A stretch of DNA of 64,000 nt, taken from the NCBI RefSeq assembly GCF_002288825.1, contig NZ_NSLI01000001.1:62001-126000 (forward strand), in the 5' to 3' direction. Source of the DNA: Sphingomonas lenta (GTDB lineage: Bacteria > Pseudomonadota > Alphaproteobacteria > Sphingomonadales > Sphingomonadaceae). Positions within the stretch are counted from its first letter, which is position 1. Each line of letters begins with the position of its first letter. This document shows positions 1-64,000 of this stretch, piece by piece. Under the pieces are notes generated by a model that was given only the letters and a program-made list of their open reading frames with translations, made no database searches and was not told the DNA's origin. The position numbers and the translations under genes were made by a program.

Positions 1-221
1 TCGAGCGCGCGGCCGTGGCCGACGCGCGGGTGGCGGGCCGCGAGGCTCGCGTGTCCGTCCGCTTCGACGCGCTGATCGCCGCCGTTACGCGCGACGCGGA
101 AGGCAAGGTCGTCGCCGGGTCGATGGACGATGCGGTCGAGACGCACGACGTGTGGACCTTCACGCGGACGCTGGGCGCGCCCGACCCGAACTGGAAGCTC
201 GCGGACACCGACGAAGCCTGA
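1..221 (+). CDS. Tim44-like domain protein, C-terminal fragment
   Basis: The reading frame is open from the left edge (first full codon at 3) and stops at 221, so only about 72 C-terminal residues are present. The visible part alternates basic and hydrophobic stretches around VRFDALIAAV and ends with a DVWTFTR segment and a tryptophan-containing tail, as in the C-terminal fold of bacterial Tim44/TimA-like proteins. These are membrane-associated proteins often placed directly upstream of mltA in sphingomonads. Its stop shares one base with the mltA start (TGATG), suggesting translational coupling. The family call rests on a short fragment plus context and needs the upstream sequence. Confidence 0.6.
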   Translation, partial: ERAAVADARVAGREARVSVRFDALIAAVTRDAEGKVVAGSMDDAVETHDVWTFTRTLGAPDPNWKLADTDEA

Positions 222-1525
222 TGCGGAATGTCGCCGCGCTGACGACCGGGCTGCTGCTCGCGGCCTGTGTCGGCGGGGGTACGCCGCCTCCGTCTGCTCG
301 TTCCGCCCCGGTCGCCGCTCCCGCGCCGCGCGCGCCTGTTACGCGTAGCGCCGGCGCGCCGGCCGTGTGGCCGCCGGCCCCCGTGGTGCGGATCACGCCC
401 GCGACGCCGTTGCCGGCGGCTCCGGCGGTGGTGCCCGCGGGTGCGGCGACGGCCGCCGCGTCGGGTGTGCTGCCTGGGCCGCGCGTCGCGGACCTGCCGA
501 TGACCGAGGCGCAGGCGGAAGCCGGGCGCGTCGCGTTCCTGACGAGCTGTCCCGGGCTCCAGCGCCGCACGGACGCGTCGGGCCTGGCGCGCGGGGCCGA
601 CTGGAAGCCGGCCTGCGACGCGGCGCGCGCGGTCCAGCCGGGCGGCGCGCGCGACTTTTTCGCCCGCTATTTCGAGGCGGTGCAGGTCGGCGACGGCAAG
701 GCGTTCGCGACCGGTTATTACGAACCGGAGATCGCGGGCTCGCGCGAGCGTCGGCCCGGCTACGACGTGCCGATCTACGCGCGGCCCGACGACCTGGTCG
801 ACGTCGATCTCGGCCAGTTCGCCGACAATCTGAAAGGCCGCACGATCCGTGGGCGCGTGGCCGGCGCGAAGTTCGTGCCCTATTACGAGCGCACGCAGAT
901 CGAGGAGGGCGCGCTCGACGGCAAGGCGCGCGTGCTGGCCTGGGCGGCGGACCCTGTCGAGTTCTTCTTCCTGCAGATCCAGGGTTCGGGGCGGCTCAGG
1001 CTGCCTGACGGGTCGGTGATGCGGATCGGCTACGACACGCAGAACGGGCGGGCCTACACCGGCATCGGGCAGCTGATGCGGCAGCGCGGGCTGCTCGCAC
1101 CCGGGCAGGCGTCGATGCAGGGGATCGTCGCGTGGCTGCGCGCGAACCCGGAAGCTGGGCGCGATCTGATGCGCGAGAACAAGAGCTTCGTCTTCTTCCG
1201 CGAGATCACCACGGAGCCGATCGGCGCGATGGGTTACCCGGTCACGGGTCGGGTGAGCGCGGCGGCGGACCCCAAGTTTACGCCGCTGGGCGCGCCCGTG
1301 TTCCTGTCGCTCGACCGCGCGGACGCGACGGGGCTGTGGGTAGCACAAGATACGGGCGGCGCGATCAAGGGCGCCAACCGCTACGACACCTTCTGGGGCG
1401 CAGGCGCGGAGGCCGAGGCGATCGCAGGCGGCATGTCCGGGCGGGGCACGGCGTTCCTGCTGCTGCCCGTGGGCACGCTCGCGCGGCTGGGAGGGGCCGG
1501 TGGCGGGGCGTTCGCTCAGCCCTGA
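221..1525 (+). CDS. mltA: Membrane-bound lytic murein transglycosylase A
   Basis: A 434-residue lipoprotein that cleaves peptidoglycan glycan strands and forms 1,6-anhydromuropeptides. The start at 221 is chosen because it gives a clear lipoprotein signal (TGLLLAAC, lipidated Cys16) and overlaps the preceding stop by one base; upstream in-frame starts would bury the signal. After a Pro/Ala-rich linker to about residue 120, the MltA domain carries TGYYEPEI and a core running through IQGSGRL. The C-terminal 3D domain has AQDTGGAIKG and a DTFWG segment containing conserved aspartates of the barrel. The end overlaps the following smr gene by 26 bp. Family assignment is firm; in vivo role is by homology. 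Confidence 0.95.
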   Translation: MRNVAALTTGLLLAACVGGGTPPPSARSAPVAAPAPRAPVTRSAGAPAVWPPAPVVRITPATPLPAAPAVVPAGAATAAASGVLPGPRVADLPMTEAQAEAGRVAFLTSCPGLQRRTDASGLARGADWKPACDAARAVQPGGARDFFARYFEAVQVGDGKAFATGYYEPEIAGSRERRPGYDVPIYARPDDLVDVDLGQFADNLKGRTIRGRVAGAKFVPYYERTQIEEGALDGKARVLAWAADPVEFFFLQIQGSGRLRLPDGSVMRIGYDTQNGRAYTGIGQLMRQRGLLAPGQASMQGIVAWLRANPEAGRDLMRENKSFVFFREITTEPIGAMGYPVTGRVSAAADPKFTPLGAPVFLSLDRADATGLWVAQDTGGAIKGANRYDTFWGAGAEAEAIAGGMSGRGTAFLLLPVGTLARLGGAGGGAFAQP

Positions 1526-2033
1526 CGAGGACGCGCTCTGGCGCCGGGTGATGACGAGCGTGCGGCCGTTGCGGGCGGTAGCACCTACCGCCGCGCCGCC
1601 GGTCCACAAACCCGAGCCGGTCAGGGTAGCGGTCGCGCCGAAGCCCGCGCCATTGCCGCCGCCGAGGAAGGTCGCGGGGCCGGGCACGACGCTGGACGGC
1701 GGATGGGACCGGCGGCTCGGCCGCGGCACGGTCGCGCCCGACGACGTGGTCGACCTGCACGGGCATACGCTGAGCTCGGCGCACGCGCTGCTCGACGCCA
1801 GCCTGGAACGCGCGGTGGCGCGGGGCGACCGTGTGATCCTGCTCGTCACCGGCAAGCCGCCCCGGCCCGAGAGCGAGCGCCCGCACGCGCGCGGTGCCAT
1901 CCGCGCGGCGGTGGCGGACTGGCTCGCGGCGTCGCGGCATGCGGGGCATATCGCGGCGGTGAGGGGCGCGCACCCGAAGCACGGGGGGACGGGGGCGCTG
2001 TACATCGTCCTCAGGCGGGCTCGGGGAGCGTAG
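1500..2033 (+). CDS. Smr/MutS2-type endonuclease domain protein
   Basis: A 177-residue protein whose C-terminal half is a stand-alone Smr domain: the DLHG motif (about residues 81-84) is followed by a helix, the strand RVILLVTGK, and a conserved GTGALYIVLRR end. The N-terminal 70 residues are Pro/Ala-rich and look disordered. Smr domains are nucleic-acid nicking or RNA-cleaving modules related to the MutS2 C-terminus; the substrate here is unknown. The GTG start lies inside the mltA end, so the two are probably co-translated. No ATP-binding MutS part is present, so it is not a mismatch repair protein. Confidence 0.85.
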   Translation: MAGRSLSPDEDALWRRVMTSVRPLRAVAPTAAPPVHKPEPVRVAVAPKPAPLPPPRKVAGPGTTLDGGWDRRLGRGTVAPDDVVDLHGHTLSSAHALLDASLERAVARGDRVILLVTGKPPRPESERPHARGAIRAAVADWLAASRHAGHIAAVRGAHPKHGGTGALYIVLRRARGA

Positions 2034-2071
2034 GCCGAGTCGCGACTGCCTGGTCGCAGCGACTGCGCCTG

Positions 2072-2166
2072 CCCCGGCGAAGGCCGGGGTCCAGCTAGGG
2101 CCACGTCGCAAGCGTGGGCGATCACCCACGAAGGCCATCGTTACTGGGCCCCGGCCTTCGCCGGGG
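2072..2166. repeat. Inverted pair of CCCCGGCGAAGGCCGGGG palindromes
   Basis: Two copies of the same 18-base near-palindrome (2072-2089 and, in opposite orientation, 2149-2166) flank about 60 bp. The spacer 2034-2423 contains no convincing gene; it holds this pair and the next element (2215-2299). The layout resembles REP/REPIN-type dispersed palindromes, but no associated transposase is visible here. Confidence 0.6.
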
Positions 2167-2214
2167 AAGGCCTACTTACTCGACGCGACAAACCGAGTGC
2201 GTGGCACTTCCGGT

Positions 2215-2299
2215 CGTCACCCCAGCGGAAGCTGGGGTCGTGAGCCGAGAGGGCACCCGGTCCGAACCACTCGATCCCAGCTTGCGCTGGGATGACGAG
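2215..2299 (+). repeat. Paired-palindrome element, family A copy 1
   Basis: An 85-bp element made of hairpin ACCCCAGCGGAAGCTGGGGT, a roughly 35-bp spacer, and hairpin ATCCCAGCTTGCGCTGGGAT ending in GACGAG. A close relative lies at 62830-62916 in reverse orientation, with spacer words such as GCACCCGG conserved, so this is a mobile or dispersed repeat and not merely a terminator. Confidence 0.7.
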
Positions 2300-2423
2300 C
2301 TTGGGGCTGACGATGTGAAAGACCAGCGGCCCGGACAGGGCCGAGTCGCCGGAGAGCGTGGCACGTGTGGAGGGCTGTAGGACAGCGGTTTCAGCGAGGT
2401 CTGCTTGCAACCCTCAATGGAAG

Positions 2424-2810
2424 TCAGGTGCAGTTCGTCGCAACCAAGGGCTTAGACGAGGCTAGATGCGCCTTATCAAGCCTCCACTCGTCCCAGTCGA
2501 GGTGCAGAACGAAAACGAAGTCCAAGTCGCTTCGCAGCTGTCCATGAGCTGCCCGGCTAGCGCGCAGGCGACGGCTGTCCACCTTGCCTCGGAGGACCTT
2601 CCGAATTGAGATGTCCATTTCGTACAGCCCATGACTGAGGGCGTCTTCTGGACCAGATAGGTCGGTGTAGCTGAGCGTCTCGGCGCGCCCGATCAGAACG
2701 AGGTCACCACAGCCGTACTCGACCAAGGGTCGCTCATCCAGCGACATGCTGGCGCATCCGCAAAGCAGCAATGATATCAGCGAGATCGGCTGAAACATGT
2801 GCGAAAGCAT
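2424..2810 (-). CDS. Small hypothetical lipoprotein
   Basis: I do not recognise the family. The start at 2810 gives 128 residues with a hydrophobic signal and lipobox LLLCGC, so the product is probably an outer- or inner-membrane lipoprotein. The mature part is hydrophilic and ends DEWRLDKAHLASSKPLVATNCT; a second cysteine lies near the C-terminus. A longer frame reaching 2933 would translate a repeat-derived hairpin and is rejected as the start. Base composition is visibly less GC-rich than in neighbouring genes, which fits an accessory gene. The dapE stop is about 120 bp upstream on the same strand. Confidence 0.5.
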   Translation of the reverse strand: MLSHMFQPISLISLLLCGCASMSLDERPLVEYGCGDLVLIGRAETLSYTDLSGPEDALSHGLYEMDISIRKVLRGKVDSRRLRASRAAHGQLRSDLDFVFVLHLDWDEWRLDKAHLASSKPLVATNCT

Positions 2811-2903
2811 CTGACGACCCCACTTTTCACGCACCCGCTTTCCATACGAAACGGTTCTCCGGAACTCATATCTCGTGCCTATGCTGGCGGAAAGGTAAGC
2901 GGG

Positions 2904-2928
2904 ACCCCGGCTCAAGGCCGGGGTGACG
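2904..2928 (-). repeat. Half-element of repeat family B
   Basis: The single palindrome ACCCCGGCTCAAGGCCGGGG followed by TGACG matches, in reverse orientation, the left half of the 4065-4171 and 39609-39714 elements. It sits immediately downstream of the dapE stop and could also act as a transcript 3' hairpin. Confidence 0.5.
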
Positions 2929-2929
2929 G

Positions 2930-4048
2930 TCACCTCGTGAGCGCCCGCGCGATCACGTCGGCGTAGATGTCGGTCAGCGCTTCGAGGTCGTCCACCGCGA
3001 CGGCTTCGTCAACTTGGTGCATCGTCGCATTTAGGAGACCGAACTCGACCACCGGGCAGAGTTTCGACAGGAAGCGCGCGTCTGACGTGCCGCCGGTGGT
3101 GGAGAGCTCGGGCTGGAGGCCGGTTCGGCGCTCGATTGAGGCGGACACGAGCGTGGAGAGGGGGCCGGGTTCGGTCAGGAACGCCTCACCGGAGACGATG
3201 CCGCGGACGCTCGCTTGCGGAGCGTGGCGGGCGACGATCGCGCGGATGCGGTCGATCAGGTCGTCCCCGCGCTGCTCGTCGTTGAAGCGGATGGAGAGGC
3301 GCGCGGTCGCGGCGGCGGGGATGACGTTGGTGGCGGGGTTGCCGACGTGGAGGTCGGTGAACTCGATGTTCGACGGCTGGAACCAGCGGTTGCCGCGGTC
3401 GAGCTCGATCGCGTCGATCTCTCGAAGCGCAGCCACGAGCTTGGGGATCGGGTTGTCGGCGAGGTGCGGGTAGGCGACGTGGCCCTGGCGGCCGGGGACG
3501 TCGATCCAGATGTTGACGGAGCCGCGGCGGCCGATCTTGACGGTGTCGCCGAGGCGGCGGGCGGAGGTGGGCTCGCCGACCAAGCATTGCGCAGGTTTGA
3601 GCCCACGCTCGGCCATGCGGGTGATCAGCGCGCGGGTGCCGTGGACGGCCGGCCCTTCCTCGTCGCCGGTGAGGATCAGGCTGAGCGTGCCGATGCGCGG
3701 GGCTCGGTCGGCAGCGGCGATGAAGGCGGCGACCGCGCCCTTCATGTCGACGGCGCCGCGGCCGTAGAGGAGGCCGCCTCGGACTTCGCCGGACCAGGGG
3801 TCGCCGCGCCAGCCCTCTCCGGGGGGCACGACGTCGAGGTGGCCGGCGAAGGCGAAGTGCGGGCCGCCGTCGCCGCGGACGGCGAGCAGGTTCTCGACGG
3901 GGCCGTCGGGGGCTTCGCCCGCGGTGAAGCGGTCGACGTGGAAACCTTGAGCGGCGAGCGCGGCTTCGGCGACGTCGAACACGGGGCCGCGGGCGGGGGT
4001 GACGCTCTCGGCGCGGAGCAGGGCTTGGGCGAGGGGGAGGGGGTTCAC
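2930..4048 (-). CDS. dapE: Succinyl-diaminopimelate desuccinylase
   Basis: A 372-residue cytosolic M20 metallopeptidase-family enzyme that hydrolyses N-succinyl-LL-2,6-diaminopimelate to LL-diaminopimelate in lysine and peptidoglycan-precursor synthesis. Di-zinc ligands and catalytic residues are visible: His70 and Asp72 in AGHLDVVPP, Asp101 in GRGAVDMKG, Glu130-Glu131 in TGDEEG, Glu159 in VGEPT, and a late His in TMHQVDE. The lid/dimerisation domain lies around residues 180-290. Length is normal for the family. The start is GTG. It stands alone here, flanked on both sides by family-B repeats, with no other dap gene in view. Confidence 0.95.
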   Translation of the reverse strand: MNPLPLAQALLRAESVTPARGPVFDVAEAALAAQGFHVDRFTAGEAPDGPVENLLAVRGDGGPHFAFAGHLDVVPPGEGWRGDPWSGEVRGGLLYGRGAVDMKGAVAAFIAAADRAPRIGTLSLILTGDEEGPAVHGTRALITRMAERGLKPAQCLVGEPTSARRLGDTVKIGRRGSVNIWIDVPGRQGHVAYPHLADNPIPKLVAALREIDAIELDRGNRWFQPSNIEFTDLHVGNPATNVIPAAATARLSIRFNDEQRGDDLIDRIRAIVARHAPQASVRGIVSGEAFLTEPGPLSTLVSASIERRTGLQPELSTTGGTSDARFLSKLCPVVEFGLLNATMHQVDEAVAVDDLEALTDIYADVIARALTR

Positions 4049-4064
4049 GCGCTCACACTCTCTG

Positions 4065-4171
4065 CGTCACCCCGGGCTTGACCCGGGGTCCATGCGCGGC
4101 TCCTCTGTTCGGGACCGTCGTTCGCATCCAAACGGACGCGCGTGGATGCCGGATCAAGTCCGGCATGACGG
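4065..4171 (+). repeat. Paired-palindrome element, family B copy 1
   Basis: A 107-bp element between dapE and the cupin gene. The left hairpin is CACCCCGGGCTTGACCCGGGG; the right hairpin is GCCGGATCAAGTCCGGC followed by ATGACGG. A near-identical element is at 39609-39714 in the same orientation, including GCGGAC-containing spacer words. Confidence 0.75.
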
Positions 4172-4194
4172 AAGTGGGGAGGACCGAAGCCGCC

Positions 4195-4641
4195 ATGCCC
4201 AAGCTGAACCTCGACGCGATCCCGGCGACCAACGCGACCGGCTACCCGCCCCAGTACGCCGAGGCGGTGCGGGGGCGGTGGTACAAGCGGCTGGGGCCGG
4301 CGGGCGGGCTGTCCGAGTTCGGGGTGAGCCACGTCACGCTTGAGCCGGGTGCGTGGTCGTCGCAGCGGCACTGGCACGAGGGTGAGGACGAGGCCGTCGT
4401 GATGCTGGCGGGCGAGGCGGTGCTGGTCGACGACGCGGGCGAGCAGGTCATGCGGGCGGGCGACGTCGCGACCTTTCCCAAGGGCGACGGCAACGGGCAT
4501 GTGCTCCAGAACCGCTCGGCGGAGCCGTGCGTGTTCGTCGCGATCGGACGGCCGGCGGCGAGCGACTGCCACTATCCCGACATCGACATGCACCTGTTCG
4601 ACGGGCGGGGCTTCCGCCGCAAGGACGGCTCGAGCTTCTAG
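4195..4641 (+). CDS. Cupin domain protein
   Basis: A 148-residue single-domain cupin. The first cupin motif is visible as HWHEGEDEAVVMLAGE and the second as GDVATFPKGDGNGHVLQNRS, giving the His/Glu set expected to bind one metal ion. The start at 4195 follows a GGGAGGA ribosome site; an upstream in-frame start would read through the family-B repeat. Members of this group are often annotated as mannose-6-phosphate-isomerase-like or as transcription-factor-type cupins; the substrate cannot be told. It appears monocistronic. Confidence 0.85.
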   Translation: MPKLNLDAIPATNATGYPPQYAEAVRGRWYKRLGPAGGLSEFGVSHVTLEPGAWSSQRHWHEGEDEAVVMLAGEAVLVDDAGEQVMRAGDVATFPKGDGNGHVLQNRSAEPCVFVAIGRPAASDCHYPDIDMHLFDGRGFRRKDGSSF

Positions 4642-4690
4642 ACCATATCGGCATTCAGCACTGGAACGGGTCCGCGCCATCAGCCCGTTG

Positions 4691-4790
4691 CCGTCATGCT
4701 GAACTCGTTTCAGCATCCAGGGCCGTGCGGACGACCCAGGCTCAGTCGCACGTACCGCGCTGGATCCTGAAACAAGTTCAGGATGACGGC
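4691..4790 (+). repeat. Paired-palindrome element, family C
   Basis: A 100-bp intergenic element between the convergent cupin and GST genes: hairpin ATGCTGAACTCGTTTCAGCAT, a short spacer, then hairpin ATCCTGAAACAAGTTCAGGAT ending GACGGC. The architecture is the same as families A and B, but no second copy was seen in this window. Confidence 0.6.
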
Positions 4791-4844
4791 GGGGGAAGGA
4801 TAGGCGTTCCACTCGCCGACATAGGGGGTCGATACGACTTGACA

Positions 4845-5510
4845 TCAGCTGGTGGCCGGCTGCTCGTACTGCTGGATGACCCAGTCTTCCTCCTGCGCGC
4901 CGGCGATCCAGTCCTGCATGCACTTGTGGTTGAGGACCGCGTCCATGTAAGGAAGCGCGAACCGGGCGACGGGGAGCTGGTAGGTGACGATGCGCGTCAC
5001 CACGGGCGCGTACATGATGTCGGCGGCACTCCACTCGCCGAACAGGAAGTCGCCCGTCCCGCCGAACCGTGCGCGCGCCTGCGCCCAGAGCTCCATGATG
5101 CGGGCGAGTTCGGCGAGCACGTCGTCGTCGGGGCGCTTGGCCGGGAACTGCTGGCGGATGTTCATGGCGTGCTTGCGGCGCAGGCTTGTGAACCCTGAGT
5201 GCATCTCGGCGGCCATGGAGCGCGCCATCGCGCGGGCGGCGTCGTCGGCGGGCCAGAAGCGGTCGCGGCCGACCTTGTCGGCGAGATACTCGACGATCGC
5301 CAGGCTGTCCCAGACGACCGCGTCGCCGTCCCACAGGATCGGGACCTTGCCGCTGGATGGCGCGAACTCCGCGCCCTCGCGGCGCTTGTCCCAGTCCTGG
5401 TCGTAGAGGGGGACGACCACCTCTTCGAAGGGGAGGCCGGAGTGCTTGCACGCGAGCCAGCCGCGCAAAGACCAGGATGAGTAGGCCTTGTTGCCGATGA
5501 TCAGCTTCAT
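4845..5510 (-). CDS. Glutathione S-transferase family protein
   Basis: A 221-residue cytosolic GST. The N-terminal thioredoxin fold begins MKLIIGNKAYSSWSLRG, where the serines of SSWS are the likely catalytic type, and contains the glutathione-contacting cis-Pro segment GKVPILWDGDAVVWDSLAI. The all-helical C-terminal domain follows from about residue 85. The start at 5510 is the canonical N-terminus; a longer upstream frame lacks homology. It lies 37 bp downstream of the ATP-grasp-like gene on the same strand and may be co-transcribed. The substrate is unknown. Confidence 0.85.
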   Translation of the reverse strand: MKLIIGNKAYSSWSLRGWLACKHSGLPFEEVVVPLYDQDWDKRREGAEFAPSSGKVPILWDGDAVVWDSLAIVEYLADKVGRDRFWPADDAARAMARSMAAEMHSGFTSLRRKHAMNIRQQFPAKRPDDDVLAELARIMELWAQARARFGGTGDFLFGEWSAADIMYAPVVTRIVTYQLPVARFALPYMDAVLNHKCMQDWIAGAQEEDWVIQQYEQPATS

Positions 5511-5547
5511 GGCGCCGCGGCCTAAGGCACGCGGCGGCGCGGGGCAA

Positions 5548-6888
5548 TCACCGGAGTTTCTTGTCGACCATCGCCTGGAACGCCGCAGAGACGCGCTCCG
5601 CATTCCCGTCGGCCGGGCCGAGGTCGTGGCGCATGGCGGCGTCGAGCCCGAACACCAGGACGCCGTCGGCGGTCGGCGCGAAGTCGACGCCGACGTAATC
5701 GAGCCGCGTCGCGACGCAGACGGCGCGGAGCGCGGACCAGCGGCGCGCGCCAAGCAGCTTGGCGGGATCGGCGAGATAGTCGCGCTCGTCGTCGCGCAGG
5801 CGCTCGTCGGCGAGCATCGCGCGGCGATCGGTCGAACGGACGCGCCACTCGTCGGAGCCGAGCAAGGCGACCGGCACGAGCTTGCCGTCGACCAGGACGG
5901 CGCGCGCCTTGCGATAGGTGCCGTGCGCGTCGCGGGCGTCCTCGAAGGAGGCGATGTGGAAGTCGGTCGCGGAGGCGAGCCGCGCCGTCAGCGCGTCGCG
6001 GTCGGCGACGAGCTCCAGCGGCTCCGTGCCGACCTCGCGGGCGAGGAAGGGGTAGGCGAAGTCCCGCTCGATCGCTTCCGCCGACGCGTCGCGACCGTAG
6101 CGCCTGACGGTGGGGAAGCGCACGCTGGCGATGCCGCCCATCAGCGCCGCGGCGCGGTCGGGCGCGGTGCGGGCCACGGCTTCGGGACGGTTGATCACCG
6201 GCACGCGCGGTTGGGCGGCCAGATGGCGGCCGATCGCGTCGAGCGCGGGTGCGCCGAGATCGGGGCTGGCGACGGTGTTGATGATGAGCGCGGGCGTGCC
6301 GGCGACGGCGAACGACCGCTCGTCGTCGAACAGGTTGACGGCGGCGATCCGGCGCGCGGAGACGTCGATCAGGCGCTCGAGCGGGAGATGGCCTCCCTTG
6401 AACCTGCCCACGAAACCGCGCTCGCCCCGGAAGCGCAGCTCGAATCGGGCCGCGTCCATGCTGCGGGTCTTGAGGATCAGCGGCGCGTCGGGCGCGGAGG
6501 GCGACATGACCACGGGCGCGGCCTTGGCGGCGATGCGGCGCAGCGCGGCGGCGGTGGCCGGGTCGCCCGCTTCCAGCCGCAGCGCCGAGCGGGTCAGCAG
6601 CGTTTCGTAGTCGTAGCGCGGGCCGGCGAGGTCGAGCAACTCCTCGGCCTGGGCGAACGCGCCGACGCGCACCGCGTCGAAGGCGAGCGCCGCGAGGCCG
6701 TCCGGGCTGCCGCCGACGAGCCGCAGCACCGCCTCCTTGGCGAGCGCGGCCTGCCGCTCGTTCCCGAGCGCCACCATCTCGTACCACAGCCGCAGCCGCG
6801 CGAGCGGGCTGTGCGGCGTCGCCCGGATCATGGCGAGGGCGTCGATGGGGCTGGCCGGGCCGGCGGCGCGGATCGTGTCGTGGCGCAT
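5548..6888 (-). CDS. Probable ATP-grasp-like protein with helical N-terminus
   Basis: A 446-residue protein that I recognise only in outline. The N-terminal ~110 residues are Ala/Leu-rich helices with TPR-like spacing (for example ALAFDAVRVGAFAQAEELLDL). The C-terminal ~250 residues contain features of an ATP-grasp fold: a central YPFLAREVG segment before an acidic stretch, a DGKLVPVALLGSDEWRV segment resembling ATP-grasp strands, and GVDFAPTADGVLVFGLDAAMR, which parallels the metal-binding end of such enzymes, although the usual Glu-x-Asn is replaced. Function is unknown; peptide or acyl ligase is a possibility. No signal peptide is seen. Confidence 0.6.
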   Translation of the reverse strand: MRHDTIRAAGPASPIDALAMIRATPHSPLARLRLWYEMVALGNERQAALAKEAVLRLVGGSPDGLAALAFDAVRVGAFAQAEELLDLAGPRYDYETLLTRSALRLEAGDPATAAALRRIAAKAAPVVMSPSAPDAPLILKTRSMDAARFELRFRGERGFVGRFKGGHLPLERLIDVSARRIAAVNLFDDERSFAVAGTPALIINTVASPDLGAPALDAIGRHLAAQPRVPVINRPEAVARTAPDRAAALMGGIASVRFPTVRRYGRDASAEAIERDFAYPFLAREVGTEPLELVADRDALTARLASATDFHIASFEDARDAHGTYRKARAVLVDGKLVPVALLGSDEWRVRSTDRRAMLADERLRDDERDYLADPAKLLGARRWSALRAVCVATRLDYVGVDFAPTADGVLVFGLDAAMRHDLGPADGNAERVSAAFQAMVDKKLR

Positions 6889-6941
6889 GCGCCCCGCCTA
6901 AGCCGTGCGCGTAAAGAAGCGGTGCACGCGGCGGCGCGGCG

Positions 6942-7808
6942 TCAGCCGCCGGGCGTCCCGCTCCGCGACACGTCCCAGGTGGCCAGCGTCGCGCCGGTGG
7001 TCGGGTTCTCGATCGCGACCTCGGCGAAGGAGACGGAGACGAGGCAGGTCGGGCGGCGTTCGGGGCCGCCGACGGCGCGGCAGACGATCGGGCCGTCGCC
7101 GGGCGCGGGGGTGACGCGGCCGGTGAGGCGCAGACGCAGCCCCTGGGCGAGGCTTAACGCGTCGGGCGCGACGCGCTCGGTCGCCTCGAACGCCTCGCCG
7201 CGGCTGCGGCCCAGGCGAGAGCCGCCGACGGTGTGAAACTGCGCGACGGCCAGCGTCTGCTCGTCGGGCGCGCCGCCCGCGCCGAGCGTCGGGTTCGACG
7301 GACAGGCGTCGCTCACCGTCCAGGGCCGCGGGATCCAGAAGCCTTCGACGGTCTCCACCTGCTCGACGGACCGGAGCGGGACCCACGCGCTGGGCTCCCA
7401 GAGGACGGGCTGGGCGCGGACGCGCAGGGTTTCCGCGGCTTCGTCGTAGCGCCAGCCGAGCGGCGCGTTCAGCACCGCCGACGGTCCCGCGCAGCCGAAC
7501 GCCATGCTGAGCTCGAACCGACGGCCCGCCAGTTCGGCGACTTGCGCCGGCGCGGGCCCGCCGGACGCGAAGGCGTCGGCCGCGAGCCGGGCAGCCTCGA
7601 GCAGCGCCGCGCGGTCGAGCGCCGTCCGGACGACGGGGGTGGGCGAGGGGGTCGGCGTCGGAACGGGGAGGGGCGCGGGGGTGGCGACCGGTGCGGGCTC
7701 GGGCGCGGCGGCGCGGCCGAGCAGGAAACCCGCCGCCAGCAGGCCCAGCGACGCCGCGACGCCGCCCGCGAGCGCGAGGCGGCTGGTTCTGCGGCTTGGC
7801 TCCACCAT
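6942..7808 (-). CDS. Hypothetical membrane-anchored protein
   Basis: A 288-residue protein of unknown family. It has one N-terminal hydrophobic segment (about residues 11-32, ALAGGVAASLGLLAAGFLLG), then a Pro/Thr/Ala-rich linker (to about 60) and a soluble C-terminal domain with two cysteines near FGCAG and SDACPS and two more near PIVCRAVGG and RRPTCLVSV, suggesting a disulfide-stabilised periplasmic domain. It is divergent from the SLC13-type permease gene that starts at 7904. No enzymatic motif was found. Confidence 0.7.
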   Translation of the reverse strand: MVEPSRRTSRLALAGGVAASLGLLAAGFLLGRAAAPEPAPVATPAPLPVPTPTPSPTPVVRTALDRAALLEAARLAADAFASGGPAPAQVAELAGRRFELSMAFGCAGPSAVLNAPLGWRYDEAAETLRVRAQPVLWEPSAWVPLRSVEQVETVEGFWIPRPWTVSDACPSNPTLGAGGAPDEQTLAVAQFHTVGGSRLGRSRGEAFEATERVAPDALSLAQGLRLRLTGRVTPAPGDGPIVCRAVGGPERRPTCLVSVSFAEVAIENPTTGATLATWDVSRSGTPGG

Positions 7809-7903
7809 GCCCCGCTGATAGCAGATCGGGGCTGGACCTCCACCCCGGAGGTTTGACCGGGAGCATCCGCCATCGGCCCGTCCGCCCCACGAGACCGGCG
7901 CGC

Positions 7904-9205
7904 GTGAGCGTCGACCAGATCATCACGCTCGCGGTGCTCGTCGCGGTCGTCGCCGCGCTGATCTGGGATCGGGTGCGCGCGGACGTGGTGGCGCTGGCGG
8001 GTGCGGCGGTGCTGCTGATCACGGGCGTGGTGCGGCCGGTCGAGGTGCAGGGCGCCTTCGCCAGCCCCGCGATCATCGCGCTCGCGAGCCTGTTCGTCAT
8101 CGCTTACGCGCTCGAGCTGTCGGGGCTGCTCGACCGGGTGATCGCGGCCGGGGTGGCGCTGTGCCGGCGGATCGGGGCGGCGGGCATCTGGCTGCTGATC
8201 GGCATATCGGGCGCGCTGTCCGCGTTCCTCAATAACACGCCGATCGTGGTGCTGGGCGCGCCGGTGGTGCGCGATGTGGCGAACACGCTGAAGCTGCCGC
8301 CCAAGCGTTACCTGATGCCGCTGAGCTATATGGCGGTGCTGGGCGGGTGCTGCACGCTGATCGGCACGTCGACCAACCTGCTCGTCAACGACATGGCGCG
8401 CGTGTCGGGGCAGCCGCAGTTCGGGCTGTTCGAAATCACGCCGGTCGGCGTCACCGTCGCGCTAGCGGGTGCGGCGTACCTGTTCCTGTTCAGCGGCAAG
8501 CTGATGGGGGGCGAGGACGGGCGAAAGCCGGTCGCGGACGTGCCCGCCGAGTCGGACGTGTCGGACGCGCATGTCGGCGCGGCCGAGCTGTTCGCCGAGC
8601 CGCGCCCGTTCCAACCGGCGCGCGCCTTTACCGCGCTGGCGGTGTTCGTCGGCGTGATCGCCGCGGCGGCGCTGGACGTGGTGCCGATCGCGGCAGCGGC
8701 GTTCGCGGGCGCGGTGCTGCTGATCCTGTTGCGCGTGATCAGCGCCGACGAGGCCTATGGCGGACTGCGGCCCGAGATACTGATCCTGATCGCGGGCATG
8801 GTGGTGGTCGGCATCGCCATGGAGGAGAGCGGCTTGGCGGCCGACGCGACGCGCGCTTTGATCGGCACGATGGACGGGGTGGGGCCGCTGACCGCGCTGA
8901 TCGTGCTCTACGGCGCGACGCTGGTGCTCACCGAGCTCCTGTCCAACGCGACGGTGGCGGTGCTGGTGACGCCCGTCGCCGTGGCGCTCGCCGAGAGCCT
9001 GGGGGTGAGCCCGCGGCCGTTCCTGGTCGCGGTGATGATGGCGGGCAGCGCCGCGTTCGCGACGCCGTTCGGCTATCAGACGAACGTGATCGTGTTCCAG
9101 ATGGGCGGGTACGGCTATACCGACTTCGTGCGCGTCGGGCTGCCGCTCAACCTCCTGACCATGGCGGCGGCGGTGGTTGCGATCCGGCTGTTCTTTCCGT
9201 TCTGA
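7904..9205 (+). CDS. SLC13/ArsB-type anion permease
   Basis: A 433-residue polytopic inner-membrane permease of the divalent-anion:sodium symporter / ion transporter superfamily. The two repeat signatures are recognisable: SAFLNNTPIVVLGAPVV with GTSTNLLVND in the N-terminal half, and LTELLSNATVAVLVTPVAVA with FATPFGYQTNVIV in the C-terminal half. Many homologues of this SNNTP type carry TrkA-C regulatory domains between the halves; here the cytosolic loop (about residues 205-235) is short and they are absent. The GTG start at 7904 is chosen because it begins immediately before the first membrane span. The substrate is unknown (sulfate, dicarboxylate or arsenite are known in the family). The next gene starts 7 bp later. 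Confidence 0.85.
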   Translation: MSVDQIITLAVLVAVVAALIWDRVRADVVALAGAAVLLITGVVRPVEVQGAFASPAIIALASLFVIAYALELSGLLDRVIAAGVALCRRIGAAGIWLLIGISGALSAFLNNTPIVVLGAPVVRDVANTLKLPPKRYLMPLSYMAVLGGCCTLIGTSTNLLVNDMARVSGQPQFGLFEITPVGVTVALAGAAYLFLFSGKLMGGEDGRKPVADVPAESDVSDAHVGAAELFAEPRPFQPARAFTALAVFVGVIAAAALDVVPIAAAAFAGAVLLILLRVISADEAYGGLRPEILILIAGMVVVGIAMEESGLAADATRALIGTMDGVGPLTALIVLYGATLVLTELLSNATVAVLVTPVAVALAESLGVSPRPFLVAVMMAGSAAFATPFGYQTNVIVFQMGGYGYTDFVRVGLPLNLLTMAAAVVAIRLFFPF

Positions 9206-9212
9206 GGGGTAA

Positions 9213-9599
9213 GTGGCGGACGATCATCCTAGGGGCGAGAAGCGGACCGAGCTGGCGGACGACCGGACTTCGCTCGCGAGCGACCGGACGATGCTGGCGA
9301 GCGAGCGGACGCTGGCCGCGTGGTGGCGCACGGTGATCGCGTCGCTGGCGGCGGCGATCGCGCTGGTGAAGATCTACGAGGAGGTGGAGCCCGCTTGGGC
9401 TGTGCGCGCGGCGGCGACGGTGCCGGTCGCGCTGGCGCTGGTGATCCTGTTCGTGGCGGCGCGGCGCTACACGAGGACGGCCAAGCGCATCGAAAGCGAA
9501 TGCGTCGAGCGTGTGCCGCGCGCCGAGCTGTGGGTCGGCACGGCGCTCCTGTTCCTGCTCTGCCTCGCCGCCGGATGGGCGGTCTGGACGCTGCGGTAG
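9213..9599 (+). CDS. DUF202 (YidH-like) membrane protein
   Basis: A 128-residue inner-membrane protein. The repeated motif RTSLASDRTMLASERTLAAWWRT is the hallmark of DUF202/YidH proteins, followed by three predicted membrane spans ending at the C-terminus. The function of the family is not established. The GTG start is 7 bp after the SLC13-type gene, so the two probably form an operon. Confidence 0.85.
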   Translation: MADDHPRGEKRTELADDRTSLASDRTMLASERTLAAWWRTVIASLAAAIALVKIYEEVEPAWAVRAAATVPVALALVILFVAARRYTRTAKRIESECVERVPRAELWVGTALLFLLCLAAGWAVWTLR

Positions 9600-9601
9600 G
9601 A

Positions 9602-9835
9602 TCAGCCGAGAGCCGGGTAGGCGAGGCGGAGGCGCGACAGCGGGACCAGCGTCTCGTTCCGGTAGGTGACGGGTTCGCGGATCCAGGCGGTCTCGCCTTC
9701 GATCGCGACGATCTCGTAGATGGCGCCGCGGTTGGTGCCGATCTGCACCAGGCTGCCACGCTCCTTGGGGCTGTTGCAGCCGGTGGCGAAGCGGTGGTCC
9801 GGGCAGAGGACGTCGGCGTAGCCGGTCATGTGCAT
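9602..9835 (-). CDS. Conserved small protein, paralogue 1
   Basis: A 77-residue soluble protein preceded by a strong AGGAGG ribosome site. It contains YADVLCPDHRFATGC with two cysteines six to eleven residues apart, KERG, a small beta-rich core (VYE/IYE-V-A-EG) and a basic C-terminus RNETLVPLSRLRL. It is about two-thirds identical to the product of 9952-10185, so the pair is a local duplication. No function is known to me; the size and beta-rich sequence suggest an SH3-like small barrel, which is only a guess. Confidence 0.75.
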   Translation of the reverse strand: MHMTGYADVLCPDHRFATGCNSPKERGSLVQIGTNRGAIYEIVAIEGETAWIREPVTYRNETLVPLSRLRLAYPALG

Positions 9836-9951
9836 GGTTTTCCCCTCCTGTGCGGAGACGATGCGCGGGAAGAGTTAAGGGGTGGTTAGGGCGTCGGAAC
9901 GTGACCCCGAAAGCGCGCGAGCGCGGCGACGGCGCGTCCGCGCGGCCCGGG

Positions 9952-10185
9952 TCACGCGGCCAGCGGTTCGGCCAGCCGCAACCGATGGAGAGGCACCAGC
10001 GCTTCGTTCCGGAACGTACGCGGCTCGCGAACCCATGCGGTTCCGCCTTCCACCGCGACGACTTCATAGACCGGGCCCGTGTTGCTGCCGATCCGCACCA
10101 GCGTGCCCCGCTCCTTCAGGGCCTCGCACCCCGTGCTGAACCCGAAATCCGGGCACAGCACGTCCGCATAGCTACTCTTACTCAT
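9952..10185 (-). CDS. Conserved small protein, paralogue 2
   Basis: A 77-residue paralogue of the protein at 9602-9835; it keeps YADVLCPD, TGC, KERG, the EG-TAW-REP core and RNEALVPLHRLRL. The ATG at 10185 is preferred to a GTG two codons upstream because a G-rich ribosome site is then at proper distance and the length equals that of its sister. About 115 bp separate the two genes, so each may have its own promoter. The 10192-10379 stretch upstream shows nothing I can name. Confidence 0.75.
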   Translation of the reverse strand: MSKSSYADVLCPDFGFSTGCEALKERGTLVRIGSNTGPVYEVVAVEGGTAWVREPRTFRNEALVPLHRLRLAEPLAA

Positions 10186-10379
10186 GTTCACATCCCCCCC
10201 GGGACATCCGGGCCATCAACGAACGTCCCTGGTTAGCAAGGGGATGATGAAGGCCCGTTGAACGTGAAGCTGCTCCGGCGTCACAAAATCGTCAAGAGTC
10301 GACGCGCGCGGTTCGTCGCAGAATGGCCGGGTCGGTTATAAATCGTTTGCGGGTGTGGCGCGGCGGACTCACCTCCGGG

Positions 10380-11033
10380 TCAGCCGATCGCCTCCAGCAC
10401 GGCCGCGCGCAGCTCGGCGATGCCCATGCCGCCTTCTGACGACGTCGCGATCACCTCCGGGTGCGCGGCGGGACGGCGGCGCGCCTCCTGCTCCGTGCCG
10501 CGGCGGACCGCGTCGAGATCGGTCGCCTTGACCTTGTCGGCCTTGGTGAGGACGAGCCGGTAGCTGACGGCGGCGCGGTCGAGCATGTCGAGGATCTCGC
10601 GGTCGACGTCCTTCACGCCGTGGCGCGCGTCGATCAGCACCAGCGCGCGCTTCAGGACCGCGCGGCCGCGCAGGAAGTCGTTGACGAGGTAGCGCCATTT
10701 CTTGACGACCTGCGGCGGGGCTTTCGCGAAGCCGTAGCCGGGCATGTCGACGAGCCGCAGGCGAGGCGGCTCGCCCACGTCGAAGAAGTTGAGCTCCTGC
10801 GTGCGGCCGGGCGTGTTGGACGTGCGCGCCAGGCCGTTCCTGTTCGCGAGCGCGTTCAGGAGCGACGACTTGCCGACGTTGGAGCGGCCGGCGAAGGCGA
10901 TCTCCGGTGCGTCGGCCGGCGGCAGGAACTCTAGCGACGGCGCGGAGCGGAGGAAGCCGACCGGGCCGGCGAAGAGCTTCCGCGCGGCCTCGATCAGCTC
11001 CTCCCGATCCTCGGAAGGAGCCTCGTCGGTCAC
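10380..11033 (-). CDS. ysxC: Ribosome biogenesis GTPase YsxC/EngB
   Basis: A 217-residue TRAFAC-class GTPase needed for large-subunit assembly. The G1 loop is [12 protein letters not shown] (residues 49-60), the switch region [10 protein letters not shown]3 DMPGYGFA, G4 TKADK and G5 around ATSS. The GTG start overlaps the yidC stop by 4 bp (GTGA), placing it last in the rpmH-rnpA-yidD-yidC-ysxC operon. A longer in-frame extension back through yidC to 11981 is an artefact. Confidence 0.95.
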
Positions 11034-12736
11034 TTCGCCGGCGCTCCCACCATCTCGGGGTGCCGCGCGTACAGGATGCGCTGCTGCAGGATGCCGAGCA
11101 GGTTGGACGTGATCCAGTAGATCTGCAGCCCCACCGCGAACGGCGCCATGACGAACATCAAGACCCAGGGCATAATCTTGAACACCTGCTGCTGCGTCTC
11201 GTCCATCGGCTGCGGGTTGAGCTTGAACTGGAAGTACATGGAGACGCCGAGCAGGATCGGGATGATGCCGATGCCGATATACGCGGGCGGCGTGAAGTCG
11301 AGCAGGCCGAACAGGTTGACCGGCGTCAGCGGGTCGGGCGCGGACAGATCCTTGATCCAGCCGACGAAGGGCTGGTGACGCATCTCGATCGCGAGCATCA
11401 ACACCTTGTATAGCGCGTAGAAAATCGGGATCTGGAGGAGCGTCGGCAGGCAGCCGGCGAGCGGATTGACCTTCTCTGTGCGGTAGAGGGCCATGACCTC
11501 CTGCTGCATCTTGACCTTGTCGTCCTTGTAGCGGTCCTGCAGCGCCTTCATCTTGGGCTGAAGGCGGCGCATCGCGGCGGCGGACTGGAACTGGCGCTGC
11601 GCTATGGGGAAGACGAGCAGGCGGAAGGTGACGGTCAGGAGGATGATCGCCACGCCGAAATTGCCGACGAGGCGGAACAGCCAGTCGAGATAGTAGAAGA
11701 TCGGCTTCTCGATGATCTCGAACCAGCCCCAATCGATGGCTTGGTTCAGCATGGTCGCGCCTTCGCGATCCGTGTACCGGTCCAGCAGCCTGACCTCTTT
11801 CGCCCCGGCAAAGAAATGGCTCGTTTGCGTCAGAGCCGCTCCAGGGGCGAGGCTCTGAGGGGCGGCGGTGAAGTCGGCCTGGAAAGCGTTGTTGGGACCC
11901 GGACGGAACTGACCGTCGAACGGGCGCCTCTGATCGGGGAGCAGCGCAGCGAGCCAGTACAGGTCGGAGTAGCCCAGCCACCCGCCGGTCGTGGTGAAAC
12001 GCTCCGGGCCATCTTCGCGCAGATCGTCGTAGTTGGGCGCGTAGCGCGCGTTGCCGTTACGCACCGACATCGGACCGACGTGGATGGTCATCGTGTCGTT
12101 GTTGACCTGCGGCGCCTGGCGGTTGACGAGGCCGAAGCTGGAGACGGACACGGGCCGCGGGCCGCGGTTGAGCACCGTCTGGCGGACGGTGAACATGTAC
12201 GCGTCGTCGACCGCGAGCTGGATCAGGTACTGCTGGCCGTTTCCGCCGGGCGCGGTGAGCGTGACGGGCCGGCCGGGCGCCAGCACCGGCGACGACGCCG
12301 TCCAGCGCGCGTCGAGCGCGGGGGGGCTGAGGCCCTGGCCGCGCCACGTCCAGGCGGCGAAGTAGCTGTCGCGCGTGCCCGCGGGCGAGAGCAGGCGGAT
12401 GGGCGGCGCGTCGCGCGTGATGTTCTCGCGGTGACGGACGAGCACCAGGTCGTCGATGCGCGCGCCTTGAAGATTGACGGAGCCGCGCAGGGTGGGCGTC
12501 TCGATGCGGACGCGCGGCGTCTCGCGCAGCACCTGAGCGCGGTCGCGGATCGCGGCGGGGGCGTCGGCGGTGGGATCGGCCTGAGGCTGGGGCAGGGGGA
12601 CGGATTTGCCGTCCTCGATCTTGGTCACCGGCGGACGCGCGGTCGGGAAGAAATATTCCTGCACGAGCGGCCAGCCGAACAGGATCAGTCCTGCTATCAC
12701 CGCGAACAGGACGAAATTGCGACGGTCTTCGGTCAC
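11030..12736 (-). CDS. yidC: Membrane protein insertase YidC
   Basis: A 568-residue Oxa1/YidC-family insertase of the inner membrane, working alone or with SecYEG. It has the proteobacterial layout: first membrane span ([15 protein letters not shown]), a large periplasmic beta domain (about 60-330), and the conserved C-terminal five-helix core starting near [19 protein letters not shown] with the [10 protein letters not shown] cytoplasmic loop. The start is GTG, 7 bp after yidD. The C-terminus ends in GAPAK and overlaps ysxC. Confidence 0.97.
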
Positions 12737-12743
12737 TCGAGCC

Positions 12744-12953
12744 TCATGGAACCGGGTCGGGGCCGTAACCGCCCCAAGGATGGCAGCGCGCGATGCGCTT
12801 CAGCGCGAGCCAGCCCCCTTTGAGCGCGCCATAGCGGCGGAGCGCGGTGATTGCATAGGCCGAACAGCTGGGCTGGTAGCGGCAGGTGGGCGGCAGGACG
12901 GCGGAGGGGCCGACCTGCCAGGCGCGGGCGAGGAGGATGAGGAGGCGGGTCAC
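12744..12953 (-). CDS. yidD: Membrane protein insertion efficiency factor YidD
   Basis: A 69-residue protein with the family signature [11 protein letters not shown] followed by [20 protein letters not shown]. YidD aids YidC-dependent insertion in E. coli. The GTG start overlaps the rnpA stop by 4 bp (GTGA), so translation is likely coupled. Confidence 0.95.
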
Positions 12954-13426
12954 GTCGGCTTTTTCTGGCGGGCCTTCGCGAGCGCCTTGGACAACTCCGT
13001 CCGCAGCTGCGCGAAATCCCGCTCGATCCCGCCCTCGCGGCCGATCAGGACGTGGTCCGCGCCGGGCAGGCCCTCGACCGGCAAGAGCTCGCGGGCGAGC
13101 GCGCGGAGGCGGCGCTTCATGCGGTTGCGGACGACCGCGTTGCCGATCTTCTTGGTGACGGTGTAGCCGACCCGCATCTCCGACGAGTCGTCGCCGCGCG
13201 GGCGCACCAGGAGCACGAAGCCCGGCATGGGCGCCCGCCGACCGGCGTTCGCCGCCAGGAAATCCCGGCGGCGGCTAAGGACGGTTAGGCGCTGAGCTTC
13301 TTGCGGCCGCGGGCGCGGCGGGCGCGGATCACCGCCCGGCCGCCCACCGTCGCCATGCGCGCGCGGAAGCCGTGCCGGCGGGCGCGCACCAGGTTGCTCG
13401 GCTGAAAGGTCCGCTTCATCGTTCAT
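12950..13426 (-). CDS. rnpA: Ribonuclease P protein component, frame extends over rpmH
   Basis: RNase P protein; assists the RNA subunit in tRNA 5' maturation. The conserved core runs from [12 protein letters not shown] through [19 protein letters not shown], the RNA-binding RNR motif, to the C-terminus. Between the stop at 12950 and the start of the core there is no in-frame ATG, GTG or TTG that keeps the N-terminal helix; the only in-frame start upstream is ATG at 13426, which gives 158 residues with a 46-residue Pro/Arg-rich extension and contains rpmH completely in another frame. The internal ATG near residue 67 would remove conserved structure. Overlaps yidD by 4 bp. Gene identity is firm, the start is not. 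Confidence 0.85.
13285..13419 (-). CDS. rpmH: 50S ribosomal protein L34
   Basis: A 44-residue ribosomal protein, [18 protein letters not shown] at the start and RKKLSA at the end, the standard L34 pattern. The GAGG ribosome site ends 7 bp before this ATG, ideal spacing. The gene is nested inside the rnpA frame whose ATG lies 7 bp upstream. It is too short for usual ORF size cut-offs and is easily missed. Confidence 0.96.
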
Positions 13427-13447
13427 CCTCGAGGTACTGCTGAATGG

Positions 13448-13471
13448 AAAAGGGCCGCCACGGGGACGGCC
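13448..13471 (-). terminator. Hairpin with U-run upstream of rpmH
   Basis: On the minus strand a 7-bp G/C stem (GGCCGTC pairing with GGCGGCC, five-base loop) is followed by CTTTTCC. It lies between the 94-residue membrane protein gene (ends 13505) and rpmH, and probably terminates transcription of the former; attenuation of the rpmH operon is an alternative. Confidence 0.5.
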
Positions 13472-13504
13472 TCTTGGGCGGCGCGCATAGGGCGGAACCG
13501 CCCG

Positions 13505-13789
13505 TTAGTCAATCTGGACGGCCTCTCTCGCCCGCGCGATTCGGCGGAGCGCGGAGCGGCGGCGCATGGCGCGGTCGAGCAGCGCGCCCGTGCGGGGATA
13601 GCGGCGCTTCTGGCGGGCGAAGATGCGCCTGGCCTTGGCCGAGCTGCGCAGCGTCAGCACCAGACCGCCGGAAAAGACCATGATACCGCCGGGGCCGGGC
13701 AGAGGCACGGCGAGCGGCGACGCGCCCATCAGGAACAATCCCAGCGTGAGCTGCCCTGTACGGGCCGTGGGGCGGGAGAACAGGGCCAT
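13505..13789 (-). CDS. Small membrane protein of PGPGW type
   Basis: A 94-residue protein with a hydrophobic segment around GLFLMGASPLAVPLPGPGG and a second one (IMVFSGGLVLTL), followed by a strongly basic cytosolic tail rich in Arg. The LPGPG turn between two membrane helices resembles the PGPGW family of uncharacterised membrane proteins, although Trp is replaced by Gly-Ile. The start at 13789 places the first helix close to the N-terminus; a longer frame to 13864 is less likely. Confidence 0.6.
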   Translation of the reverse strand: MALFSRPTARTGQLTLGLFLMGASPLAVPLPGPGGIMVFSGGLVLTLRSSAKARRIFARQKRRYPRTGALLDRAMRRRSALRRIARAREAVQID

Positions 13790-13928
13790 GTCGGATATAG
13801 ATGGGCCGACGTGGCGGCGGGCGCAACCGCGACGCATCGATCCGCTCCGCTTGATCCTGATCAATGCGGGTGTGGATGTGAAGAATTATAGCTTGGGAGC
13901 AATTAGTTAGAGAGGTCTGGGGGACGCA

Positions 13929-14102
13929 GTGCAGAGCGGGGAAGCGGAAATCCGCGCCGCCTTCGAGGACGGGCGGGTCATCGGCACTTTCGAGGTGGGC
14001 AGCGCCGCCGACTGCCCGTACGACTACCAGTGCGAGCCCGAGCTGCGCGCCGCTTGGTTCGAAGGTTTCAGCGAAGCGCGCCGGAGCCGCCGAGCGGCCT
14101 AG
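13929..14102 (+). CDS. Ribosome modulation factor-like small protein
   Basis: A 57-residue protein, GTG start behind a G-rich ribosome site. The C-terminal half, DCPYDYQCEPELRAAWFEGF followed by SEARRSRR, matches the ribosome modulation factor pattern: Cys-Pro-Tyr, a Leu-Arg pair, a Trp, then an aromatic-rich helix with basic end. In E. coli, RMF pairs 70S ribosomes into inactive 100S dimers in stationary phase. Here the N-terminal helix is less typical, so ribosome binding is an inference. It lies upstream of comM on the same strand. Confidence 0.6.
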   Translation: MQSGEAEIRAAFEDGRVIGTFEVGSAADCPYDYQCEPELRAAWFEGFSEARRSRRAA

Positions 14103-14164
14103 ACGATCGATACGCTATCGAATCGGCCCGGAGCCGCTATGGTACGCCTCGGGGGAGGGCTTGC

Positions 14165-15673
14165 ATGGCGGCGATCGTGTCCACGGTGGCGTATCTCGGG
14201 CTGGAGGCGCGATCGGTCGAGGTGCAGGTGCAGCTCATTCCCGGGCTGCCCGCGTTCAACGTCGTGGGACTCGGCGACAAGGCGGTGGGCGAGAGCCGCG
14301 AGCGCGTGCGCGGTGCGATCGCCGCCATGGGCCTGGCGCTGCCGCCCAAGCGCATCGCGGTGAACCTGAGCCCCGCGGACCTGCCCAAGGAGGGCTCGCA
14401 TTTCGACCTGCCGATCGCGCTGGCGCTGCTGGGCGCGATGGGCGTGGTCGATGTGGAGAGCTTGAGCGAGTATTTCGTCGTCGGCGAGCTCGGGCTCGAC
14501 GGGCGGATCGCGCCCAGTCCTGGCGTGCTGCTCGCGGCCATGCACGCAGGCGGCGAAGGCAAGGGCCTCGTCTGCCCCGCCGCGCAAGGGCCCGAGGCGG
14601 CCTGGGCGGGATTGGCCGAGGTGCTCGCCGCGCCCGACCTCCTGAGCCTGATCAACCACTTCAAGGGTCACGGCCTGCTCGGGCGGCCGGAGCCGGGCGA
14701 GGTGGAGGAGCCGGGCCACGGCCCCGACCTGCGCCAAGTGCGCGGCCAGGAGACCGCCAAACGCGCGCTGGAGATCGCGGCGGCGGGCGGGCACAATCTG
14801 TTGATGGTGGGGCCGCCGGGCGCGGGCAAGTCGCTGATGGCGTCGTGCCTGCCCGGCATCCTGCCGCCGCTCGACCCGTCGGAGGCGCTGGAAGTGTCGA
14901 TGGTGCAGTCGGTCGCGGGCACGCTAACGGGCGGACGGCTGACGCGGACGCGGCCTTTCCGGAACCCGCACCACTCGGCGTCCATGGCGGCGCTGACGGG
15001 CGGCGGCCTGCGCGTGAAGCCGGGCGAGGTGAGCCTCGCGCATCTGGGCGTGCTGTTCCTCGACGAGCTGCCCGAGTTCAACCGCTCGGTGCTCGACTCC
15101 TTACGGCAACCGCTGGAGAGCGGCACGGTCAGTGTCGCGCGCGCCAACGCGCACGTGACCTACCCGGCGCGCGTCCAGCTCGTGGCGGCGATGAACCCGT
15201 GCCGCTGCGGGCATCTGGGCGACGCCAGCCTCGCCTGCGCTCGCGCGCCGCGCTGCGCGGCGGACTATCAGGCGAAGGTGTCGGGCCCGCTGCTCGACCG
15301 CATCGACCTCCATGTCGAGGTGCAAGCGGTCAGCGCCGCCGACCTGGTGCTGCCCCCGCCCAGCGAGGGATCGAAGGAGGTCGCCGCGCGCGTCGCCGCC
15401 GCGCGCGGGGTGCAGACGGCGCGCTTCCGCGACGAGGCGGCGCGCACCAACGCGGAGGCCGACGGGCCGGTGCTCGAAGCGGTCGCCACGCCCGACGAGC
15501 CGGGCCGCAGGCTGCTCACCCAGGCGGCCGAGGCGATGCGCCTATCCGCGCGCGGCTACACCCGCGTGCTCCGCGTCGCGCGCACGATCGCCGACCTGGC
15601 GGGCGCTGAGCAGGTCGGCCGCATCCACGTCGCCGAGGCGCTGAGCTACCGTCGTCAGCCGCCGCGGAACTGA
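14165..15673 (+). CDS. comM: YifB/ComM family Mg-chelatase-like AAA+ ATPase
   Basis: A 502-residue AAA+ protein. The N-terminal ChlI-like domain (about 20-145, beginning TVAYLGLEARSVEVQVQL) precedes the ATPase with Walker A GPPGAGKSLMAS, Walker B LFLDELPEF and sensor segment AAMNPCRCGHLG; a C-terminal Mg-chelatase domain follows (about 400-495, ending SYRRQ). In Vibrio and relatives ComM is a hexameric helicase promoting branch migration during natural transformation; the alphaproteobacterial role is assumed similar. The start at 14165 is the family N-terminus. Confidence 0.93.
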   Translation: MAAIVSTVAYLGLEARSVEVQVQLIPGLPAFNVVGLGDKAVGESRERVRGAIAAMGLALPPKRIAVNLSPADLPKEGSHFDLPIALALLGAMGVVDVESLSEYFVVGELGLDGRIAPSPGVLLAAMHAGGEGKGLVCPAAQGPEAAWAGLAEVLAAPDLLSLINHFKGHGLLGRPEPGEVEEPGHGPDLRQVRGQETAKRALEIAAAGGHNLLMVGPPGAGKSLMASCLPGILPPLDPSEALEVSMVQSVAGTLTGGRLTRTRPFRNPHHSASMAALTGGGLRVKPGEVSLAHLGVLFLDELPEFNRSVLDSLRQPLESGTVSVARANAHVTYPARVQLVAAMNPCRCGHLGDASLACARAPRCAADYQAKVSGPLLDRIDLHVEVQAVSAADLVLPPPSEGSKEVAARVAAARGVQTARFRDEAARTNAEADGPVLEAVATPDEPGRRLLTQAAEAMRLSARGYTRVLRVARTIADLAGAEQVGRIHVAEALSYRRQPPRN

Positions 15674-15766
15674 AGCGGCCGCTCCGTCAGGGGACAACGG
15701 ACCGGCTTGCGCGCGAGCCAGCATCGGCGCACGCTTGGGTCGGGCAACGAGAAAGGGGACGACGCA

Positions 15767-16309
15767 GTGCAGTGGATGATCCTGCCGTACAGGCGCTACG
15801 CCGAGTTCTCCGGGCGATCGCGGCGCAAGGAGTACTGGATGTTTCTGCTGTTCACCATCATCGTGAACATCGCGCTCACTGCCACACAGGGCGTGCTCGG
15901 GCTGTCGCTGGGCGGCGGTGATGGAGTGGGAGCGCTCGCAGCGATCGGGGGCATAGGCCTGTTATCGTTGATCTTCGGGCTCGGATCGCTGATCCCCAGC
16001 ATCGCTGTGGCGATGCGCCGACTCCATGATACGAACCGCAGCGGCTGGTGGCTTCTCGCGCCCGTCCTGCCATACATCCTGGGCGTTCTCGTCATGGTGG
16101 GCGGGCTATTCGGTGCCGCGAGCGGCGCGGGCGCGAACAGCGCCGCGGCGGGTGCAGGAGCGGGTCTGATCCTGACGAGCATCGGCCTCATCCTCGGCCT
16201 GGTGTTGCTGGTGTTCTTCTGCATCGAAGGCACGCGTGGGCCAAACCGCTTCGGTCCCGACCCCAAGGACCCGTCCGGCACGGCGGACCTGAACGAGGTG
16301 TTCCGCTAA
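15767..16309 (+). CDS. DUF805 membrane protein
   Basis: A 180-residue protein typical of DUF805: MILPYRRYAEFSGRSRRKEYWMF at the N-terminus, then four predicted membrane helices, a central MRRLHDTNRSGWW loop and the C-terminal EGTRGPNRFGPDPK motif. The GTG start lies behind AAAGGGGA. A Gly/Ala-rich insert (GAASGAGANSAAAGAGAG) separates the last two helices. Family function is unknown; some members sit near stress or envelope genes. Confidence 0.9.
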   Translation: MQWMILPYRRYAEFSGRSRRKEYWMFLLFTIIVNIALTATQGVLGLSLGGGDGVGALAAIGGIGLLSLIFGLGSLIPSIAVAMRRLHDTNRSGWWLLAPVLPYILGVLVMVGGLFGAASGAGANSAAAGAGAGLILTSIGLILGLVLLVFFCIEGTRGPNRFGPDPKDPSGTADLNEVFR

Positions 16310-16310
16310 C

Positions 16311-17327
16311 TCACGCAAGATCGGCCGTCGCGTGACGCCGAAACTCGAGCGTCGCGCGCGTACCGGGCGGGCCCGACCATTTCAGCGCGCCGCCGAGTTG
16401 CTGCGCCAGCGCGCGCAGCAGGCGTGAGCCGGTGCCCGCCGGCCCCGCTTCCGCAGGGTCGGCCCGCCCGATCCCGTCATCGGCGACCTCCAGGAACAGG
16501 CAGTCGTCCCGCCGCTCCAGGCGCACGGCCACCGTTCCGGCACGGTCGTCGGGAAAGGCGTATTTGAGCGCGTTCTGCACCAGCTCGTTGACGATCAGGC
16601 CGACGTTCACCGCCTCCGTCGGGTCGAGCTCGACCGGGTCGGCGTAGACGCGCAGCGCGATCGGGCGCAGGCCGACCAGCGTCGCGCGCAGGTCGCCGCA
16701 CAGGTCCGATAGGAAGCGGTCGGCCGGGACCGCGGTGGCGTCGTCGCGCAGCTGGAGCTGGTCGTAGACCCGGCCCAGCATGCCGAGCCGCCACGCCGCC
16801 TGGTCGAGCGCCGCCTTGGCCTCGTCGAGCGTTCCGGCGCGCCGCGCCGCGATGTCCAGCACGCCGACGACCGATTGCAGGTGGTTCTTGATGCGGTGGT
16901 TTATGTCGGCGAGCAGCAGCGCCTTTTGGACGTCGGCCGATTGCAGCGCCTGGCTCTTCCGTTCCAGCTCCTCCACCGTATGGCGCAGCGCTTCGATGAC
17001 CGCCGCCACGAGCAGGCCCGACAGCGTGAAGGCCGCCAGCGCGACGAGCTGGTCGAGATCGGCGATCTCGAAGCTCCCGCGCGGGGTCACGAAGAAGTAG
17101 AGCGCGAGCCCGGCGGAGAGGAACGTCGCGACGAAGCCCGAGCCGCGGTCGAACACGAACGACGTGACGATGACGCCGGGGATGAACCACAGGTAAGGGA
17201 CCGTCTGCACGCCGGTCGCCAGTCGCAGACCGAACTCGATGAACACGACGGCCGCGCTGAGCAGCCATCGCGCCCAGATCGGCAGGCCGCGCAACGGCTT
17301 GAAGCGGCGGATGGCGTCGACGAACAT
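16311..17327 (-). CDS. Sensor histidine kinase, DUF4118 plus HisKA_2 type
   Basis: A 338-residue membrane kinase. Four predicted helices within residues 20-115 match the DUF4118 module of KdpD-type sensors. They are followed by a coiled segment and the H-box ALLLADINHRIKNHLQSVV with phosphoaccepting His144, characteristic of HisKA_2/HWE-like kinases. The ATPase domain shows the N-box LIVNELVQNALKYAF and G-box VADDGIGRADPA. No response regulator is adjacent; such kinases in alphaproteobacteria often feed the PhyR-EcfG general stress pathway, which is inference only. It converges with the DUF805 gene. Confidence 0.88.
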   Translation of the reverse strand: MFVDAIRRFKPLRGLPIWARWLLSAAVVFIEFGLRLATGVQTVPYLWFIPGVIVTSFVFDRGSGFVATFLSAGLALYFFVTPRGSFEIADLDQLVALAAFTLSGLLVAAVIEALRHTVEELERKSQALQSADVQKALLLADINHRIKNHLQSVVGVLDIAARRAGTLDEAKAALDQAAWRLGMLGRVYDQLQLRDDATAVPADRFLSDLCGDLRATLVGLRPIALRVYADPVELDPTEAVNVGLIVNELVQNALKYAFPDDRAGTVAVRLERRDDCLFLEVADDGIGRADPAEAGPAGTGSRLLRALAQQLGGALKWSGPPGTRATLEFRRHATADLA

Positions 17328-17474
17328 GGGCCGGTGGTGGGCGATCCGATCGGGCGGGACCGCTTCTAGGGAGGGCGAGCGGCCTCGCCGGGTCCTTGGG
17401 GCCGCCGCGGACCGGTCGTCAAGCCACTGGACGCGTCCGCCCGCGCTGTGGCAAGGGCCTGACCCGCGACGCGT

Positions 17475-17559
17475 GCGGGCGTGGTGAAATTGGTAGACGC
17501 GCCGGACTCAAAATCCGGTTCCGCAAGGAGTGTCGGTTCGAGCCCGACCGCCCGCACCA
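17475..17559 (+). tRNA. tRNA-Leu (anticodon CAA)
   Basis: An 85-base tRNA including encoded CCA. The acceptor stem GCGGGCG (17475-17481) pairs with CGCCCGC (17549-17555). The anticodon stem CCGGA/TCCGG encloses loop CTCAAAA, giving anticodon CAA. The extra-long variable arm and TTCGAGC T-loop are as expected for class II leucine tRNAs. The stretch 17328-17474 before it shows no gene. Confidence 0.95.
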
Positions 17560-17563
17560 ACCC

Positions 17564-18406
<843 letters not shown>

Positions 18407-18474
18407 GGCGTTTCTCCGGATTAGGCCGCCGGAGAACCGCCGTTAACGCTTCCTGTTCCGGGCGCTAACCTCGA

Positions 18475-21400
18475 TCAGCCCACCGGCGCGTCGAGCACGT
18501 CACGGACCTTGGCGGCGAGCTCCTCCACGGTGAAGGGCTTGCCGATCAGCTCGACGCCCGGATCGAGCGCGCCGTCCCTCGATATGGCGTCGCGGGCGTA
18601 GCCGGTGGTGAAGAGCACGCGCAGGTCGGGGCGGCGGCGGCGCGCTTCCTCGGCCAACTTGGCACCATTCACCTCCGGCATGACGACGTCGGTGAAAAGT
18701 AGAGAGACGTCCGGGTGTGCATCGAGTTGGCGCAGCGCCGCGGCCGCGCCGTCCGCCTCCAGCACGCGATAGCCCAGCTCCGTCAGCGCATCGGTCGAGA
18801 ATTGCCGCACGGCGGGCTCGTCCTCGACGACGAGCACGACGTCCCGGGCGGCGCTCAGCGCGAGGCCGGGTGCGTCGGCCTCGGCGCCCGCGCCGTCCTC
18901 CACGCCCTGATAGCGGGGCAGCCGGATTTCGATGCTGGCGCCACGCCCCGGCTCCGAGCCGATCTCGATCCGGCCGCCCGACTGCTGCACGAAGCCGTAG
19001 ACCTGGCTCAAGCCCAGGCCGGTTCCCTTGCCGACCTCCTTGGTCGTGAAGAACGGATCGAACGCCTTGGCGATCACGTGCGGAGGCATGCCGACGCCCG
19101 TGTCGCTCACGGTGATCACCACCTGATCGTCACCGTCGTTGCGTGTCGCGATCGTCAGGCGCCCGCCGTCAGGCATCGCGTCGCGCGCGTTGACGGCCAA
19201 GTTGAGGATCGCGTTCTCCAGCTGGTTCGGGTCGGCATGGATGCGCCAGAGTCCGGGCTGGAGATCGGCCTCCAGCTGAATGTCCGGGCCGACCGAGTGG
19301 CGGAGCAGGTCGGACATGCCCGCCACCAGCTTGTTCGCGTCGATCGGCTCCGGCCTGAGCGGTTGCTGGCGCGCGAAGGCGAGCAGGCGCTGGGTGAGCT
19401 GCGCGGCGCGGCGCGCACCGTCGGACGCGGCCTCCAGGTAGCGGCGCGCGCGGGGATCGTCGGCGCCGATCCGGCGGCCGAGCAGGTCGAGCGAGCCGAC
19501 CACGACGGCCAGCATGTTGTTGAAGTCGTGCGCGATGCCGCCGGTGAGCTGGCCGACCGCCTCCATCTTCTGGCTTTGGCGGAGCGCGTCGTGCGCCTGC
19601 TCGAGTTCCAGCGTGCGCTCGGCAACGCGCGTTTCCAACGTCTCGTTCGCCTGCTGCACCTGTTGGAACAGCCGCGCATTGTCGATCGCGATCGCGGCCT
19701 GTGCGGCGACGCCGACCATCAGGCGCTCGTGCCGCTCGGTGAAGCGGCCGGGTTCGGGATGGCCGAAGAGGAGCCCGCCCAGCACCTCGCCGCCGCGCGA
19801 CACGACGGGCACGCCCAGATAGCTACGCACGGGCAGGTGGCCCTTGGGCATGCCGCGATGCGGCTCGAATTGACCGTAGCGCGGATCGGCGAGGATATCG
19901 TCGGAGCGGACCACGCCCTCGTTGCGGAAGGTGGGGCCGAACACGCCGGTCGCCCGGACGCGGCCGAGCTTCTCGAAGTCGGACCGCTCCGCGCCGGACA
20001 GGGTAAAGAGGTAAAGCTGCTCGCCCGTCTCATCGAGGATGTTGTGGAAATAGGCGCCGAACTTCGCGCCCGTCAGCTCGACGCCGGCGTCGGTGACCAT
20101 CTGGACCAGCCGTTCGAGGTCGAGCTCGCCCGCGAGCGCGCGGCCGACGCGGTTCAGCGTCTCGAGCGTGCGCGTCTCCTCGAGCAGCGCGGCTTCGGCT
20201 TGCGCGCGCTCGACCGCGTCCCAGGTGCGCTCGGCGACAGCCTGGATCAGCTCCACCTCGGCGTCCGACCAGCGGCGCGGCTCGGCCGCGTGGACGTTGA
20301 GCGTGGCGCGGAGCTTGCCCGCGCGGATCAGCGGCACCACGACCATCGCGCGCACGCCGAGCTCGCGCCACGCCGCCGTCGCGCGCGGGTCGCCGCGCTC
20401 GTCCGTGTCCACGTCGTCTATCACGGCGGTGCGCCCCGCGCGCGCCTCCGCCAGCAGCACAGGGTCGGCGACGTCGAACGGCGCGACCACGCCGGCCAGG
20501 CTCGTCACCTCCGGGCCGCTGGTCCAATCGCGTGGAACGCGCGTGACCCGCTGATCCATGTCGATCTCGCCAAAGGCGATGCGGGCGACGCCCAGTTGTC
20601 GGCCGAGGAGCTCCGTCGAGGTCGCGACGGCGGCGATCGGGTCGGGCGCGCCGCGGAGCCGATCGGAAAGGTCGAGCAGGAAGCGCTCGCGGTCCTCCGA
20701 CGAGCGGCGCTGATCCTGTGCGACCTTGCGGTCGTGGATGTCGCGGGTGCTGCCGTACCACTTGACGATGCGGCCCTGATCGTCGCGGCGCGGGAAAGCG
20801 CGCGAGTGCATCCAGCGATAGGTGCCGTCGAGCATCTTGACGCGATGCTCGATGTCATAGGGCTCGCCGGTGGCGACGGAGCGGGCCCAGACATCGAAGG
20901 TGCGCTGGCGGTCGTCGAGGTGGAGGCCTTGCGCCCAGCTATCGCCGAGGCCGGTCGTGCCCGTCCACTCGAACCAGCGCCGGTTGACGCGGTCGAGTTG
21001 ACCGTCGGGCGCCGAGGTCCAGCTCGTCTGCGGGTCGAGCTCGATCGCGTGGCGGTAATGGTCTTCGCTCTCGCGCAACGCTTCTTGTGCGCGGTGAGCG
21101 TCGGTGACGTCGAAACCCTGAACCAGGATGCCGGACACGTCGCCGCGGACGTCGCGTATGGGCTCGAAGACGAAGCTGTGGAAATGCTCGGTCGGTTCGT
21201 CGCTGTCGGGCGAGCGGAATCGCGCGGAGGCGGCGTCGGCGGTGTAGCGCTCGCCGGTCCGGTACACTTGGTCGAGCAGCGTGAAGAAGCCCTGGCCGCG
21301 CACGTCCGGGAACGCTTCGCGGATCGGCTTGCCGACCCAGTCCTGGCTTCCGAAGATACGGCGATGGGCGGCGTTGACGAACTCGACGCGATGCTCGGGC

Positions 21401-21966
21401 CCGCTCAGCGCGATCATGAAGCCGGGCGCCTGCTCGAACATCTCGACGAAGCGGCGGCCTTCGGAGGCGACGCGGCGCTCGGCGAGGACGCGCCCCGTCG
21501 TTTCGTGGCACGAGCAGAACATGCCCGCGACCGCGCCCGCGTCGTCGCGGAGCGGCGAATAGGAGAATGTGAACCAGGTCAGCTCGTCCCGGCCGTGCCG
21601 GTTTATGGTGAGCGGCAGGTCCTCGTAGTAGGACGCCTCGCCGGCGAGCGCCTTGTCGATGATGGGCGAGATGTCGGGCCAGATCTCCGCCCAGATCTCG
21701 TCGAACCGCCGCCCGAGCGCGTCGGGGTGCTTGTCGCCCATCAGCTCGGAGTAGACATCGTTGTAAAGGAAGCCGAGCTCCGGCCCCCAGGCGATGAACA
21801 TCGCGAACTTGGACTCGAGCATGAGCGCGACGCCGGCGCGCAGCGACTGGGGCCAAGTATCGGGCGGGCCGAGCGGGGAGCGCGACCAGTCGTGCGTGCG
21901 CATCAGCGCCCCCATCTCGCCGCCGTCGGCGGGAAAGGCGGACGGTTGAACGTCGGCGTCGGTCAT
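18475..21966 (-). CDS. Hybrid sensor histidine kinase with PAS, GAF and receiver domains
   Basis: A 1163-residue soluble kinase without membrane spans. Approximate order: three PAS-like domains (about 30-150, 170-300, 310-430), two GAF domains (about 450-600 and 620-770), a coiled coil, HisKA with His813 in [11 protein letters not shown], HATPase_c with [17 protein letters not shown] and GTGLGLS, and a receiver domain (about 1043-1160) with acidic Asp1049, phosphoacceptor Asp1093 in FTDVVMPE and Lys1143. The first PAS resembles those of blood-light or redox-type sensors but lacks a diagnostic cofactor motif. No cognate output gene lies next to it. The long open frame on the opposite strand is a GC shadow. 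Confidence 0.9.
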
Positions 21967-22104
21967 CGTTGAACGACCTCCGCCCGGAACACGCGAACTC
22001 GACCCATCGCCGCCATTCTAGGTCAAGCCGCCGCCGACGCAACGGCGGATCGTTCCACCGGCGCGGCGGGCACGCTAGGGTGCTCGAACAGGAGAGGGGA
22101 TCGG

Positions 22105-23376
22105 ATGAGCGTTGACAGGGGGCGGCTACGCTCGATCGTGGGCGGATCGGCGGGCAATCTGGTCGAGTGGTACGACTGGTACGTCTATTCGGCGTTCACG
22201 CTGTACTTCGCGCCGGTGATCTTTCCGGAGGCGAGCCGGACGGCGCAGCTGTTGCAGGCGGCGGCGATCTTCGCGGTCGGGTTCCTGATGCGGCCGATCG
22301 GGGCCTGGGCGATGGGCGTCTACTCCGACCGACATGGCAGGAAAGCGGGCCTGACGTTGTCTGTCACACTGATGTGCGTCGGCTCGCTCATCATCGCGGT
22401 GACGCCGACCTACGCCGCGGCGGGCGCGGCGGCGCCGGCGATGCTGGTGCTGGCGCGGATGCTACAGGGCCTGAGCGTCGGCGGCGAATATGGGGCTAGC
22501 GCGACCTATTTGTCCGAAATGGCGGGGCGGGAGCGGCGCGGTTACTACGCCAGCTGGCAATATGTGACGCTGATCGGCGGGCAGCTGACCGCGTTGGGCG
22601 TGCTCTTGGTGCTGCAGGCGGTCCTGTCGGAGGCGGAGCTGGAGGCGTGGGGTTGGCGCATCCCGTTCGCGATCGGCGGGCTGCTGGCGGTCGTGGTGTT
22701 CCGCATCCGGCGGGGGCTGCTGGAGACGGAGTCGTTCCGGAACGTGGAGGGCGAGCGGCGTTCAGGCGGCTTACGCCTGTTCCGCGAGCATCCGCGCGAG
22801 GCCTGGACGGTGATGGCGCTGACGGCGGGCGGCACCTTGGCGTTCTACGCCTACACCACGTACATGCAGAAGTTCCTGGTCAACACGAGCGGCTTCGACC
22901 GCGAGACGGCGAGCAGGGTCATGACGGCGGCGCTCGCGCTGTTCGCGGTCGCGCAGCCGGTCGCGGGCGCGCTGTCGGATCGGGTCGGCCGAAAGCCGCT
23001 GCTGGTCGGGTTCGGAGTCATAGGGCTGGTCGGTACCGTGCCGTTGTTCCTGGCGCTGGAGCGGGTGACGAATCCGTGGGTAGCATTCGCGCTGATCGCG
23101 GCGGCGCTGGTGGTGCTGTCGGGGTACACGTCGATCAGCGGGGTGCTGAAGGCGGAGATGTTCCCGGCGCACATCAGGACGCTGGGCGTGGCGCTGCCTT
23201 ACGCGATCTCGAACACGATCTTCGCGGGAACGGCGGAGTTCGTGGCGCTGTGGCTGAAGGAGCAGGGCGTGGAGCGCTGGTTCTACGGCTACGCCACCGC
23301 GATGATCGCGGTGTCGCTGGTGGTGTATCTGAGGATGCCGGATCCAAAGCGGTTCAGCCGGATCGTGGAGGATTGA
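22105..23376 (+). CDS. MFS transporter, metabolite:H+ symporter (MHS) family
   Basis: A 423-residue permease with 12 predicted helices. The MHS signature is clear: GSAGNLVEWYDWYVYSAF in helix 1, RPIGAWAMGVYSDRHGRK in loop 2-3 and GLSVGGEYGAS in helix 4. KgtP, ProP and citrate permeases belong here, so a carboxylate or amino-acid-like solute is likely. A GGAGAGGGG ribosome site precedes the ATG. It converges with the GH97 gene, with a family-D repeat in between. Confidence 0.88.
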   Translation: MSVDRGRLRSIVGGSAGNLVEWYDWYVYSAFTLYFAPVIFPEASRTAQLLQAAAIFAVGFLMRPIGAWAMGVYSDRHGRKAGLTLSVTLMCVGSLIIAVTPTYAAAGAAAPAMLVLARMLQGLSVGGEYGASATYLSEMAGRERRGYYASWQYVTLIGGQLTALGVLLVLQAVLSEAELEAWGWRIPFAIGGLLAVVVFRIRRGLLETESFRNVEGERRSGGLRLFREHPREAWTVMALTAGGTLAFYAYTTYMQKFLVNTSGFDRETASRVMTAALALFAVAQPVAGALSDRVGRKPLLVGFGVIGLVGTVPLFLALERVTNPWVAFALIAAALVVLSGYTSISGVLKAEMFPAHIRTLGVALPYAISNTIFAGTAEFVALWLKEQGVERWFYGYATAMIAVSLVVYLRMPDPKRFSRIVED

Positions 23377-23382
23377 ACTCCT

Positions 23383-23522
23383 ACCCCTCTCCCGTCGGGA
23401 GAGGGGCAAGCCGCGAAGCGGCGCGGGGTGAGGGTGACGTGCACGACGCCAGCCGGTCACCCTCATCCTCACCCTTCCGCCGTGCTTCGCACGGCTCCCT
23501 CCCTCTCCCGGCGGGAGAGGGA
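23383..23522 (+). repeat. Palindromic element, family D copy 1
   Basis: A 140-bp intergenic element: CCCCTCTCCCGTCGGGAGAGGGG at the left, internal GTGAGGGTGAC and its inverse, and a right palindrome CCCTCTCCCGGCGGGAGAGGG. Related elements at 44244-44362 and 60180-60301 differ inside but share the outer hairpins. It lies between two convergent genes and might also act as a bidirectional 3' hairpin. Confidence 0.6.
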
Positions 23523-23532
23523 CTGGAAGAAG

Positions 23533-25602
23533 TTACTGCCGTCCCGCCCTGAACATCACCGCATAGCCGCCGCCCGGCGCCATCGGGATCTCTAGGCGGT
23601 CGCCCTTGCGCACCGTGCGCTTCTCGATCGCGATGTTGTGGCGCGCGGCGGTGCGGTAGTCCGCGCCTTCGCCGTCGCGGTAGATTTCGGCGGTGTAGGT
23701 GCGGCCCTCGTCGAGGAAGTCGAGCGTGACGGGCGCGGTGCGGGGCTGCTCGTCACCGACCGCGCCGAGGAACCAGTTGTCCGAATTGCGATCCTTGCGC
23801 GCGATCGTGACATAGTCGCCGACCTCGCCGTTCAGCACGCGCGTGTCCTGCCAGTCGACGACGACGTCGCGGATGAACTTAAAGGCTTGCGGGTATTTCG
23901 CGTAGTTCTCCGGCGTGTCGGCGGCCATCTGCACGGGCGAGTAGAGCACGACATAGAGCGCCAGCTGCTTGGCGATGGTGGACAGGATGTCGCTGTCGCC
24001 AGAACCCTTGAGGCTGAGCACGCCCGGCGTGAAGTCCATCGGGCCTTCGAGCATGCGGGTGAAGACGAGGTTCGCCTCGTGCTCGGGCGGGTTCTTGCCC
24101 GGCCAGGCGTTGTACTCCATCCCGCGCGAGCCCTCGCGCGCCATCCAGTTCGGGTAAGTGCGGCGGAGACCCGTGTCCTTGATCGGTTCGTGCGCGTCAA
24201 TCGACACCTTGTACTTGGCCGCGGCCTCGAGAACGCGGATGTGGTGGTTCGACATCCACTGGCCCTCGTGCCACTCGCGCTTGACGGTGCCGTCGGGCAT
24301 GCGGCGCTCGAGCTGGCCGGCATCGGCGACATAGCCCGTCTTGACGACGCGCTCGCCATGGTCGGCGGCGAACTTGAACGCGCTGTCGAACTGGTCCTCG
24401 TAGTGGCTGACGGCGCCGCCGGTCTCGTGATGGCCGATCAGGTTGACGCCGCGGCGCTTGGCGTAGGCGGCGAGCGCGTCGGCGTCGAAGTCCTCGGTCG
24501 GGCGGTCGAAATCCATGTCGTTGCCGTTGCCGAACCACTCGCCGTCCCAGCCGACGTTCCAGCCCTCGACCAGCACGCCGGGGATGCGGTTCTTGGCGGC
24601 GAAGTCGATGTAGCGGCGGACATTGGCGTTGGTGGCGCCGTGCTTGGGCCCGCGAGCCCAGGTCCAGTCGCCCTTGATCATGTTCCACCACACGCCGACG
24701 AACTTGCCGGGCTTCACCCAGCTGACGTCGCCCAATTTGTTGGGCTCGTTGAGGTTAAGCATGAGGTGGCTGTGGTACAGGCCGGGCGCGTCGTTCGCGA
24801 TGATGAGCGTGCGCCATGGCGTGTTGAACGGGCCGGCCTTCACGACCTTGGGCTCGCCCGCGCCGGGGGTGAGCTGCGCCTTGAAGCCGTTGGCGTTCTC
24901 GTTCCGAAGCAGCGCCATGGAGGAATAGTCGACCAGCGCGGCCTCGTGGACGGCGACGTGCATGCCGTCCTCCAGCTTCACCGTCATCGGCGTGGCGGCG
25001 GTGCCGACCGCGTTAATCGGCGTGCGGTTGTAGAGATACTCCTCGCGGTTCCAGAGGAAGGCGGGCTTCCAGAACGCCTCGCCGCCGGACGCGAAGTTGA
25101 ACTCGGTCAGCTCCTCGGCGATGTTGGCTTGTCTCAGGTTCGGCTGCTCCGGGAACTCGTAGCGGAAGCCGACGCCGTCGTCCTGCACGCGGAACACCAC
25201 GTCCATGACGCGGCCCAGCGCGCTGGTTTCCATCAGGCGGACGCGCAGCTCGTTGTGGTTCGAGCGGATGGTGCGCCACTCGCCCCAGGGCTGCTCCCAA
25301 GTCTCGTCGCGCGAGGTGCGGGTCGCGTCCGCGATCCGGAGGCCGCGCTCGATCTTGCGCGCGTCGGTGAACAGGAAACCGAGGCGCGAGGGGTTCACGA
25401 CGGTCTTGCCGCCGCGGGCGACGCTGTAGAGCGCGCGGCCGTCGCCGTCCGTGGTGAGCGACACGGTGATCGCGCCGTTGGGCGAGGCGACGGTCTCGAC
25501 GCGCGGACCGGGGGCTTGCGCGCCTTGCGCGACGGTGGGGGTCGCGTCCTGCGCGACGGCGGCGGAGGCGAGGAGGCCGGAGAGGGCGAGGAGATGTTTC
25601 AT
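23533..25602 (-). CDS. Glycoside hydrolase family 97 alpha-glucosidase
   Basis: A 689-residue exported enzyme (signal peptide cut probably after AVAQ near residue 18) related to Bacteroides SusB. The N-terminal beta-sandwich (about 30-270) contains EQPWGEWR; the catalytic barrel begins around KFVGVWWNMIKGDWTW, and carries GHHETGG, SIDAHEPIKDTGLRRTYPNW and EGSRGMEYNAW, with glutamates matching those used by inverting GH97 members. A C-terminal beta domain ends the protein. It is the last gene of the malto-oligosaccharide operon; its ATG overlaps the GH13 stop (TGATG). Likely action: release of glucose from alpha-linked oligosaccharides in the periplasm. Confidence 0.93.
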   Translation of the reverse strand: MKHLLALSGLLASAAVAQDATPTVAQGAQAPGPRVETVASPNGAITVSLTTDGDGRALYSVARGGKTVVNPSRLGFLFTDARKIERGLRIADATRTSRDETWEQPWGEWRTIRSNHNELRVRLMETSALGRVMDVVFRVQDDGVGFRYEFPEQPNLRQANIAEELTEFNFASGGEAFWKPAFLWNREEYLYNRTPINAVGTAATPMTVKLEDGMHVAVHEAALVDYSSMALLRNENANGFKAQLTPGAGEPKVVKAGPFNTPWRTLIIANDAPGLYHSHLMLNLNEPNKLGDVSWVKPGKFVGVWWNMIKGDWTWARGPKHGATNANVRRYIDFAAKNRIPGVLVEGWNVGWDGEWFGNGNDMDFDRPTEDFDADALAAYAKRRGVNLIGHHETGGAVSHYEDQFDSAFKFAADHGERVVKTGYVADAGQLERRMPDGTVKREWHEGQWMSNHHIRVLEAAAKYKVSIDAHEPIKDTGLRRTYPNWMAREGSRGMEYNAWPGKNPPEHEANLVFTRMLEGPMDFTPGVLSLKGSGDSDILSTIAKQLALYVVLYSPVQMAADTPENYAKYPQAFKFIRDVVVDWQDTRVLNGEVGDYVTIARKDRNSDNWFLGAVGDEQPRTAPVTLDFLDEGRTYTAEIYRDGEGADYRTAARHNIAIEKRTVRKGDRLEIPMAPGGGYAVMFRAGRQ

Positions 25603-27224
25603 CAAGCGATCCTTTGCGCGACGAGCGCGCCGTACGGAGGGAAACGCCAGTCGGCGACGCCGTTCACGGCCTCCACCGCGCGCCAGCGGGCGGGCTGGGC
25701 GGGAGCCCAGGCGGCTGGCTCGGCGGACAGGTTGAAGGCGCAGAGCATCGTCTGGTGATCGGCGACGCGCTCGACGACGAGCATCGTGTCGGTCGCCTCG
25801 ACGACGTGGAGGTCGCCCCATAGCAGCGCCGCATGGGCGTGGCGGAGCGCGACGAGGCGGCGGGTGAGGTGGAGGAGCGAGCGCGGGTCGGCTTCCTGCC
25901 GGTCGACCGCGAGGCCCGGGTGGTCGGGGCCGACGGGGAGCCAGGGTTCGGCGTCGGAGAAGCCGAGCTGGGGCCGGTCGCTCGCCCAAGGCATCGGCGT
26001 GCGCGCGCCGTCGCGCGACAGGGTGAGCGGCCAGTTGGCGATCGCCTCCGGGTCCTGCAAGCGCTCATAGGGCACGTCGACCTGGGTCAGGCCCAGCTCC
26101 TCGCCATAGTAGAGGAAGACGTTGCCGCGCAGGCACATGAGCAGCAGCATCTTGGCGCGGGCGAAGGCGTCGCGGTGCTCGGGCTCGATCCAGCGCGAGA
26201 CGGCGCGCGGCGCGTCGTGGTTCTCGAACGCCCAGCTCGGCCAGCCCACCCCCTCCGTCGCGGGCCAGGCGCCGATCGCGTCGGCGACGGTTCCCGGCGT
26301 GAGCGCGGGCGCGTAGAGGAAGTCGAAGCCGTAGGCGCTGTTCAGTCGGCTCTGGCCCGCGGTGTAGAGCTGCATCTCGGCCAACGCGTTGTCGCCGCCG
26401 ACCTCCGCCACGGTGAAGCGGTCGCCGTAGCCGTCGAGGAGCGCGCGCAGGTGCTCCAGGAAGCGCGGGATGTCGTCGTGGCTCTGGTTGTGGATCTTGA
26501 GCTGGAAGTCGAAGGGGCGCGTGCGGACCTTGCCCGTGTCGGGCGCGGGCGGGTTGTCGGTCAGCGCCGGGTCGTGCATCGCGAAGTTGAGCGCGTCGAG
26601 GCGGAAGCCGTCGACGCCGCGGTCGAGCCAGAACTTCGCGGTGTCCAGCAGCTCCTGCTGCACGGCCGGGTGATGGACGTGGAGCTGCGGCTGCTCCTTC
26701 AGAAAGTTGTGCAGGTAGTATTGCCCGCGCCGCGCGTCCCAGGTCCAGGCGGGGCCGCCGAAGACGGACTGCCAGTTGTTGGGCGGGCTGCCGTCGGGCT
26801 TGGCGTCGGCCCAGACATACCAGTCGGCATACGGGTTGTCGCGGCTTCGGCGGCTCTCCTGAAACCAGCGATGCTCGTCGGAGGTGTGGCTGTATACCTG
26901 GTCGATGATCACCCGCAGCCCGAGCTGGTGCGCACGGGCGACGAGGGCGTCGAAGTCGGCGAGCGTGCCGAAGATCGGGTCGACGTCGCGATAGTCGGCG
27001 ACATCGTAGCCGAAGTCCTTCATCGGCGAGGTGAAAAAGGGCGATAGCCAGATCGCGTCCACGCCCAAGGACGCGACGTAATCGAGATGCGCGGTGATGC
27101 CGGGCAGGTCGCCTACGCCGTCGCCGTTCGAGTCGGCGAAGGAGCGCGGGTAGATCTGGTAGGTGACCGCCCCTTTCCACCAGGGGTGGGCGGAAGCGGC
27201 CGCGGTGTCGGGGGCGGTGCTCAT
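25602..27224 (-). CDS. GH13 alpha-glucosidase / oligo-1,6-glucosidase-like
   Basis: A 540-residue GH13 enzyme without signal peptide, so probably cytosolic. The barrel starts WWKGAVTYQIYPRSFADSNG; catalytic residues are Asp210 in GVDGFRLDAL, Glu274 in VAEVGG and Asp337 in FENHDAPR, and the QPQLHVHHP segment is typical of alpha-glucosidases acting on short maltooligosaccharides. It overlaps the preceding amylase gene by 4 bp (ATGA). Place in the pathway: hydrolysis of imported maltose or maltodextrin to glucose, alongside the periplasmic GH97 and amylase. Confidence 0.93.
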   Translation of the reverse strand: MSTAPDTAAASAHPWWKGAVTYQIYPRSFADSNGDGVGDLPGITAHLDYVASLGVDAIWLSPFFTSPMKDFGYDVADYRDVDPIFGTLADFDALVARAHQLGLRVIIDQVYSHTSDEHRWFQESRRSRDNPYADWYVWADAKPDGSPPNNWQSVFGGPAWTWDARRGQYYLHNFLKEQPQLHVHHPAVQQELLDTAKFWLDRGVDGFRLDALNFAMHDPALTDNPPAPDTGKVRTRPFDFQLKIHNQSHDDIPRFLEHLRALLDGYGDRFTVAEVGGDNALAEMQLYTAGQSRLNSAYGFDFLYAPALTPGTVADAIGAWPATEGVGWPSWAFENHDAPRAVSRWIEPEHRDAFARAKMLLLMCLRGNVFLYYGEELGLTQVDVPYERLQDPEAIANWPLTLSRDGARTPMPWASDRPQLGFSDAEPWLPVGPDHPGLAVDRQEADPRSLLHLTRRLVALRHAHAALLWGDLHVVEATDTMLVVERVADHQTMLCAFNLSAEPAAWAPAQPARWRAVEAVNGVADWRFPPYGALVAQRIA

Positions 27225-29044
27225 CGCGCGGCGCACACGGCGTAGCCGAAGGCGGGGAGGGTCAGCTGGACCGAGCCGGGCGCGCTCGCCTGCGCGGCGC
27301 AGGGGCCGGCGAGCGCGTCGAACGCGGCCGAGCGGACCTCGACTTCGACGGGCGTGGTGATCGGCTGGTTCGACGTGTTGAACGCCAGCAGCACCTCGCG
27401 GTTGGTGGTCGGGTCGAAGCGCGATACGGCGAGCAGGCCGGGCTTGTCGCCATAGGCGCGCATGACCTGGCGGCCGCGGGTGAGGGCGGGGGTGCCCAGC
27501 CGCACGCGCGCGAGACGGGCGATCTCGGCATAGACGGGGTGCTGCTGGTCGAAATTGGCCTGCGCCGTCGTGGCGGCGGTGCCGATCAGCTTATTGTCGT
27601 TGTAGATGGCGACGCGGCTCGGGAACATGTCCTCGCGCGCGTCCTGGTCGCCGCCGTCGCCCGTGAAGCCCTGCTCGTCGCCCGAGTAGATGGTCGGCAC
27701 GCCCCGTAGCGTCAGCAGCATGGCGTGGCCGAGCAGGTCGCGGGCGAGCAGCTCCTGGTCGCTCGCGCTCGGGTTCGCTCGGCGAAGGAAATAGCCGATG
27801 CGGCCGGCGTCATGGTTGCCGAGGAAGGTGGGAAGCCTGCGCGCGGTCTCCTCGCCGCCCTTGTAGAGCTGGTCGCCGCGGAAGATGCGAAAGGCGTCGC
27901 TGGTCGGCTTGCCTTCCGCGACGATGCCGCCGACGCCGACCTGGAAGGCGAAGTCGAGCACGGTCGGCAGGTCGTCGTTCCACGTGTGCCAAGCGAGGCG
28001 GCCGGGGTCGATGTCGCCCATCGCGACCTCGCCGAAGATGTGGAAGTTGGGAATGCCGCGGAGCTTCGCGCGCTGGCGCATGGCGGGCACGAACTCGCGC
28101 CAGAACTCCGGATTGACATGCTGGGCGGTGTCGATGCGGAAGCCGTCGACGCCGTACTTGTCGATCCAGTCGCCGAAGATCTCGATCATGCCGCGTATGA
28201 CGCGCGGGTCCTCCGTCATCAGATCGTCGAGGCCGGAGAAGTCGCCCATGGTCGAGCTCTCGCCCGCGAAGGTCGAGTTGCCGCGATTGTGGTAGAGCGT
28301 GAGATCGTTGAGCCAGGCGGGCGTCTTCGAGTTGCGCTCGGCCGCGGAGACGTAGGGCGTGTAGGCGTAGTTGGGGTCGGTCAGGCGCGCGAAGTTTTCG
28401 CTCGTCTGGACGTCGTCGCCCAGGAAGCCCCCGTTGATCGGCCGGCCGGCGAGGCCGCCGCGGCGCTGATACGGATAAGCGGCGCGGCCGCGATACTCGC
28501 AGGGCGTGCCGACGCCACACTCGCGCAGCTGGATCACGTCGGCGGTGTGGTTGGCGATGATGTCCATATAGACCTTCATGCCCCGCGCATGCGCCGCGTC
28601 GACAAAGGCCTTCATGTCGGCCTCGGTGCCCAGATGCGGGTCGACGGTGGTGAAGTCGGTGATCCAGTAGCCGTGATAGCCGGCGGACTCCTGGCCCTTC
28701 GGGCCCTGGACGGGCTTGTTCTTGAAGATCGGGCCCAGCCAGATCGCGGTCGCGCCGAGGCCGCGGATATAGTCGAGCCGCGCGGTCAGCCCCTTGAGGT
28801 CGCCGCCGTGGAAGAAGCCCTTGTGCGTCGGGTCGAACCCGGTCTGGAGCCGACCTCCGCGCAGGCCGCCGCGGTCGTTCGACGGGTCGCCGTTCTCGAA
28901 GCGGTCAGGAAGGACGAAGTAGATCACCTCGTCCTCGGGCAGGCGGTCGCGATAGTCGGTGACACCCGCGGGCGGGGCTGTCTGCGCCAGGGCGGGCGCG
29001 GCGAGGCCGAGGGCGAGCAGGGGGAGGGCGAGATGCTTGATCAT
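27221..29044 (-). CDS. Secreted GH13 alpha-amylase
   Basis: A 607-residue exported alpha-amylase-family enzyme (signal MIKHLALPLLALGLAAPALA). The (beta/alpha)8 barrel runs from VIYFVLPDRFENGD; conserved regions include DIIANHT, GFRIDTAQH with nucleophile Asp305, FGEVAMGD with Glu339 and LGNHDAGR with Asp412. A pair of cysteines (176, 182) lies in an inserted loop. The C-terminal beta domain ends in CAAR. It overlaps both neighbours by ATGA junctions, which implies tightly coupled translation with the halogenase-family gene before it and the GH13 glucosidase after it. Likely role: trimming maltodextrins in the periplasm or at the surface. Confidence 0.93.
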   Translation of the reverse strand: MIKHLALPLLALGLAAPALAQTAPPAGVTDYRDRLPEDEVIYFVLPDRFENGDPSNDRGGLRGGRLQTGFDPTHKGFFHGGDLKGLTARLDYIRGLGATAIWLGPIFKNKPVQGPKGQESAGYHGYWITDFTTVDPHLGTEADMKAFVDAAHARGMKVYMDIIANHTADVIQLRECGVGTPCEYRGRAAYPYQRRGGLAGRPINGGFLGDDVQTSENFARLTDPNYAYTPYVSAAERNSKTPAWLNDLTLYHNRGNSTFAGESSTMGDFSGLDDLMTEDPRVIRGMIEIFGDWIDKYGVDGFRIDTAQHVNPEFWREFVPAMRQRAKLRGIPNFHIFGEVAMGDIDPGRLAWHTWNDDLPTVLDFAFQVGVGGIVAEGKPTSDAFRIFRGDQLYKGGEETARRLPTFLGNHDAGRIGYFLRRANPSASDQELLARDLLGHAMLLTLRGVPTIYSGDEQGFTGDGGDQDAREDMFPSRVAIYNDNKLIGTAATTAQANFDQQHPVYAEIARLARVRLGTPALTRGRQVMRAYGDKPGLLAVSRFDPTTNREVLLAFNTSNQPITTPVEVEVRSAAFDALAGPCAAQASAPGSVQLTLPAFGYAVCAAR

Positions 29045-30552
29045 GCGGCGGCTTTCCGAGGGGCCGCGCAATGGGCGGCGATGAAGGCTTGGTGGGCGGG
29101 CATACGGGCTGCGACCTGCGCGGCGTGCGCGCGGGCGAGCGAGAGGAGCTGGTCGAGCTGGTCGGCCGGGAGCGCGTCGGCGAGCGGGTGATGCCCTTGC
29201 GGGACCACGCCCTGACCGAGCAGGACCTGGATCCAGGCGGGCTCCTTGAACAGATCGTGCTCGCGGGCCGTCACGCGGCCCGTCTGGCGGAACAGCTCCA
29301 TGCGGTGACGGAGCGTGTCGGGGATCGCGAGGGCGCGGCGCTCGGCCCAGAAGGGTTCGGGCCGGGCATTGGCGTGATAGTGGAGGACGAGGAAGTCGCG
29401 GATCGCGGTCCACTCGCGCTCGGTCTGGGCGTTGTACTCGTCCACGTCCGCGGGCGAGACGGGATCGGTCGGGAACAGCTCGAGCAGGCGGGCGATGCCG
29501 GACTGGATGAGATGGATGCTGGTCGACTCGAGCGGCTCGAGGAAACCGGCGGCGAGGCCTAGCGCGACGCAGTTGCCGACCCAGGCGCGGCGGCGGCGGC
29601 CGGTGACGAAGCGCAACGGCTTAGGCTCGGCGAGCGGGGCGCCGTCGAGGTTGGCGAGCAGGATCTCGGCCGCGCGGTCGTCGGACAGGTGCGCGGAGCT
29701 GTAGACCAGGCCGTTGCCCGTGCGGTGCTGGAGCGGGATGCGCCACTGCCACCCGGCCTCGCGCGCGGTGGCGCGGGTGTAGGGCGTGAGCGGGCCGGCG
29801 GCGGCGCTGGGTACGGCGAGCGCGCGGTCGCAGGGAAGGAGGCGACGCCAGTCGTCGTAACCCGCCTGAAGCGCGTCCTCGATCAGCAGGCCGCGAAAGC
29901 CCGTGCAGTCGACGAAGAAATCGCCGGCTAGCCGCTCGCCGCCCTGGAGCGTGACGGCCTCGATGTGGCCGGTTTCGCCGTGAAGCGAAACATGGGCGAC
30001 CTCGCCCTCGGTGCGCTCGACGCCGCGCGCCTCGGCGTAGCGGCGGAGATAGGCGGCGTAGAGGCCGGCGTCGAAGTGGAAGGCCCAGGCGACGCCGCTC
30101 GGCAGCTCGGGACGGCCTAAGTCACGTGCAAAGGCGTTGCGCGACGCGGCAAGCGCGGTGGGGGAGTAGTCCCAGTAGCGAGACGCGCCGCCCGCCTGCG
30201 CGTGGCGGAGCCAGTAGTGGTGGAACGGCACGAGCCCCAGCCCGCGACCGATCGTGCCGAAGGCGTGGATGTAGCGCGAGCCCCGGCCCGACCAGTCGAT
30301 GAACTCGATGCCGAGTTTGAACGAGCCCTGTGTCTCGCGGACGAACTCGTCCTCGTCGATGCCGAGGCCGGCGTTGAACAGGCGGATCTGCGGGATCGTC
30401 GCTTCGCCGACGCCGACGGCGCCGATCCGGTCCGACTCGAGCAAGCGGATGCGCGTGGTCGGCGGCGAGAAGCGCCTGAGCGCCGCCGCCGCCATCCAGC
30501 CCGCGGTGCCGCCGCCGACGATCACGATCGTCCGGCCGGTGGTGTCCACCAT
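29041..30552 (-). CDS. Tryptophan-halogenase-family flavoprotein
   Basis: A 503-residue flavin-dependent halogenase. The FAD loop is GGGTAG (residues 13-18). The catalytic lysine of PrnA-type enzymes is matched exactly at Lys79 in GSFKLGIEF, the family motif WxWxIP appears as WQWRIP (268-273), and the conserved Glu lies in EPLESTS (about 342). All key residues are therefore present. It sits inside a maltodextrin operon between the TonB receptor and the amylase, overlapping the latter by ATGA. Halogenase-family genes recur next to TonB receptors in Caulobacter, Xanthomonas and sphingomonads, but the natural substrate is not known to me. No reductase gene is adjacent. Confidence 0.9.
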   Translation of the reverse strand: MVDTTGRTIVIVGGGTAGWMAAAALRRFSPPTTRIRLLESDRIGAVGVGEATIPQIRLFNAGLGIDEDEFVRETQGSFKLGIEFIDWSGRGSRYIHAFGTIGRGLGLVPFHHYWLRHAQAGGASRYWDYSPTALAASRNAFARDLGRPELPSGVAWAFHFDAGLYAAYLRRYAEARGVERTEGEVAHVSLHGETGHIEAVTLQGGERLAGDFFVDCTGFRGLLIEDALQAGYDDWRRLLPCDRALAVPSAAAGPLTPYTRATAREAGWQWRIPLQHRTGNGLVYSSAHLSDDRAAEILLANLDGAPLAEPKPLRFVTGRRRRAWVGNCVALGLAAGFLEPLESTSIHLIQSGIARLLELFPTDPVSPADVDEYNAQTEREWTAIRDFLVLHYHANARPEPFWAERRALAIPDTLRHRMELFRQTGRVTAREHDLFKEPAWIQVLLGQGVVPQGHHPLADALPADQLDQLLSLARAHAAQVAARMPAHQAFIAAHCAAPRKAAA

Positions 30553-30575
30553 CCGCCTCCGACGCTAGAAGATGC

Positions 30576-30602
30576 CGCCCGCGACGTGGAACATCGCGGG
30601 CG
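30576..30602 (-). promoter_or_regulatory. Intercistronic hairpin after the TonB receptor gene
   Basis: An inverted repeat with a 9-bp stem (core GCCCGCGA at 30577-30584 with TCGCGGGC at 30594-30601) and 9-base loop lies in the 59-bp gap between the receptor stop and the halogenase start. No U-run follows, so it is more likely an mRNA-stabilising or partial-attenuation hairpin than a full terminator. Confidence 0.4.
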
Positions 30603-30611
30603 ACCTGTCGA

Positions 30612-33542
30612 TCAGAACTTGAAGTTGAAGCCCGCCAGGAAGCGGCGGCCATAGCGCTGGAAGTCGATCGCGGCGCGGTCGTCCTGCGGGAACGACGTCC
30701 GGAAGGGCTCGTCCGTCAGGTTCTGGCCCTGGAGGAAGACCGACAGGCCCTGGAGCGTCGAGCCGTCCTGGAAGTCGTAGCCGATCTGTCCGTCCACGAT
30801 CAGCTCCGGCGCGGCGCGACGGCGCACGCGGTTCGCCGCGAAGCCCGACACCTCGCCGATAAAGCTCGACCGGTAGCGGACGCTGCCGCGGATGTTGAAG
30901 CCGTACTTCTCGAAGAAAGCGGTGCCGTTCGCCACCCACTTGGAGTAGCCGGGAAGCGCGCTCTCCTCCTCGTCGGGCGACGGCTTGATCTTCGACTCGG
31001 TGTACGAGACGCCGCCCGTCAGGCCGAACCCGTCCAGCGCGGACACGATCGTTCCGAAGGGCAGGGTGCCCGCGAGCTCGACGCCGTACAACTCGCCGCC
31101 GTCGCCGTTGATCGGGACGTTGAGGAAGCCGGTCGGCGCGACAGGCACCACGCGGCCTTGCGCGTCGACGGACGGCGGCGGCAGCGCGATGGACGCCGTG
31201 TCGATCTCGATGTCGGCATTGTAGATGTAGCTCTTCAGATCCTTGTAGAAGAGCTGCACGGCGATGAAGCCGTTGGTGCCGAAATACTTCTCGAACGTCA
31301 GGTCGAACGCGTTGGCGCGCCAGGGGCGGAGTTCGGGATTGCCCGAGCCGCCCGTCACCGTGGCCAGACCGAGCGCCGGGCCGGCGCCGTCCGGATCCTG
31401 GATGTTGTACCCGAAGCTCAATGACGCGCGCATGTCGTCCAGGCGCGGACGGATGATCTCGCGCGCCGCGCCGGCGCGGATGATGAAGTCGCTCGCGGTG
31501 CGCAGCGACAGGTTGGCGCTGGGCAGCACGTCGAGATAGTCGACCGACTCGTTGCGCGGCGTGGAGCCGATGATCGGCGCGCCGTTCGGCAGCGCGCCCA
31601 GGAACACGGCGGTGGCGCCGCGTGAGTTCTGGTCGGTAAAGATCGCCTGCACACCGGCGTTGCCGGTCAGCTGCGCCGACCCCAGCTCCTGGTCAATGTT
31701 CGCCTGGAAATAGCCCGTCATGAGCTTTTCCTCGACGCGGTAGGACTTCACGACCACGTCGCCGTACGGGTTCCGCACGCGGCTGTAGACGCCGGCGTCG
31801 AGCAGCGCGTTCGGGTCGTAGCTGATGACGGGGCCTAGCCCGAGATATTCGAGGTTGGTCGTGCCGAGGCGGAACTGCTCGGGGACGATGACGTCCGATA
31901 TGCCGGTGTTGCGCGCCGTCAGGTATAGGAACGACTCGTCGGGCGTGAGGTCCTTCAGCCGGTCGGTGTAGTTCACGCCGACCTGGAATGAGCGGAAGAA
32001 GCCCTCGACCTCCTTTTCCACCTCGACGCGGTACTGCTTCAGGTCGTCGATGATGATTCGGTCGTTGAAATAGCCGTCCTGACCGTTCCGAAACCCGGTG
32101 CCGTCGGGCAGGATTTGGTCGCCGCCCCAGCCCAGCGGGCCGGTGAGCTTGATCAGGTTGTAATCGCCGTAGTTCAGCGTCGGACGGAAGCGGGTGCCGT
32201 TCTCGTTGCTGGTGAAGCTGATGGTATCGGTCGCGCCGACGCCCTGGCCGCGGCCGGTACCAGAATAGGTCTCGAGCGTCAGCTCGTTGCGCTCGGTGCG
32301 CGACAGACTGACGTCGAGCATGGCGTTCCAGCCGTCGTCGCCCTCGTACTTGGCGTTGTAGCCGAACGAGTAGAGCTTCGCCTTGCGCTGGAACACGTCG
32401 TTGCGCACCACGCCCTCAACGTTGGCGAAGGTGCCGGCGGTGACGAAGATATCCTGGACCGTCGTGTTGGTCAGCGGATTGCCGTTGAAGCCGAGCGGGA
32501 GCTCGATGCCGCGCTTGATTTGGTCATCCTCGAAATCCGAGAAGAAGGCGTCCAGCGTAGCGGTGAGCTGCGGGTCTGGGCGCCACTGAAGCGTGCCCTG
32601 CAGGCCGAGGCGCTTCAGCGTCGTCGAGGTGGAATAGGATTTGGAGCCGCCGATCACATAGGGCGGGCCGCCGTTCGCGCCGGTGCCGGCGTAACCCCAG
32701 GCGTTGAACTCCTGGATCTGGTACGGCTCGTCCAGGTAGCTCGCCGACAGCGCGATGCCGATCGTGTCGTCGGCGAACTGGTCGACATAGGTGCCGTTGA
32801 CGCGGTAGCCATATTCTTCGGACTCGACGTTCAGCTTGCCGAGGTCGACATAGGTGCCGCGCGCGCCGATCGAAAAGGCGCGACGCCCGAACTCGAGCGG
32901 GCGGATCGTGCGCAGGTCGACGGTGCCCGACAGGCCTTGGCCGACAAGCGAGGCCATAGGCGTCTTATAGACGAGCACCTGGTTGACGACTTCCGACGGG
33001 TACTGATCGTACTCGACGGCGCGGTTGTCGCCGGTGGAGGTCTGCTCGCGGCCGTTCAGGAGCGTGGTCGAGAAGTCGGGCGCGAAGCCGCGGATGGAGA
33101 TGGCGTTGGAGCGGCCGTTGACGCGCTGCGACGTCAGGCCGGGCAAACGTGCGATCGACTCGGCGATGGAAGCGTCGGGTAGGCGGCCGATGTCCTCCGC
33201 GGAGATGGCCTCAACGATTTGGTCGCGGTTCTTCTTCTCGGCGACCGCGTTCTCCAGCGCGGCGCGGAAGCCGGTGACGATGATGTCGCCGCCTTCGGTC
33301 GCGTCCGTCGAGGTCGGGTCCTGAGCGGGCGTGGTCTCGCCGGTCACGGCGGCGTTGTCGGCGCGGGCCTCCTCGGCGCTGCCGCGCTCGTTCGGGTTGC
33401 CCGAGCTGGACGAGCTCTGCGCGGGGTCGGGCAGGTTGGTCGACGCCTGCCCATGAGCCGGTGCCGCGAGGCCGAGTGACAGGGCGGCGACGCTGGCGCC
33501 GAGCATAAGGTGGCGGATGGGCGCAGTAGCGCGACTGGACAT
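30612..33542 (-). CDS. TonB-dependent receptor, malto-oligosaccharide type
   Basis: A 976-residue outer-membrane receptor. The signal peptide ends near AAPAHGQ; a Ser/Asn/Ala-rich linker with GDIIVTGFRAALENAVAEKK precedes the plug, which has AEDIGRLPDASIAESIARLPG and SIRGFAPDFSTTLLNGR, typical of the carbohydrate-linked receptor group found in Caulobacter and sphingomonads. The barrel ends with a C-terminal aromatic (RFLAGFNFKF). As first gene of the operon and divergent from a LacI regulator, it probably imports maltodextrins across the outer membrane, as MalA does in Caulobacter. The substrate is inferred from neighbours. Confidence 0.92.
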   Translation of the reverse strand: MSSRATAPIRHLMLGASVAALSLGLAAPAHGQASTNLPDPAQSSSSSGNPNERGSAEEARADNAAVTGETTPAQDPTSTDATEGGDIIVTGFRAALENAVAEKKNRDQIVEAISAEDIGRLPDASIAESIARLPGLTSQRVNGRSNAISIRGFAPDFSTTLLNGREQTSTGDNRAVEYDQYPSEVVNQVLVYKTPMASLVGQGLSGTVDLRTIRPLEFGRRAFSIGARGTYVDLGKLNVESEEYGYRVNGTYVDQFADDTIGIALSASYLDEPYQIQEFNAWGYAGTGANGGPPYVIGGSKSYSTSTTLKRLGLQGTLQWRPDPQLTATLDAFFSDFEDDQIKRGIELPLGFNGNPLTNTTVQDIFVTAGTFANVEGVVRNDVFQRKAKLYSFGYNAKYEGDDGWNAMLDVSLSRTERNELTLETYSGTGRGQGVGATDTISFTSNENGTRFRPTLNYGDYNLIKLTGPLGWGGDQILPDGTGFRNGQDGYFNDRIIIDDLKQYRVEVEKEVEGFFRSFQVGVNYTDRLKDLTPDESFLYLTARNTGISDVIVPEQFRLGTTNLEYLGLGPVISYDPNALLDAGVYSRVRNPYGDVVVKSYRVEEKLMTGYFQANIDQELGSAQLTGNAGVQAIFTDQNSRGATAVFLGALPNGAPIIGSTPRNESVDYLDVLPSANLSLRTASDFIIRAGAAREIIRPRLDDMRASLSFGYNIQDPDGAGPALGLATVTGGSGNPELRPWRANAFDLTFEKYFGTNGFIAVQLFYKDLKSYIYNADIEIDTASIALPPPSVDAQGRVVPVAPTGFLNVPINGDGGELYGVELAGTLPFGTIVSALDGFGLTGGVSYTESKIKPSPDEEESALPGYSKWVANGTAFFEKYGFNIRGSVRYRSSFIGEVSGFAANRVRRRAAPELIVDGQIGYDFQDGSTLQGLSVFLQGQNLTDEPFRTSFPQDDRAAIDFQRYGRRFLAGFNFKF

Positions 33543-33642
33543 AAGAAACCTCCCCCGGATGGACCTTGGCCGTCGTGCCCGACGGACTCGTTCGTGGATC
33601 GGAACGGAATGAAGTCAGGCGCATTCGCAGGGAAGACAGGTA

Positions 33643-33672
33643 CATACGTATTCAATCGTTCTCATACGTATG
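33643..33672. promoter_or_regulatory. Two ATACGTAT palindromes: probable LacI-type operators
   Basis: The perfect 8-base palindrome ATACGTAT occurs at 33644-33651 and again at 33664-33671, exactly 20 bp apart (two helical turns); the second extends to CATACGTATG. They lie in the 268-bp spacer between the divergent receptor operon and lacI-type gene, about 100 bp upstream of the receptor start. Symmetric sites with a central CG are what LacI-family dimers bind. Regulation is inferred, not shown. Confidence 0.6.
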
Positions 33673-33810
33673 CAGGCGGCGCTGTGCTCTTTCGGCCACA
33701 TCGGCCTCAAAGTCCGCGCGTGCGCGTTGACGGAGGCACTGATCTAGGCTGTTGTCGCGCCGTCACGTCCGCCGGTGAACGGACGGGCTGGAGAGCGTGC
33801 GTAACCCCCG

Positions 33811-34833
33811 ATGCAGCGTAAGCCGACGTCCTTCGACATCGCCCATCTAGCGGGCGTATCGCAGCCGACGGTGTCGCGCGCGCTCCGGGGCAGTCCGACG
33901 GTCAGCCCGGCGACGCGCCAGCGGATCGAGGCGATCGCGCAACGGCTGAACTACACGGTCGACCGTGCGGCCTCCAACCTGCGGTCGGGGCACACGCGGA
34001 CGCTGGCGGCGCTGCTGTTCCAGGATCCTTCTCCCGACGACTCCGCGGTGAACCCGTTCTTCCTGGCGATGATGGGTTCCATGATGCGCGCCTGCGCCGA
34101 CAACGGGCACGACCTGCTCGTGTCGTTCCAGCAGATGGGGTCGGACTGGCACAAGGATTACGAGGACAGCCACCGCGCCGACGGGCTGATCCTGCTCGGG
34201 TACGGCGACTATGCCGATTACAAGGCGAAGCTCGACCAGCTCGTGGCGCAGGGGACGCATTTCGTGCGCTGGGGGTCGGTGCAGCCGGGCGAGCCGGGGC
34301 TGACGGTGGGCTGCGACAATCGCGGCGGGGGCGCGTCGGCGGCTCGGCACCTGCTGGAGCGCGGGCGGACGCGGATCGCCTTCCTGGGCGATGCGACGGA
34401 CCACTACCCTGAATTCCGCGACCGCTACCGCGGCTGCGCCGATGCGCTGGGGCAAGCGGGGCTGGAGGTGGTCGCGCAGGTCCACGCGCTGTCGAGCGAG
34501 GAGGATGGCGCGCGGGCGGCGCAGGAGCTGCTGACGTGCGGCGTCGCGTTCGACGGGATCGTGGCGGCGAGCGACTTGATCGCGCTGGCGGCCATGCGCG
34601 TGCTGGCGGGGGCGGGCCTGCGCGTCCCGCAAGACGTGGCGGTGGTCGGCTTCGACGACATTCCCGCGGCCGGCCTCGCCAACCCGCCGCTCACCACGGT
34701 CGCACAGGACGCGGGCGCGGCGGGGCGGACCTTGGTCGAGACGCTGCTCGGCCGCATCCGCGACCAGCCTGTCGCGAGCATGACCTTGCCGACGCGCCTG
34801 GTGGTGCGGCGGTCCACGGAAGGACGGACGTGA
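33811..34833 (+). CDS. LacI family transcriptional regulator
   Basis: A 340-residue regulator. The N-terminal helix-turn-helix TSFDIAHLAGVSQPTVSRAL and hinge helix RLNYTVDRAASNLRSG precede a periplasmic-binding-protein-like sensor domain with VGCDNRGGGASAARHLLERG and AVVGFDDIPAAGLANPPLT. It is divergent from the maltodextrin operon and overlaps the MFS permease by GTGA. It probably represses receptor and permease until a maltodextrin signal binds, as MalR does in Caulobacter and Xanthomonas; ligand inferred. No obvious Shine-Dalgarno precedes the ATG. Confidence 0.93.
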   Translation: MQRKPTSFDIAHLAGVSQPTVSRALRGSPTVSPATRQRIEAIAQRLNYTVDRAASNLRSGHTRTLAALLFQDPSPDDSAVNPFFLAMMGSMMRACADNGHDLLVSFQQMGSDWHKDYEDSHRADGLILLGYGDYADYKAKLDQLVAQGTHFVRWGSVQPGEPGLTVGCDNRGGGASAARHLLERGRTRIAFLGDATDHYPEFRDRYRGCADALGQAGLEVVAQVHALSSEEDGARAAQELLTCGVAFDGIVAASDLIALAAMRVLAGAGLRVPQDVAVVGFDDIPAAGLANPPLTTVAQDAGAAGRTLVETLLGRIRDQPVASMTLPTRLVVRRSTEGRT

Positions 34834-36341
34834 ACGCCGAGATCCCGCTGAAGACCAAACCGCGCCAGGGCTTCGCGGGGCTGTGGAACATCTCGTTCGG
34901 CTTCTTCGGCATCCAGATCGGCTTCGCGCTGCAGAACGCGAACATGAGCCGCATCTTCCAGTCGCTGGGCACGTCGCTCGACGACCTGCCCGCGCTCTGG
35001 GTGGCGGCGCCGCTGACGGGGCTGCTCGTCCAGCCGATCATCGGGCATATGAGCGACCGGACCTGGCTGGGGCGGCTGGGGCGGCGCAGGCCCTATTTCC
35101 TGGCGGGCGCGATCATGGCGGCCCTGTCGCTGTTCGTCATGCCGCTCGCGCCCGCGCTGCTGTTCGCGGCGGTCATGCTGTGGGTGTTGGACGCGTCGCT
35201 GAACATTTCGATGGAGCCGTTCCGCGCGTTCGTGGGCGACATGCTGGGCAAGGACCAGCACGCGGCCGGATATGCGGTGCAGACCGCGTTCATCGGCGCG
35301 GGCGCGGTGGTGGGGTCGATCTTCCCCTATCTGCTCGAGCGAATGGGCGTGTCGAACGAGGCGGCGGCGGGCGGCATACCGGATACGGTGCGCTACGCCT
35401 TCTGGTTCGGGGGCGCGGCATTGTTCGCGGCGGTGCTGTGGACGGTGCTGACGACGAACGAATACTCGCCGGACGAGATGGCGGCGTTCGACGGGCCGGC
35501 GGACGAGGCCGCGGCGGACCACAACGTCCGCGTGCTCGCCGGCCGCGGCTTCACCTCCAGCGCGGTCTGGATCGCGGCCGGCGCGGCGGTGATCGCAGCC
35601 GTGGTCGCCTGGGGGCTGGAGAAGGAGGTTTACCTGCTCGGCGGGCTGCTCGCCGCCTACGGGCTCGCCAGCGCGGTCGCGATCGCGCTCGCCAAGCGGG
35701 GCGGCGGGGCGGGCATGCTGGGGCACATCGTCGGCGACTTCTCCGGCATGCCGGAGCTGATGAAGCGGCTGGCGCTGGCGCAGTTCTTCAGCTGGTCGGC
35801 GCTGTTCATCATGTGGATCAACACCACGCCGGTGGTGGCGCAGTATTTCTTCGGCGCGCCGACGGCGGAGAGCCCGAATTATCAGGAGGGCGCGAACTGG
35901 GTGAACGTGCTGTTCACGGTCTATAACGGCGTGGCGGCGATCGCGGCGCTGGCGCTGCTGCCGTTCCTCGCCCGGCGGATCGGGCGGGTGATGACGCACG
36001 TCGTGGCGCTGCTGTGCGGCGCGGCGGGGTATGCCAGCTTCTTCGTCTTTCGAACGCCCGAGATGCTGCTGCTGAGCGAGGTGGGCGTGGGTATCGCCTG
36101 GGCGTCGATCCTCGCCATGCCCTATGCGATCCTGGCGTCGAGCCTGCCGCAGCGAAAGCTCGGCATCTACATGGGGCTGTTCAACGTGTTCGTGGTCGTG
36201 CCGCAGCTGCTGGTGGCGACCGTGATGGGGTCGATCACCAAGCGGTTCTTCCCGACGGAGCCGATCTATACGATGGCGTTCGCGGCGGGGGTGATGGTGC
36301 TGGCGGCGTTGGCGATGCTCAGGGTGCCGCGGGACGCGTAA
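34830..36341 (+). CDS. MFS sugar permease, maltose-type
   Basis: A 503-residue 12-helix permease of the GPH/SLC45-like group. Helix 1-2 reads FGFFGIQIGFALQNANMSRIF, and the loop MSDRTWLGRLGRRRPYF matches the family's conserved loop 2-3. A large cytosolic loop lies near residues 200-240. Its GTG start overlaps the regulator stop by 4 bp. Homologues next to GH13 and TonB receptor genes in Caulobacter and Xanthomonas import maltose and maltodextrins, so it is the likely inner-membrane partner of the receptor at 30612. Confidence 0.9.
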   Translation: MNAEIPLKTKPRQGFAGLWNISFGFFGIQIGFALQNANMSRIFQSLGTSLDDLPALWVAAPLTGLLVQPIIGHMSDRTWLGRLGRRRPYFLAGAIMAALSLFVMPLAPALLFAAVMLWVLDASLNISMEPFRAFVGDMLGKDQHAAGYAVQTAFIGAGAVVGSIFPYLLERMGVSNEAAAGGIPDTVRYAFWFGGAALFAAVLWTVLTTNEYSPDEMAAFDGPADEAAADHNVRVLAGRGFTSSAVWIAAGAAVIAAVVAWGLEKEVYLLGGLLAAYGLASAVAIALAKRGGGAGMLGHIVGDFSGMPELMKRLALAQFFSWSALFIMWINTTPVVAQYFFGAPTAESPNYQEGANWVNVLFTVYNGVAAIAALALLPFLARRIGRVMTHVVALLCGAAGYASFFVFRTPEMLLLSEVGVGIAWASILAMPYAILASSLPQRKLGIYMGLFNVFVVVPQLLVATVMGSITKRFFPTEPIYTMAFAAGVMVLAALAMLRVPRDA

Positions 36342-36454
36342 TCCTCAAACGGGGGAGCGCCGCGGCGAAGCCGCGTCGTCGAACGTAGCTGCGCTACGCC
36401 GGCCGGGCTTGGGCGTCTCGCTTCGAGCTTCGCTCGGCGCGTGCGCCCGGCGCC

Positions 36455-37240
36455 TCACCCGAATATGGCTACGCTCTGCATCTGCTGCGCCACGGGCGTG
36501 CCGTCGGCGGACCAGATATTCATTTCCTGGCTCGATGAACCGGCGCGCGCGTAGTCGGTCTGGGCGCGGAGCAGCCACCAGCCTTCCTCGTTCGCGGGCA
36601 CGGGGCCTAGCACGTTAAGGAGCCACGTCATCGAGCTCAGCGGCACGAAGTCGCGCATGAGCTTGAGCGCGGCGGGCGGCAGGCAGTCGGCCATGACGGC
36701 GAGCTCCACCTCCGGGTCGAGGCCGTCGCGCTCCTTGAGGTGGCACCAGCGGAGCCACTCCGCGCCGCCGTCCGCAGGCTCGCGGCGGTCGACGAACTCG
36801 AAGTTGGCGAGGAAGCCGGGCATCCCGGCGCGCGACTTGCCCGAGTAGATCGGGTCGCCGGAGTCGGGCTTGGGGAAGTCGGGGGCGCGCACGACGGCGT
36901 GGTCGATCGCGGAGGCCTGGTCGCGCATGAAGACGAACACGGCGCGCAGGCCCAGGCCGGCCTCGCTCTCCACATCCGCTTGGACGAACGCGGCGTTGCG
37001 GCCGCGGCGGAGCGTGTAGGCGCGGAGCATCACCGTGCCCGCGAGCGGGCCGATAAAGGACACCTGCGCCGAGCGGAGCGGGGGGAGGTCGGGCTCGACC
37101 TGCTTGGCGGCGTGGAGCGCGAGCGCGGTCGAGAGGCCGCCATAGGCGGTGCGGCCCTGGAGCCAGGTCTCGGGGATCGCGCCGCGCCAGCCATCCTCCA
37201 GCGGTTCGAGCGCGGCGAGGAGCTGCGGGAGCGACGTCAT
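36455..37240 (-). CDS. Acyl-CoA thioesterase family protein (hotdog tandem)
   Basis: A 261-residue protein with two hotdog folds, as in TesB-like thioesterase families. The first half has WLQGRTAYGGLSTALALHAA, the region of the hotdog helix; the second contains EMNIWSADGTPVAQQMQSVAIFG, the conserved end strand. It overlaps the acyl-CoA synthetase stop by ATGA, so both are made together, which is notable for enzymes with opposite reactions. Substrate unknown. The 36342-36454 spacer holds short hairpins between convergent genes and no ORF of note. Confidence 0.8.
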   Translation of the reverse strand: MTSLPQLLAALEPLEDGWRGAIPETWLQGRTAYGGLSTALALHAAKQVEPDLPPLRSAQVSFIGPLAGTVMLRAYTLRRGRNAAFVQADVESEAGLGLRAVFVFMRDQASAIDHAVVRAPDFPKPDSGDPIYSGKSRAGMPGFLANFEFVDRREPADGGAEWLRWCHLKERDGLDPEVELAVMADCLPPAALKLMRDFVPLSSMTWLLNVLGPVPANEEGWWLLRAQTDYARAGSSSQEMNIWSADGTPVAQQMQSVAIFG

Positions 37241-38742
37241 GCGGTCTGGCCCAGCAGGCGGTCGCGCAGCTCGCGTTTTAGGACCTTGCCAATGGCGCTG
37301 CGGGGCAGCTCGTCGACCTGGTGGAGCGCGGACAGGCGCTGCGTCTTGCCGACTTGGCCGTTGAACCAGGCGAGGACGGCGTCGATGTTCGCGCCGGGGT
37401 CGCGCGACACGTAGAAGCCGACGGGCGTCTCGCCCCAGGCCTCGGACGGTACGCCGACCACCGTCGCGTCGGCGACCGCCGGGTGGCGGAGCAGCACCGC
37501 CTCCAGGTCGGAGGGGTAGATGTTGAATCCGCCGGTGATGATCATGTCCTTCTTGCGATCGAGCAGGATGAGGAAGCCGTCCTCGTCGAAGCGACCCACG
37601 TCGCCGTGGCGGATGTAGCGGCGGCCTTCGCCGTCGTACCACTCCGCCTCGCGCGTCGCGCCTTCGCGGCCGTGATAGCCGTTCATCATCGCGGCCGAGC
37701 GGCCGACGACCTCGCCCATCTCGCCCGGCGCGACCTCGCGGCCCTCGTCGTCGATGAGGCGGATGTCGTGGCCGTCGAGCGGCTGGCCGACGGTGTGGAG
37801 CTTGTCGGGGTGGGCGTTGCAATTGAGCACGCAGGTGCCGCCGCCCTCCGTCATGCCGTAATATTCGATCAGCAGGCCCGGCCAGCGGGCGAGCACGTCG
37901 GCCTTCAGCTCGGGCTTGAACGGCGCGCTGGTGCAGGTCTTGAGGCGGAAGCTCGACAGGTCGAAGCGGTCGAAGTCGGGGACCGCCATGATGCGCTGGT
38001 ACTGGACGGGGACGAGCATCGCGTGGGTGGCGCGGTGCTTTTCCGCGAGCTCGAGGAAGCGGCGGGCGTCGAACTTGGCCATAAGCACGGCGGCACCGCC
38101 CCAGCCGAGCGTCGGCAGGAAGGTGACGAGCGTCGTGTTCGAGTAGAGCGGCGTCGCGACCATCGTCACCGCGTCGCCGAAGCCGGCGGCGCTGTTGCGG
38201 CCGAGGTGCTGCCAGCGCATCGCGTGGCTCTGGACGATGCCCTTGGGCGTGCCCGTCGTGCCGGAGGAGTAGATGATGTTGAAGCCGTCCTCCGGCGCGA
38301 TCTCAACGGGGGCGGGTCTAGCGTCGTCGGGCGGGAGCCAGGTGTCGAGTTCCTCCAGGCAGACGGCGTCCGGCGCGGCGGCGGCGTTGGCCGCGTCCGC
38401 GAAGGCCAGGGGCGCGCCGCTGTCGCGGATCATGGCGGCGATCTGGTCGGGGGTGGCGGACGGCGCGATCGGCGTGGCGAGGCAGCCCGCGCGCACCGTG
38501 CCGAGGAAGACGGCGGCCTGTTCGACGGACGGGTACGCCACGATCGCGACCGCCGCGCCCTGCGGCACGCCGTCGCGTTGCAGGCCGGCGGCAACGCGGT
38601 CCACCAAGCGGTCGAGCTCGGCGTAGGTGAGTGCACGGCGCTCGTCGGCGATGGCGGTCTTGGCCCCGCGCTCGGCGGCGTGGGCGCGGATGAGGTCGGG
38701 CAGCGTCGCGAAGGGTGAGGCGAGCAGGTCGGCGGCCGTCAT
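37237..38742 (-). CDS. AMP-forming acyl-CoA synthetase
   Basis: A 501-residue adenylate-forming ligase (ANL superfamily). The ATP loop YSSGTTGTPKG, YYGMTEGG, GHDIRLIDDEG and HGDVGRFDEDGF motifs are present, and the C-terminal lysine lies in SAIGKVLKREL. It would activate a carboxylic acid to its CoA thioester for the beta-oxidation enzymes in this region. Start at 38742 gives the standard MTAADLLASPFATLPDLIRAHA beginning; an in-frame extension of 56 residues upstream overlaps the divergent SDR and is rejected. The acid substrate cannot be deduced. Confidence 0.9.
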   Translation of the reverse strand: MTAADLLASPFATLPDLIRAHAAERGAKTAIADERRALTYAELDRLVDRVAAGLQRDGVPQGAAVAIVAYPSVEQAAVFLGTVRAGCLATPIAPSATPDQIAAMIRDSGAPLAFADAANAAAAPDAVCLEELDTWLPPDDARPAPVEIAPEDGFNIIYSSGTTGTPKGIVQSHAMRWQHLGRNSAAGFGDAVTMVATPLYSNTTLVTFLPTLGWGGAAVLMAKFDARRFLELAEKHRATHAMLVPVQYQRIMAVPDFDRFDLSSFRLKTCTSAPFKPELKADVLARWPGLLIEYYGMTEGGGTCVLNCNAHPDKLHTVGQPLDGHDIRLIDDEGREVAPGEMGEVVGRSAAMMNGYHGREGATREAEWYDGEGRRYIRHGDVGRFDEDGFLILLDRKKDMIITGGFNIYPSDLEAVLLRHPAVADATVVGVPSEAWGETPVGFYVSRDPGANIDAVLAWFNGQVGKTQRLSALHQVDELPRSAIGKVLKRELRDRLLGQTA

Positions 38743-38812
38743 AGCCGGGACGCTAGGCGAGCGGCCAGCCGAATGCCATACGCGATCTTCCAAACGGAAA
38801 GCGAGCGAAGCT

Positions 38813-39592
38813 ATGGACGGCGCGGTGGCGGTGGTGACGGGCGGCGGCACGGGGATCGGCGCCGCGGTGGTGCGCAAGCTGGCGGCGCGCGGCGTCCGGT
38901 GCGTGGTCAACTACGCGTCGAGCCGGGACGAAGCGGAGGCGGTCGCGGGCGAGACGGGCGGGATCGCGGTCAGGGGCGATGTCGCGGCCGACGCGGACTG
39001 CCGGGCGCTGGCGCGGGCGGCGGTCGAGCGCTGGGGTCGGCTCGACTTCCTCGTCAACAACGCCGGGCGGACCAAGTTCGCGAACCATGAAGACCTGGAG
39101 GCGCTGGAGGCAGACGACTTCCTCGACCTGTACCGGGTGAACACGGTGTCGGCATTCCAGATGATCCGCGCCTGCGCGCCGGCGATGCGGGACGGCGGCA
39201 TGGGGGCGGTGGTGAACGTCGCGTCGGTGGCGGGGGTGTTCGGGATCGGATCGTCGGTGGCGTACGCCTGCACCAAGGGGGCGATGATCACGCTGACCAA
39301 GAGCCTGGCGCGGGTGCTGGCGCCCGCGATCCGGGTGAACGCGGTGGCGCCGGGCTATGTGGGGACGGGCTGGTTCGAGAAGCGGCTGGGCGAGGAGGGC
39401 TTTGCGCGGCTGAACGAGCGGATCGCGGGGGCGGTGCCGATGGGGTTCGCGACCGGGTCGGACGACGTGGCGGGGCCGATCGTCCACCTGCTCGATCCCG
39501 CTAGCCGCGCGATCACGGGCGAGGTGACGTTGATCGACGCGGGCGCACACCTGGACATCGGCTTGAGCCGGCGGCCGGGGCGGGACTTGTAG
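38813..39592 (+). CDS. SDR family oxidoreductase, FabG-like
   Basis: A 259-residue classical short-chain dehydrogenase: cofactor loop TGGGTGIGAA, NNAG, Ser in VASVAGVFG, catalytic Tyr-x-x-x-Lys (YACTKG) and PGYVGTGWF. The Ala-Ser-Ser-Arg after VVNYAS suggests NADP preference. It is divergent from the acyl-CoA synthetase gene with 70 bp between. A role as 3-hydroxyacyl or alcohol dehydrogenase in acyl catabolism is possible. Confidence 0.88.
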   Translation: MDGAVAVVTGGGTGIGAAVVRKLAARGVRCVVNYASSRDEAEAVAGETGGIAVRGDVAADADCRALARAAVERWGRLDFLVNNAGRTKFANHEDLEALEADDFLDLYRVNTVSAFQMIRACAPAMRDGGMGAVVNVASVAGVFGIGSSVAYACTKGAMITLTKSLARVLAPAIRVNAVAPGYVGTGWFEKRLGEEGFARLNERIAGAVPMGFATGSDDVAGPIVHLLDPASRAITGEVTLIDAGAHLDIGLSRRPGRDL

Positions 39593-39608
39593 GCACATCC
39601 ACTTAACC

Positions 39609-39714
39609 CGTCACCCCGGGCTTGACCCGGGGTCCACGCGCGGCGCGTCCGTTCGCGAAGGTGTGTCCGAACAAGCGGACGCGCATGGATGCCGGATCAA
39701 GTCCGGCATGACGG
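39609..39714 (+). repeat. Paired-palindrome element, family B copy 2
   Basis: A 106-bp near-copy of the element at 4065-4171: same left hairpin CACCCCGGGCTTGACCCGGGG, right hairpin GCCGGATCAAGTCCGGC followed by ATGACGG, and shared internal GCGGACGCG. It lies between convergent SDR and GST genes. Confidence 0.75.
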
Positions 39715-39739
39715 AGAATTGGGAAACGGGCGACCGGCT

Positions 39740-40432
39740 CTACTTGGCCGCGCCCTGGCCGAAGAGGACGCGGCGGGTCTCTTCCGTCATCTCCTGGTTC
39801 TGGGAGCCGACCTCGTCGGCGCGGGCGTAAGCGGCGACGGTGGCGGGGCGGGCCTTGATCGCGTCGTGCCAGCGGCGGACGTTGGGGTGGTCGGCGAGGT
39901 CGACATAGTGCCACTCGTGCGCGGCGGCCCAGGGATAGCAGGCCATGTCGGCGATCCCGTAGTCGCCGGCGATGAAGTCACGATCCTGCAAACGCTTGTC
40001 CAGGACGCCGTATAAGCGCTTGGTTTCGTTGTTGTAGCGCTCGATGGCGTAGGGGATCTTCTCGGGCGCGTAGCGGTTGAAATGGTGGTTCTGGCCGAGC
40101 ATCGGACCGAAGCCGCCCATTTGCCACATGAGCCACTGGATCGCCTCCGTCCGGCCGCGCGGGTCGGCGGGGAGGAAGCGGCCGGTCTTCTCGGCGAGGT
40201 AGAGGAGGATCGCGCCGGACTCGAAGACGCTCACCGGCTCGCCCCCGTCGGCGGGCTCGCGGTCGACGATCGCGGGCATGCGGTTGTTGGGCGCGATCCT
40301 CAGGAAGTCGGGCTGAAACTGGTCGCCGCGGCGGATGTCGACGGGGACGATGCGGTAGGGGAGCTGCGCCTCCTCGAGGAAGAGCGTGATCTTGCGGCCG
40401 TTGGGCGTGGGCCAGTAGTGCAGGTCGATCAT
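39740..40432 (-). CDS. Glutathione S-transferase, YfcG/Nu-class-like
   Basis: A 230-residue GST. The N-terminus DLHYWPTPNGRKITLFLEEA carries the Thr-Pro-Asn motif of YfcG/Ure2-like enzymes, which bind two glutathiones and act as disulfide-bond reductases, followed by NNRMPAIVDRE and FESGAILLYLAEK. The C-terminal helical domain has YGIADMACYPW, typical of the family. It overlaps the MFS efflux gene by ATGA, so a detoxification pair is likely. Not closely related to the GST at 4845. Confidence 0.88.
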   Translation of the reverse strand: MIDLHYWPTPNGRKITLFLEEAQLPYRIVPVDIRRGDQFQPDFLRIAPNNRMPAIVDREPADGGEPVSVFESGAILLYLAEKTGRFLPADPRGRTEAIQWLMWQMGGFGPMLGQNHHFNRYAPEKIPYAIERYNNETKRLYGVLDKRLQDRDFIAGDYGIADMACYPWAAAHEWHYVDLADHPNVRRWHDAIKARPATVAAYARADEVGSQNQEMTEETRRVLFGQGAAK

Positions 40433-41652
40433 GCGGGCGCTCCCTCGGTTGCGGGGCGCAGATGGGGTGTCCGCCACGCGATGATAAGCAGCGCCAGGAG
40501 GTTGAGCGCGGCGGCGACCAGGAACGCCGCGCCCGCGAAGCCGCGCGCGGAGCCGGCGGCGAGCGACTGCGCCGCGACCAGCGGGCCGAAGATCTGCGCG
40601 ACCGAGTTCATGGAGCCGATGCCGCCCTGGAGCGCGCCCTGGCGCGTGGCGTCGACCATGCGCGAGAGCAGGCCATTGAGCGCCGGATAGGCGAGCGCGG
40701 CGATGCAGCCGAACAGGTAATAGGCGTAGACCTGCCAGCCTTGCGTCGTGAAGGCGTAGGCCATGAAGGTCGCCGTCGCGACGAACAACCCGATCATCGC
40801 TGCGCGGCGCTCGCCGGTGCGCCCCAGCACGCGGCGGGTGAGGAAGACCTGCACCAGCACGTTCAGCAGCCCGACCCAGGCGAGCGACCAGCCGATCGCC
40901 TCCGCGTCCCAGCCGAACCGGATCGACGCCCAGAAGGACCAGGTGGCGGGATAGACCTGCGTGCCGAGCTGCCACAGGAACCAGGCGACGAGCAGCGGCG
41001 CGGCGTTGCCCGCCTGGAACAGCGGGCGGAACGCGCCGACGACTGTGGCGTCGGCGAGGCGGAAGGGGCGGCGGTTCTCGAATTTCAGCGTTTCGGGCAG
41101 CAGGAAGAACATCGCGGCGGCGTTCAGTCCCGCGAGCGCGGCGGCGACGATGAAGGGCGCGCGTGGGCCGAGGTCCGACACGAGCCCGCCGACCGCCGGG
41201 CCGATGATGAAGCCGACGCCGAAGGCCGCACCCATGAGGCCGAACGTCTCCGCGCGCTTCTTGGGCGGCGACACGTCGGCGAGCACCGCGCCCGCCGGCC
41301 CGAACACCGCGCCCGCCGCGCCCGCGACGAAGCGGCCGACGAACAGCCAGGCGAGCGTGGGTGCCGCCGCCATGAGCAGATAGTCGATCGCGAAGGCGAG
41401 CATGGAGAAGATCAGCACCGGCCGCCGCCCGAACCGGTCGCCGAGCGAGCCCAGCACCGGCCCGGCGAAGAACTGCGCCACCGCGAACACCGCGAGCATC
41501 CAGCCGGCGATGCGCGTCGCCTCCGGGAGGTCAACGTCGCCCAGATCGGTGATGAGCGCGGGCAGCACGGGCATGACGATGCCGAAGCCGATCACGTCGA
41601 TCACGACGGCGGCGAGCACGATGGGGACGGCGCGGTGGGGGAAGCGGGTCAT
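40429..41652 (-). CDS. MFS efflux transporter, TCR/Tet type
   Basis: A 407-residue 12-helix antiporter of the TetA-like drug:H+ group. Helix 1 [13 protein letters not shown], loop [13 protein letters not shown] and motif C-like [16 protein letters not shown] are visible. Such genes are common in alphaproteobacteria and do not imply tetracycline resistance. Coupled to the downstream GST by an ATGA overlap. Confidence 0.87.
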
Positions 41653-42261
41653 GGGCGTCCGAGATCGACGGGTGGGGATGCGGGACGGGCGAGTCGCGCA
41701 GCCGGGCGGTAGCGCAAGACTTTACGGATGTGAGGGGCCGTTCGACGGGTCGGCGTCACCTTCCGCGACGGCGTCTCCGGCCGTGCGGGAGCTAAGTCGT
41801 TGTACTCGCGTGTTTCGACACTCGCGATGAGGCTCGGCGGCCCGGTCCGAAGTTCACGACTTTGACGTGCTTTACGTGAAGACGCCCAATCTGCGGGTTT
41901 TATGAAGTCAGAACGGCATGTCGGCGCCGCTAAGTCATTGATCCGCAAAGAGCCGAGTGCGCCGCAGTTGCTTGACGCCTCTGGACGGCTGCGCACGGCG
42001 CGGGCGCTGGCCGGTGTCGGTGGGAGGAGGGCGGGTCGGGCGTGCACCGGGAAGCTTAACCACGATCGCGCGCTGTAGGACAGGGCCGACCGCGCCGCCG
42101 GAACCAATACGCCCTCCCTTCGCTTTGCCCGTATCGGCGGGACTCGGTCCCAGGCCTCGCCGACTGAGAGACTTCGCGCTTTCGCCTGTTTACCCGGAGC
42201 CGAACGTGCGGGCATCCTCCGACCTCGGTTTCGTCATGCCCGCTCGCCCGGAGCGGCGCGC
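41653..42261. other. Gene-free spacer of about 600 bp
   Basis: I find no supported gene here. Open frames exist on both strands (for example minus 41649-42215 and plus 41957-42265), but they are low-complexity Arg/Ser/Pro strings without ribosome sites. A patch around 41860-41960 is visibly less GC-rich than the rest and may hold promoters for the small genes to its right or a small RNA; nothing specific can be named. Confidence 0.4.
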
Positions 42262-42468
42262 ATGAGCGCGGACGGGGCGACGCCGTTCGAGCTGGGCGCG
42301 GCCGCGGGCGCCGACCGCGCGAGCTTCGCGGGCGACTGCCCCTTCGACGCGGCGCGCTTGGACGATCGGCGCGAGTGGATGCGCGGCTTCGGCCTGGCGC
42401 GCGCGGCGCTGCCACCGGGCGGCGGCGCGTACGACGCATCACCCATACCTCCCCTGCACGAGGGCTGA
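42262..42468 (+). CDS. Ribosome modulation factor-like protein
   Basis: A 68-residue protein whose central part matches RMF well: FELGAAAGADRASFAG (the Gly-x-x-x-Gly helix), DCPFD, RREWMRGFGLARA (the Arg-Trp-aromatic helix). RMF in E. coli silences 70S ribosomes by dimerisation in stationary phase. The tail after residue 55 is Gly/Pro-rich. It is followed 14 bp later by a 64-residue gene, suggesting one transcript. A second, more divergent relative is at 13929-14102. Confidence 0.65.
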   Translation: MSADGATPFELGAAAGADRASFAGDCPFDAARLDDRREWMRGFGLARAALPPGGGAYDASPIPPLHEG

Positions 42469-42482
42469 AGGAGATTACGACG

Positions 42483-42677
42483 ATGGCCGACAGCGACAAT
42501 TACGAGGCGCTGGCGCGATCCGCGCGCGACCAGGCGGCGGCGGCGACGCTGGCCAATGTGCGCGAGCGCTGCCTCAGGTCCGAAGCCGCCTGGATCGCGA
42601 TGGCGGAGCGCAGCCGCCGCACCGAAAAGGCACGCGCGGCGCGGGCGGCGATGCCGGTGCCGGTGCTCGACGGCTGA
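42483..42677 (+). CDS. Small hypothetical protein
   Basis: A 64-residue, highly charged, all-helical protein (NYEALARSARDQAAAATLAN, then RERCLRSEAAWIAMAERSRR) with a good AGGAGA ribosome site 5 bases before the ATG. I do not recognise a characterised family. One cysteine. It is probably co-transcribed with the RMF-like gene 14 bp upstream. Confidence 0.65.
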   Translation: MADSDNYEALARSARDQAAAATLANVRERCLRSEAAWIAMAERSRRTEKARAARAAMPVPVLDG

Positions 42678-42683
42678 TCCCGT

Positions 42684-42854
42684 TCAGGCCGTCTGGGCGA
42701 CCGCGTCGATCAGGATGACGAGCGGCGTCGCGGCGAAGGTGACGGCGAGCAACTGCTGAAGCAGCGTCGACGAGCCCGAGCGGCGCGGCGGGCGCACGGC
42801 CTCGCGTCCGGAGACGGGAAAGAGGGCGCGGGCGGCGAGGGTGATCTGCTTCAT
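42684..42854 (-). CDS. Small hypothetical membrane protein
   Basis: A 56-residue protein, MKQITLAARALFPVSGREAV followed by one hydrophobic segment LLQQLLAVTFAATPLVILIDAV. A GGAG ribosome site precedes the ATG at 42854. Family unknown. It converges with the 64-residue gene. Longer in-frame starts upstream look spurious. Confidence 0.5.
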   Translation of the reverse strand: MKQITLAARALFPVSGREAVRPPRRSGSSTLLQQLLAVTFAATPLVILIDAVAQTA

Positions 42855-43027
42855 GATCGGCTCCGGGGTTCGGAATGACGCGCCCATTACCATTGGCGGC
42901 CGGCGGGGCGTCGCGGGTTGCGACGGGCTTGCGACGAATCGGCGCGGCGCTTGGCAAGCGGGGCGCTCCTGTGGCATGTCGCCGGGAAACATACCCGATC
43001 TTCGATAAACGCTAGGAGAGCAGCGCC

Positions 43028-44239
43028 ATGGCGACCGCCGCCGACCAACAAGCCGACCCGCTGGAGCGGTTCCGACAGGAGGCGCGGGCCTGGCTCGCCG
43101 AGAACTTCCCGCCCTCGTTGCGCGGAAAGGACAACGCGATGTCCGCGGTCGAGGGGCCGGGCGACCAGAGCGAGGACGAGGCGCGCTGGCAGCAGGCGAT
43201 GGGCGCCAAGGGCTGGGGCGTGCCGACCTGGCCCAAGCAGTATGGCGGCGGCGGGCTGAGCCGCGCCGAGGCGCGCGTTCTGCAGGAAGAGATGGCGCGC
43301 GCGGGCGCGTGGAACCCGATCGGCGGCATGGGCGTGATGATGTTCGGCCCGACGCTGCTGGAATACGGGTCGGAGGAGCAGAAGCTCGAGCACATTCCGC
43401 GCATCGCCGACGGGACGGTGCGCTGGTGCCAAGGCTATTCGGAGCCGGGCGCGGGATCGGACCTCGCGGCGCTGCAGATGTTCGCGGAGGATGCGGGCGA
43501 CCATTACGTCGTCAACGGGCAGAAGACCTGGACGTCCGGCGGGCAATGGGCGGACAAGTGCTTCGCGCTGGTTCGGACCGACCGGAGCCACAAGCATGCG
43601 GGCATCAGCTTCCTCCTGATCGACATGGACTCGCCGGGCGTGGAGGTGAAGCCGATCCGACTGATCTCGGGCGCGTCGCCCTTCTGCGAGACGTTCTTCA
43701 CGGACGTGAAGGTGCCGAAGCGGAACCTGGTCGGCCGCGAAGGGCAGGGCTGGGAGATCGGCACGCGGCTGCTGCAGCACGAGCGGACGAGCCTGTCGGG
43801 CGGCGGCTCGACGGGGCGGATGATGGGCGGCGAGCCGATCAGCGCGGTGGCGAAGAAGTACCGCGGCGTGGACGCGGAGGGGCGGCTCGACGACGCCGAC
43901 CTGCGGATGCGGCTCGTGCGGCACGAGATGGACGCGCGCGCTTTCGCCTTGACGCTCCGGCGCGCGGCGCTGGAGGCGAAGTCGAATGCGGGGCCGAGCG
44001 CGGCGAGCTCGATCATGAAGAACGTCGGCGCGCGCGTGACGCAGGACCGGGCGGAGCTGGCCGTCGAGATCATGGGCATGCAGGGGCTGGGCTGGGAAGG
44101 CGAGGGTTTCACCGAGGCCGAGCTGACGCAGACGCGGACGTGGCTCTGGGGCAAGGCGGTGTCGATCTATGGCGGGTCGACGGAGATCCAGAACAACGTG
44201 ATCGCCAAGCGGATCTTGGGGATGACGGAGGCGGGCTGA
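43028..44239 (+). CDS. Acyl-CoA dehydrogenase, large subunit of a pair
   Basis: A 403-residue flavoprotein of the acyl-CoA dehydrogenase family. Signatures are WCQGYSEPGAGSDLAAL (FAD/acyl binding), NGQKTWTSGGQWAD, FCETFFTDVKVPKRNLVG and the C-terminal SIYGGSTEIQNNVIAKRILG. It lies 131 bp before a second, shorter ACAD gene. The same long/short pairing recurs at 60308 and 59028, and resembles heterotetrameric ACADs of the ChsE type that act on bulky CoA esters. It would introduce a 2,3-double bond; the electron acceptor ETF is not in this window. Confidence 0.92.
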   Translation: MATAADQQADPLERFRQEARAWLAENFPPSLRGKDNAMSAVEGPGDQSEDEARWQQAMGAKGWGVPTWPKQYGGGGLSRAEARVLQEEMARAGAWNPIGGMGVMMFGPTLLEYGSEEQKLEHIPRIADGTVRWCQGYSEPGAGSDLAALQMFAEDAGDHYVVNGQKTWTSGGQWADKCFALVRTDRSHKHAGISFLLIDMDSPGVEVKPIRLISGASPFCETFFTDVKVPKRNLVGREGQGWEIGTRLLQHERTSLSGGGSTGRMMGGEPISAVAKKYRGVDAEGRLDDADLRMRLVRHEMDARAFALTLRRAALEAKSNAGPSAASSIMKNVGARVTQDRAELAVEIMGMQGLGWEGEGFTEAELTQTRTWLWGKAVSIYGGSTEIQNNVIAKRILGMTEAG

Positions 44240-44243
44240 GCAG

Positions 44244-44362
44244 CCTCCCTCTCCCCTCTGGGGAGAGGGGCGAAGCTGCGCAGCAGCGAGGGGAGAGGGG
44301 CCGAGTGGAGACGGTGGCGCACTGCCCCTCTCCCCAACCCTCTCCCCGGAGGGGAGAGGGAG
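44244..44362 (+). repeat. Palindromic element, family D copy 2
   Basis: Between two ACAD genes: left CCCTCTCCCCTCTGGGGAGAGGGG, inner GCGAGGGGAGAGGGG and GCCCCTCTCC, right CCTCTCCCCGGAGGGGAGAGGG. The right end GGGAG lies 8 bases before the ATG at 44371 and probably supplies its ribosome binding site. Confidence 0.65.
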
Positions 44363-44370
44363 TTTACTAC

Positions 44371-45441
44371 ATGGCCGTTCTGAACGACGAACAGGTGATG
44401 CTGCGCGACATGGCGCGCGAGTGGGCGGATAATGAGCAGCCCGTCGCCGCCTTTCGCAAGCTGCGCAACGCAGCGCCCTCGGAGGGGTACGATCGCGAGG
44501 CCTGGAGCACGATCGGGCAGATGGGCTGGGCCGGCATCGTCGTGCCGGAGGAATATGGCGGGTCGGCGTTCGGCTACCTGTCGCTGGGCCTCGTCGTCGA
44601 GCAGCTCGGGCGCAACCTGGTTGCCTCGCCGCTCGCGAGCACCGCGGTCGCGGCGGGCGCAATCATCTTGGGCGAGGATGAGGCGGTCAAGGCCGAGTGG
44701 CTGCCGCGCATCGCCGCGGGCGAGGTGGTCGCGACGCTGGCGATTGACGAGGGACCGCATCATGGGGGCGTCGCGGCGAGCATCACCAGGGTCGGTAACG
44801 GCCGGCTGACCGGGACCAAGCAGTTCGTGGCCGAGGGCGACGGCGCGCAGCTGTTCGTCGTATCGGCGCAGGACGGAATGTATCTGGTGGCCGGCGACGA
44901 GGGCGTCACCCGCTCGTCCCGGCGCATGGCGGACAGTCGGAGCCATGCCGAGGTGCGTTTCGAGGACGCGCCCGCTGTCCGCCTCGGCGGGCCGGAGCTG
45001 GCGGGGAAGGTCGTCGATCGCGCCGCCGCGATCACCGCGGCGGAGATGCTGGGCATGGCCGAGCAGGCGTTCGCGATGACGAACGACTATCTCAAGACGC
45101 GCGTCCAGTTCGGGCAGAAGCTGTCGACGTTCCAGGCGCTGCAGCACCGCATGGCGCGCATGCTGACCGAGCTGGAGCTGATGCGCTCGGTCGTGGAGGC
45201 GGCGCTGGAGGCGATCGACGCGGGGCGCTCCGACGTCGACCAGGCGGTGAGCCTCGCCAAGGCGGTCGCGGGCGAGACGCTGAGGCTGGTGAGCCGCGAG
45301 ACGGTCCAGCTCCACGGCGGCATCGGCATGACCGACGAGCACGACGCGGGCTTCTACCTCAAGCGCTCGGCGGTGCTGGAGGCGATGTGGGGCAACGCCG
45401 CCTACCACCGCGAGCGCTTCGCGCGGCTCAACGGCTACTAG
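44371..45441 (+). CDS. Acyl-CoA dehydrogenase, small subunit of a pair
   Basis: A 356-residue ACAD-fold protein beginning MAVLNDEQVMLRDMAREWAD and ending HRERFARLNGY. The middle domain has TLAIDEGP and GTKQFVAEGDGAQLF in place of the usual FAD-binding strand, and the C-terminal domain shows RVQFGQKLSTFQALQHRMARM and LHGGIGMTDEHDAGFYLKR. It is shorter than the standard 380-400 residues. Paralogue of 59028-60170, and probably partner of 43028-44239. The ribosome site appears to come from the repeat just upstream. Confidence 0.9.
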   Translation: MAVLNDEQVMLRDMAREWADNEQPVAAFRKLRNAAPSEGYDREAWSTIGQMGWAGIVVPEEYGGSAFGYLSLGLVVEQLGRNLVASPLASTAVAAGAIILGEDEAVKAEWLPRIAAGEVVATLAIDEGPHHGGVAASITRVGNGRLTGTKQFVAEGDGAQLFVVSAQDGMYLVAGDEGVTRSSRRMADSRSHAEVRFEDAPAVRLGGPELAGKVVDRAAAITAAEMLGMAEQAFAMTNDYLKTRVQFGQKLSTFQALQHRMARMLTELELMRSVVEAALEAIDAGRSDVDQAVSLAKAVAGETLRLVSRETVQLHGGIGMTDEHDAGFYLKRSAVLEAMWGNAAYHRERFARLNGY

Positions 45442-45583
45442 AGTTTGCTGTAGCCGAAATGTCACAGGTGAGACGCCGCAGTCGATTTGCGGCAGCGAAC
45501 CGTGCTTGACGCGCATCCGCGCGCGTTGTCATTTCGAAGATAGAGTACGGGCGATCAACGCCCGAGCGATTTGGGAGAGAGCA

Positions 45584-48514
45584 ATGCTGAAGCCGCAGTT
45601 CCTGGCCGCCACCGCGGCGTCCGCGCTGGCGCTGGCCGTCGCCGCGCCCGCCGCCGCGCAGACCAACCCGCCCGCTCCCGGCGGCCAGGAGCAGCCCGGC
45701 GACGCGAACACGACGCCGCCGCCCGGAACCACGAGCGCGAGCGGCCAGGAGCAGTCGGACCAGGGCTCGATCAGCGGGCCCAACGACCCGCAGGGCACGC
45801 CGGAGGAGACGATGTCGACCGGCGACATCGTTGTCACCGCGCAGGGCCGCGCCCAGGCGCTGGCCGACGTGCCCGTCGCCGTGTCGGTCGTGAACGCCGC
45901 CAACCTGGAGCGCACGGGCGCGACCGACATCCGGCAGATCACGCAGGTCGCGCCCTCGCTGCTCGTCAGCTCGACCGGCAACGAGGCTAATGGCTCGGCG
46001 CGCCTGCGCGGCATCGGCACCGTGGGCGACAATCCCGGCCTGGAGAGCTCGGTCGCGGTGTTCGTGGACGGCGTGTACCGCTCGCGCTCGGGCGTGGGCT
46101 TGAACGAGTTGGGCGACATCGAGCGCGTGGAGGTGCTGCGCGGACCGCAGGGCACGCTGTTCGGCCGCAACGCGTCGGCCGGCATCATCTCCATCGTGTC
46201 CAAGGCGCCGGACCTCAACCGCCTCAGCGGCGGCGTGCAGGCCGAATACGGCAACTACGACTATTACCGCCTGGCGGGGAACATCAACGTGCCGCTCGGC
46301 GACACGCTGGCGGGGCGCATCGACGCCGTGTACGTCAAGCGCGACGGCTTCCTGTACGACGTCACCAATGACCGGCGCGTCAACGACCGCGACCGACTGT
46401 TCGCGCGCGGGCAGCTGCTGTTCCAGCCCGACGACGCGCTCACCGTGCGCCTGATCGCCGACTACACCAAGCGCGAGGAGGCGTGCTGCGGCGCGGTGTA
46501 CATCAACGGTTCGGTCGCGCCCGCCAACCGGAACCTGACCAACCCCGCGCTCAACCCGATCGTGCGCGTGCTCCAGGACCTCGACCCGCAGCGCTACGGC
46601 CAGCAGCCCTTCACCGATCCCTTCTCGCGGCGCATCTACGTCAATCAGGGCCGCTCTTATGACGGCGAGACGGAGGATTACGGCTTCTCGGGCCAGATCG
46701 ACTATGACTTCGGCTTCGGCACGCTGACGTCCATCACCGGCTATCGCGTGTACGACAATTTCCAGGGTTCGGACACGGATTACGGGCCCGTCGACATCCT
46801 GTACCGCGCGGCTAACGAGAATGGCGGCGCGCGTCGGTTCGAGACGTTCAGCCAGGAGCTGCGGCTGCAGGGCACGGCGTTCGACGACCGGTTGGACTGG
46901 CTGGTCGGTGCCTATTACGCCAACGAGGACCTGACGGTTAAGGACAATCTGCGCTTCGGCACGCAATATGGCCGTTTCGCGACGTGCCGCCTCGTCCAGG
47001 CGTTCGGATTTCCGGGCAGTTTCTACGCGCCGGGTGCTGCCGCCTGCTTGAGCCCCACGGGTCGCGCGGTGCTGAGCAACCAGGTGCCGGGCGTGCCGTC
47101 GCCCTTCGGCGCGGGCGGCGCGGCGATCGTGGGCGCGTTCGACCGCCTCGCGACCGTCAACGACCGCGGCACCACGACCGACCGGTACGAGCAGAACAGC
47201 GAGAACTACGCGTTCTTCACGCACAACATCTTCGAGATCACGGAAGGCCTGAACTTCACGATCGGCGCCCGCTACACGCGCGAGGTCAAGACGTTCGACG
47301 CGCTGTTCGGCAACGACAACACCGCCTGCCCGGCGCAGCAGGCCGCGCTTCGGCCGTTCCTCGGCACGCCGCTCGCGGCGGCGGCGACGGGCCTCATCAA
47401 CCTGGCCTGCCAGGGCAATTCCACCTCCGAGCTGAACGGCGTCGCGATCAGCGATCGGCGCAAGGAGAGCGAGTTCACCGGAACCGCGATCCTGTCATAT
47501 AAGATCACGCCCGACCTGCTCGTCTACGGCTCGGTCGCGCGGGGCTACAAGGCTGGAGGCTTCAACCTCGACCGCTCGGCGCTGAAGGCTCCAGTGGAGG
47601 GCGTCGGCACCGCCTCGGTGCGCACCACCTTCGCGGACTTCGGCGGGGCGCAGGCGCTGGTCGGCCGACTGCAGTTCGATGAGGAGATCAACACCGCGTT
47701 CGAGGTCGGCGCGAAATACTCGACGGGGTCGTTCAGCCTGAACGTCGCCGCGTTCCGCCAAGAGTTCGACAATTTCCAGCTCAACACGTTCAACGGCTCG
47801 GTCTTCCTGGTCCAGAACGTCAACTCGTGCGGAACCGACCTGAACGGCGCCGACCGCGACACCGCGCCCTTCGTGCCCAACGCTGCCGCGACGGGCGCGT
47901 GCGACCCGGACGAGGTGCGGCCGGGCGTGATCAGCCAGGGCTTCGAGGTCGAGGCGTCGCTGAGCCCCGTGCGCAACGTGACGGTGAACGCGGGCCTGAC
48001 CTATGCCGACACTTTCTTCCGCAACGACCTGGTCGGCGGCGAGAGCGGCGCGCCGCTCGACCCGGCGCTGCTGCGTCTGCCCGGCGACAACCTGTCCAAC
48101 GCGCCGGAGATCGTGACTACGACCTCGCTGACCTGGACGCCGCCGCTGGGCGACACGGGGCTGAGCGGCCTGTTCTACGTCGACCAGCGCACGACCAGCG
48201 ACTACAATACGGGGTCCGACCTGTTCCCGCAGAAGGAGCAGGACGGGTTCACCCTGGTCAACGCGCGCATCGGCATCCGCGGGCCGGACAGCCGCTGGTC
48301 GATTGAGGCCTGGGCGCAGAACCTGTTCGACGTCGACTACACGCAGGTGGCGTTCAACTCGCCGTTTCAGGCGGTCGGCACCGGCCCGGTCGCGCCGACG
48401 TCGCCGCTCGCCGGCACCTTCCCGCTGGCGCAGTATCCGGGCGGCACGCAGATCTTCTCCGCCTTCCTGGCCGAGCCGCGCACCTATGGTCTGACCGGGC
48501 GGTTCCGGTTCTGA
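45584..48514 (+). CDS. TonB-dependent receptor, unknown substrate
   Basis: A 976-residue outer-membrane receptor: signal ending near AAPAAAQ, a Gln/Gly/Pro-rich linker, STGDIVVTAQGR box-like segment, then plug with VPVAVSVVNAANLERTGATD, RGIGTVGDN and EVLRGPQGTLFGRNASAG. The barrel has the YKAGGFNLD motif and terminal RTYGLTGRFRF. This belongs to the large siderophore/xenobiotic-like receptor group expanded in sphingomonads, distinct from the maltose-type receptor at 30612. A ribosome site GGGAGAGAG precedes the ATG. Next genes: an MFS transporter and a porin. Substrate unknown; the acyl-CoA context hints at a hydrophobic or aromatic acid. Confidence 0.92.
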   Translation: MLKPQFLAATAASALALAVAAPAAAQTNPPAPGGQEQPGDANTTPPPGTTSASGQEQSDQGSISGPNDPQGTPEETMSTGDIVVTAQGRAQALADVPVAVSVVNAANLERTGATDIRQITQVAPSLLVSSTGNEANGSARLRGIGTVGDNPGLESSVAVFVDGVYRSRSGVGLNELGDIERVEVLRGPQGTLFGRNASAGIISIVSKAPDLNRLSGGVQAEYGNYDYYRLAGNINVPLGDTLAGRIDAVYVKRDGFLYDVTNDRRVNDRDRLFARGQLLFQPDDALTVRLIADYTKREEACCGAVYINGSVAPANRNLTNPALNPIVRVLQDLDPQRYGQQPFTDPFSRRIYVNQGRSYDGETEDYGFSGQIDYDFGFGTLTSITGYRVYDNFQGSDTDYGPVDILYRAANENGGARRFETFSQELRLQGTAFDDRLDWLVGAYYANEDLTVKDNLRFGTQYGRFATCRLVQAFGFPGSFYAPGAAACLSPTGRAVLSNQVPGVPSPFGAGGAAIVGAFDRLATVNDRGTTTDRYEQNSENYAFFTHNIFEITEGLNFTIGARYTREVKTFDALFGNDNTACPAQQAALRPFLGTPLAAAATGLINLACQGNSTSELNGVAISDRRKESEFTGTAILSYKITPDLLVYGSVARGYKAGGFNLDRSALKAPVEGVGTASVRTTFADFGGAQALVGRLQFDEEINTAFEVGAKYSTGSFSLNVAAFRQEFDNFQLNTFNGSVFLVQNVNSCGTDLNGADRDTAPFVPNAAATGACDPDEVRPGVISQGFEVEASLSPVRNVTVNAGLTYADTFFRNDLVGGESGAPLDPALLRLPGDNLSNAPEIVTTTSLTWTPPLGDTGLSGLFYVDQRTTSDYNTGSDLFPQKEQDGFTLVNARIGIRGPDSRWSIEAWAQNLFDVDYTQVAFNSPFQAVGTGPVAPTSPLAGTFPLAQYPGGTQIFSAFLAEPRTYGLTGRFRF

Positions 48515-48539
48515 TCCGGCGTCCGGAATGAAGTGATCG

Positions 48540-48575
48540 GGCCGCCGTTCGGTATCTCCGGACGGCGGCCTTTTT
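48540..48575 (+). terminator. Rho-independent terminator after the receptor gene
   Basis: Stem GGCCGCCGTTCG (48540-48551) pairs with CGGACGGCGGCC (48559-48570) with one wobble, seven-base loop, followed by TTTTTG. It ends the receptor transcript 26 bp after its stop and separates it from the MFS gene at 48592. Confidence 0.9.
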
Positions 48576-48591
48576 GTTGGGATCAGCAGCC

Positions 48592-49887
48592 ATGGCTTCT
48601 TCGACCGCCCCCGAAAGCGCCGACGAGCGCGCGCTGCGGCGGCGCGGGCTGACGCTCGCGCTGCTCACGATCACCTATTTCTTCAGCTACATGGACCGGC
48701 AGATCCTTGCGATCCTGCTGGAGCTCATCAAGGCGGACCTCCGGCTCACCGACACGCAGCTAGGGCTGCTGTCGGGCCTAGCCTTTGCGATCTTCTACGC
48801 GACGCTGGGCGTGCCCGTGGCGCGGCTCGCGGACCGGTCGAACAGGCGCAACATCATCGCGGTCGCGCTCGCGCTCTGGAGCGCGATGACGGCCTTGTGC
48901 GGGCTGGCGCAGAACTTCGCGCAACTGCTGCTTGCGCGTATCGGCGTCGGCGTGGGGGAGGCGGGGTCGAGCCCGCCCAGCCACTCGATCATCGCCGACC
49001 TCTACCCGCCGGAGAAGCGCGCGGGCGCGATGGCGATCTACTCGACGGGCGTGGTGCTGGGCGGCGGCTTTGGCACGATGATCGGCGGCTATGTGGCGAG
49101 CCTGTATGGCTGGCGCTGGGCGATGGTCGTTGTCGGCGTGCCCGGCATCCTGCTGGCGCTGTTCGTATGGGCGTTCGTCGTCGAGCCGCGGCGCGGGCTG
49201 TCCGATCCCGCCCGCGCCGCTGACACGTCGCCCATGCCGAGCGTGGGGTCGGCGTTCGCGGCCATGTGGGCGAACAAGCCGGCGTTCCACCTGGTGATGG
49301 CGGTGACGATCACGTCGATGATCGGCTATGCGCTCGCGGGCTGGGGGCCGAGTTTCCTCCAGCGTTCGCTCAGCTACTCGGTGCGCGAGGTGGCGCTGAT
49401 CTTCGCGCCGCTCGCCGCGGTCGCGGGCACGGTCGGCGGCCTGGCCGGCGGCGCGATCGCGAACCGCGCGGCGGCCCGCTACGGCCTCCACGCGCAGAGC
49501 TGGATGGTGGCGGTGCTCAAGCTCGTCGCGCTGCCGTTCATGATCGGCTTCTACCTGACCGAATCGCAGTCGCTGGCAATGGTTTTCTACGTGCTCAACT
49601 ACCTGTTCGCGTCGAGCTATCTCGGGCCCACCTTCGCGCTGATCCAGAGCCTCGCGCCGCTCAGGATGCGGGCGATGTGGGCGGCGGTGACGCTGCTCGT
49701 CATCAACCTCATCGGGCTGGGGCTGGGGCCGACGCTGATCGGGATCCTGAGCGATCTGCTGCGGCCGGTCACGGGTCCGGAGGAATCGCTACGCTGGGCG
49801 CTCGTCGCGGTCGGCTCGGCGACGCCCTGGGCGATCTGGCACTATTGGCGGGCGGGGGTTCTTCTTCGACGCGCGCCGGCGGACTAG
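48592..49887 (+). CDS. MFS transporter, spinster-like
   Basis: A 431-residue 12-helix MFS protein. Helix 1-2 contain YFFSYMDRQILAILLELIK and LGLLSGLAFAIFYATLGVPVARLADRSNRR, a pattern seen in the spinster/hexuronate-type carriers abundant next to ACADs and TonB receptors in sphingomonads. Substrate unknown; import of an organic acid is plausible. It follows a strong terminator, so it needs its own promoter or read-through, and lies 10 bp before the porin gene. Confidence 0.87.
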   Translation: MASSTAPESADERALRRRGLTLALLTITYFFSYMDRQILAILLELIKADLRLTDTQLGLLSGLAFAIFYATLGVPVARLADRSNRRNIIAVALALWSAMTALCGLAQNFAQLLLARIGVGVGEAGSSPPSHSIIADLYPPEKRAGAMAIYSTGVVLGGGFGTMIGGYVASLYGWRWAMVVVGVPGILLALFVWAFVVEPRRGLSDPARAADTSPMPSVGSAFAAMWANKPAFHLVMAVTITSMIGYALAGWGPSFLQRSLSYSVREVALIFAPLAAVAGTVGGLAGGAIANRAAARYGLHAQSWMVAVLKLVALPFMIGFYLTESQSLAMVFYVLNYLFASSYLGPTFALIQSLAPLRMRAMWAAVTLLVINLIGLGLGPTLIGILSDLLRPVTGPEESLRWALVAVGSATPWAIWHYWRAGVLLRRAPAD

Positions 49888-49897
49888 GGGCGGTCGG

Positions 49898-51133
49898 GTG
49901 CGCGCCGCCCGACTTCCACCGCTCCTTCTGCTTCTCGCGGCGGCGGCTCCGCCGCAGGAGCCCGACCGCGCGCAGAGCGGCAGCCGCGACGGGACCGCGC
50001 CCCCGGCGGCCCGCGCGGACGACGGTCGCGCGCCGGCGGTGGACCTGTCGGTGGTCTACACCGCCGAGACCTGGCGTGTCGCGCGGGGCGGCCGTCGGGG
50101 TGGCGGGCGTTACCTCGACAGCCTGGACGTGGCGCTGACTGTAGACGCCGAGCGCGTGGCGGGCTGGCGCGGCGTGACGCTGTTCGCCTATGGCCTGTAC
50201 AATAACGGCGCGTCCCTGTCGGGCGACCTGGTGGGCGACGCGCAGATCGTGTCGAACATCGAGACGGGCGTACGCGCGGCGCGGCTCTACGAGGCCTGGG
50301 GCGAGAAGCGATGGACCGGCGGGTCGCTGCGCGCGGGCTTGTACGACCTCGCTTCCGAGTTCGACAGGACGGAGGCGGGCGCGCTGTTCATCCAGTCCTC
50401 GCAAGGCGTCGGGGCGGATCTGGGCCAGTCGGGGCGGAACGGGCCATCCATATTCCCCGTGACCTCGCTCGCGGTGCGCGCCGAAGCGGCGCTGGGCGGT
50501 GGCTGGGCGGCGCGGGGCGCCGTGCTCGACGGGGTGCCGGGCGATCCCGACCGGCCGCGGCGCACCCGCGTCCGGTTGAGCCGGGGCGAGGGCGCGCTGC
50601 TGGTCGGCGAGCTGGCGTGGACGGATGCGCGCACGAAGGTAGCGCTGGGCGGCTGGGCCTACACCGCCCGCTTCCCGGAGTTGGGGACGGGACCGACGGG
50701 CGCGGTCGGCGCCCGGGCCGACAACCGGGGCGCGTACCTGCTCCTCGAGCGCCGCATCGCCCCGTCGGGCGCGAGGGACGGCGCAGGATGGGCCGCGTTC
50801 GCGCGGGTCGGGGGCGCGAACGGGCGGGTGAACCCGATCGTGCGCTACGCCGGCGCGGGGGTGGTGCGCACGGGGTTGCTCCGGCGCGGGCGCGACGACC
50901 AGTTGGGCTTGGCGGTGGCCCGCGCGACGTTCGGCCGGTCCTATCGGCGCGCGGTCAGGGGCGCGGGCGGCGTCCCGTCGTCCCACGAGACGGTGGTGGA
51001 GCTCACCTACCGCACGCCGCTGACCGGCTGGCTGACGTTGCAGCCCGACGCGCAATTGGTGATCGACCCGAGCGGCGACCGGCGGCTCCGCGACGCGCTG
51101 GTGCTGGGCGTACGCGCGGAGCTGGGCTTCTGA
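49898..51133 (+). CDS. OprB-type carbohydrate porin
   Basis: A 411-residue outer-membrane protein. A signal peptide (LPPLLLLLAAAAP) precedes a disordered linker and a beta-rich region with DLSVVYTAETWRVARGG, LRAGLYDLASEFD and SIFPVTSLAVRAEA, features of the OprB family, and a final phenylalanine (VRAELGF). Start is GTG, 10 bp after the MFS gene, so the two are probably an operon and may deliver the same solute across both membranes. Confidence 0.82.
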   Translation: MRAARLPPLLLLLAAAAPPQEPDRAQSGSRDGTAPPAARADDGRAPAVDLSVVYTAETWRVARGGRRGGGRYLDSLDVALTVDAERVAGWRGVTLFAYGLYNNGASLSGDLVGDAQIVSNIETGVRAARLYEAWGEKRWTGGSLRAGLYDLASEFDRTEAGALFIQSSQGVGADLGQSGRNGPSIFPVTSLAVRAEAALGGGWAARGAVLDGVPGDPDRPRRTRVRLSRGEGALLVGELAWTDARTKVALGGWAYTARFPELGTGPTGAVGARADNRGAYLLLERRIAPSGARDGAGWAAFARVGGANGRVNPIVRYAGAGVVRTGLLRRGRDDQLGLAVARATFGRSYRRAVRGAGGVPSSHETVVELTYRTPLTGWLTLQPDAQLVIDPSGDRRLRDALVLGVRAELGF

Positions 51134-51158
51134 TGCGCCCCCATGGTTTGGCGGCCCC

Positions 51159-52463
51159 TCACGGGGCGGGCGCGTCGCCGCCGAAGAGGCCGAACAGCAG
51201 GGTCGACGCGTACATCCGGATCGCGGTCTCGCGCGGCATGGTGCCGGCCCATTTGCGCATGTCGAACGCGGCGTTCTGGAGCGCCATCAGCGCCTGCGCG
51301 GCGACCAGCGCGTCGACGGGACGGATTGAGCCTTCGGCGACGCCGTCCATGATCGTCCCGGCGTAGCGGCGCGCGATGCGGTTGGAGCGCTCCACCATCG
51401 CCGCGCGCACGCCCAGAGGCAGGCCGGAGAGCGCCGTCGTGCGGAGCAGGGGGCCGCGCTCGGAGAACTGGATGTCGAGCAGCGTCGCCACCGCGCTCGA
51501 CAGCCGCGTCCAGTGGCTGCCGCCCGCGTCGTCGGCGAGGCGCTGGGCGTGGCCGATGGTGTCGAAGCTACGCTTGTAGCAGGCGATCACCAAGTCGTCC
51601 TTGGCGTCGAGGTGGTGGTAGAAGCTGCCCTTGGTGACGTTGAGCTCGGACGCGATCCGCTGGACGGACGCGCCGCGATAGCCGAGCTCGTTGATGAGGC
51701 GCGTGGCGGCGAGCAGGAACGACTCGCGACCGGGCACGGGGTCGTCGTGCGGGAGCTCCAGCATCGCCGGCTCCCAGCGCTGGCCGGGACCGGCGAGGCC
51801 GTGCGCGAACACGTCGAACAGCCTCTCCTCGACGCGGTCGAACTGGTCAGGCTCGTAGCGGTTGAGCCAGGCCGGCACCCAGAACATGTTCTCGAGCAGC
51901 ACGTGCGCGCGCGCGCCGTGGAGATCGGTCTTGGCGCGGCCCTCCGCCGGACCCCAGAGCGCGCGCGTTTTGCGGAACACGCGCTGCCAGCCCGCCATCA
52001 GCCGCCCGCGCACCGGGTCCTCGGTCGCGCGCAGGTCGGACAGGACGGCGAAGGCGGTCTCCTCGCCGCGATTGATGCGCTGCAGGCGATCCATGTTGAG
52101 GCGTAGGAAGCGGCGGACGCGGAGCTCGGGCGTCGGCTCGGCGGCGGCTTCGTCGAGCATCGCCGTGAGCGTGTCGAGCGTGTTCTCGAATGCGGCGGCC
52201 GCTAAGTCCTCCTTGCGGCGGAAATAGTAGGTGACGGACGTGGTGTTGAGCCCGACGCGGCGCGCCACGTCGGCGAAGGTCATGCCCTTCGCGCTCTGCT
52301 CGTTGATCGCTTCCGCCGCGGCGGCGAGGATGGCGTCGCGCTTCGCCATGAAGCGCCGGGTCGCCTTGTCCTCCCCCGCGGCACCCCCTTCGGTCGCCTG
52401 CATGAGCACGAATGTATCATCGCGGTCCGGAACGAACAGTCCTTTTCCGTAGGGTCGTGGCAT
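51159..52463 (-). CDS. Tandem TetR-family regulator (two repressor units)
   Basis: A 434-residue protein with two TetR-type units in one chain. The first helix-turn-helix (about 62-84) reads FADVARRVGLNTTSVTYYF and is followed by its helical sensor region; the second (about 264-286) reads VQRIASELNVTKGSFYHHL, again with its own sensor region to the end. TetR proteins are normally about 200 residues and dimeric. It is divergent from the ACAD at 52526 with a 62-bp gap and likely controls that operon, perhaps sensing an acyl-CoA. A start at 52403 is an alternative; neither has a strong ribosome site. Confidence 0.88.
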   Translation of the reverse strand: MPRPYGKGLFVPDRDDTFVLMQATEGGAAGEDKATRRFMAKRDAILAAAAEAINEQSAKGMTFADVARRVGLNTTSVTYYFRRKEDLAAAAFENTLDTLTAMLDEAAAEPTPELRVRRFLRLNMDRLQRINRGEETAFAVLSDLRATEDPVRGRLMAGWQRVFRKTRALWGPAEGRAKTDLHGARAHVLLENMFWVPAWLNRYEPDQFDRVEERLFDVFAHGLAGPGQRWEPAMLELPHDDPVPGRESFLLAATRLINELGYRGASVQRIASELNVTKGSFYHHLDAKDDLVIACYKRSFDTIGHAQRLADDAGGSHWTRLSSAVATLLDIQFSERGPLLRTTALSGLPLGVRAAMVERSNRIARRYAGTIMDGVAEGSIRPVDALVAAQALMALQNAAFDMRKWAGTMPRETAIRMYASTLLFGLFGGDAPAP

Positions 52464-52525
52464 GCTTGTCCGAATGAGCGGTACGGTTTAAGCGTCGGCG
52501 GAACGGATCGAAGGAGAGTGCGCCG

Positions 52526-53851
52526 ATGGACTTCACGCTGACCGAGCGCGAGACCTATTTCAGGGATCGGGTACGCGACTTCATCGCCCAGCACATCGCA
52601 CCCCGCGACGCCGAGTATCACGAACAGGCGAATGGGGGCGACCGCTGGAAGGTGATTCCGGTCGTGGAGGAGGTGAAAGCCATCGCCAAGGCGCAGGGCC
52701 TGTGGAACTTCTTCATGCCGCCGCACTCGGGGCAGCACCATGTGGACGACACGTTCGAATTCCAGGGCACGCAGCTCACCAACCTCGAATACGCGCTCTG
52801 CGCGGAGGAGATGGGCAAGATCGGCTGGGCGTCCGAGTGCTTCAATTGCTCCGCGCCCGATACGGGCAACATGGAGGTGTTCCACCGCTACGGCACGCGC
52901 GAGCAGAAGGAGCGGTGGCTCCGGCCGCTGATGGAAGGTGAGATCCGCTCGGCGTTCCTGATGACGGAGCCGCAGGTGGCGTCTTCGGACGCGACCAACA
53001 TCGAGACGCGCATGGAGCGGGACGGCGACCATTATGTCATCAACGGGCGTAAATGGTGGTCGTCGGGCGTCGGCGACCCGCGCTGCGCCGTCGCGATCGT
53101 GATGGGCAAGACCAACCCGGACGCGTCGCGTCACACGCAGCAGTCGCAGATCATCGTGCCGCTCGATACGCCCGGCGTCCGGATCGAGCGGATGCTGAGC
53201 GTCTACGGCTACGACCACGCGCCGCACGGCCACGGCGAGGTGGTGCTGGAGAATGTCCGCGTGCCGGCCGAGAACATCCTGCTCGGCGAGGGCAGGGGGT
53301 TCGAGATCGCGCAAGGTAGGCTCGGGCCGGGGCGCATTCACCACTGCATGCGCACGATCGGCACCGCCGAGACGGCGATCGAGGCGATGGCCAAGCGCCT
53401 CCTGTCGCGCGTCGCGTTCGGCAAGACGATCTCGAGCCACTCGGTCTGGGAGGAGCGGATCGCGCGCGCGCGCATCGACATCGAGATGACGCGGCTGCTC
53501 TGCCTGAAGGCCGCCGACATGATGGACCGCGCGGGCAACAAGTCGGCGCAGCTCGAGATCGCGATGATCAAGGTGCAGGCGCCGACCATGGCGCTCAAGA
53601 TCCTGGACGACGCGATCCAGGCGCATGGCGGCGCCGGTGTGTCGGGCGACTTCGACCTCGCGGGTCAGTGGGCCAGCTTGCGCACACTGCGCTTCGCGGA
53701 CGGGCCGGACGAGGTGCACAACCGGGCGATCGCCAGGAACGAGTTCGGCAAGTACGCCGATTATCGCGCGACCCCGCCTGAGCGGGGTGCGGCGGTGCAG
53801 GACGGCGGCGGGCAGCGGCTATCGAGCGGCGATATGGCTGTGGCGCGGTAG
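52526..53851 (+). CDS. Acyl-CoA dehydrogenase, ACAD10/11 or LvaC-like
   Basis: A 441-residue ACAD resembling the dehydrogenase half of ACAD10/11 and bacterial Lva[14 protein letters not shown]-type helix (here [13 protein letters not shown]), [45 protein letters not shown] and [20 protein letters not shown]. Together with the APH-type kinase at 55328 it suggests conversion of 4-hydroxyacyl-CoA via a phosphorylated intermediate to a beta-oxidation substrate, as shown for LvaA/LvaC in Pseudomonas putida. Its substrate here is not known. The gene is the first of a plus-strand operon and is divergent from the TetR-type regulator. Confidence 0.88.
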
Positions 53852-53872
53852 ATTACTCGAGGCGCTCTTGCC

Positions 53873-54127
53873 GTGGGTGAGTTCGCCTTCTTTTTCCCTG
53901 CAGTGCTGACGCTCACAGTGGCATGGTTTTGCTCAAGATATGCCAAGATGTCGGGGACAGTACATCTCCTGTCTTCAACAATCGCCGTCTTGGTTACGTA
54001 TGCTCTGCTGCGAGCAAGGTACACTGTGTTTGAGCTTGGCCCATTCATGATAGTGACTCAGATGACCTCCTTTCCATTCGCACTATTTGCAAGTGTCGCG
54101 GCAGCATCGTCTGGCAAAAACAAGTGA
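53873..54127 (+). CDS. Small membrane protein of unknown family
   Basis: An 84-residue protein with two to three hydrophobic helices (EFAFFFPAVLTLTVAWF, VHLLSSTIAVLVTYALL, FALFASVAAA). GTG start, and its stop overlaps the alcohol dehydrogenase start by 4 bp. Base composition and codon choice are strikingly AT-richer than the surrounding operon (TTT, TCA, GTA, TAT codons), which suggests later insertion or different selection. No family recognised. Confidence 0.55.
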   Translation: MGEFAFFFPAVLTLTVAWFCSRYAKMSGTVHLLSSTIAVLVTYALLRARYTVFELGPFMIVTQMTSFPFALFASVAAASSGKNK

Positions 54128-55209
54128 AAGCCGCCGTCCTCTTTGAAGCCAAGACGCCGCTCCAGATCGAGGAGGTGGTCGTCTCCAAGCCCGCCCCGCG
54201 CGAGGTGCTGATCCGCACGGTCGCGGTGGGCGTGTGCCGGTCGGACCTCCACTTCGTCGACGGCGCGTGGCCGCATCCCGTGCCGACGGTGCCGGGGCAC
54301 GAGGCGGCGGGCGTGGTCGAGGCGGTGGGCACCGACGTGGTGCACGTGAAGCCCGGCGACCACGTCATCACCTTCTTCACCGCGTTCTGCGGCTCCTGCG
54401 AGTTCTGCATTTCGGGCCGCCCGTCGCTCTGCATGGACCCGTCGACCAGGCGGCCGCCGACGAGCGCGCCCAGGCTGTCGTTGGCGGACTCGACGCCGCT
54501 ACACCCGTTTCTGAATCTCTCCAGCTTCGCCGAGATGATGCTGGTGCACGAGAACGCGTGCGTCGCGATCACCAAGGACATGCCGCTCGACCGCGCGGCG
54601 CTGCTCGGCTGCGCGGTGATCACGGGGGCGGGATCGGTGTTCAACGACTCCAAGGTGAAGCCCGGCGAGACGGTCGCGGTGATCGGCGCGGGCGGCATCG
54701 GCCTCGCCGCGGTCAACGCCGCCAAGATCGCGGGCGCGGGCAAGGTGATCGCGATCGACCCCGTGCCGGAGAAGCGCGCGCTCGCCGAGAAGCTGGGCGC
54801 GACGCATACGCTCGACGCGAGCGACCCGGACGTGGGCAAGCGCGTGCTGGCGCTGACCGAGGGCGGCGTGAACTACGCGATAGAGGCGGTGGGACGGCCG
54901 GAGACGGCGGAGCTCGCCTGGACGATCACGCGCCGCGGCGGCACGGCGACGATCCTGGGCATGATCGCGCCGGGCAAGTCGGTCAGCATCCCCGGACCGA
55001 GCTTCCTGTCGGGCAAGCGGCTCCAGGGATCGCTGCTCGGCTCCACACAATTCCCGATCGACATGCCGCGCCTGTGCGAGATGTATCTCGACGGGCGGCT
55101 CGACCTCGACACGATGGTCGCCGAGCGGATCGCGCTGTCCGATGTCAACCATGCGCTCGACAATCTGCGGAAAGGGGACACGGTGCGCAGCATGATCGTG
55201 TTCGAGTGA
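54124..55209 (+). CDS. Zinc-dependent alcohol dehydrogenase (MDR family)
   Basis: A 361-residue medium-chain dehydrogenase. Catalytic zinc ligands Cys38 (GVCRSD), His59 and Glu60 (PGHEAAG) are present, and the four structural-zinc cysteines 89, 92, 95 and 103 (CGSCEFCISGRPSLC). The Rossmann loop is GAGGIGLAA, with a GHG-type proton relay less clear. Class III-like layout with the long VNDS-type loop before the cofactor domain. GTG start overlapping the previous stop. It may oxidise a primary or secondary alcohol generated in the pathway, or act on formaldehyde-glutathione adducts; the former fits the context better. Confidence 0.9.
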   Translation: MKAAVLFEAKTPLQIEEVVVSKPAPREVLIRTVAVGVCRSDLHFVDGAWPHPVPTVPGHEAAGVVEAVGTDVVHVKPGDHVITFFTAFCGSCEFCISGRPSLCMDPSTRRPPTSAPRLSLADSTPLHPFLNLSSFAEMMLVHENACVAITKDMPLDRAALLGCAVITGAGSVFNDSKVKPGETVAVIGAGGIGLAAVNAAKIAGAGKVIAIDPVPEKRALAEKLGATHTLDASDPDVGKRVLALTEGGVNYAIEAVGRPETAELAWTITRRGGTATILGMIAPGKSVSIPGPSFLSGKRLQGSLLGSTQFPIDMPRLCEMYLDGRLDLDTMVAERIALSDVNHALDNLRKGDTVRSMIVFE

Positions 55210-55229
55210 TGGGAACGCGCGCCCCTCTT

Positions 55230-55310
55230 CCGTTCATTTCGAGCGCAGTCGAGAAACGAATCCGGGCGTGCCGTTGCGAGCGTGTCTCGACTAGGCTCGA
55301 CACGAACGGA
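55230..55310 (+). repeat. Paired-palindrome element, family E
   Basis: An 81-bp intergenic element inside the operon: CGTTCATTTCGAGCG and TCGAGAAACG at the left, TGTCTCGACTAGGCTCGACA with CGAACGG at the right, so outer ends are inverted repeats. No second copy was found here. It splits the alcohol dehydrogenase and kinase genes. Confidence 0.5.
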
Positions 55311-55327
55311 GTGGTGGGAGTGCGCGC

Positions 55328-56392
55328 ATGACCTCCGCGCAGGACTCGATGTCCGGCACCATCCCCGTCGCGGAGAAGGACCGGCTCGACCTCGACCGGC
55401 TGTCCGAATGGATGCGCGGGCACGTCGACGGCTTCGAGGGCCCGCTCGACTATGCCAAGTTCGCAGGGGGGCAGTCGAACCCGACCTACCGGCTCGATAC
55501 GCCGGCGCGGAGCTACGTGCTCCGCCGCAAGCCGTTCGGGCCGATCCTGCCCTCCGCGCACGCGGTCGAGCGCGAGTATCGGGTGATCGCGGGGCTACAC
55601 CCGACGGGCTTTCCCGTGCCGCGGCCGTACGGGCTGTGCGAGGATCCCGACGTCATCGGCGCGCCCTTTTACGTCATGGAGATGGTGCGGGGGCGGACAA
55701 TCTGGGACGGCTCCATGCCCGACCTAACCCCGCCCGAGCGGACCGCGCACTACCACGCGATCGTCGACACGCTGGCGGCGCTCCACAACACGGATTACAT
55801 CGCGGCGGGCTTGGGCGATTACGGCAAGCCGGGTAATTATTTCGCCCGCCAGGTCGAGCGCTGGACCAAGCAGTACCGTGCCGCCGAGACCGAGCGCTTG
55901 GAGCCCGTCGAGCGGCTGATCGAGTGGCTGCCGCGCACGGTGCCCGAGCAGACGCGGACCAGCATCGTTCACGGCGATTACCGCGTCGACAACATGATCT
56001 TCGCGCTTGAAGAGCCGCGGGTCGTCGCGGTGCTCGATTGGGAGCTGTCGACGCTCGGTGACCCGCTCGCCGACTTCGCTTACCTCATGATGAGCTGGGT
56101 GACGCAGCCCGAAGGGCGGTCGGGGGTAATGGGCATCACCGGGCCGGAGACGGGCATTCCGACCTTGGACGAGATGGTCGCGCGCTACTGCGCCGCCACA
56201 GGCCGAGACGGCGTGCCGGACCTGAACTGGTATTTCAGTTACAGCCTGTTCCGGCTGACGGGCATCGTGCAGGGCATCAAGAAGCGCATCCAGCTCGGCA
56301 CGGCGTCCTCGGCGCAGGCGGAGCGGACGGTCGCGCGGTTGGACCAGCTCGCGCAGTCGGCTTGGGACTTCGCTGTAAAGGCGGGGGCGTAG
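55328..56392 (+). CDS. APH-type phosphotransferase, ACAD10/LvaA-like
   Basis: A 354-residue protein-kinase-like phosphotransferase. The nucleotide loop [10 protein letters not shown], Lys68 in VLRRKP, the catalytic HGDYRVDN (215-222) and metal-binding DWE (237-239) are all present, in the layout of the APH group that is fused to an ACAD in animal ACAD10/11. In P. putida the homologue LvaA phosphorylates 4-hydroxyvaleryl-CoA. Here it is followed after 2 bp by an SDR gene, and lies in the same operon as the LvaC-like ACAD at 52526, which supports that pathway over antibiotic resistance. No LvaB-like small partner was found. Confidence 0.88.
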
Positions 56393-56394
56393 CC

Positions 56395-57159
56395 GTGTCG
56401 CTGTTCGACCTGACCGGCAAGGTGTGCGTCGTCACCGGATCGTCGCGCGGGATCGGGCGGGCGGCGGCGTTCGAGTTGGCCGATTACGGGGCCAAGGTCG
56501 TCATCTCCAGCCGCAAGCAGGACGCATGCGAGGCAGTCGCGGCCGAGCTGAACGGCAAGTACGGCGAGGGAACCGCGATCGCGGTCGCCGCCAGCATCTC
56601 GGACAAGGCGGCGCTTCACAACCTCGTCGACCGGACGCGGGCGACATGGGGCCGCATCGACGTGCTCGTCTGCAACGCGGCGTCCAACCCTTATTACGGG
56701 CCGCTGGCGGGCATCGCCGACGAGCAGTTCCGCAAGATCCTCGACAACAATGTCCTGTCCAACCACTGGCTAATCCAGATGGTCGCGCCCGAGATGCTGG
56801 AGCGCGGGGAGGGCTCGATCGTCATCGTGTCCTCGATCGGCGGCTTGCGTGGGTCACCGGTGATCGGGGCGTACAACGTGTCCAAGGCCGCCGACTTCCA
56901 GCTCGCGCGCAACTACGCCGTCGAATACGGGCCGCGCGGCGTGCGCGTGAACTGCGTCGCTCCGGGTCTCATCAAGACCGACTTCGCCCGTGCGCTGTGG
57001 GAAGACCCGGAGCGCATCCGCGCCGCCAACGAGCAGGTGCCCTTACGCCGCATCGGCGAGCCGCACGAGATCGCGGGCGCGATCGTGTACTTGGCGTCGC
57101 CCGCGTCGAGCTTCATGACGGGGCAAGTGATGGTGGTCGACGGCGGGGTGACGATCTGA
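56395..57159 (+). CDS. SDR family oxidoreductase
   Basis: A 254-residue short-chain dehydrogenase: [15 protein letters not shown], Ser in VSSIGGLRG and catalytic YNVSKAA, then [13 protein letters not shown] start 2 bp after the kinase stop and behind a G-rich site, so strongly coupled to the kinase. The DHRS4-like sequence ([15 protein letters not shown]) suggests a carbonyl reductase or 3-hydroxyacyl-type activity; substrate undetermined. Confidence 0.9.
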
Positions 57160-57173
57160 ACGGGAGGACGGGC

Positions 57174-57974
57174 ATGGCGCGGTTCACGGGCAAGTCGATC
57201 ATCGTCACCGGCGCGGGCTCCGGCATCGGGCGTGCGGCGGCGCTGCTGTTCGCCGCCGAGGGCGGGTCGGTGCTCGCCGCGGACGTGACCGACGGCGCGG
57301 ACGAGACCGCGCGGATGATCGCCGAAGCGGGCGGCGCCGCGCGCGCGATCCGCATGGACGCCGGCTCCGAGCCCGACGTGGTCCGCGCGGTCGAGCTCGC
57401 CGTTTCGGAGTTCGGAGGGCTCGACGTGATGTTCGCGAACGCCGGCATCTCGGGCGGGCTCGCCAACGTCTTCGATACCGACGTGGCGCTCATCACTGAG
57501 GTGCTGCGCGTCAACCTGATCGGCCCGTTCCTCGCCATCAAGCACGCCGCCCCCCGGATCGCCGAGCGCGGGGGCGGCGCGATCGTGCTCACCGCTAGTG
57601 TCGCGGGCATCCGCTCCGGCGCGGGCTCGCCAGCCTATTCGGCGTCGAAGGCGGGGGTCATCAACCTCGCCCAGGTCGCGGCGCAGCAGCTCTCGGGCTC
57701 CAACGTCCGCGTCAACGCGATCTGCCCTGGCCTGACCGAGACGGGCATGACCAAGCCGACCTTCGACTACGCCCGCGAGGCCGGGAAGATGGACCGCGTC
57801 GGGCGGCTCAACCCACTGCGCCGAGGCGCGCAGCCGGAGGAGCTCGCACGCGTCGCGCTGTTCCTCGCCTCCGACGACGCAAGCTACGTCAACGGCCAGG
57901 CGCTCGCGGTCGACGGTGGGCTGTCGTCGAGCCATCCGGTCACCAAGCAGGATTACGGCCGCACCGCCGTCTAA
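57174..57974 (+). CDS. SDR family oxidoreductase
   Basis: A 266-residue short-chain dehydrogenase: [14 protein letters not shown] in place of NNAG, AADVTDG (acidic, NAD-preferring), Ser in TASVAGIRS, catalytic YSASKAG and [17 protein letters not shown] ribosome site precedes the ATG. It is last in the plus-strand operon that begins with the ACAD at 52526 and overlaps the convergent tesB end by a few bases. Confidence 0.9.
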
Positions 57975-58861
57975 TCGCGCAGGCGGATCAGCCCTTCCTG
58001 CGCGACGCTCGCGACGAGGCGGCCGTCCTGGGCGTAGATGCGGCCGCGGTTGAAGCCGCGGGCGTGGCCCGCCCAGGGGCTGTCGGTGGCGTAGAGCAGC
58101 CATTCGTCGGCGCGGAACGGCTCGTGCAGCCAGAGCGCGTGGTCGAGGCTCGCGGTCTGGAGCTTGTGCGTCATCCAGTTAACGCCGTGCGGTAAGGTGC
58201 AGGTGCCGAGCAGCGTCATGTCGGAGGCATAGGCCAGGATCGCGCGGTGCATCGCGGCGTCGTTGCCGATGGGAGCGACGAGGCGGAACCAGGCGGCCTG
58301 ATGCGGCTCGCGCTTCTCGGGGCGGAACCAGCTGCGCGCGTGGACGGGGCGGAACTCGATGGGGCGAGGGCGGAGCATGTGGGGGCGCCACTTCTCCGGG
58401 ATCTCGTTGATCATCTCGGCGCGGAGTTCCCGCTCGGAACGGAGTTCGTCGGGGCCGGGCACGTCGGGCATGCCGTCCTGGTGATGGAGGCCGTCCTCGG
58501 GTGTCTGGAGCGAGGCGGTGAGGCTCAGGATGGGCTGCCCCCGCTGCGAGGCGATCACGCGGCGCGTGGCGAAGCTGCGGCCGTCAAAGTCGCGCACGAC
58601 GCGGTAGGTGATCGGGTGCTCCTCGTCGCCCGGCCGCATGAAGTAGGCGTGGAGCGAATGGGCGACCTTGGGCTCCTCGGTCGAGCGCTGCGCGGTCTGG
58701 AGCGCCTGCGCGATCACCTGGCCGCCGAAGACGCGGCCGACGCCGCCGGGCTGGCGGGAGCCGCGGAAGAGGTCGGTGTCGATCTCCTCCACGTCGAGCA
58801 GGTCGACGAGGATGGCGACGAGCGCTTCCGGCGCGGTGTCGTGGGGGGTGAGGAGATCCAT
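57971..58861 (-). CDS. tesB: Acyl-CoA thioesterase II
   Basis: A 296-residue TesB: tandem hotdog folds, with [16 protein letters not shown] and [11 protein letters not shown] in the first half, [13 protein letters not shown] and [20 protein letters not shown], then [20 protein letters not shown] at the end. It hydrolyses medium- and long-chain acyl-CoAs and can free CoA when beta-oxidation backs up. First visible minus-strand gene after two ACADs upstream; a GGAGG-like site near the family-F repeat precedes the ATG. Distinct from the TesB-like protein at 36455. Confidence 0.93.
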
Positions 58862-58873
58862 GTTGGTCCTTTT

Positions 58874-59020
58874 AAATCCTCCCCCGCATCGCAGATGCGG
58901 GGGAGGGGGACCATGCGAAGTATGGTGGAGGGGGAACTACGGGATGCGGCATCGCGTCGCACCCCCTCCACCACTCGCTACGCGAGCGGTCCCCCTCCCC
59001 CGCTGTGAGCGGGGGAGGAT
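58874..59020. repeat. MITE-like element with 14-bp terminal inverted repeats, family F
   Basis: A 147-bp element bounded by AAATCCTCCCCCGC and its exact complement GCGGGGGAGGATTT. Inside are nested hairpins (CTCCCCCGCATC with GATGCGGGGGAG; ACCATGCGAAGTATGGT; GGAGGGGG with CCCCCTCC). It fills the tesB-ACAD gap almost completely and has no coding capacity. Confidence 0.75.
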
Positions 59021-59027
59021 TTCAGAT

Positions 59028-60170
59028 TCAGTAACCCGCCATTCGGGCGATGCGGTCGGCGTGGTAGTTCGCGTCGCCGAACATCTCGGCCAGCACCCGC
59101 TGGCGCTTCATGTAGAAGCCGATGTCGTACTCGTCGGTCATGCCGATGCCGCCGTGCATCTGGATGCCTTCCTGCACGCTCAGCGTCGTCGCGGCCCCGC
59201 TCATCGCCTTGGCGACGGAGACGGCGTGGTCGGCGTTCTCGTCGGCCCCATCATTCTTGGCGGCATCCAGCATCTGCTGCGCCTTGAGCACGGCGGCGCG
59301 TGCGACCTCCATCTCGGAATAGAGATGCGCGGCGCGGTGCTGGAGCGCCTGGTAGCTGCCGATGACGGTGCCGAACTGCTTGCGCTCCTTGAGGTAGCCC
59401 ATCGTCATGTCCATCGCGCCCGCGCCGACGCCGAGCATCTCGGCCGACGCGCCCGTGCGGCCGGCGCGGAGGAGGCGATTGAGCGGATCGCGCCCGGCGT
59501 CCACCTCGCCGATCACCGCGTCGGCGGTGACCTCGACGCCCTCGAACTGGAGACGCGCGGCGATGCTGGAGTCGGTCAGGCGCTCAGGGCTGGCAGAGAG
59601 GCCCGCCGCGCCCTTCTCGACCGCGAACAGCGTCACGCCCTGCTCGTCCGCGTCCGAGCCGGCGGTTCGCGCGGCGACGATCAGCAGGTCGGCGACGTGG
59701 CCGTGGGTGACGAACTGCTTGGCGCCGGACAGGCGGAAGCCGTTGCCCGAGCGCTCGGCGCGCAAGCCGACGCCGTCGCCGTGCTTGGCGCGCTCGTCGA
59801 TCGCGAGCGCCGCGACCGTGCTCCCCTCGACGATGCCGGGGAACCAGCGCTCGGCGTGCGGCGTGCCGCGGAGCGCCTCCACGGCGGCGACGGCGGTGGT
59901 GAGGAAGGGCGAGGGCGACAGGTTGCGGCCGATCTCCTCCAGCACCACGCCCGCCTCGACGTGGCCGAGGCCGAGCCCGCCCTGGTCGTCGGGGATCAGG
60001 ATGCCGATGAAGCCCATCTCGGCGAACTGCTTCCAGAGGTCGCGGGAGAAGCCGGTGGGGTCGTCGGCGTCGCGCAAGCTGCGGAGGTGCGACACGGGGG
60101 CGGCGTCGGCGACGAAGTCGCGCGCGGTATCGCGGAGCATAGTCTGTTCGTCGTTGAGGAAAAGGGGCAT
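59028..60170 (-). CDS. Acyl-CoA dehydrogenase, small subunit of second pair
   Basis: A 380-residue ACAD that starts FLNDEQTMLRDTARDFV and ends HADRIARMAGY, the same layout as 44371-45441. Middle domain with LAIDERAKHG and GAKQFVTHGHVADLL; C-terminal domain with RKQFGTVIGSYQALQHRAAH and MHGGIGMTDEYDIGFYMKR. An AAGGAG ribosome site abuts the family-D repeat. It follows the ACAD at 60308 in the same direction and probably pairs with it. Confidence 0.9.
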   Translation of the reverse strand: MPLFLNDEQTMLRDTARDFVADAAPVSHLRSLRDADDPTGFSRDLWKQFAEMGFIGILIPDDQGGLGLGHVEAGVVLEEIGRNLSPSPFLTTAVAAVEALRGTPHAERWFPGIVEGSTVAALAIDERAKHGDGVGLRAERSGNGFRLSGAKQFVTHGHVADLLIVAARTAGSDADEQGVTLFAVEKGAAGLSASPERLTDSSIAARLQFEGVEVTADAVIGEVDAGRDPLNRLLRAGRTGASAEMLGVGAGAMDMTMGYLKERKQFGTVIGSYQALQHRAAHLYSEMEVARAAVLKAQQMLDAAKNDGADENADHAVSVAKAMSGAATTLSVQEGIQMHGGIGMTDEYDIGFYMKRQRVLAEMFGDANYHADRIARMAGY

Positions 60171-60179
60171 TTGTTACTC

Positions 60180-60301
60180 CTTCTCCCTCTCCCCTCCGGG
60201 AAGAGGGCTGGGGAGAGGGGCGGGACGAATCGTATCGACCTGCATTGCCCCTCTCCCGCCTTCGCTGCGCTCGGCACCCTCTCCCCGGAGGGGAGAGGGA
60301 G
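60180..60301 (-). repeat. Palindromic element, family D copy 3
   Basis: Again between two paired ACAD genes: CTCCCTCTCCCCTCCGGGAAGAGGG at one end and CCCTCTCCCCGGAGGGGAGAGGG at the other, with inner GCCCCTCTCCCGCC. It corresponds to 44244-44362 in type and in position between the two subunit genes. Confidence 0.65.
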
Positions 60302-60307
60302 ATCAGG

Positions 60308-61492
60308 TCACGCCCCCGGCAGCTCCAGGATGCGCTTGGCGACGATGTTGAGCTGCACCTCGCTCGTGCCGCCCTCGATCGAGTTGGCCTTGGTGCGGAG
60401 CCACGCGCGCGCGGGCGCGCCGCCGTTGGAGCGCTCGCTCTCCCACTCCAGCGCGTCCGACCCGCCCGCCGCCATCATCAGCTCGTGGCGCTGCTTGTTG
60501 AGCTCGGTGCCGTAGTACTTCATCATCGACGGCTGCGCGGGGTGCGCGCGGCCGTGCTTGAGCTCGTCGATGAAGCGCTCGCTCATGGCCCCGAACGCGT
60601 GCGCGCGCACCTCGAACTGCGCGATCTGCGCGCGGAGCAGCGGGTCGGCGAGGCGGCCGTCGTGATCGAGCCCGACGGTCGCGATCGCGCCCTCGATCAA
60701 CGGGTTACGGCCGGAGCTTGCGAGCCCCATGCCGCTGATCATCTCGCGCTCGTGGCCGAGCAGGTACTTGGCGACGTCCCAGCCGCGGTTCTCCTCGTGG
60801 ACGCGGTTGCGCTTGGGCACGCGCACGTTGTCGAAGAACGTCTCGCAGAAGGGCGAGTAGCCGCTGATGAGCAGGATCGGCTTGGTCGAGACGCCCGGCG
60901 TTTTCATGTCGAAGAGGAGGAAGCTGATGCCGCCCTGCTTCGACTCCTTGGACGTCCGCACGAGGCAGAAGATCCAGTCGGCCTTGTCGGCGTAAGAGGT
61001 CCAGACCTTCTGGCCGTTGACGATGTAGTCGTCGCCGTCGCTCTCGGCCGAGGTCGCGAGCGCCGCCAAGTCGGAGCCTGCGTTCGGCTCCGAATAGCCC
61101 TGGCACCAGCGGATCTCGCCGCGTGCGATGGGGGGCAGGTGCTCGAGCTTCTGCTCCTCCGTCCCATATTTCAGCAGCGCCGGCCCGAGCATCGAGATGC
61201 CGAAGGAGTTGAGCGGATTGCGCGCGCGGATGCGGGCCATCTCGGACCGCAGCACCTTGGTCTCCTCCGGCGAGAGCCCACCGCCGCCATATTCTTTGGG
61301 CCAATCGGGCACGGTCCAGCCGCGTGTCGCCATGCGGTCGAGCCACTGCTTCTGCTCGGGGTTGGCGGGCCGGTAGTTCCGGCCGCCCCAGCACACGTCC
61401 TCGTCCGAGCGGACGGGCTCGCGCATGGAGGGCGGGCAGTTCTCCTCGAGCCAGGCGCGGGTCTCGAGGCGGAAGGTGTCGAGGTCGGTCAT
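60308..61492 (-). CDS. Acyl-CoA dehydrogenase, large subunit of second pair
   Basis: A 394-residue ACAD, paralogue of 43028-44239: WCQGYSEPNAGSDLAALATS, NGQKVWTSYADKADW, FCETFFDNVRVPKRNRV and SIEGGTSEVQLNIVAKRILE. The start at 61492 has a GGGA site 8 bases away; an ATG at 61501 that overlaps the amidase stop (ATGA) adds three residues and is equally possible. Together with 59028 it forms the second long/short ACAD pair. Confidence 0.9.
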   Translation of the reverse strand: MTDLDTFRLETRAWLEENCPPSMREPVRSDEDVCWGGRNYRPANPEQKQWLDRMATRGWTVPDWPKEYGGGGLSPEETKVLRSEMARIRARNPLNSFGISMLGPALLKYGTEEQKLEHLPPIARGEIRWCQGYSEPNAGSDLAALATSAESDGDDYIVNGQKVWTSYADKADWIFCLVRTSKESKQGGISFLLFDMKTPGVSTKPILLISGYSPFCETFFDNVRVPKRNRVHEENRGWDVAKYLLGHEREMISGMGLASSGRNPLIEGAIATVGLDHDGRLADPLLRAQIAQFEVRAHAFGAMSERFIDELKHGRAHPAQPSMMKYYGTELNKQRHELMMAAGGSDALEWESERSNGGAPARAWLRTKANSIEGGTSEVQLNIVAKRILELPGA

Positions 61493-61497
61493 GTATG

Positions 61498-62820
61498 TCA
61501 TCCCAGCATCAACATATTGACGAGTCGCGCGAATTTGATCGCGTCGTAGTCCTTGCCGAAATCGGTGATCACCTGGACCCCGATCGGCAGGCCGTGCGCG
61601 TCGGCGCCGACGGGCACGCTGCACGCGGGCAACATGGGGAAGGTGGCGAGGCCGGGGTAGGCCATCTGCGCGCCGAAGAAGGTCGGCTCGCCATCGACGA
61701 GAAGCTGCCGGTTCGCGAAGGGCGTGTCGTCGTGCGGAAACGCGGTCGTGCCCCAGCAGGGTGCGATCACCGCATCGTACTCGGTGAACAGTCGGCCCCA
61801 GGCGCGGCGGTTGCGCGCCTGCTCGTCCTGAAGCTCGAACCAGGCGGCGAGCGTCATCGGCTCGATATGCTCAGTGCCCGCACCGCGGGCGAGCGCGGTC
61901 AGGAGCATGCGGACGTAATTGGCATGCTGCGTGGCGAGGTCGGGGAACAGCGGCGATGCGCGGTCTACCGGACAGCCCGCGTTCGCGAGCGCGTCGCCTA
62001 CGCGCTCCACGGCGCCGCTCACCGCGCGCTCGGTGGGTGCTAGCGAGTGGGCGGGGAGGATGAGGAAGCGCGACTTCTTCTCCACCGGCGCACCGGCCTG
62101 CCTAGGCTCGTGCGGTCGAGGGGTGCCGCTGAGCACTTCGAGCGCGACGATCAGGTCGGCGGCGTCGCGCGCCATCGGGCCGATGACGTTGAGCGCGACG
62201 CCCGACTGATCGGTCCGCGGCCGGTTGTGCCCGAAGCTGTCGAGCAGGCCGTAGCTCGTCTTCAACCCCCACACGCCGCAGAAGCTGGCGGGCACGCGGA
62301 TCGAGCCGCCGATGTCGGAGCCGAGCTCCAGCGGCACGAACCCCGCCGCCAGCGCGGCCGCCGAACCGCCCGACGACCCGCCGCTGACGCGCGAATGGTC
62401 GTGCGGGTTGTTGGTGCGGCCGTGGACGGGGTTGTTGGTCTGGAGGTCGTCCAGGTTCTGCGGCACGTTGGTCTTGCCCAGAACAACCGCGCCCGCGGCC
62501 TTGAGGCGCTTGACCGCGATCGCGTCCTCGGCGGGCATGTAGTCGGCGTGCTCGGGAAAGCCCCAGTGCGTCGGCAGACCGGCGACGTCGAAGCTCTCCT
62601 TCACCGTCATCGGCACGCCGAACAGCGGCCGGTGGACGGGCTGCGGGCCGGCCTCGTCCATCGCCTTCGCGGTCGCCCGCGCGCGGTCGAAGTCGCGTAC
62701 CACGACCGCGTTGATCGGCCCGTCGCCCGCCTCAATCCGCGCGATCGCCGCCTCGCACTCGGCGAGCGCGCTCGTCTCGCCTTTAAGGATCGCGCGAGCG
62801 GTGTCGAAGGCGGAGCGCAT
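61498..62820 (-). CDS. Amidase (amidase signature family)
   Basis: A 440-residue serine amidase. The Ser-cis-Ser-Lys triad is Lys74 (MTVKESFDV), Ser149 (in SGGSSGGSAAALAAG) and nucleophile Ser173 (GSDIGGSIRVPA). The sequence is a stand-alone amidase and not a GatA, since no GatB or GatC is near. It precedes the ACAD pair and follows the 3-hydroxyacyl-CoA dehydrogenase gene on the same strand. Substrate unknown: an acyl amide feeding acid into beta-oxidation would fit. Confidence 0.9.
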   Translation of the reverse strand: MRSAFDTARAILKGETSALAECEAAIARIEAGDGPINAVVVRDFDRARATAKAMDEAGPQPVHRPLFGVPMTVKESFDVAGLPTHWGFPEHADYMPAEDAIAVKRLKAAGAVVLGKTNVPQNLDDLQTNNPVHGRTNNPHDHSRVSGGSSGGSAAALAAGFVPLELGSDIGGSIRVPASFCGVWGLKTSYGLLDSFGHNRPRTDQSGVALNVIGPMARDAADLIVALEVLSGTPRPHEPRQAGAPVEKKSRFLILPAHSLAPTERAVSGAVERVGDALANAGCPVDRASPLFPDLATQHANYVRMLLTALARGAGTEHIEPMTLAAWFELQDEQARNRRAWGRLFTEYDAVIAPCWGTTAFPHDDTPFANRQLLVDGEPTFFGAQMAYPGLATFPMLPACSVPVGADAHGLPIGVQVITDFGKDYDAIKFARLVNMLMLG

Positions 62821-62829
62821 CTGAATTAG

Positions 62830-62916
62830 CTCGTCATCCCAGCGAAAGCTGGGATCGCGCGGTTCGGGCCGGGTGCGCTCTCGGCCCGCGACCCCAGCTT
62901 TCGCTGGGGTGACGAG
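62830..62916 (-). repeat. Paired-palindrome element, family A copy 2
   Basis: An 87-bp element: ATCCCAGCGAAAGCTGGGAT, spacer with CCGGGTGCGCTCTCGGCCCG, and ACCCCAGCTTTCGCTGGGGT ending GACGAG. Read in reverse it aligns base for base with most of 2215-2299, 60 kb away, including the spacer. Confidence 0.75.
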
Positions 62917-62941
62917 GGTAGGAGAGGAGCGAGGCGGGCGG

Positions 62942-64000
62942 TCACTTCAGCCGGCCCCCACTCGCCGCGGCGTCCTTGAGCGTCCGCGCCACCGTAAACC
63001 CGTGCTTCTCCAGCCCGGCCACGATCTTAGGTAATGTCTCTTCGTTCTGCGCCCAGAACATCGGGCCGCCGCGATAGACGGACCAGCCGTAACCGTAGAT
63101 CCACACCACATCGATGTCGCTCGCGCGCTGCGCCTTGCCTTCCTCCAGGATCAGCGCGCCCTCGTTCACCATCGGGTAGATGGTGCGCTCGACGATCTCC
63201 TGGTCGGTCACCTCGCGGACGGTCGCGCCCGACTTGGCGCGGAACTCGTCGATGATCTGCTGGACGCGAGGCGAAGGCGAGGGGGTGCGCTTCTCGTCGT
63301 AATCGTAGAAGCCCGCCTGCTTCTTCTGACCCCAGCGCCCTTCCGCGCAGAGCGCGTCGCGGATGTTCTCGATCCGGCTCGGGTCGCGGTGCCAGCCGAT
63401 GTCGACGCCCGCCAGGTCGCTCATCTGGAAGGGGCCCATCGGCATGCCGAACGCGACGTGGACGCGGTCGATCTGTTCCGGCGTCGCGCCCTCCATCAGC
63501 AGCTTGTTGGCCTCGACTTGGCGCGGCATCAGCATGCGGTTGCCGATGAAGCCGTAGGTGACGCCCGCGACCACCGCGACCTTGCCAATCTTCTTGGCGA
63601 GCGACATGACGGTCGCGAGCACGTCGGGCGCGGTCTTCGCGCCGCGGACGACCTCCAGCAGCTTCATGACATTCGCGGGCGAGAAGAAGTGCATGCCCAG
63701 CACGTCCTCCGGCCGCTTCGTCACCGACGCGATCTCGTCAATGTCGAGGTAGCTGGTGTTCGACGCCAGGATCGCGCCCGGCTTGCAGATGCCGTCGAGC
63801 TTCGCGAAGATCTCCTTCTTCACGTCCATGCTCTCGTACACCGCCTCGATCACGAGGTCGCAGTCGGCGAGGTCCTGAAGGTTCAGCGTCGGGGTCAGCG
63901 CGCCCATCGCGGCCTCGACCTGCTCGGGTTTCATGCGGCCCTTGGCGGCGCTCGCTTCATAGTTCTTGCGCATCACGCCCGTGCCGCGGTCGAGCGCGTC
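62942..64000 (-). CDS. 3-hydroxyacyl-CoA dehydrogenase, FadB/FadJ type, N-terminus missing
   Basis: The frame is open to the right edge, giving 352 C-terminal residues. It covers most of the NAD-binding domain ([52 protein letters not shown]) and the helical C-terminal domains ([28 protein letters not shown]). The sequence before [10 protein letters not shown] indicates a larger protein, probably with a crotonase domain beyond the window. It catalyses the NAD-dependent third step of beta-oxidation, and completes the catabolic set with the ACADs in this region. Confidence 0.93.

Follow-up and report, generated by a model that had tools for sequence, protein, structure and literature searches.

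Two adjacent small open reading frames of Sphingomonas lenta, here called A and B, were analysed within a stretch of 64,000 nucleotides (the window), and with moderate confidence we read them as members of an accessory family of SH3-like binding modules borne by phages and plasmids, acquired and kept by the host, and not as a metal-binding pair. The family has no name in the libraries searched and comprises proteins of 72-81 residues with a variable N-terminal tail and a predicted SH3-like five-strand barrel. The pair is real and probably under constraint; its fold class is ordinary and its distribution unusual. These genes look imported, like genes of mobile elements, because the genome holds four copies, relatives elsewhere are few and one of those resides in a bacterial virus. 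What appeared to be a host protein pair is in this way placed in a rare family with members on a phage, on a plasmid and near mobile genes, which provides a testable case of a small mobile protein accumulating in one strain as several diverged copies.

ORF A (9602-9835, minus strand) encodes 77 residues from an ATG and is the first family member in the window. ORF B (9952-10185, minus strand), the second, also encodes 77 residues from an ATG; the open reading frame list starts it at an alternative GTG at 10191, giving 79 residues, and the ATG lies two codons inward. The earlier note had described two similar 77-residue products retaining a set of motifs, and this description was borne out. The two proteins are identical at 49 of 74 positions (66%) in a gapless BLASTP alignment, their alignment score of 269 far exceeds that of 2000 shuffles of B (mean 23.4, standard deviation 4.6, maximum 51), and LCPD..TGC, KERG, EG-TAW-REP and RN-LVPL-RLRL each occur in A and B alike. 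At the DNA level the similarity is confined to the coding part (184 bases at 73.5%), the only stronger match being that of the shared intergenic stretch against itself. The gap between B and A (9836-9951, minus strand, 116 bases) carries a ribosome-binding-like stretch, AGGAGGGG, just before A; no match to a sigma-70-type promoter was found in 9200-10450.

A search of the whole genome returned four family copies in total, adding copy C (C3:532,491-532,712) and copy D (C6:4,356-4,571). One more match, on C9, was weak (E 1.08) and was put down to chance. C and D form the closest pair (74% identical residues, tree support 90), and both have mobile-element genes in their vicinity. Next to C are a serine recombinase gene and an excisionase-like HTH/PIN pair, and two integrase genes lie at a distance of 6.5-9 kb. 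The gene beside D encodes a C5 cytosine DNA methylase; that of a Vsr mismatch endonuclease lies 2 kb off, and some 450 bp from D the opposite strand carries a terminase-small-like gene. The region L006:9468-18644 is a possible island: it spans copy C, the serine recombinase and the excisionase-like HTH/PIN-domain pair, and the two integrases in it are adjacent and of the tyrosine type. L007:1893-5639 around D may be a phage remnant or a modification island.

The viral relative was found by scanning IMG/VR and is a 72-residue protein, 62% identical over residues 4-72, encoded by an unnamed ORF at 27,770-27,991 of IMGVR_UViG_3300034024_000090 (minus strand in the record; 4995-5213 of the extract L042). 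All viral scans that gave matches returned this same single contig and further scans were empty; among 50,697 named phage records (INPHARED) there was no family match. The contig is an uncultivated tailed phage, on which PHROGs identified a replication initiator and the small and large terminase subunits, and which also encodes a head protease, a head decoration protein, a major head protein, a tail terminator, a tail fibre and, weakly (E 9e-4), a tape measure. Its large terminase had no match in the S. lenta genome at E 1e-5. The phage member keeps the barrel motifs and both cysteines of A and B. Unlike A and B, it is present as a single copy in its record and stands near the terminase genes, just upstream of them (small subunit at L042:5580-6179). 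Before the small terminase gene lies an ORF of 68 residues (L042:5210-5416), the start of which overlaps the stop of the family member; it has no Pfam or PHROGs match and could encode a partner protein.

The plasmid relative is an unannotated ORF of 80 residues on plasmid NC_011143.1 of Phenylobacterium zucineum HLK1 (1207-1446, minus strand; L014:4001-4243), whose alignment covers 99% of B with 37% identity (E 0.3). It was accepted as a distant relative on the strength of a search in the S. lenta genome, where the four top-ranking matches are precisely A, B, C and D (E 1.9e-6 to 4.4e-4, the next being 0.055). It resembles A and B in length and in its barrel motifs, but differs from them in having no cysteine at position 11 or 20 and in its location between partition and replication-initiation genes. 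Annotation may simply have overlooked a gene here, although the gene table consulted for the plasmid is incomplete. Other plasmid matches were rejected: one in Methylobacterium (E 0.9) covers a stretch that the family profile does not recover, one in Rhizobium (E 0.6, 39% query cover) falls inside a response regulator, and eight more are partial with E values of at least 0.6, of which seven fall within annotated genes and the last comes from an unannotated record.

The group searches of cellular genomes overlapped in their genomes, and each count includes the S. lenta genome itself. This genome alone gave matches among all 295 genomes of the genus at E 1e-3 (profile A1), and among 61 relatives at E 1e-3 with A alone as the query; it was likewise the sole match in samples of 286 genomes from the order (E 1e-4) and 289 from the phylum (E 5e-4). 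Two extra weak matches appeared in 397 family-level genomes and two in 250 genus genomes, and all four were judged to be chance. Those at the family level lie opposite a longer ORF (G085, E 0.0013) or inside one and with an internal stop (G186, E 0.0023); those in the genus lie opposite an ORF that we take to be histidine-kinase-like (G995, E 3.3e-5) or contain a stop (G860, E 0.002), and both were absent at E 1e-3 from the 295-genome search with the other profile (A1). Fourteen of 385 class genomes gave weak matches (E 0.001-0.05): for L022, L033 and L035 the DNA frames show no full-length family-like ORF, and the other eleven were dismissed by score, having low bits and partial cover. Two scans of genome contigs found no relative; they needed exact short peptide patterns and so covered close relatives only. 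The search for homologues and copy number that the earlier note proposed has accordingly turned up relatives outside the strain, on one phage contig and one plasmid, and, in its own genus, family and order, four copies in its own genome and no other accepted match.

From this rarity and from the neighbours of the copies we infer import. Mobile elements would have brought the genes in, either in several arrivals or in one followed by duplication, and purifying selection would then have retained them. In this way the strain would have come by its four copies, and the chromosomal pair A and B, neighbours of each other and of engB, would be a retained import.

How far selection acts was assessed by codon comparison. 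For A and B it gave a dN of 0.298, a dS of 1.127 and a dN/dS of about 0.26, which is some evidence for the earlier proposal that selection maintains both genes. When C, D and the phage gene are included, the resulting ten pairs have dN/dS values between 0.26 and 1.10, the high ones being A-C at 0.69 and A-D at 1.10. The comparison of A and B suggests purifying selection and an old split, the other pairs being mixed and giving no even sign of constraint. The high values of A-C and A-D may perhaps arise because the GC3 of A and D, near 0.95 in both, hides silent change. The GC3 of A is 0.94 and that of B 0.79, a difference compatible with, but not proof of, different residence times. DNA identity is 0.67 for A-B, 0.68 for A and the phage gene and 0.69 for A-D. 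A protein tree groups A with B at a support of 72, weak for ultrafast bootstrap, and this grouping is missing from the nucleotide tree; a tandem duplication, the relationship proposed in the earlier note, is one interpretation of the pair.

The dN/dS of the pair, its grouping in the protein tree at that weak support and the high GC3 of A would also fit a host-domesticated regulator that arose by an old tandem duplication in place and whose role is tied to its neighbours, in membrane protein insertion or transport. Those neighbours are ordinary. The end of A lies two bases from that of a convergent DUF202 gene (9213-9599, plus strand); upstream of B lies a gene (10380-11036, minus strand) that, from its sequence, we take to be engB, with a presumed yidC beyond it, and a CitMHS-type transporter gene is also nearby. 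No mobile gene adjoins A and B, nor is there a recognisable prophage around them. These features count against our own reading, as do the missing match to the phage's large terminase and the small number of relatives, one on a phage and one on a plasmid. Against a domesticated regulator, 17 engB loci of the same genus were scanned to a distance of 1.5 kb, and none of them has A, B, the DUF202 gene or the transporter gene at an E value under 1e-3. The nucleotide tree also lacks the A-B grouping, and a terminator-like site separates engB from B (10304-10290, minus strand), though 0.4 such sites are expected by chance where this one was found. We therefore consider domestication in place rather unlikely and continue with the reading of A and B as imported modules.

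What such modules might do was approached through their structure. AlphaFold was run on B and on A with three-row alignments (A, B and the phage protein). The best models of A and B both have a mean pLDDT of 71, with the first 19-21 residues below 50, and each run gave one confident model of five (71 against 58 or below for B, 71 against about 50 or below for A). Approximately residues 22-74 are predicted to form an SH3-like five-strand barrel both in A (9614-9772, minus strand; pLDDT 77-90 in ten-residue blocks over residues 21-70, lower after 70) and in B (9964-10122, minus strand; pLDDT 74-89 in the same blocks, lower after 70). The strands agree between the two best models (29-32, 39/40-46, 49-53, 62-65 and 69-71). 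The models thus support the small beta-rich folded module that the earlier note had suggested and proposed to check by structure prediction, and A and B probably fold into a small SH3-like beta-barrel.

Structural matches were to Tudor (PHF1), KOW (Spt5), PWWP, KapB and R67 DHFR structures, which are tied at Z scores of up to 6.8, none reaching 8, and the best Foldseek match in the PDB is weak (E 0.023). These proteins share with the models of A and B a small five-strand barrel arrangement over about 50-60 residues, but a search of PDB sequences gave no sequence relation (best E 0.3). As the matches are both tied and weak, no function was transferred from them. The top BFVD match, the nameless A0A516LTS4, is 34% identical at E 0.0096. 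Pfam and PHROGs were run on all six members and NCBIfam on A and B: for A and B none of the three gave a match up to E 10, and across the six members there was one weak Pfam match (E 0.11) and one PHROGs match (E 0.18), each for one member. The fold is our ground for proposing binding, and with the place of the genes it suggests that the barrel would bind nucleic acid or a protein partner and that the phage protein might serve as an accessory factor around genome packaging or late expression, not as an enzyme. Nucleic-acid binding, which the earlier note had raised, is possible for an SH3-like barrel of the predicted kind.

The earlier note had made paired cysteines the hallmark of the proteins, suggested metal binding as one role and named beforehand a lack of cysteine conservation as evidence to the contrary. 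The sequence places the codons from Cys11 to Cys20 (LCPD..TGC) at 9776-9805 in A and 10126-10155 in B, both on the minus strand and in stretches modelled with low confidence. LCPD..TGC becomes FRLD..TGC in C and FRID..TAC in D, so that Cys11 is missing from both, and the plasmid relative has its two cysteines elsewhere, in the barrel part. Cys11 is accordingly present in three of the six members and Cys20 in five, and with such variation at the two positions the family cannot be defined by the pair. A metal site as a family-defining feature was rejected on these counts, and the cysteines would not be essential to the fold. It is still conceivable that the three proteins with both residues, A, B and that of the phage, bind zinc through Cys11 and Cys20, either along with further ligands or between the subunits of a dimer, making the proteins metal sensors or zinc-dependent nucleic-acid binders. 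The loss of Cys11 from half of the members weakens metal binding, as do the absence of Cys20 from one, the presence in A and B of only two cysteines each, nine positions apart and with no CxxC, the lack of any Pfam or NCBIfam match for such a module and a pLDDT mostly under 50 across the cysteine stretch. We hold the metal-binding module to be improbable, and a likely over-reading of the paired cysteines as a metal site is hereby corrected.

If A and B are instead retained imports, as we prefer, a more specific use for them can be imagined. The host copies might be proteins from a packaging neighbourhood that were kept and interfere with incoming related phages, acting as a multi-copy decoy against the terminase or late expression. 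This would explain the four diverged copies, their absence from the rest of the genus genomes searched and why the phage member and D both sit near terminase-small genes; we regard it as a long shot.

That A and B are small enzymes with the R67-like fold of type II dihydrofolate reductases is scarcely credible. In its favour, R67 DHFR appears among the structural matches (Z 6.0, rmsd 2.8, 52 aligned; Z 6.3, rmsd 2.7, 55 aligned); but these rows are tied with the Tudor, KOW and PWWP rows, the place of VQIY, the active-site stretch of R67 DHFR, reads EALV or ETLV before a shared proline when aligned by eye, and there is no Pfam match to such a family.

The locus itself also offers some support for import. 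Of the 17 same-genus engB loci, 7 have downstream of engB, at a distance of no more than about 0.7 kb, a gene that we take to be of the GST type; this count was filtered on codon-position GC, with the other ten loci incompletely described and the flank of L052 slightly shorter. In the window, engB and the GST-type gene stand about 4.8 kb apart, with A and B in the intervening DNA. This stretch, 5548-10370, consists of a presumably ATP-grasp-like ORF, the CitMHS-type transporter gene, the DUF202 gene, A and B, and its position between engB and the GST-type gene looks like an insertion-prone spot.
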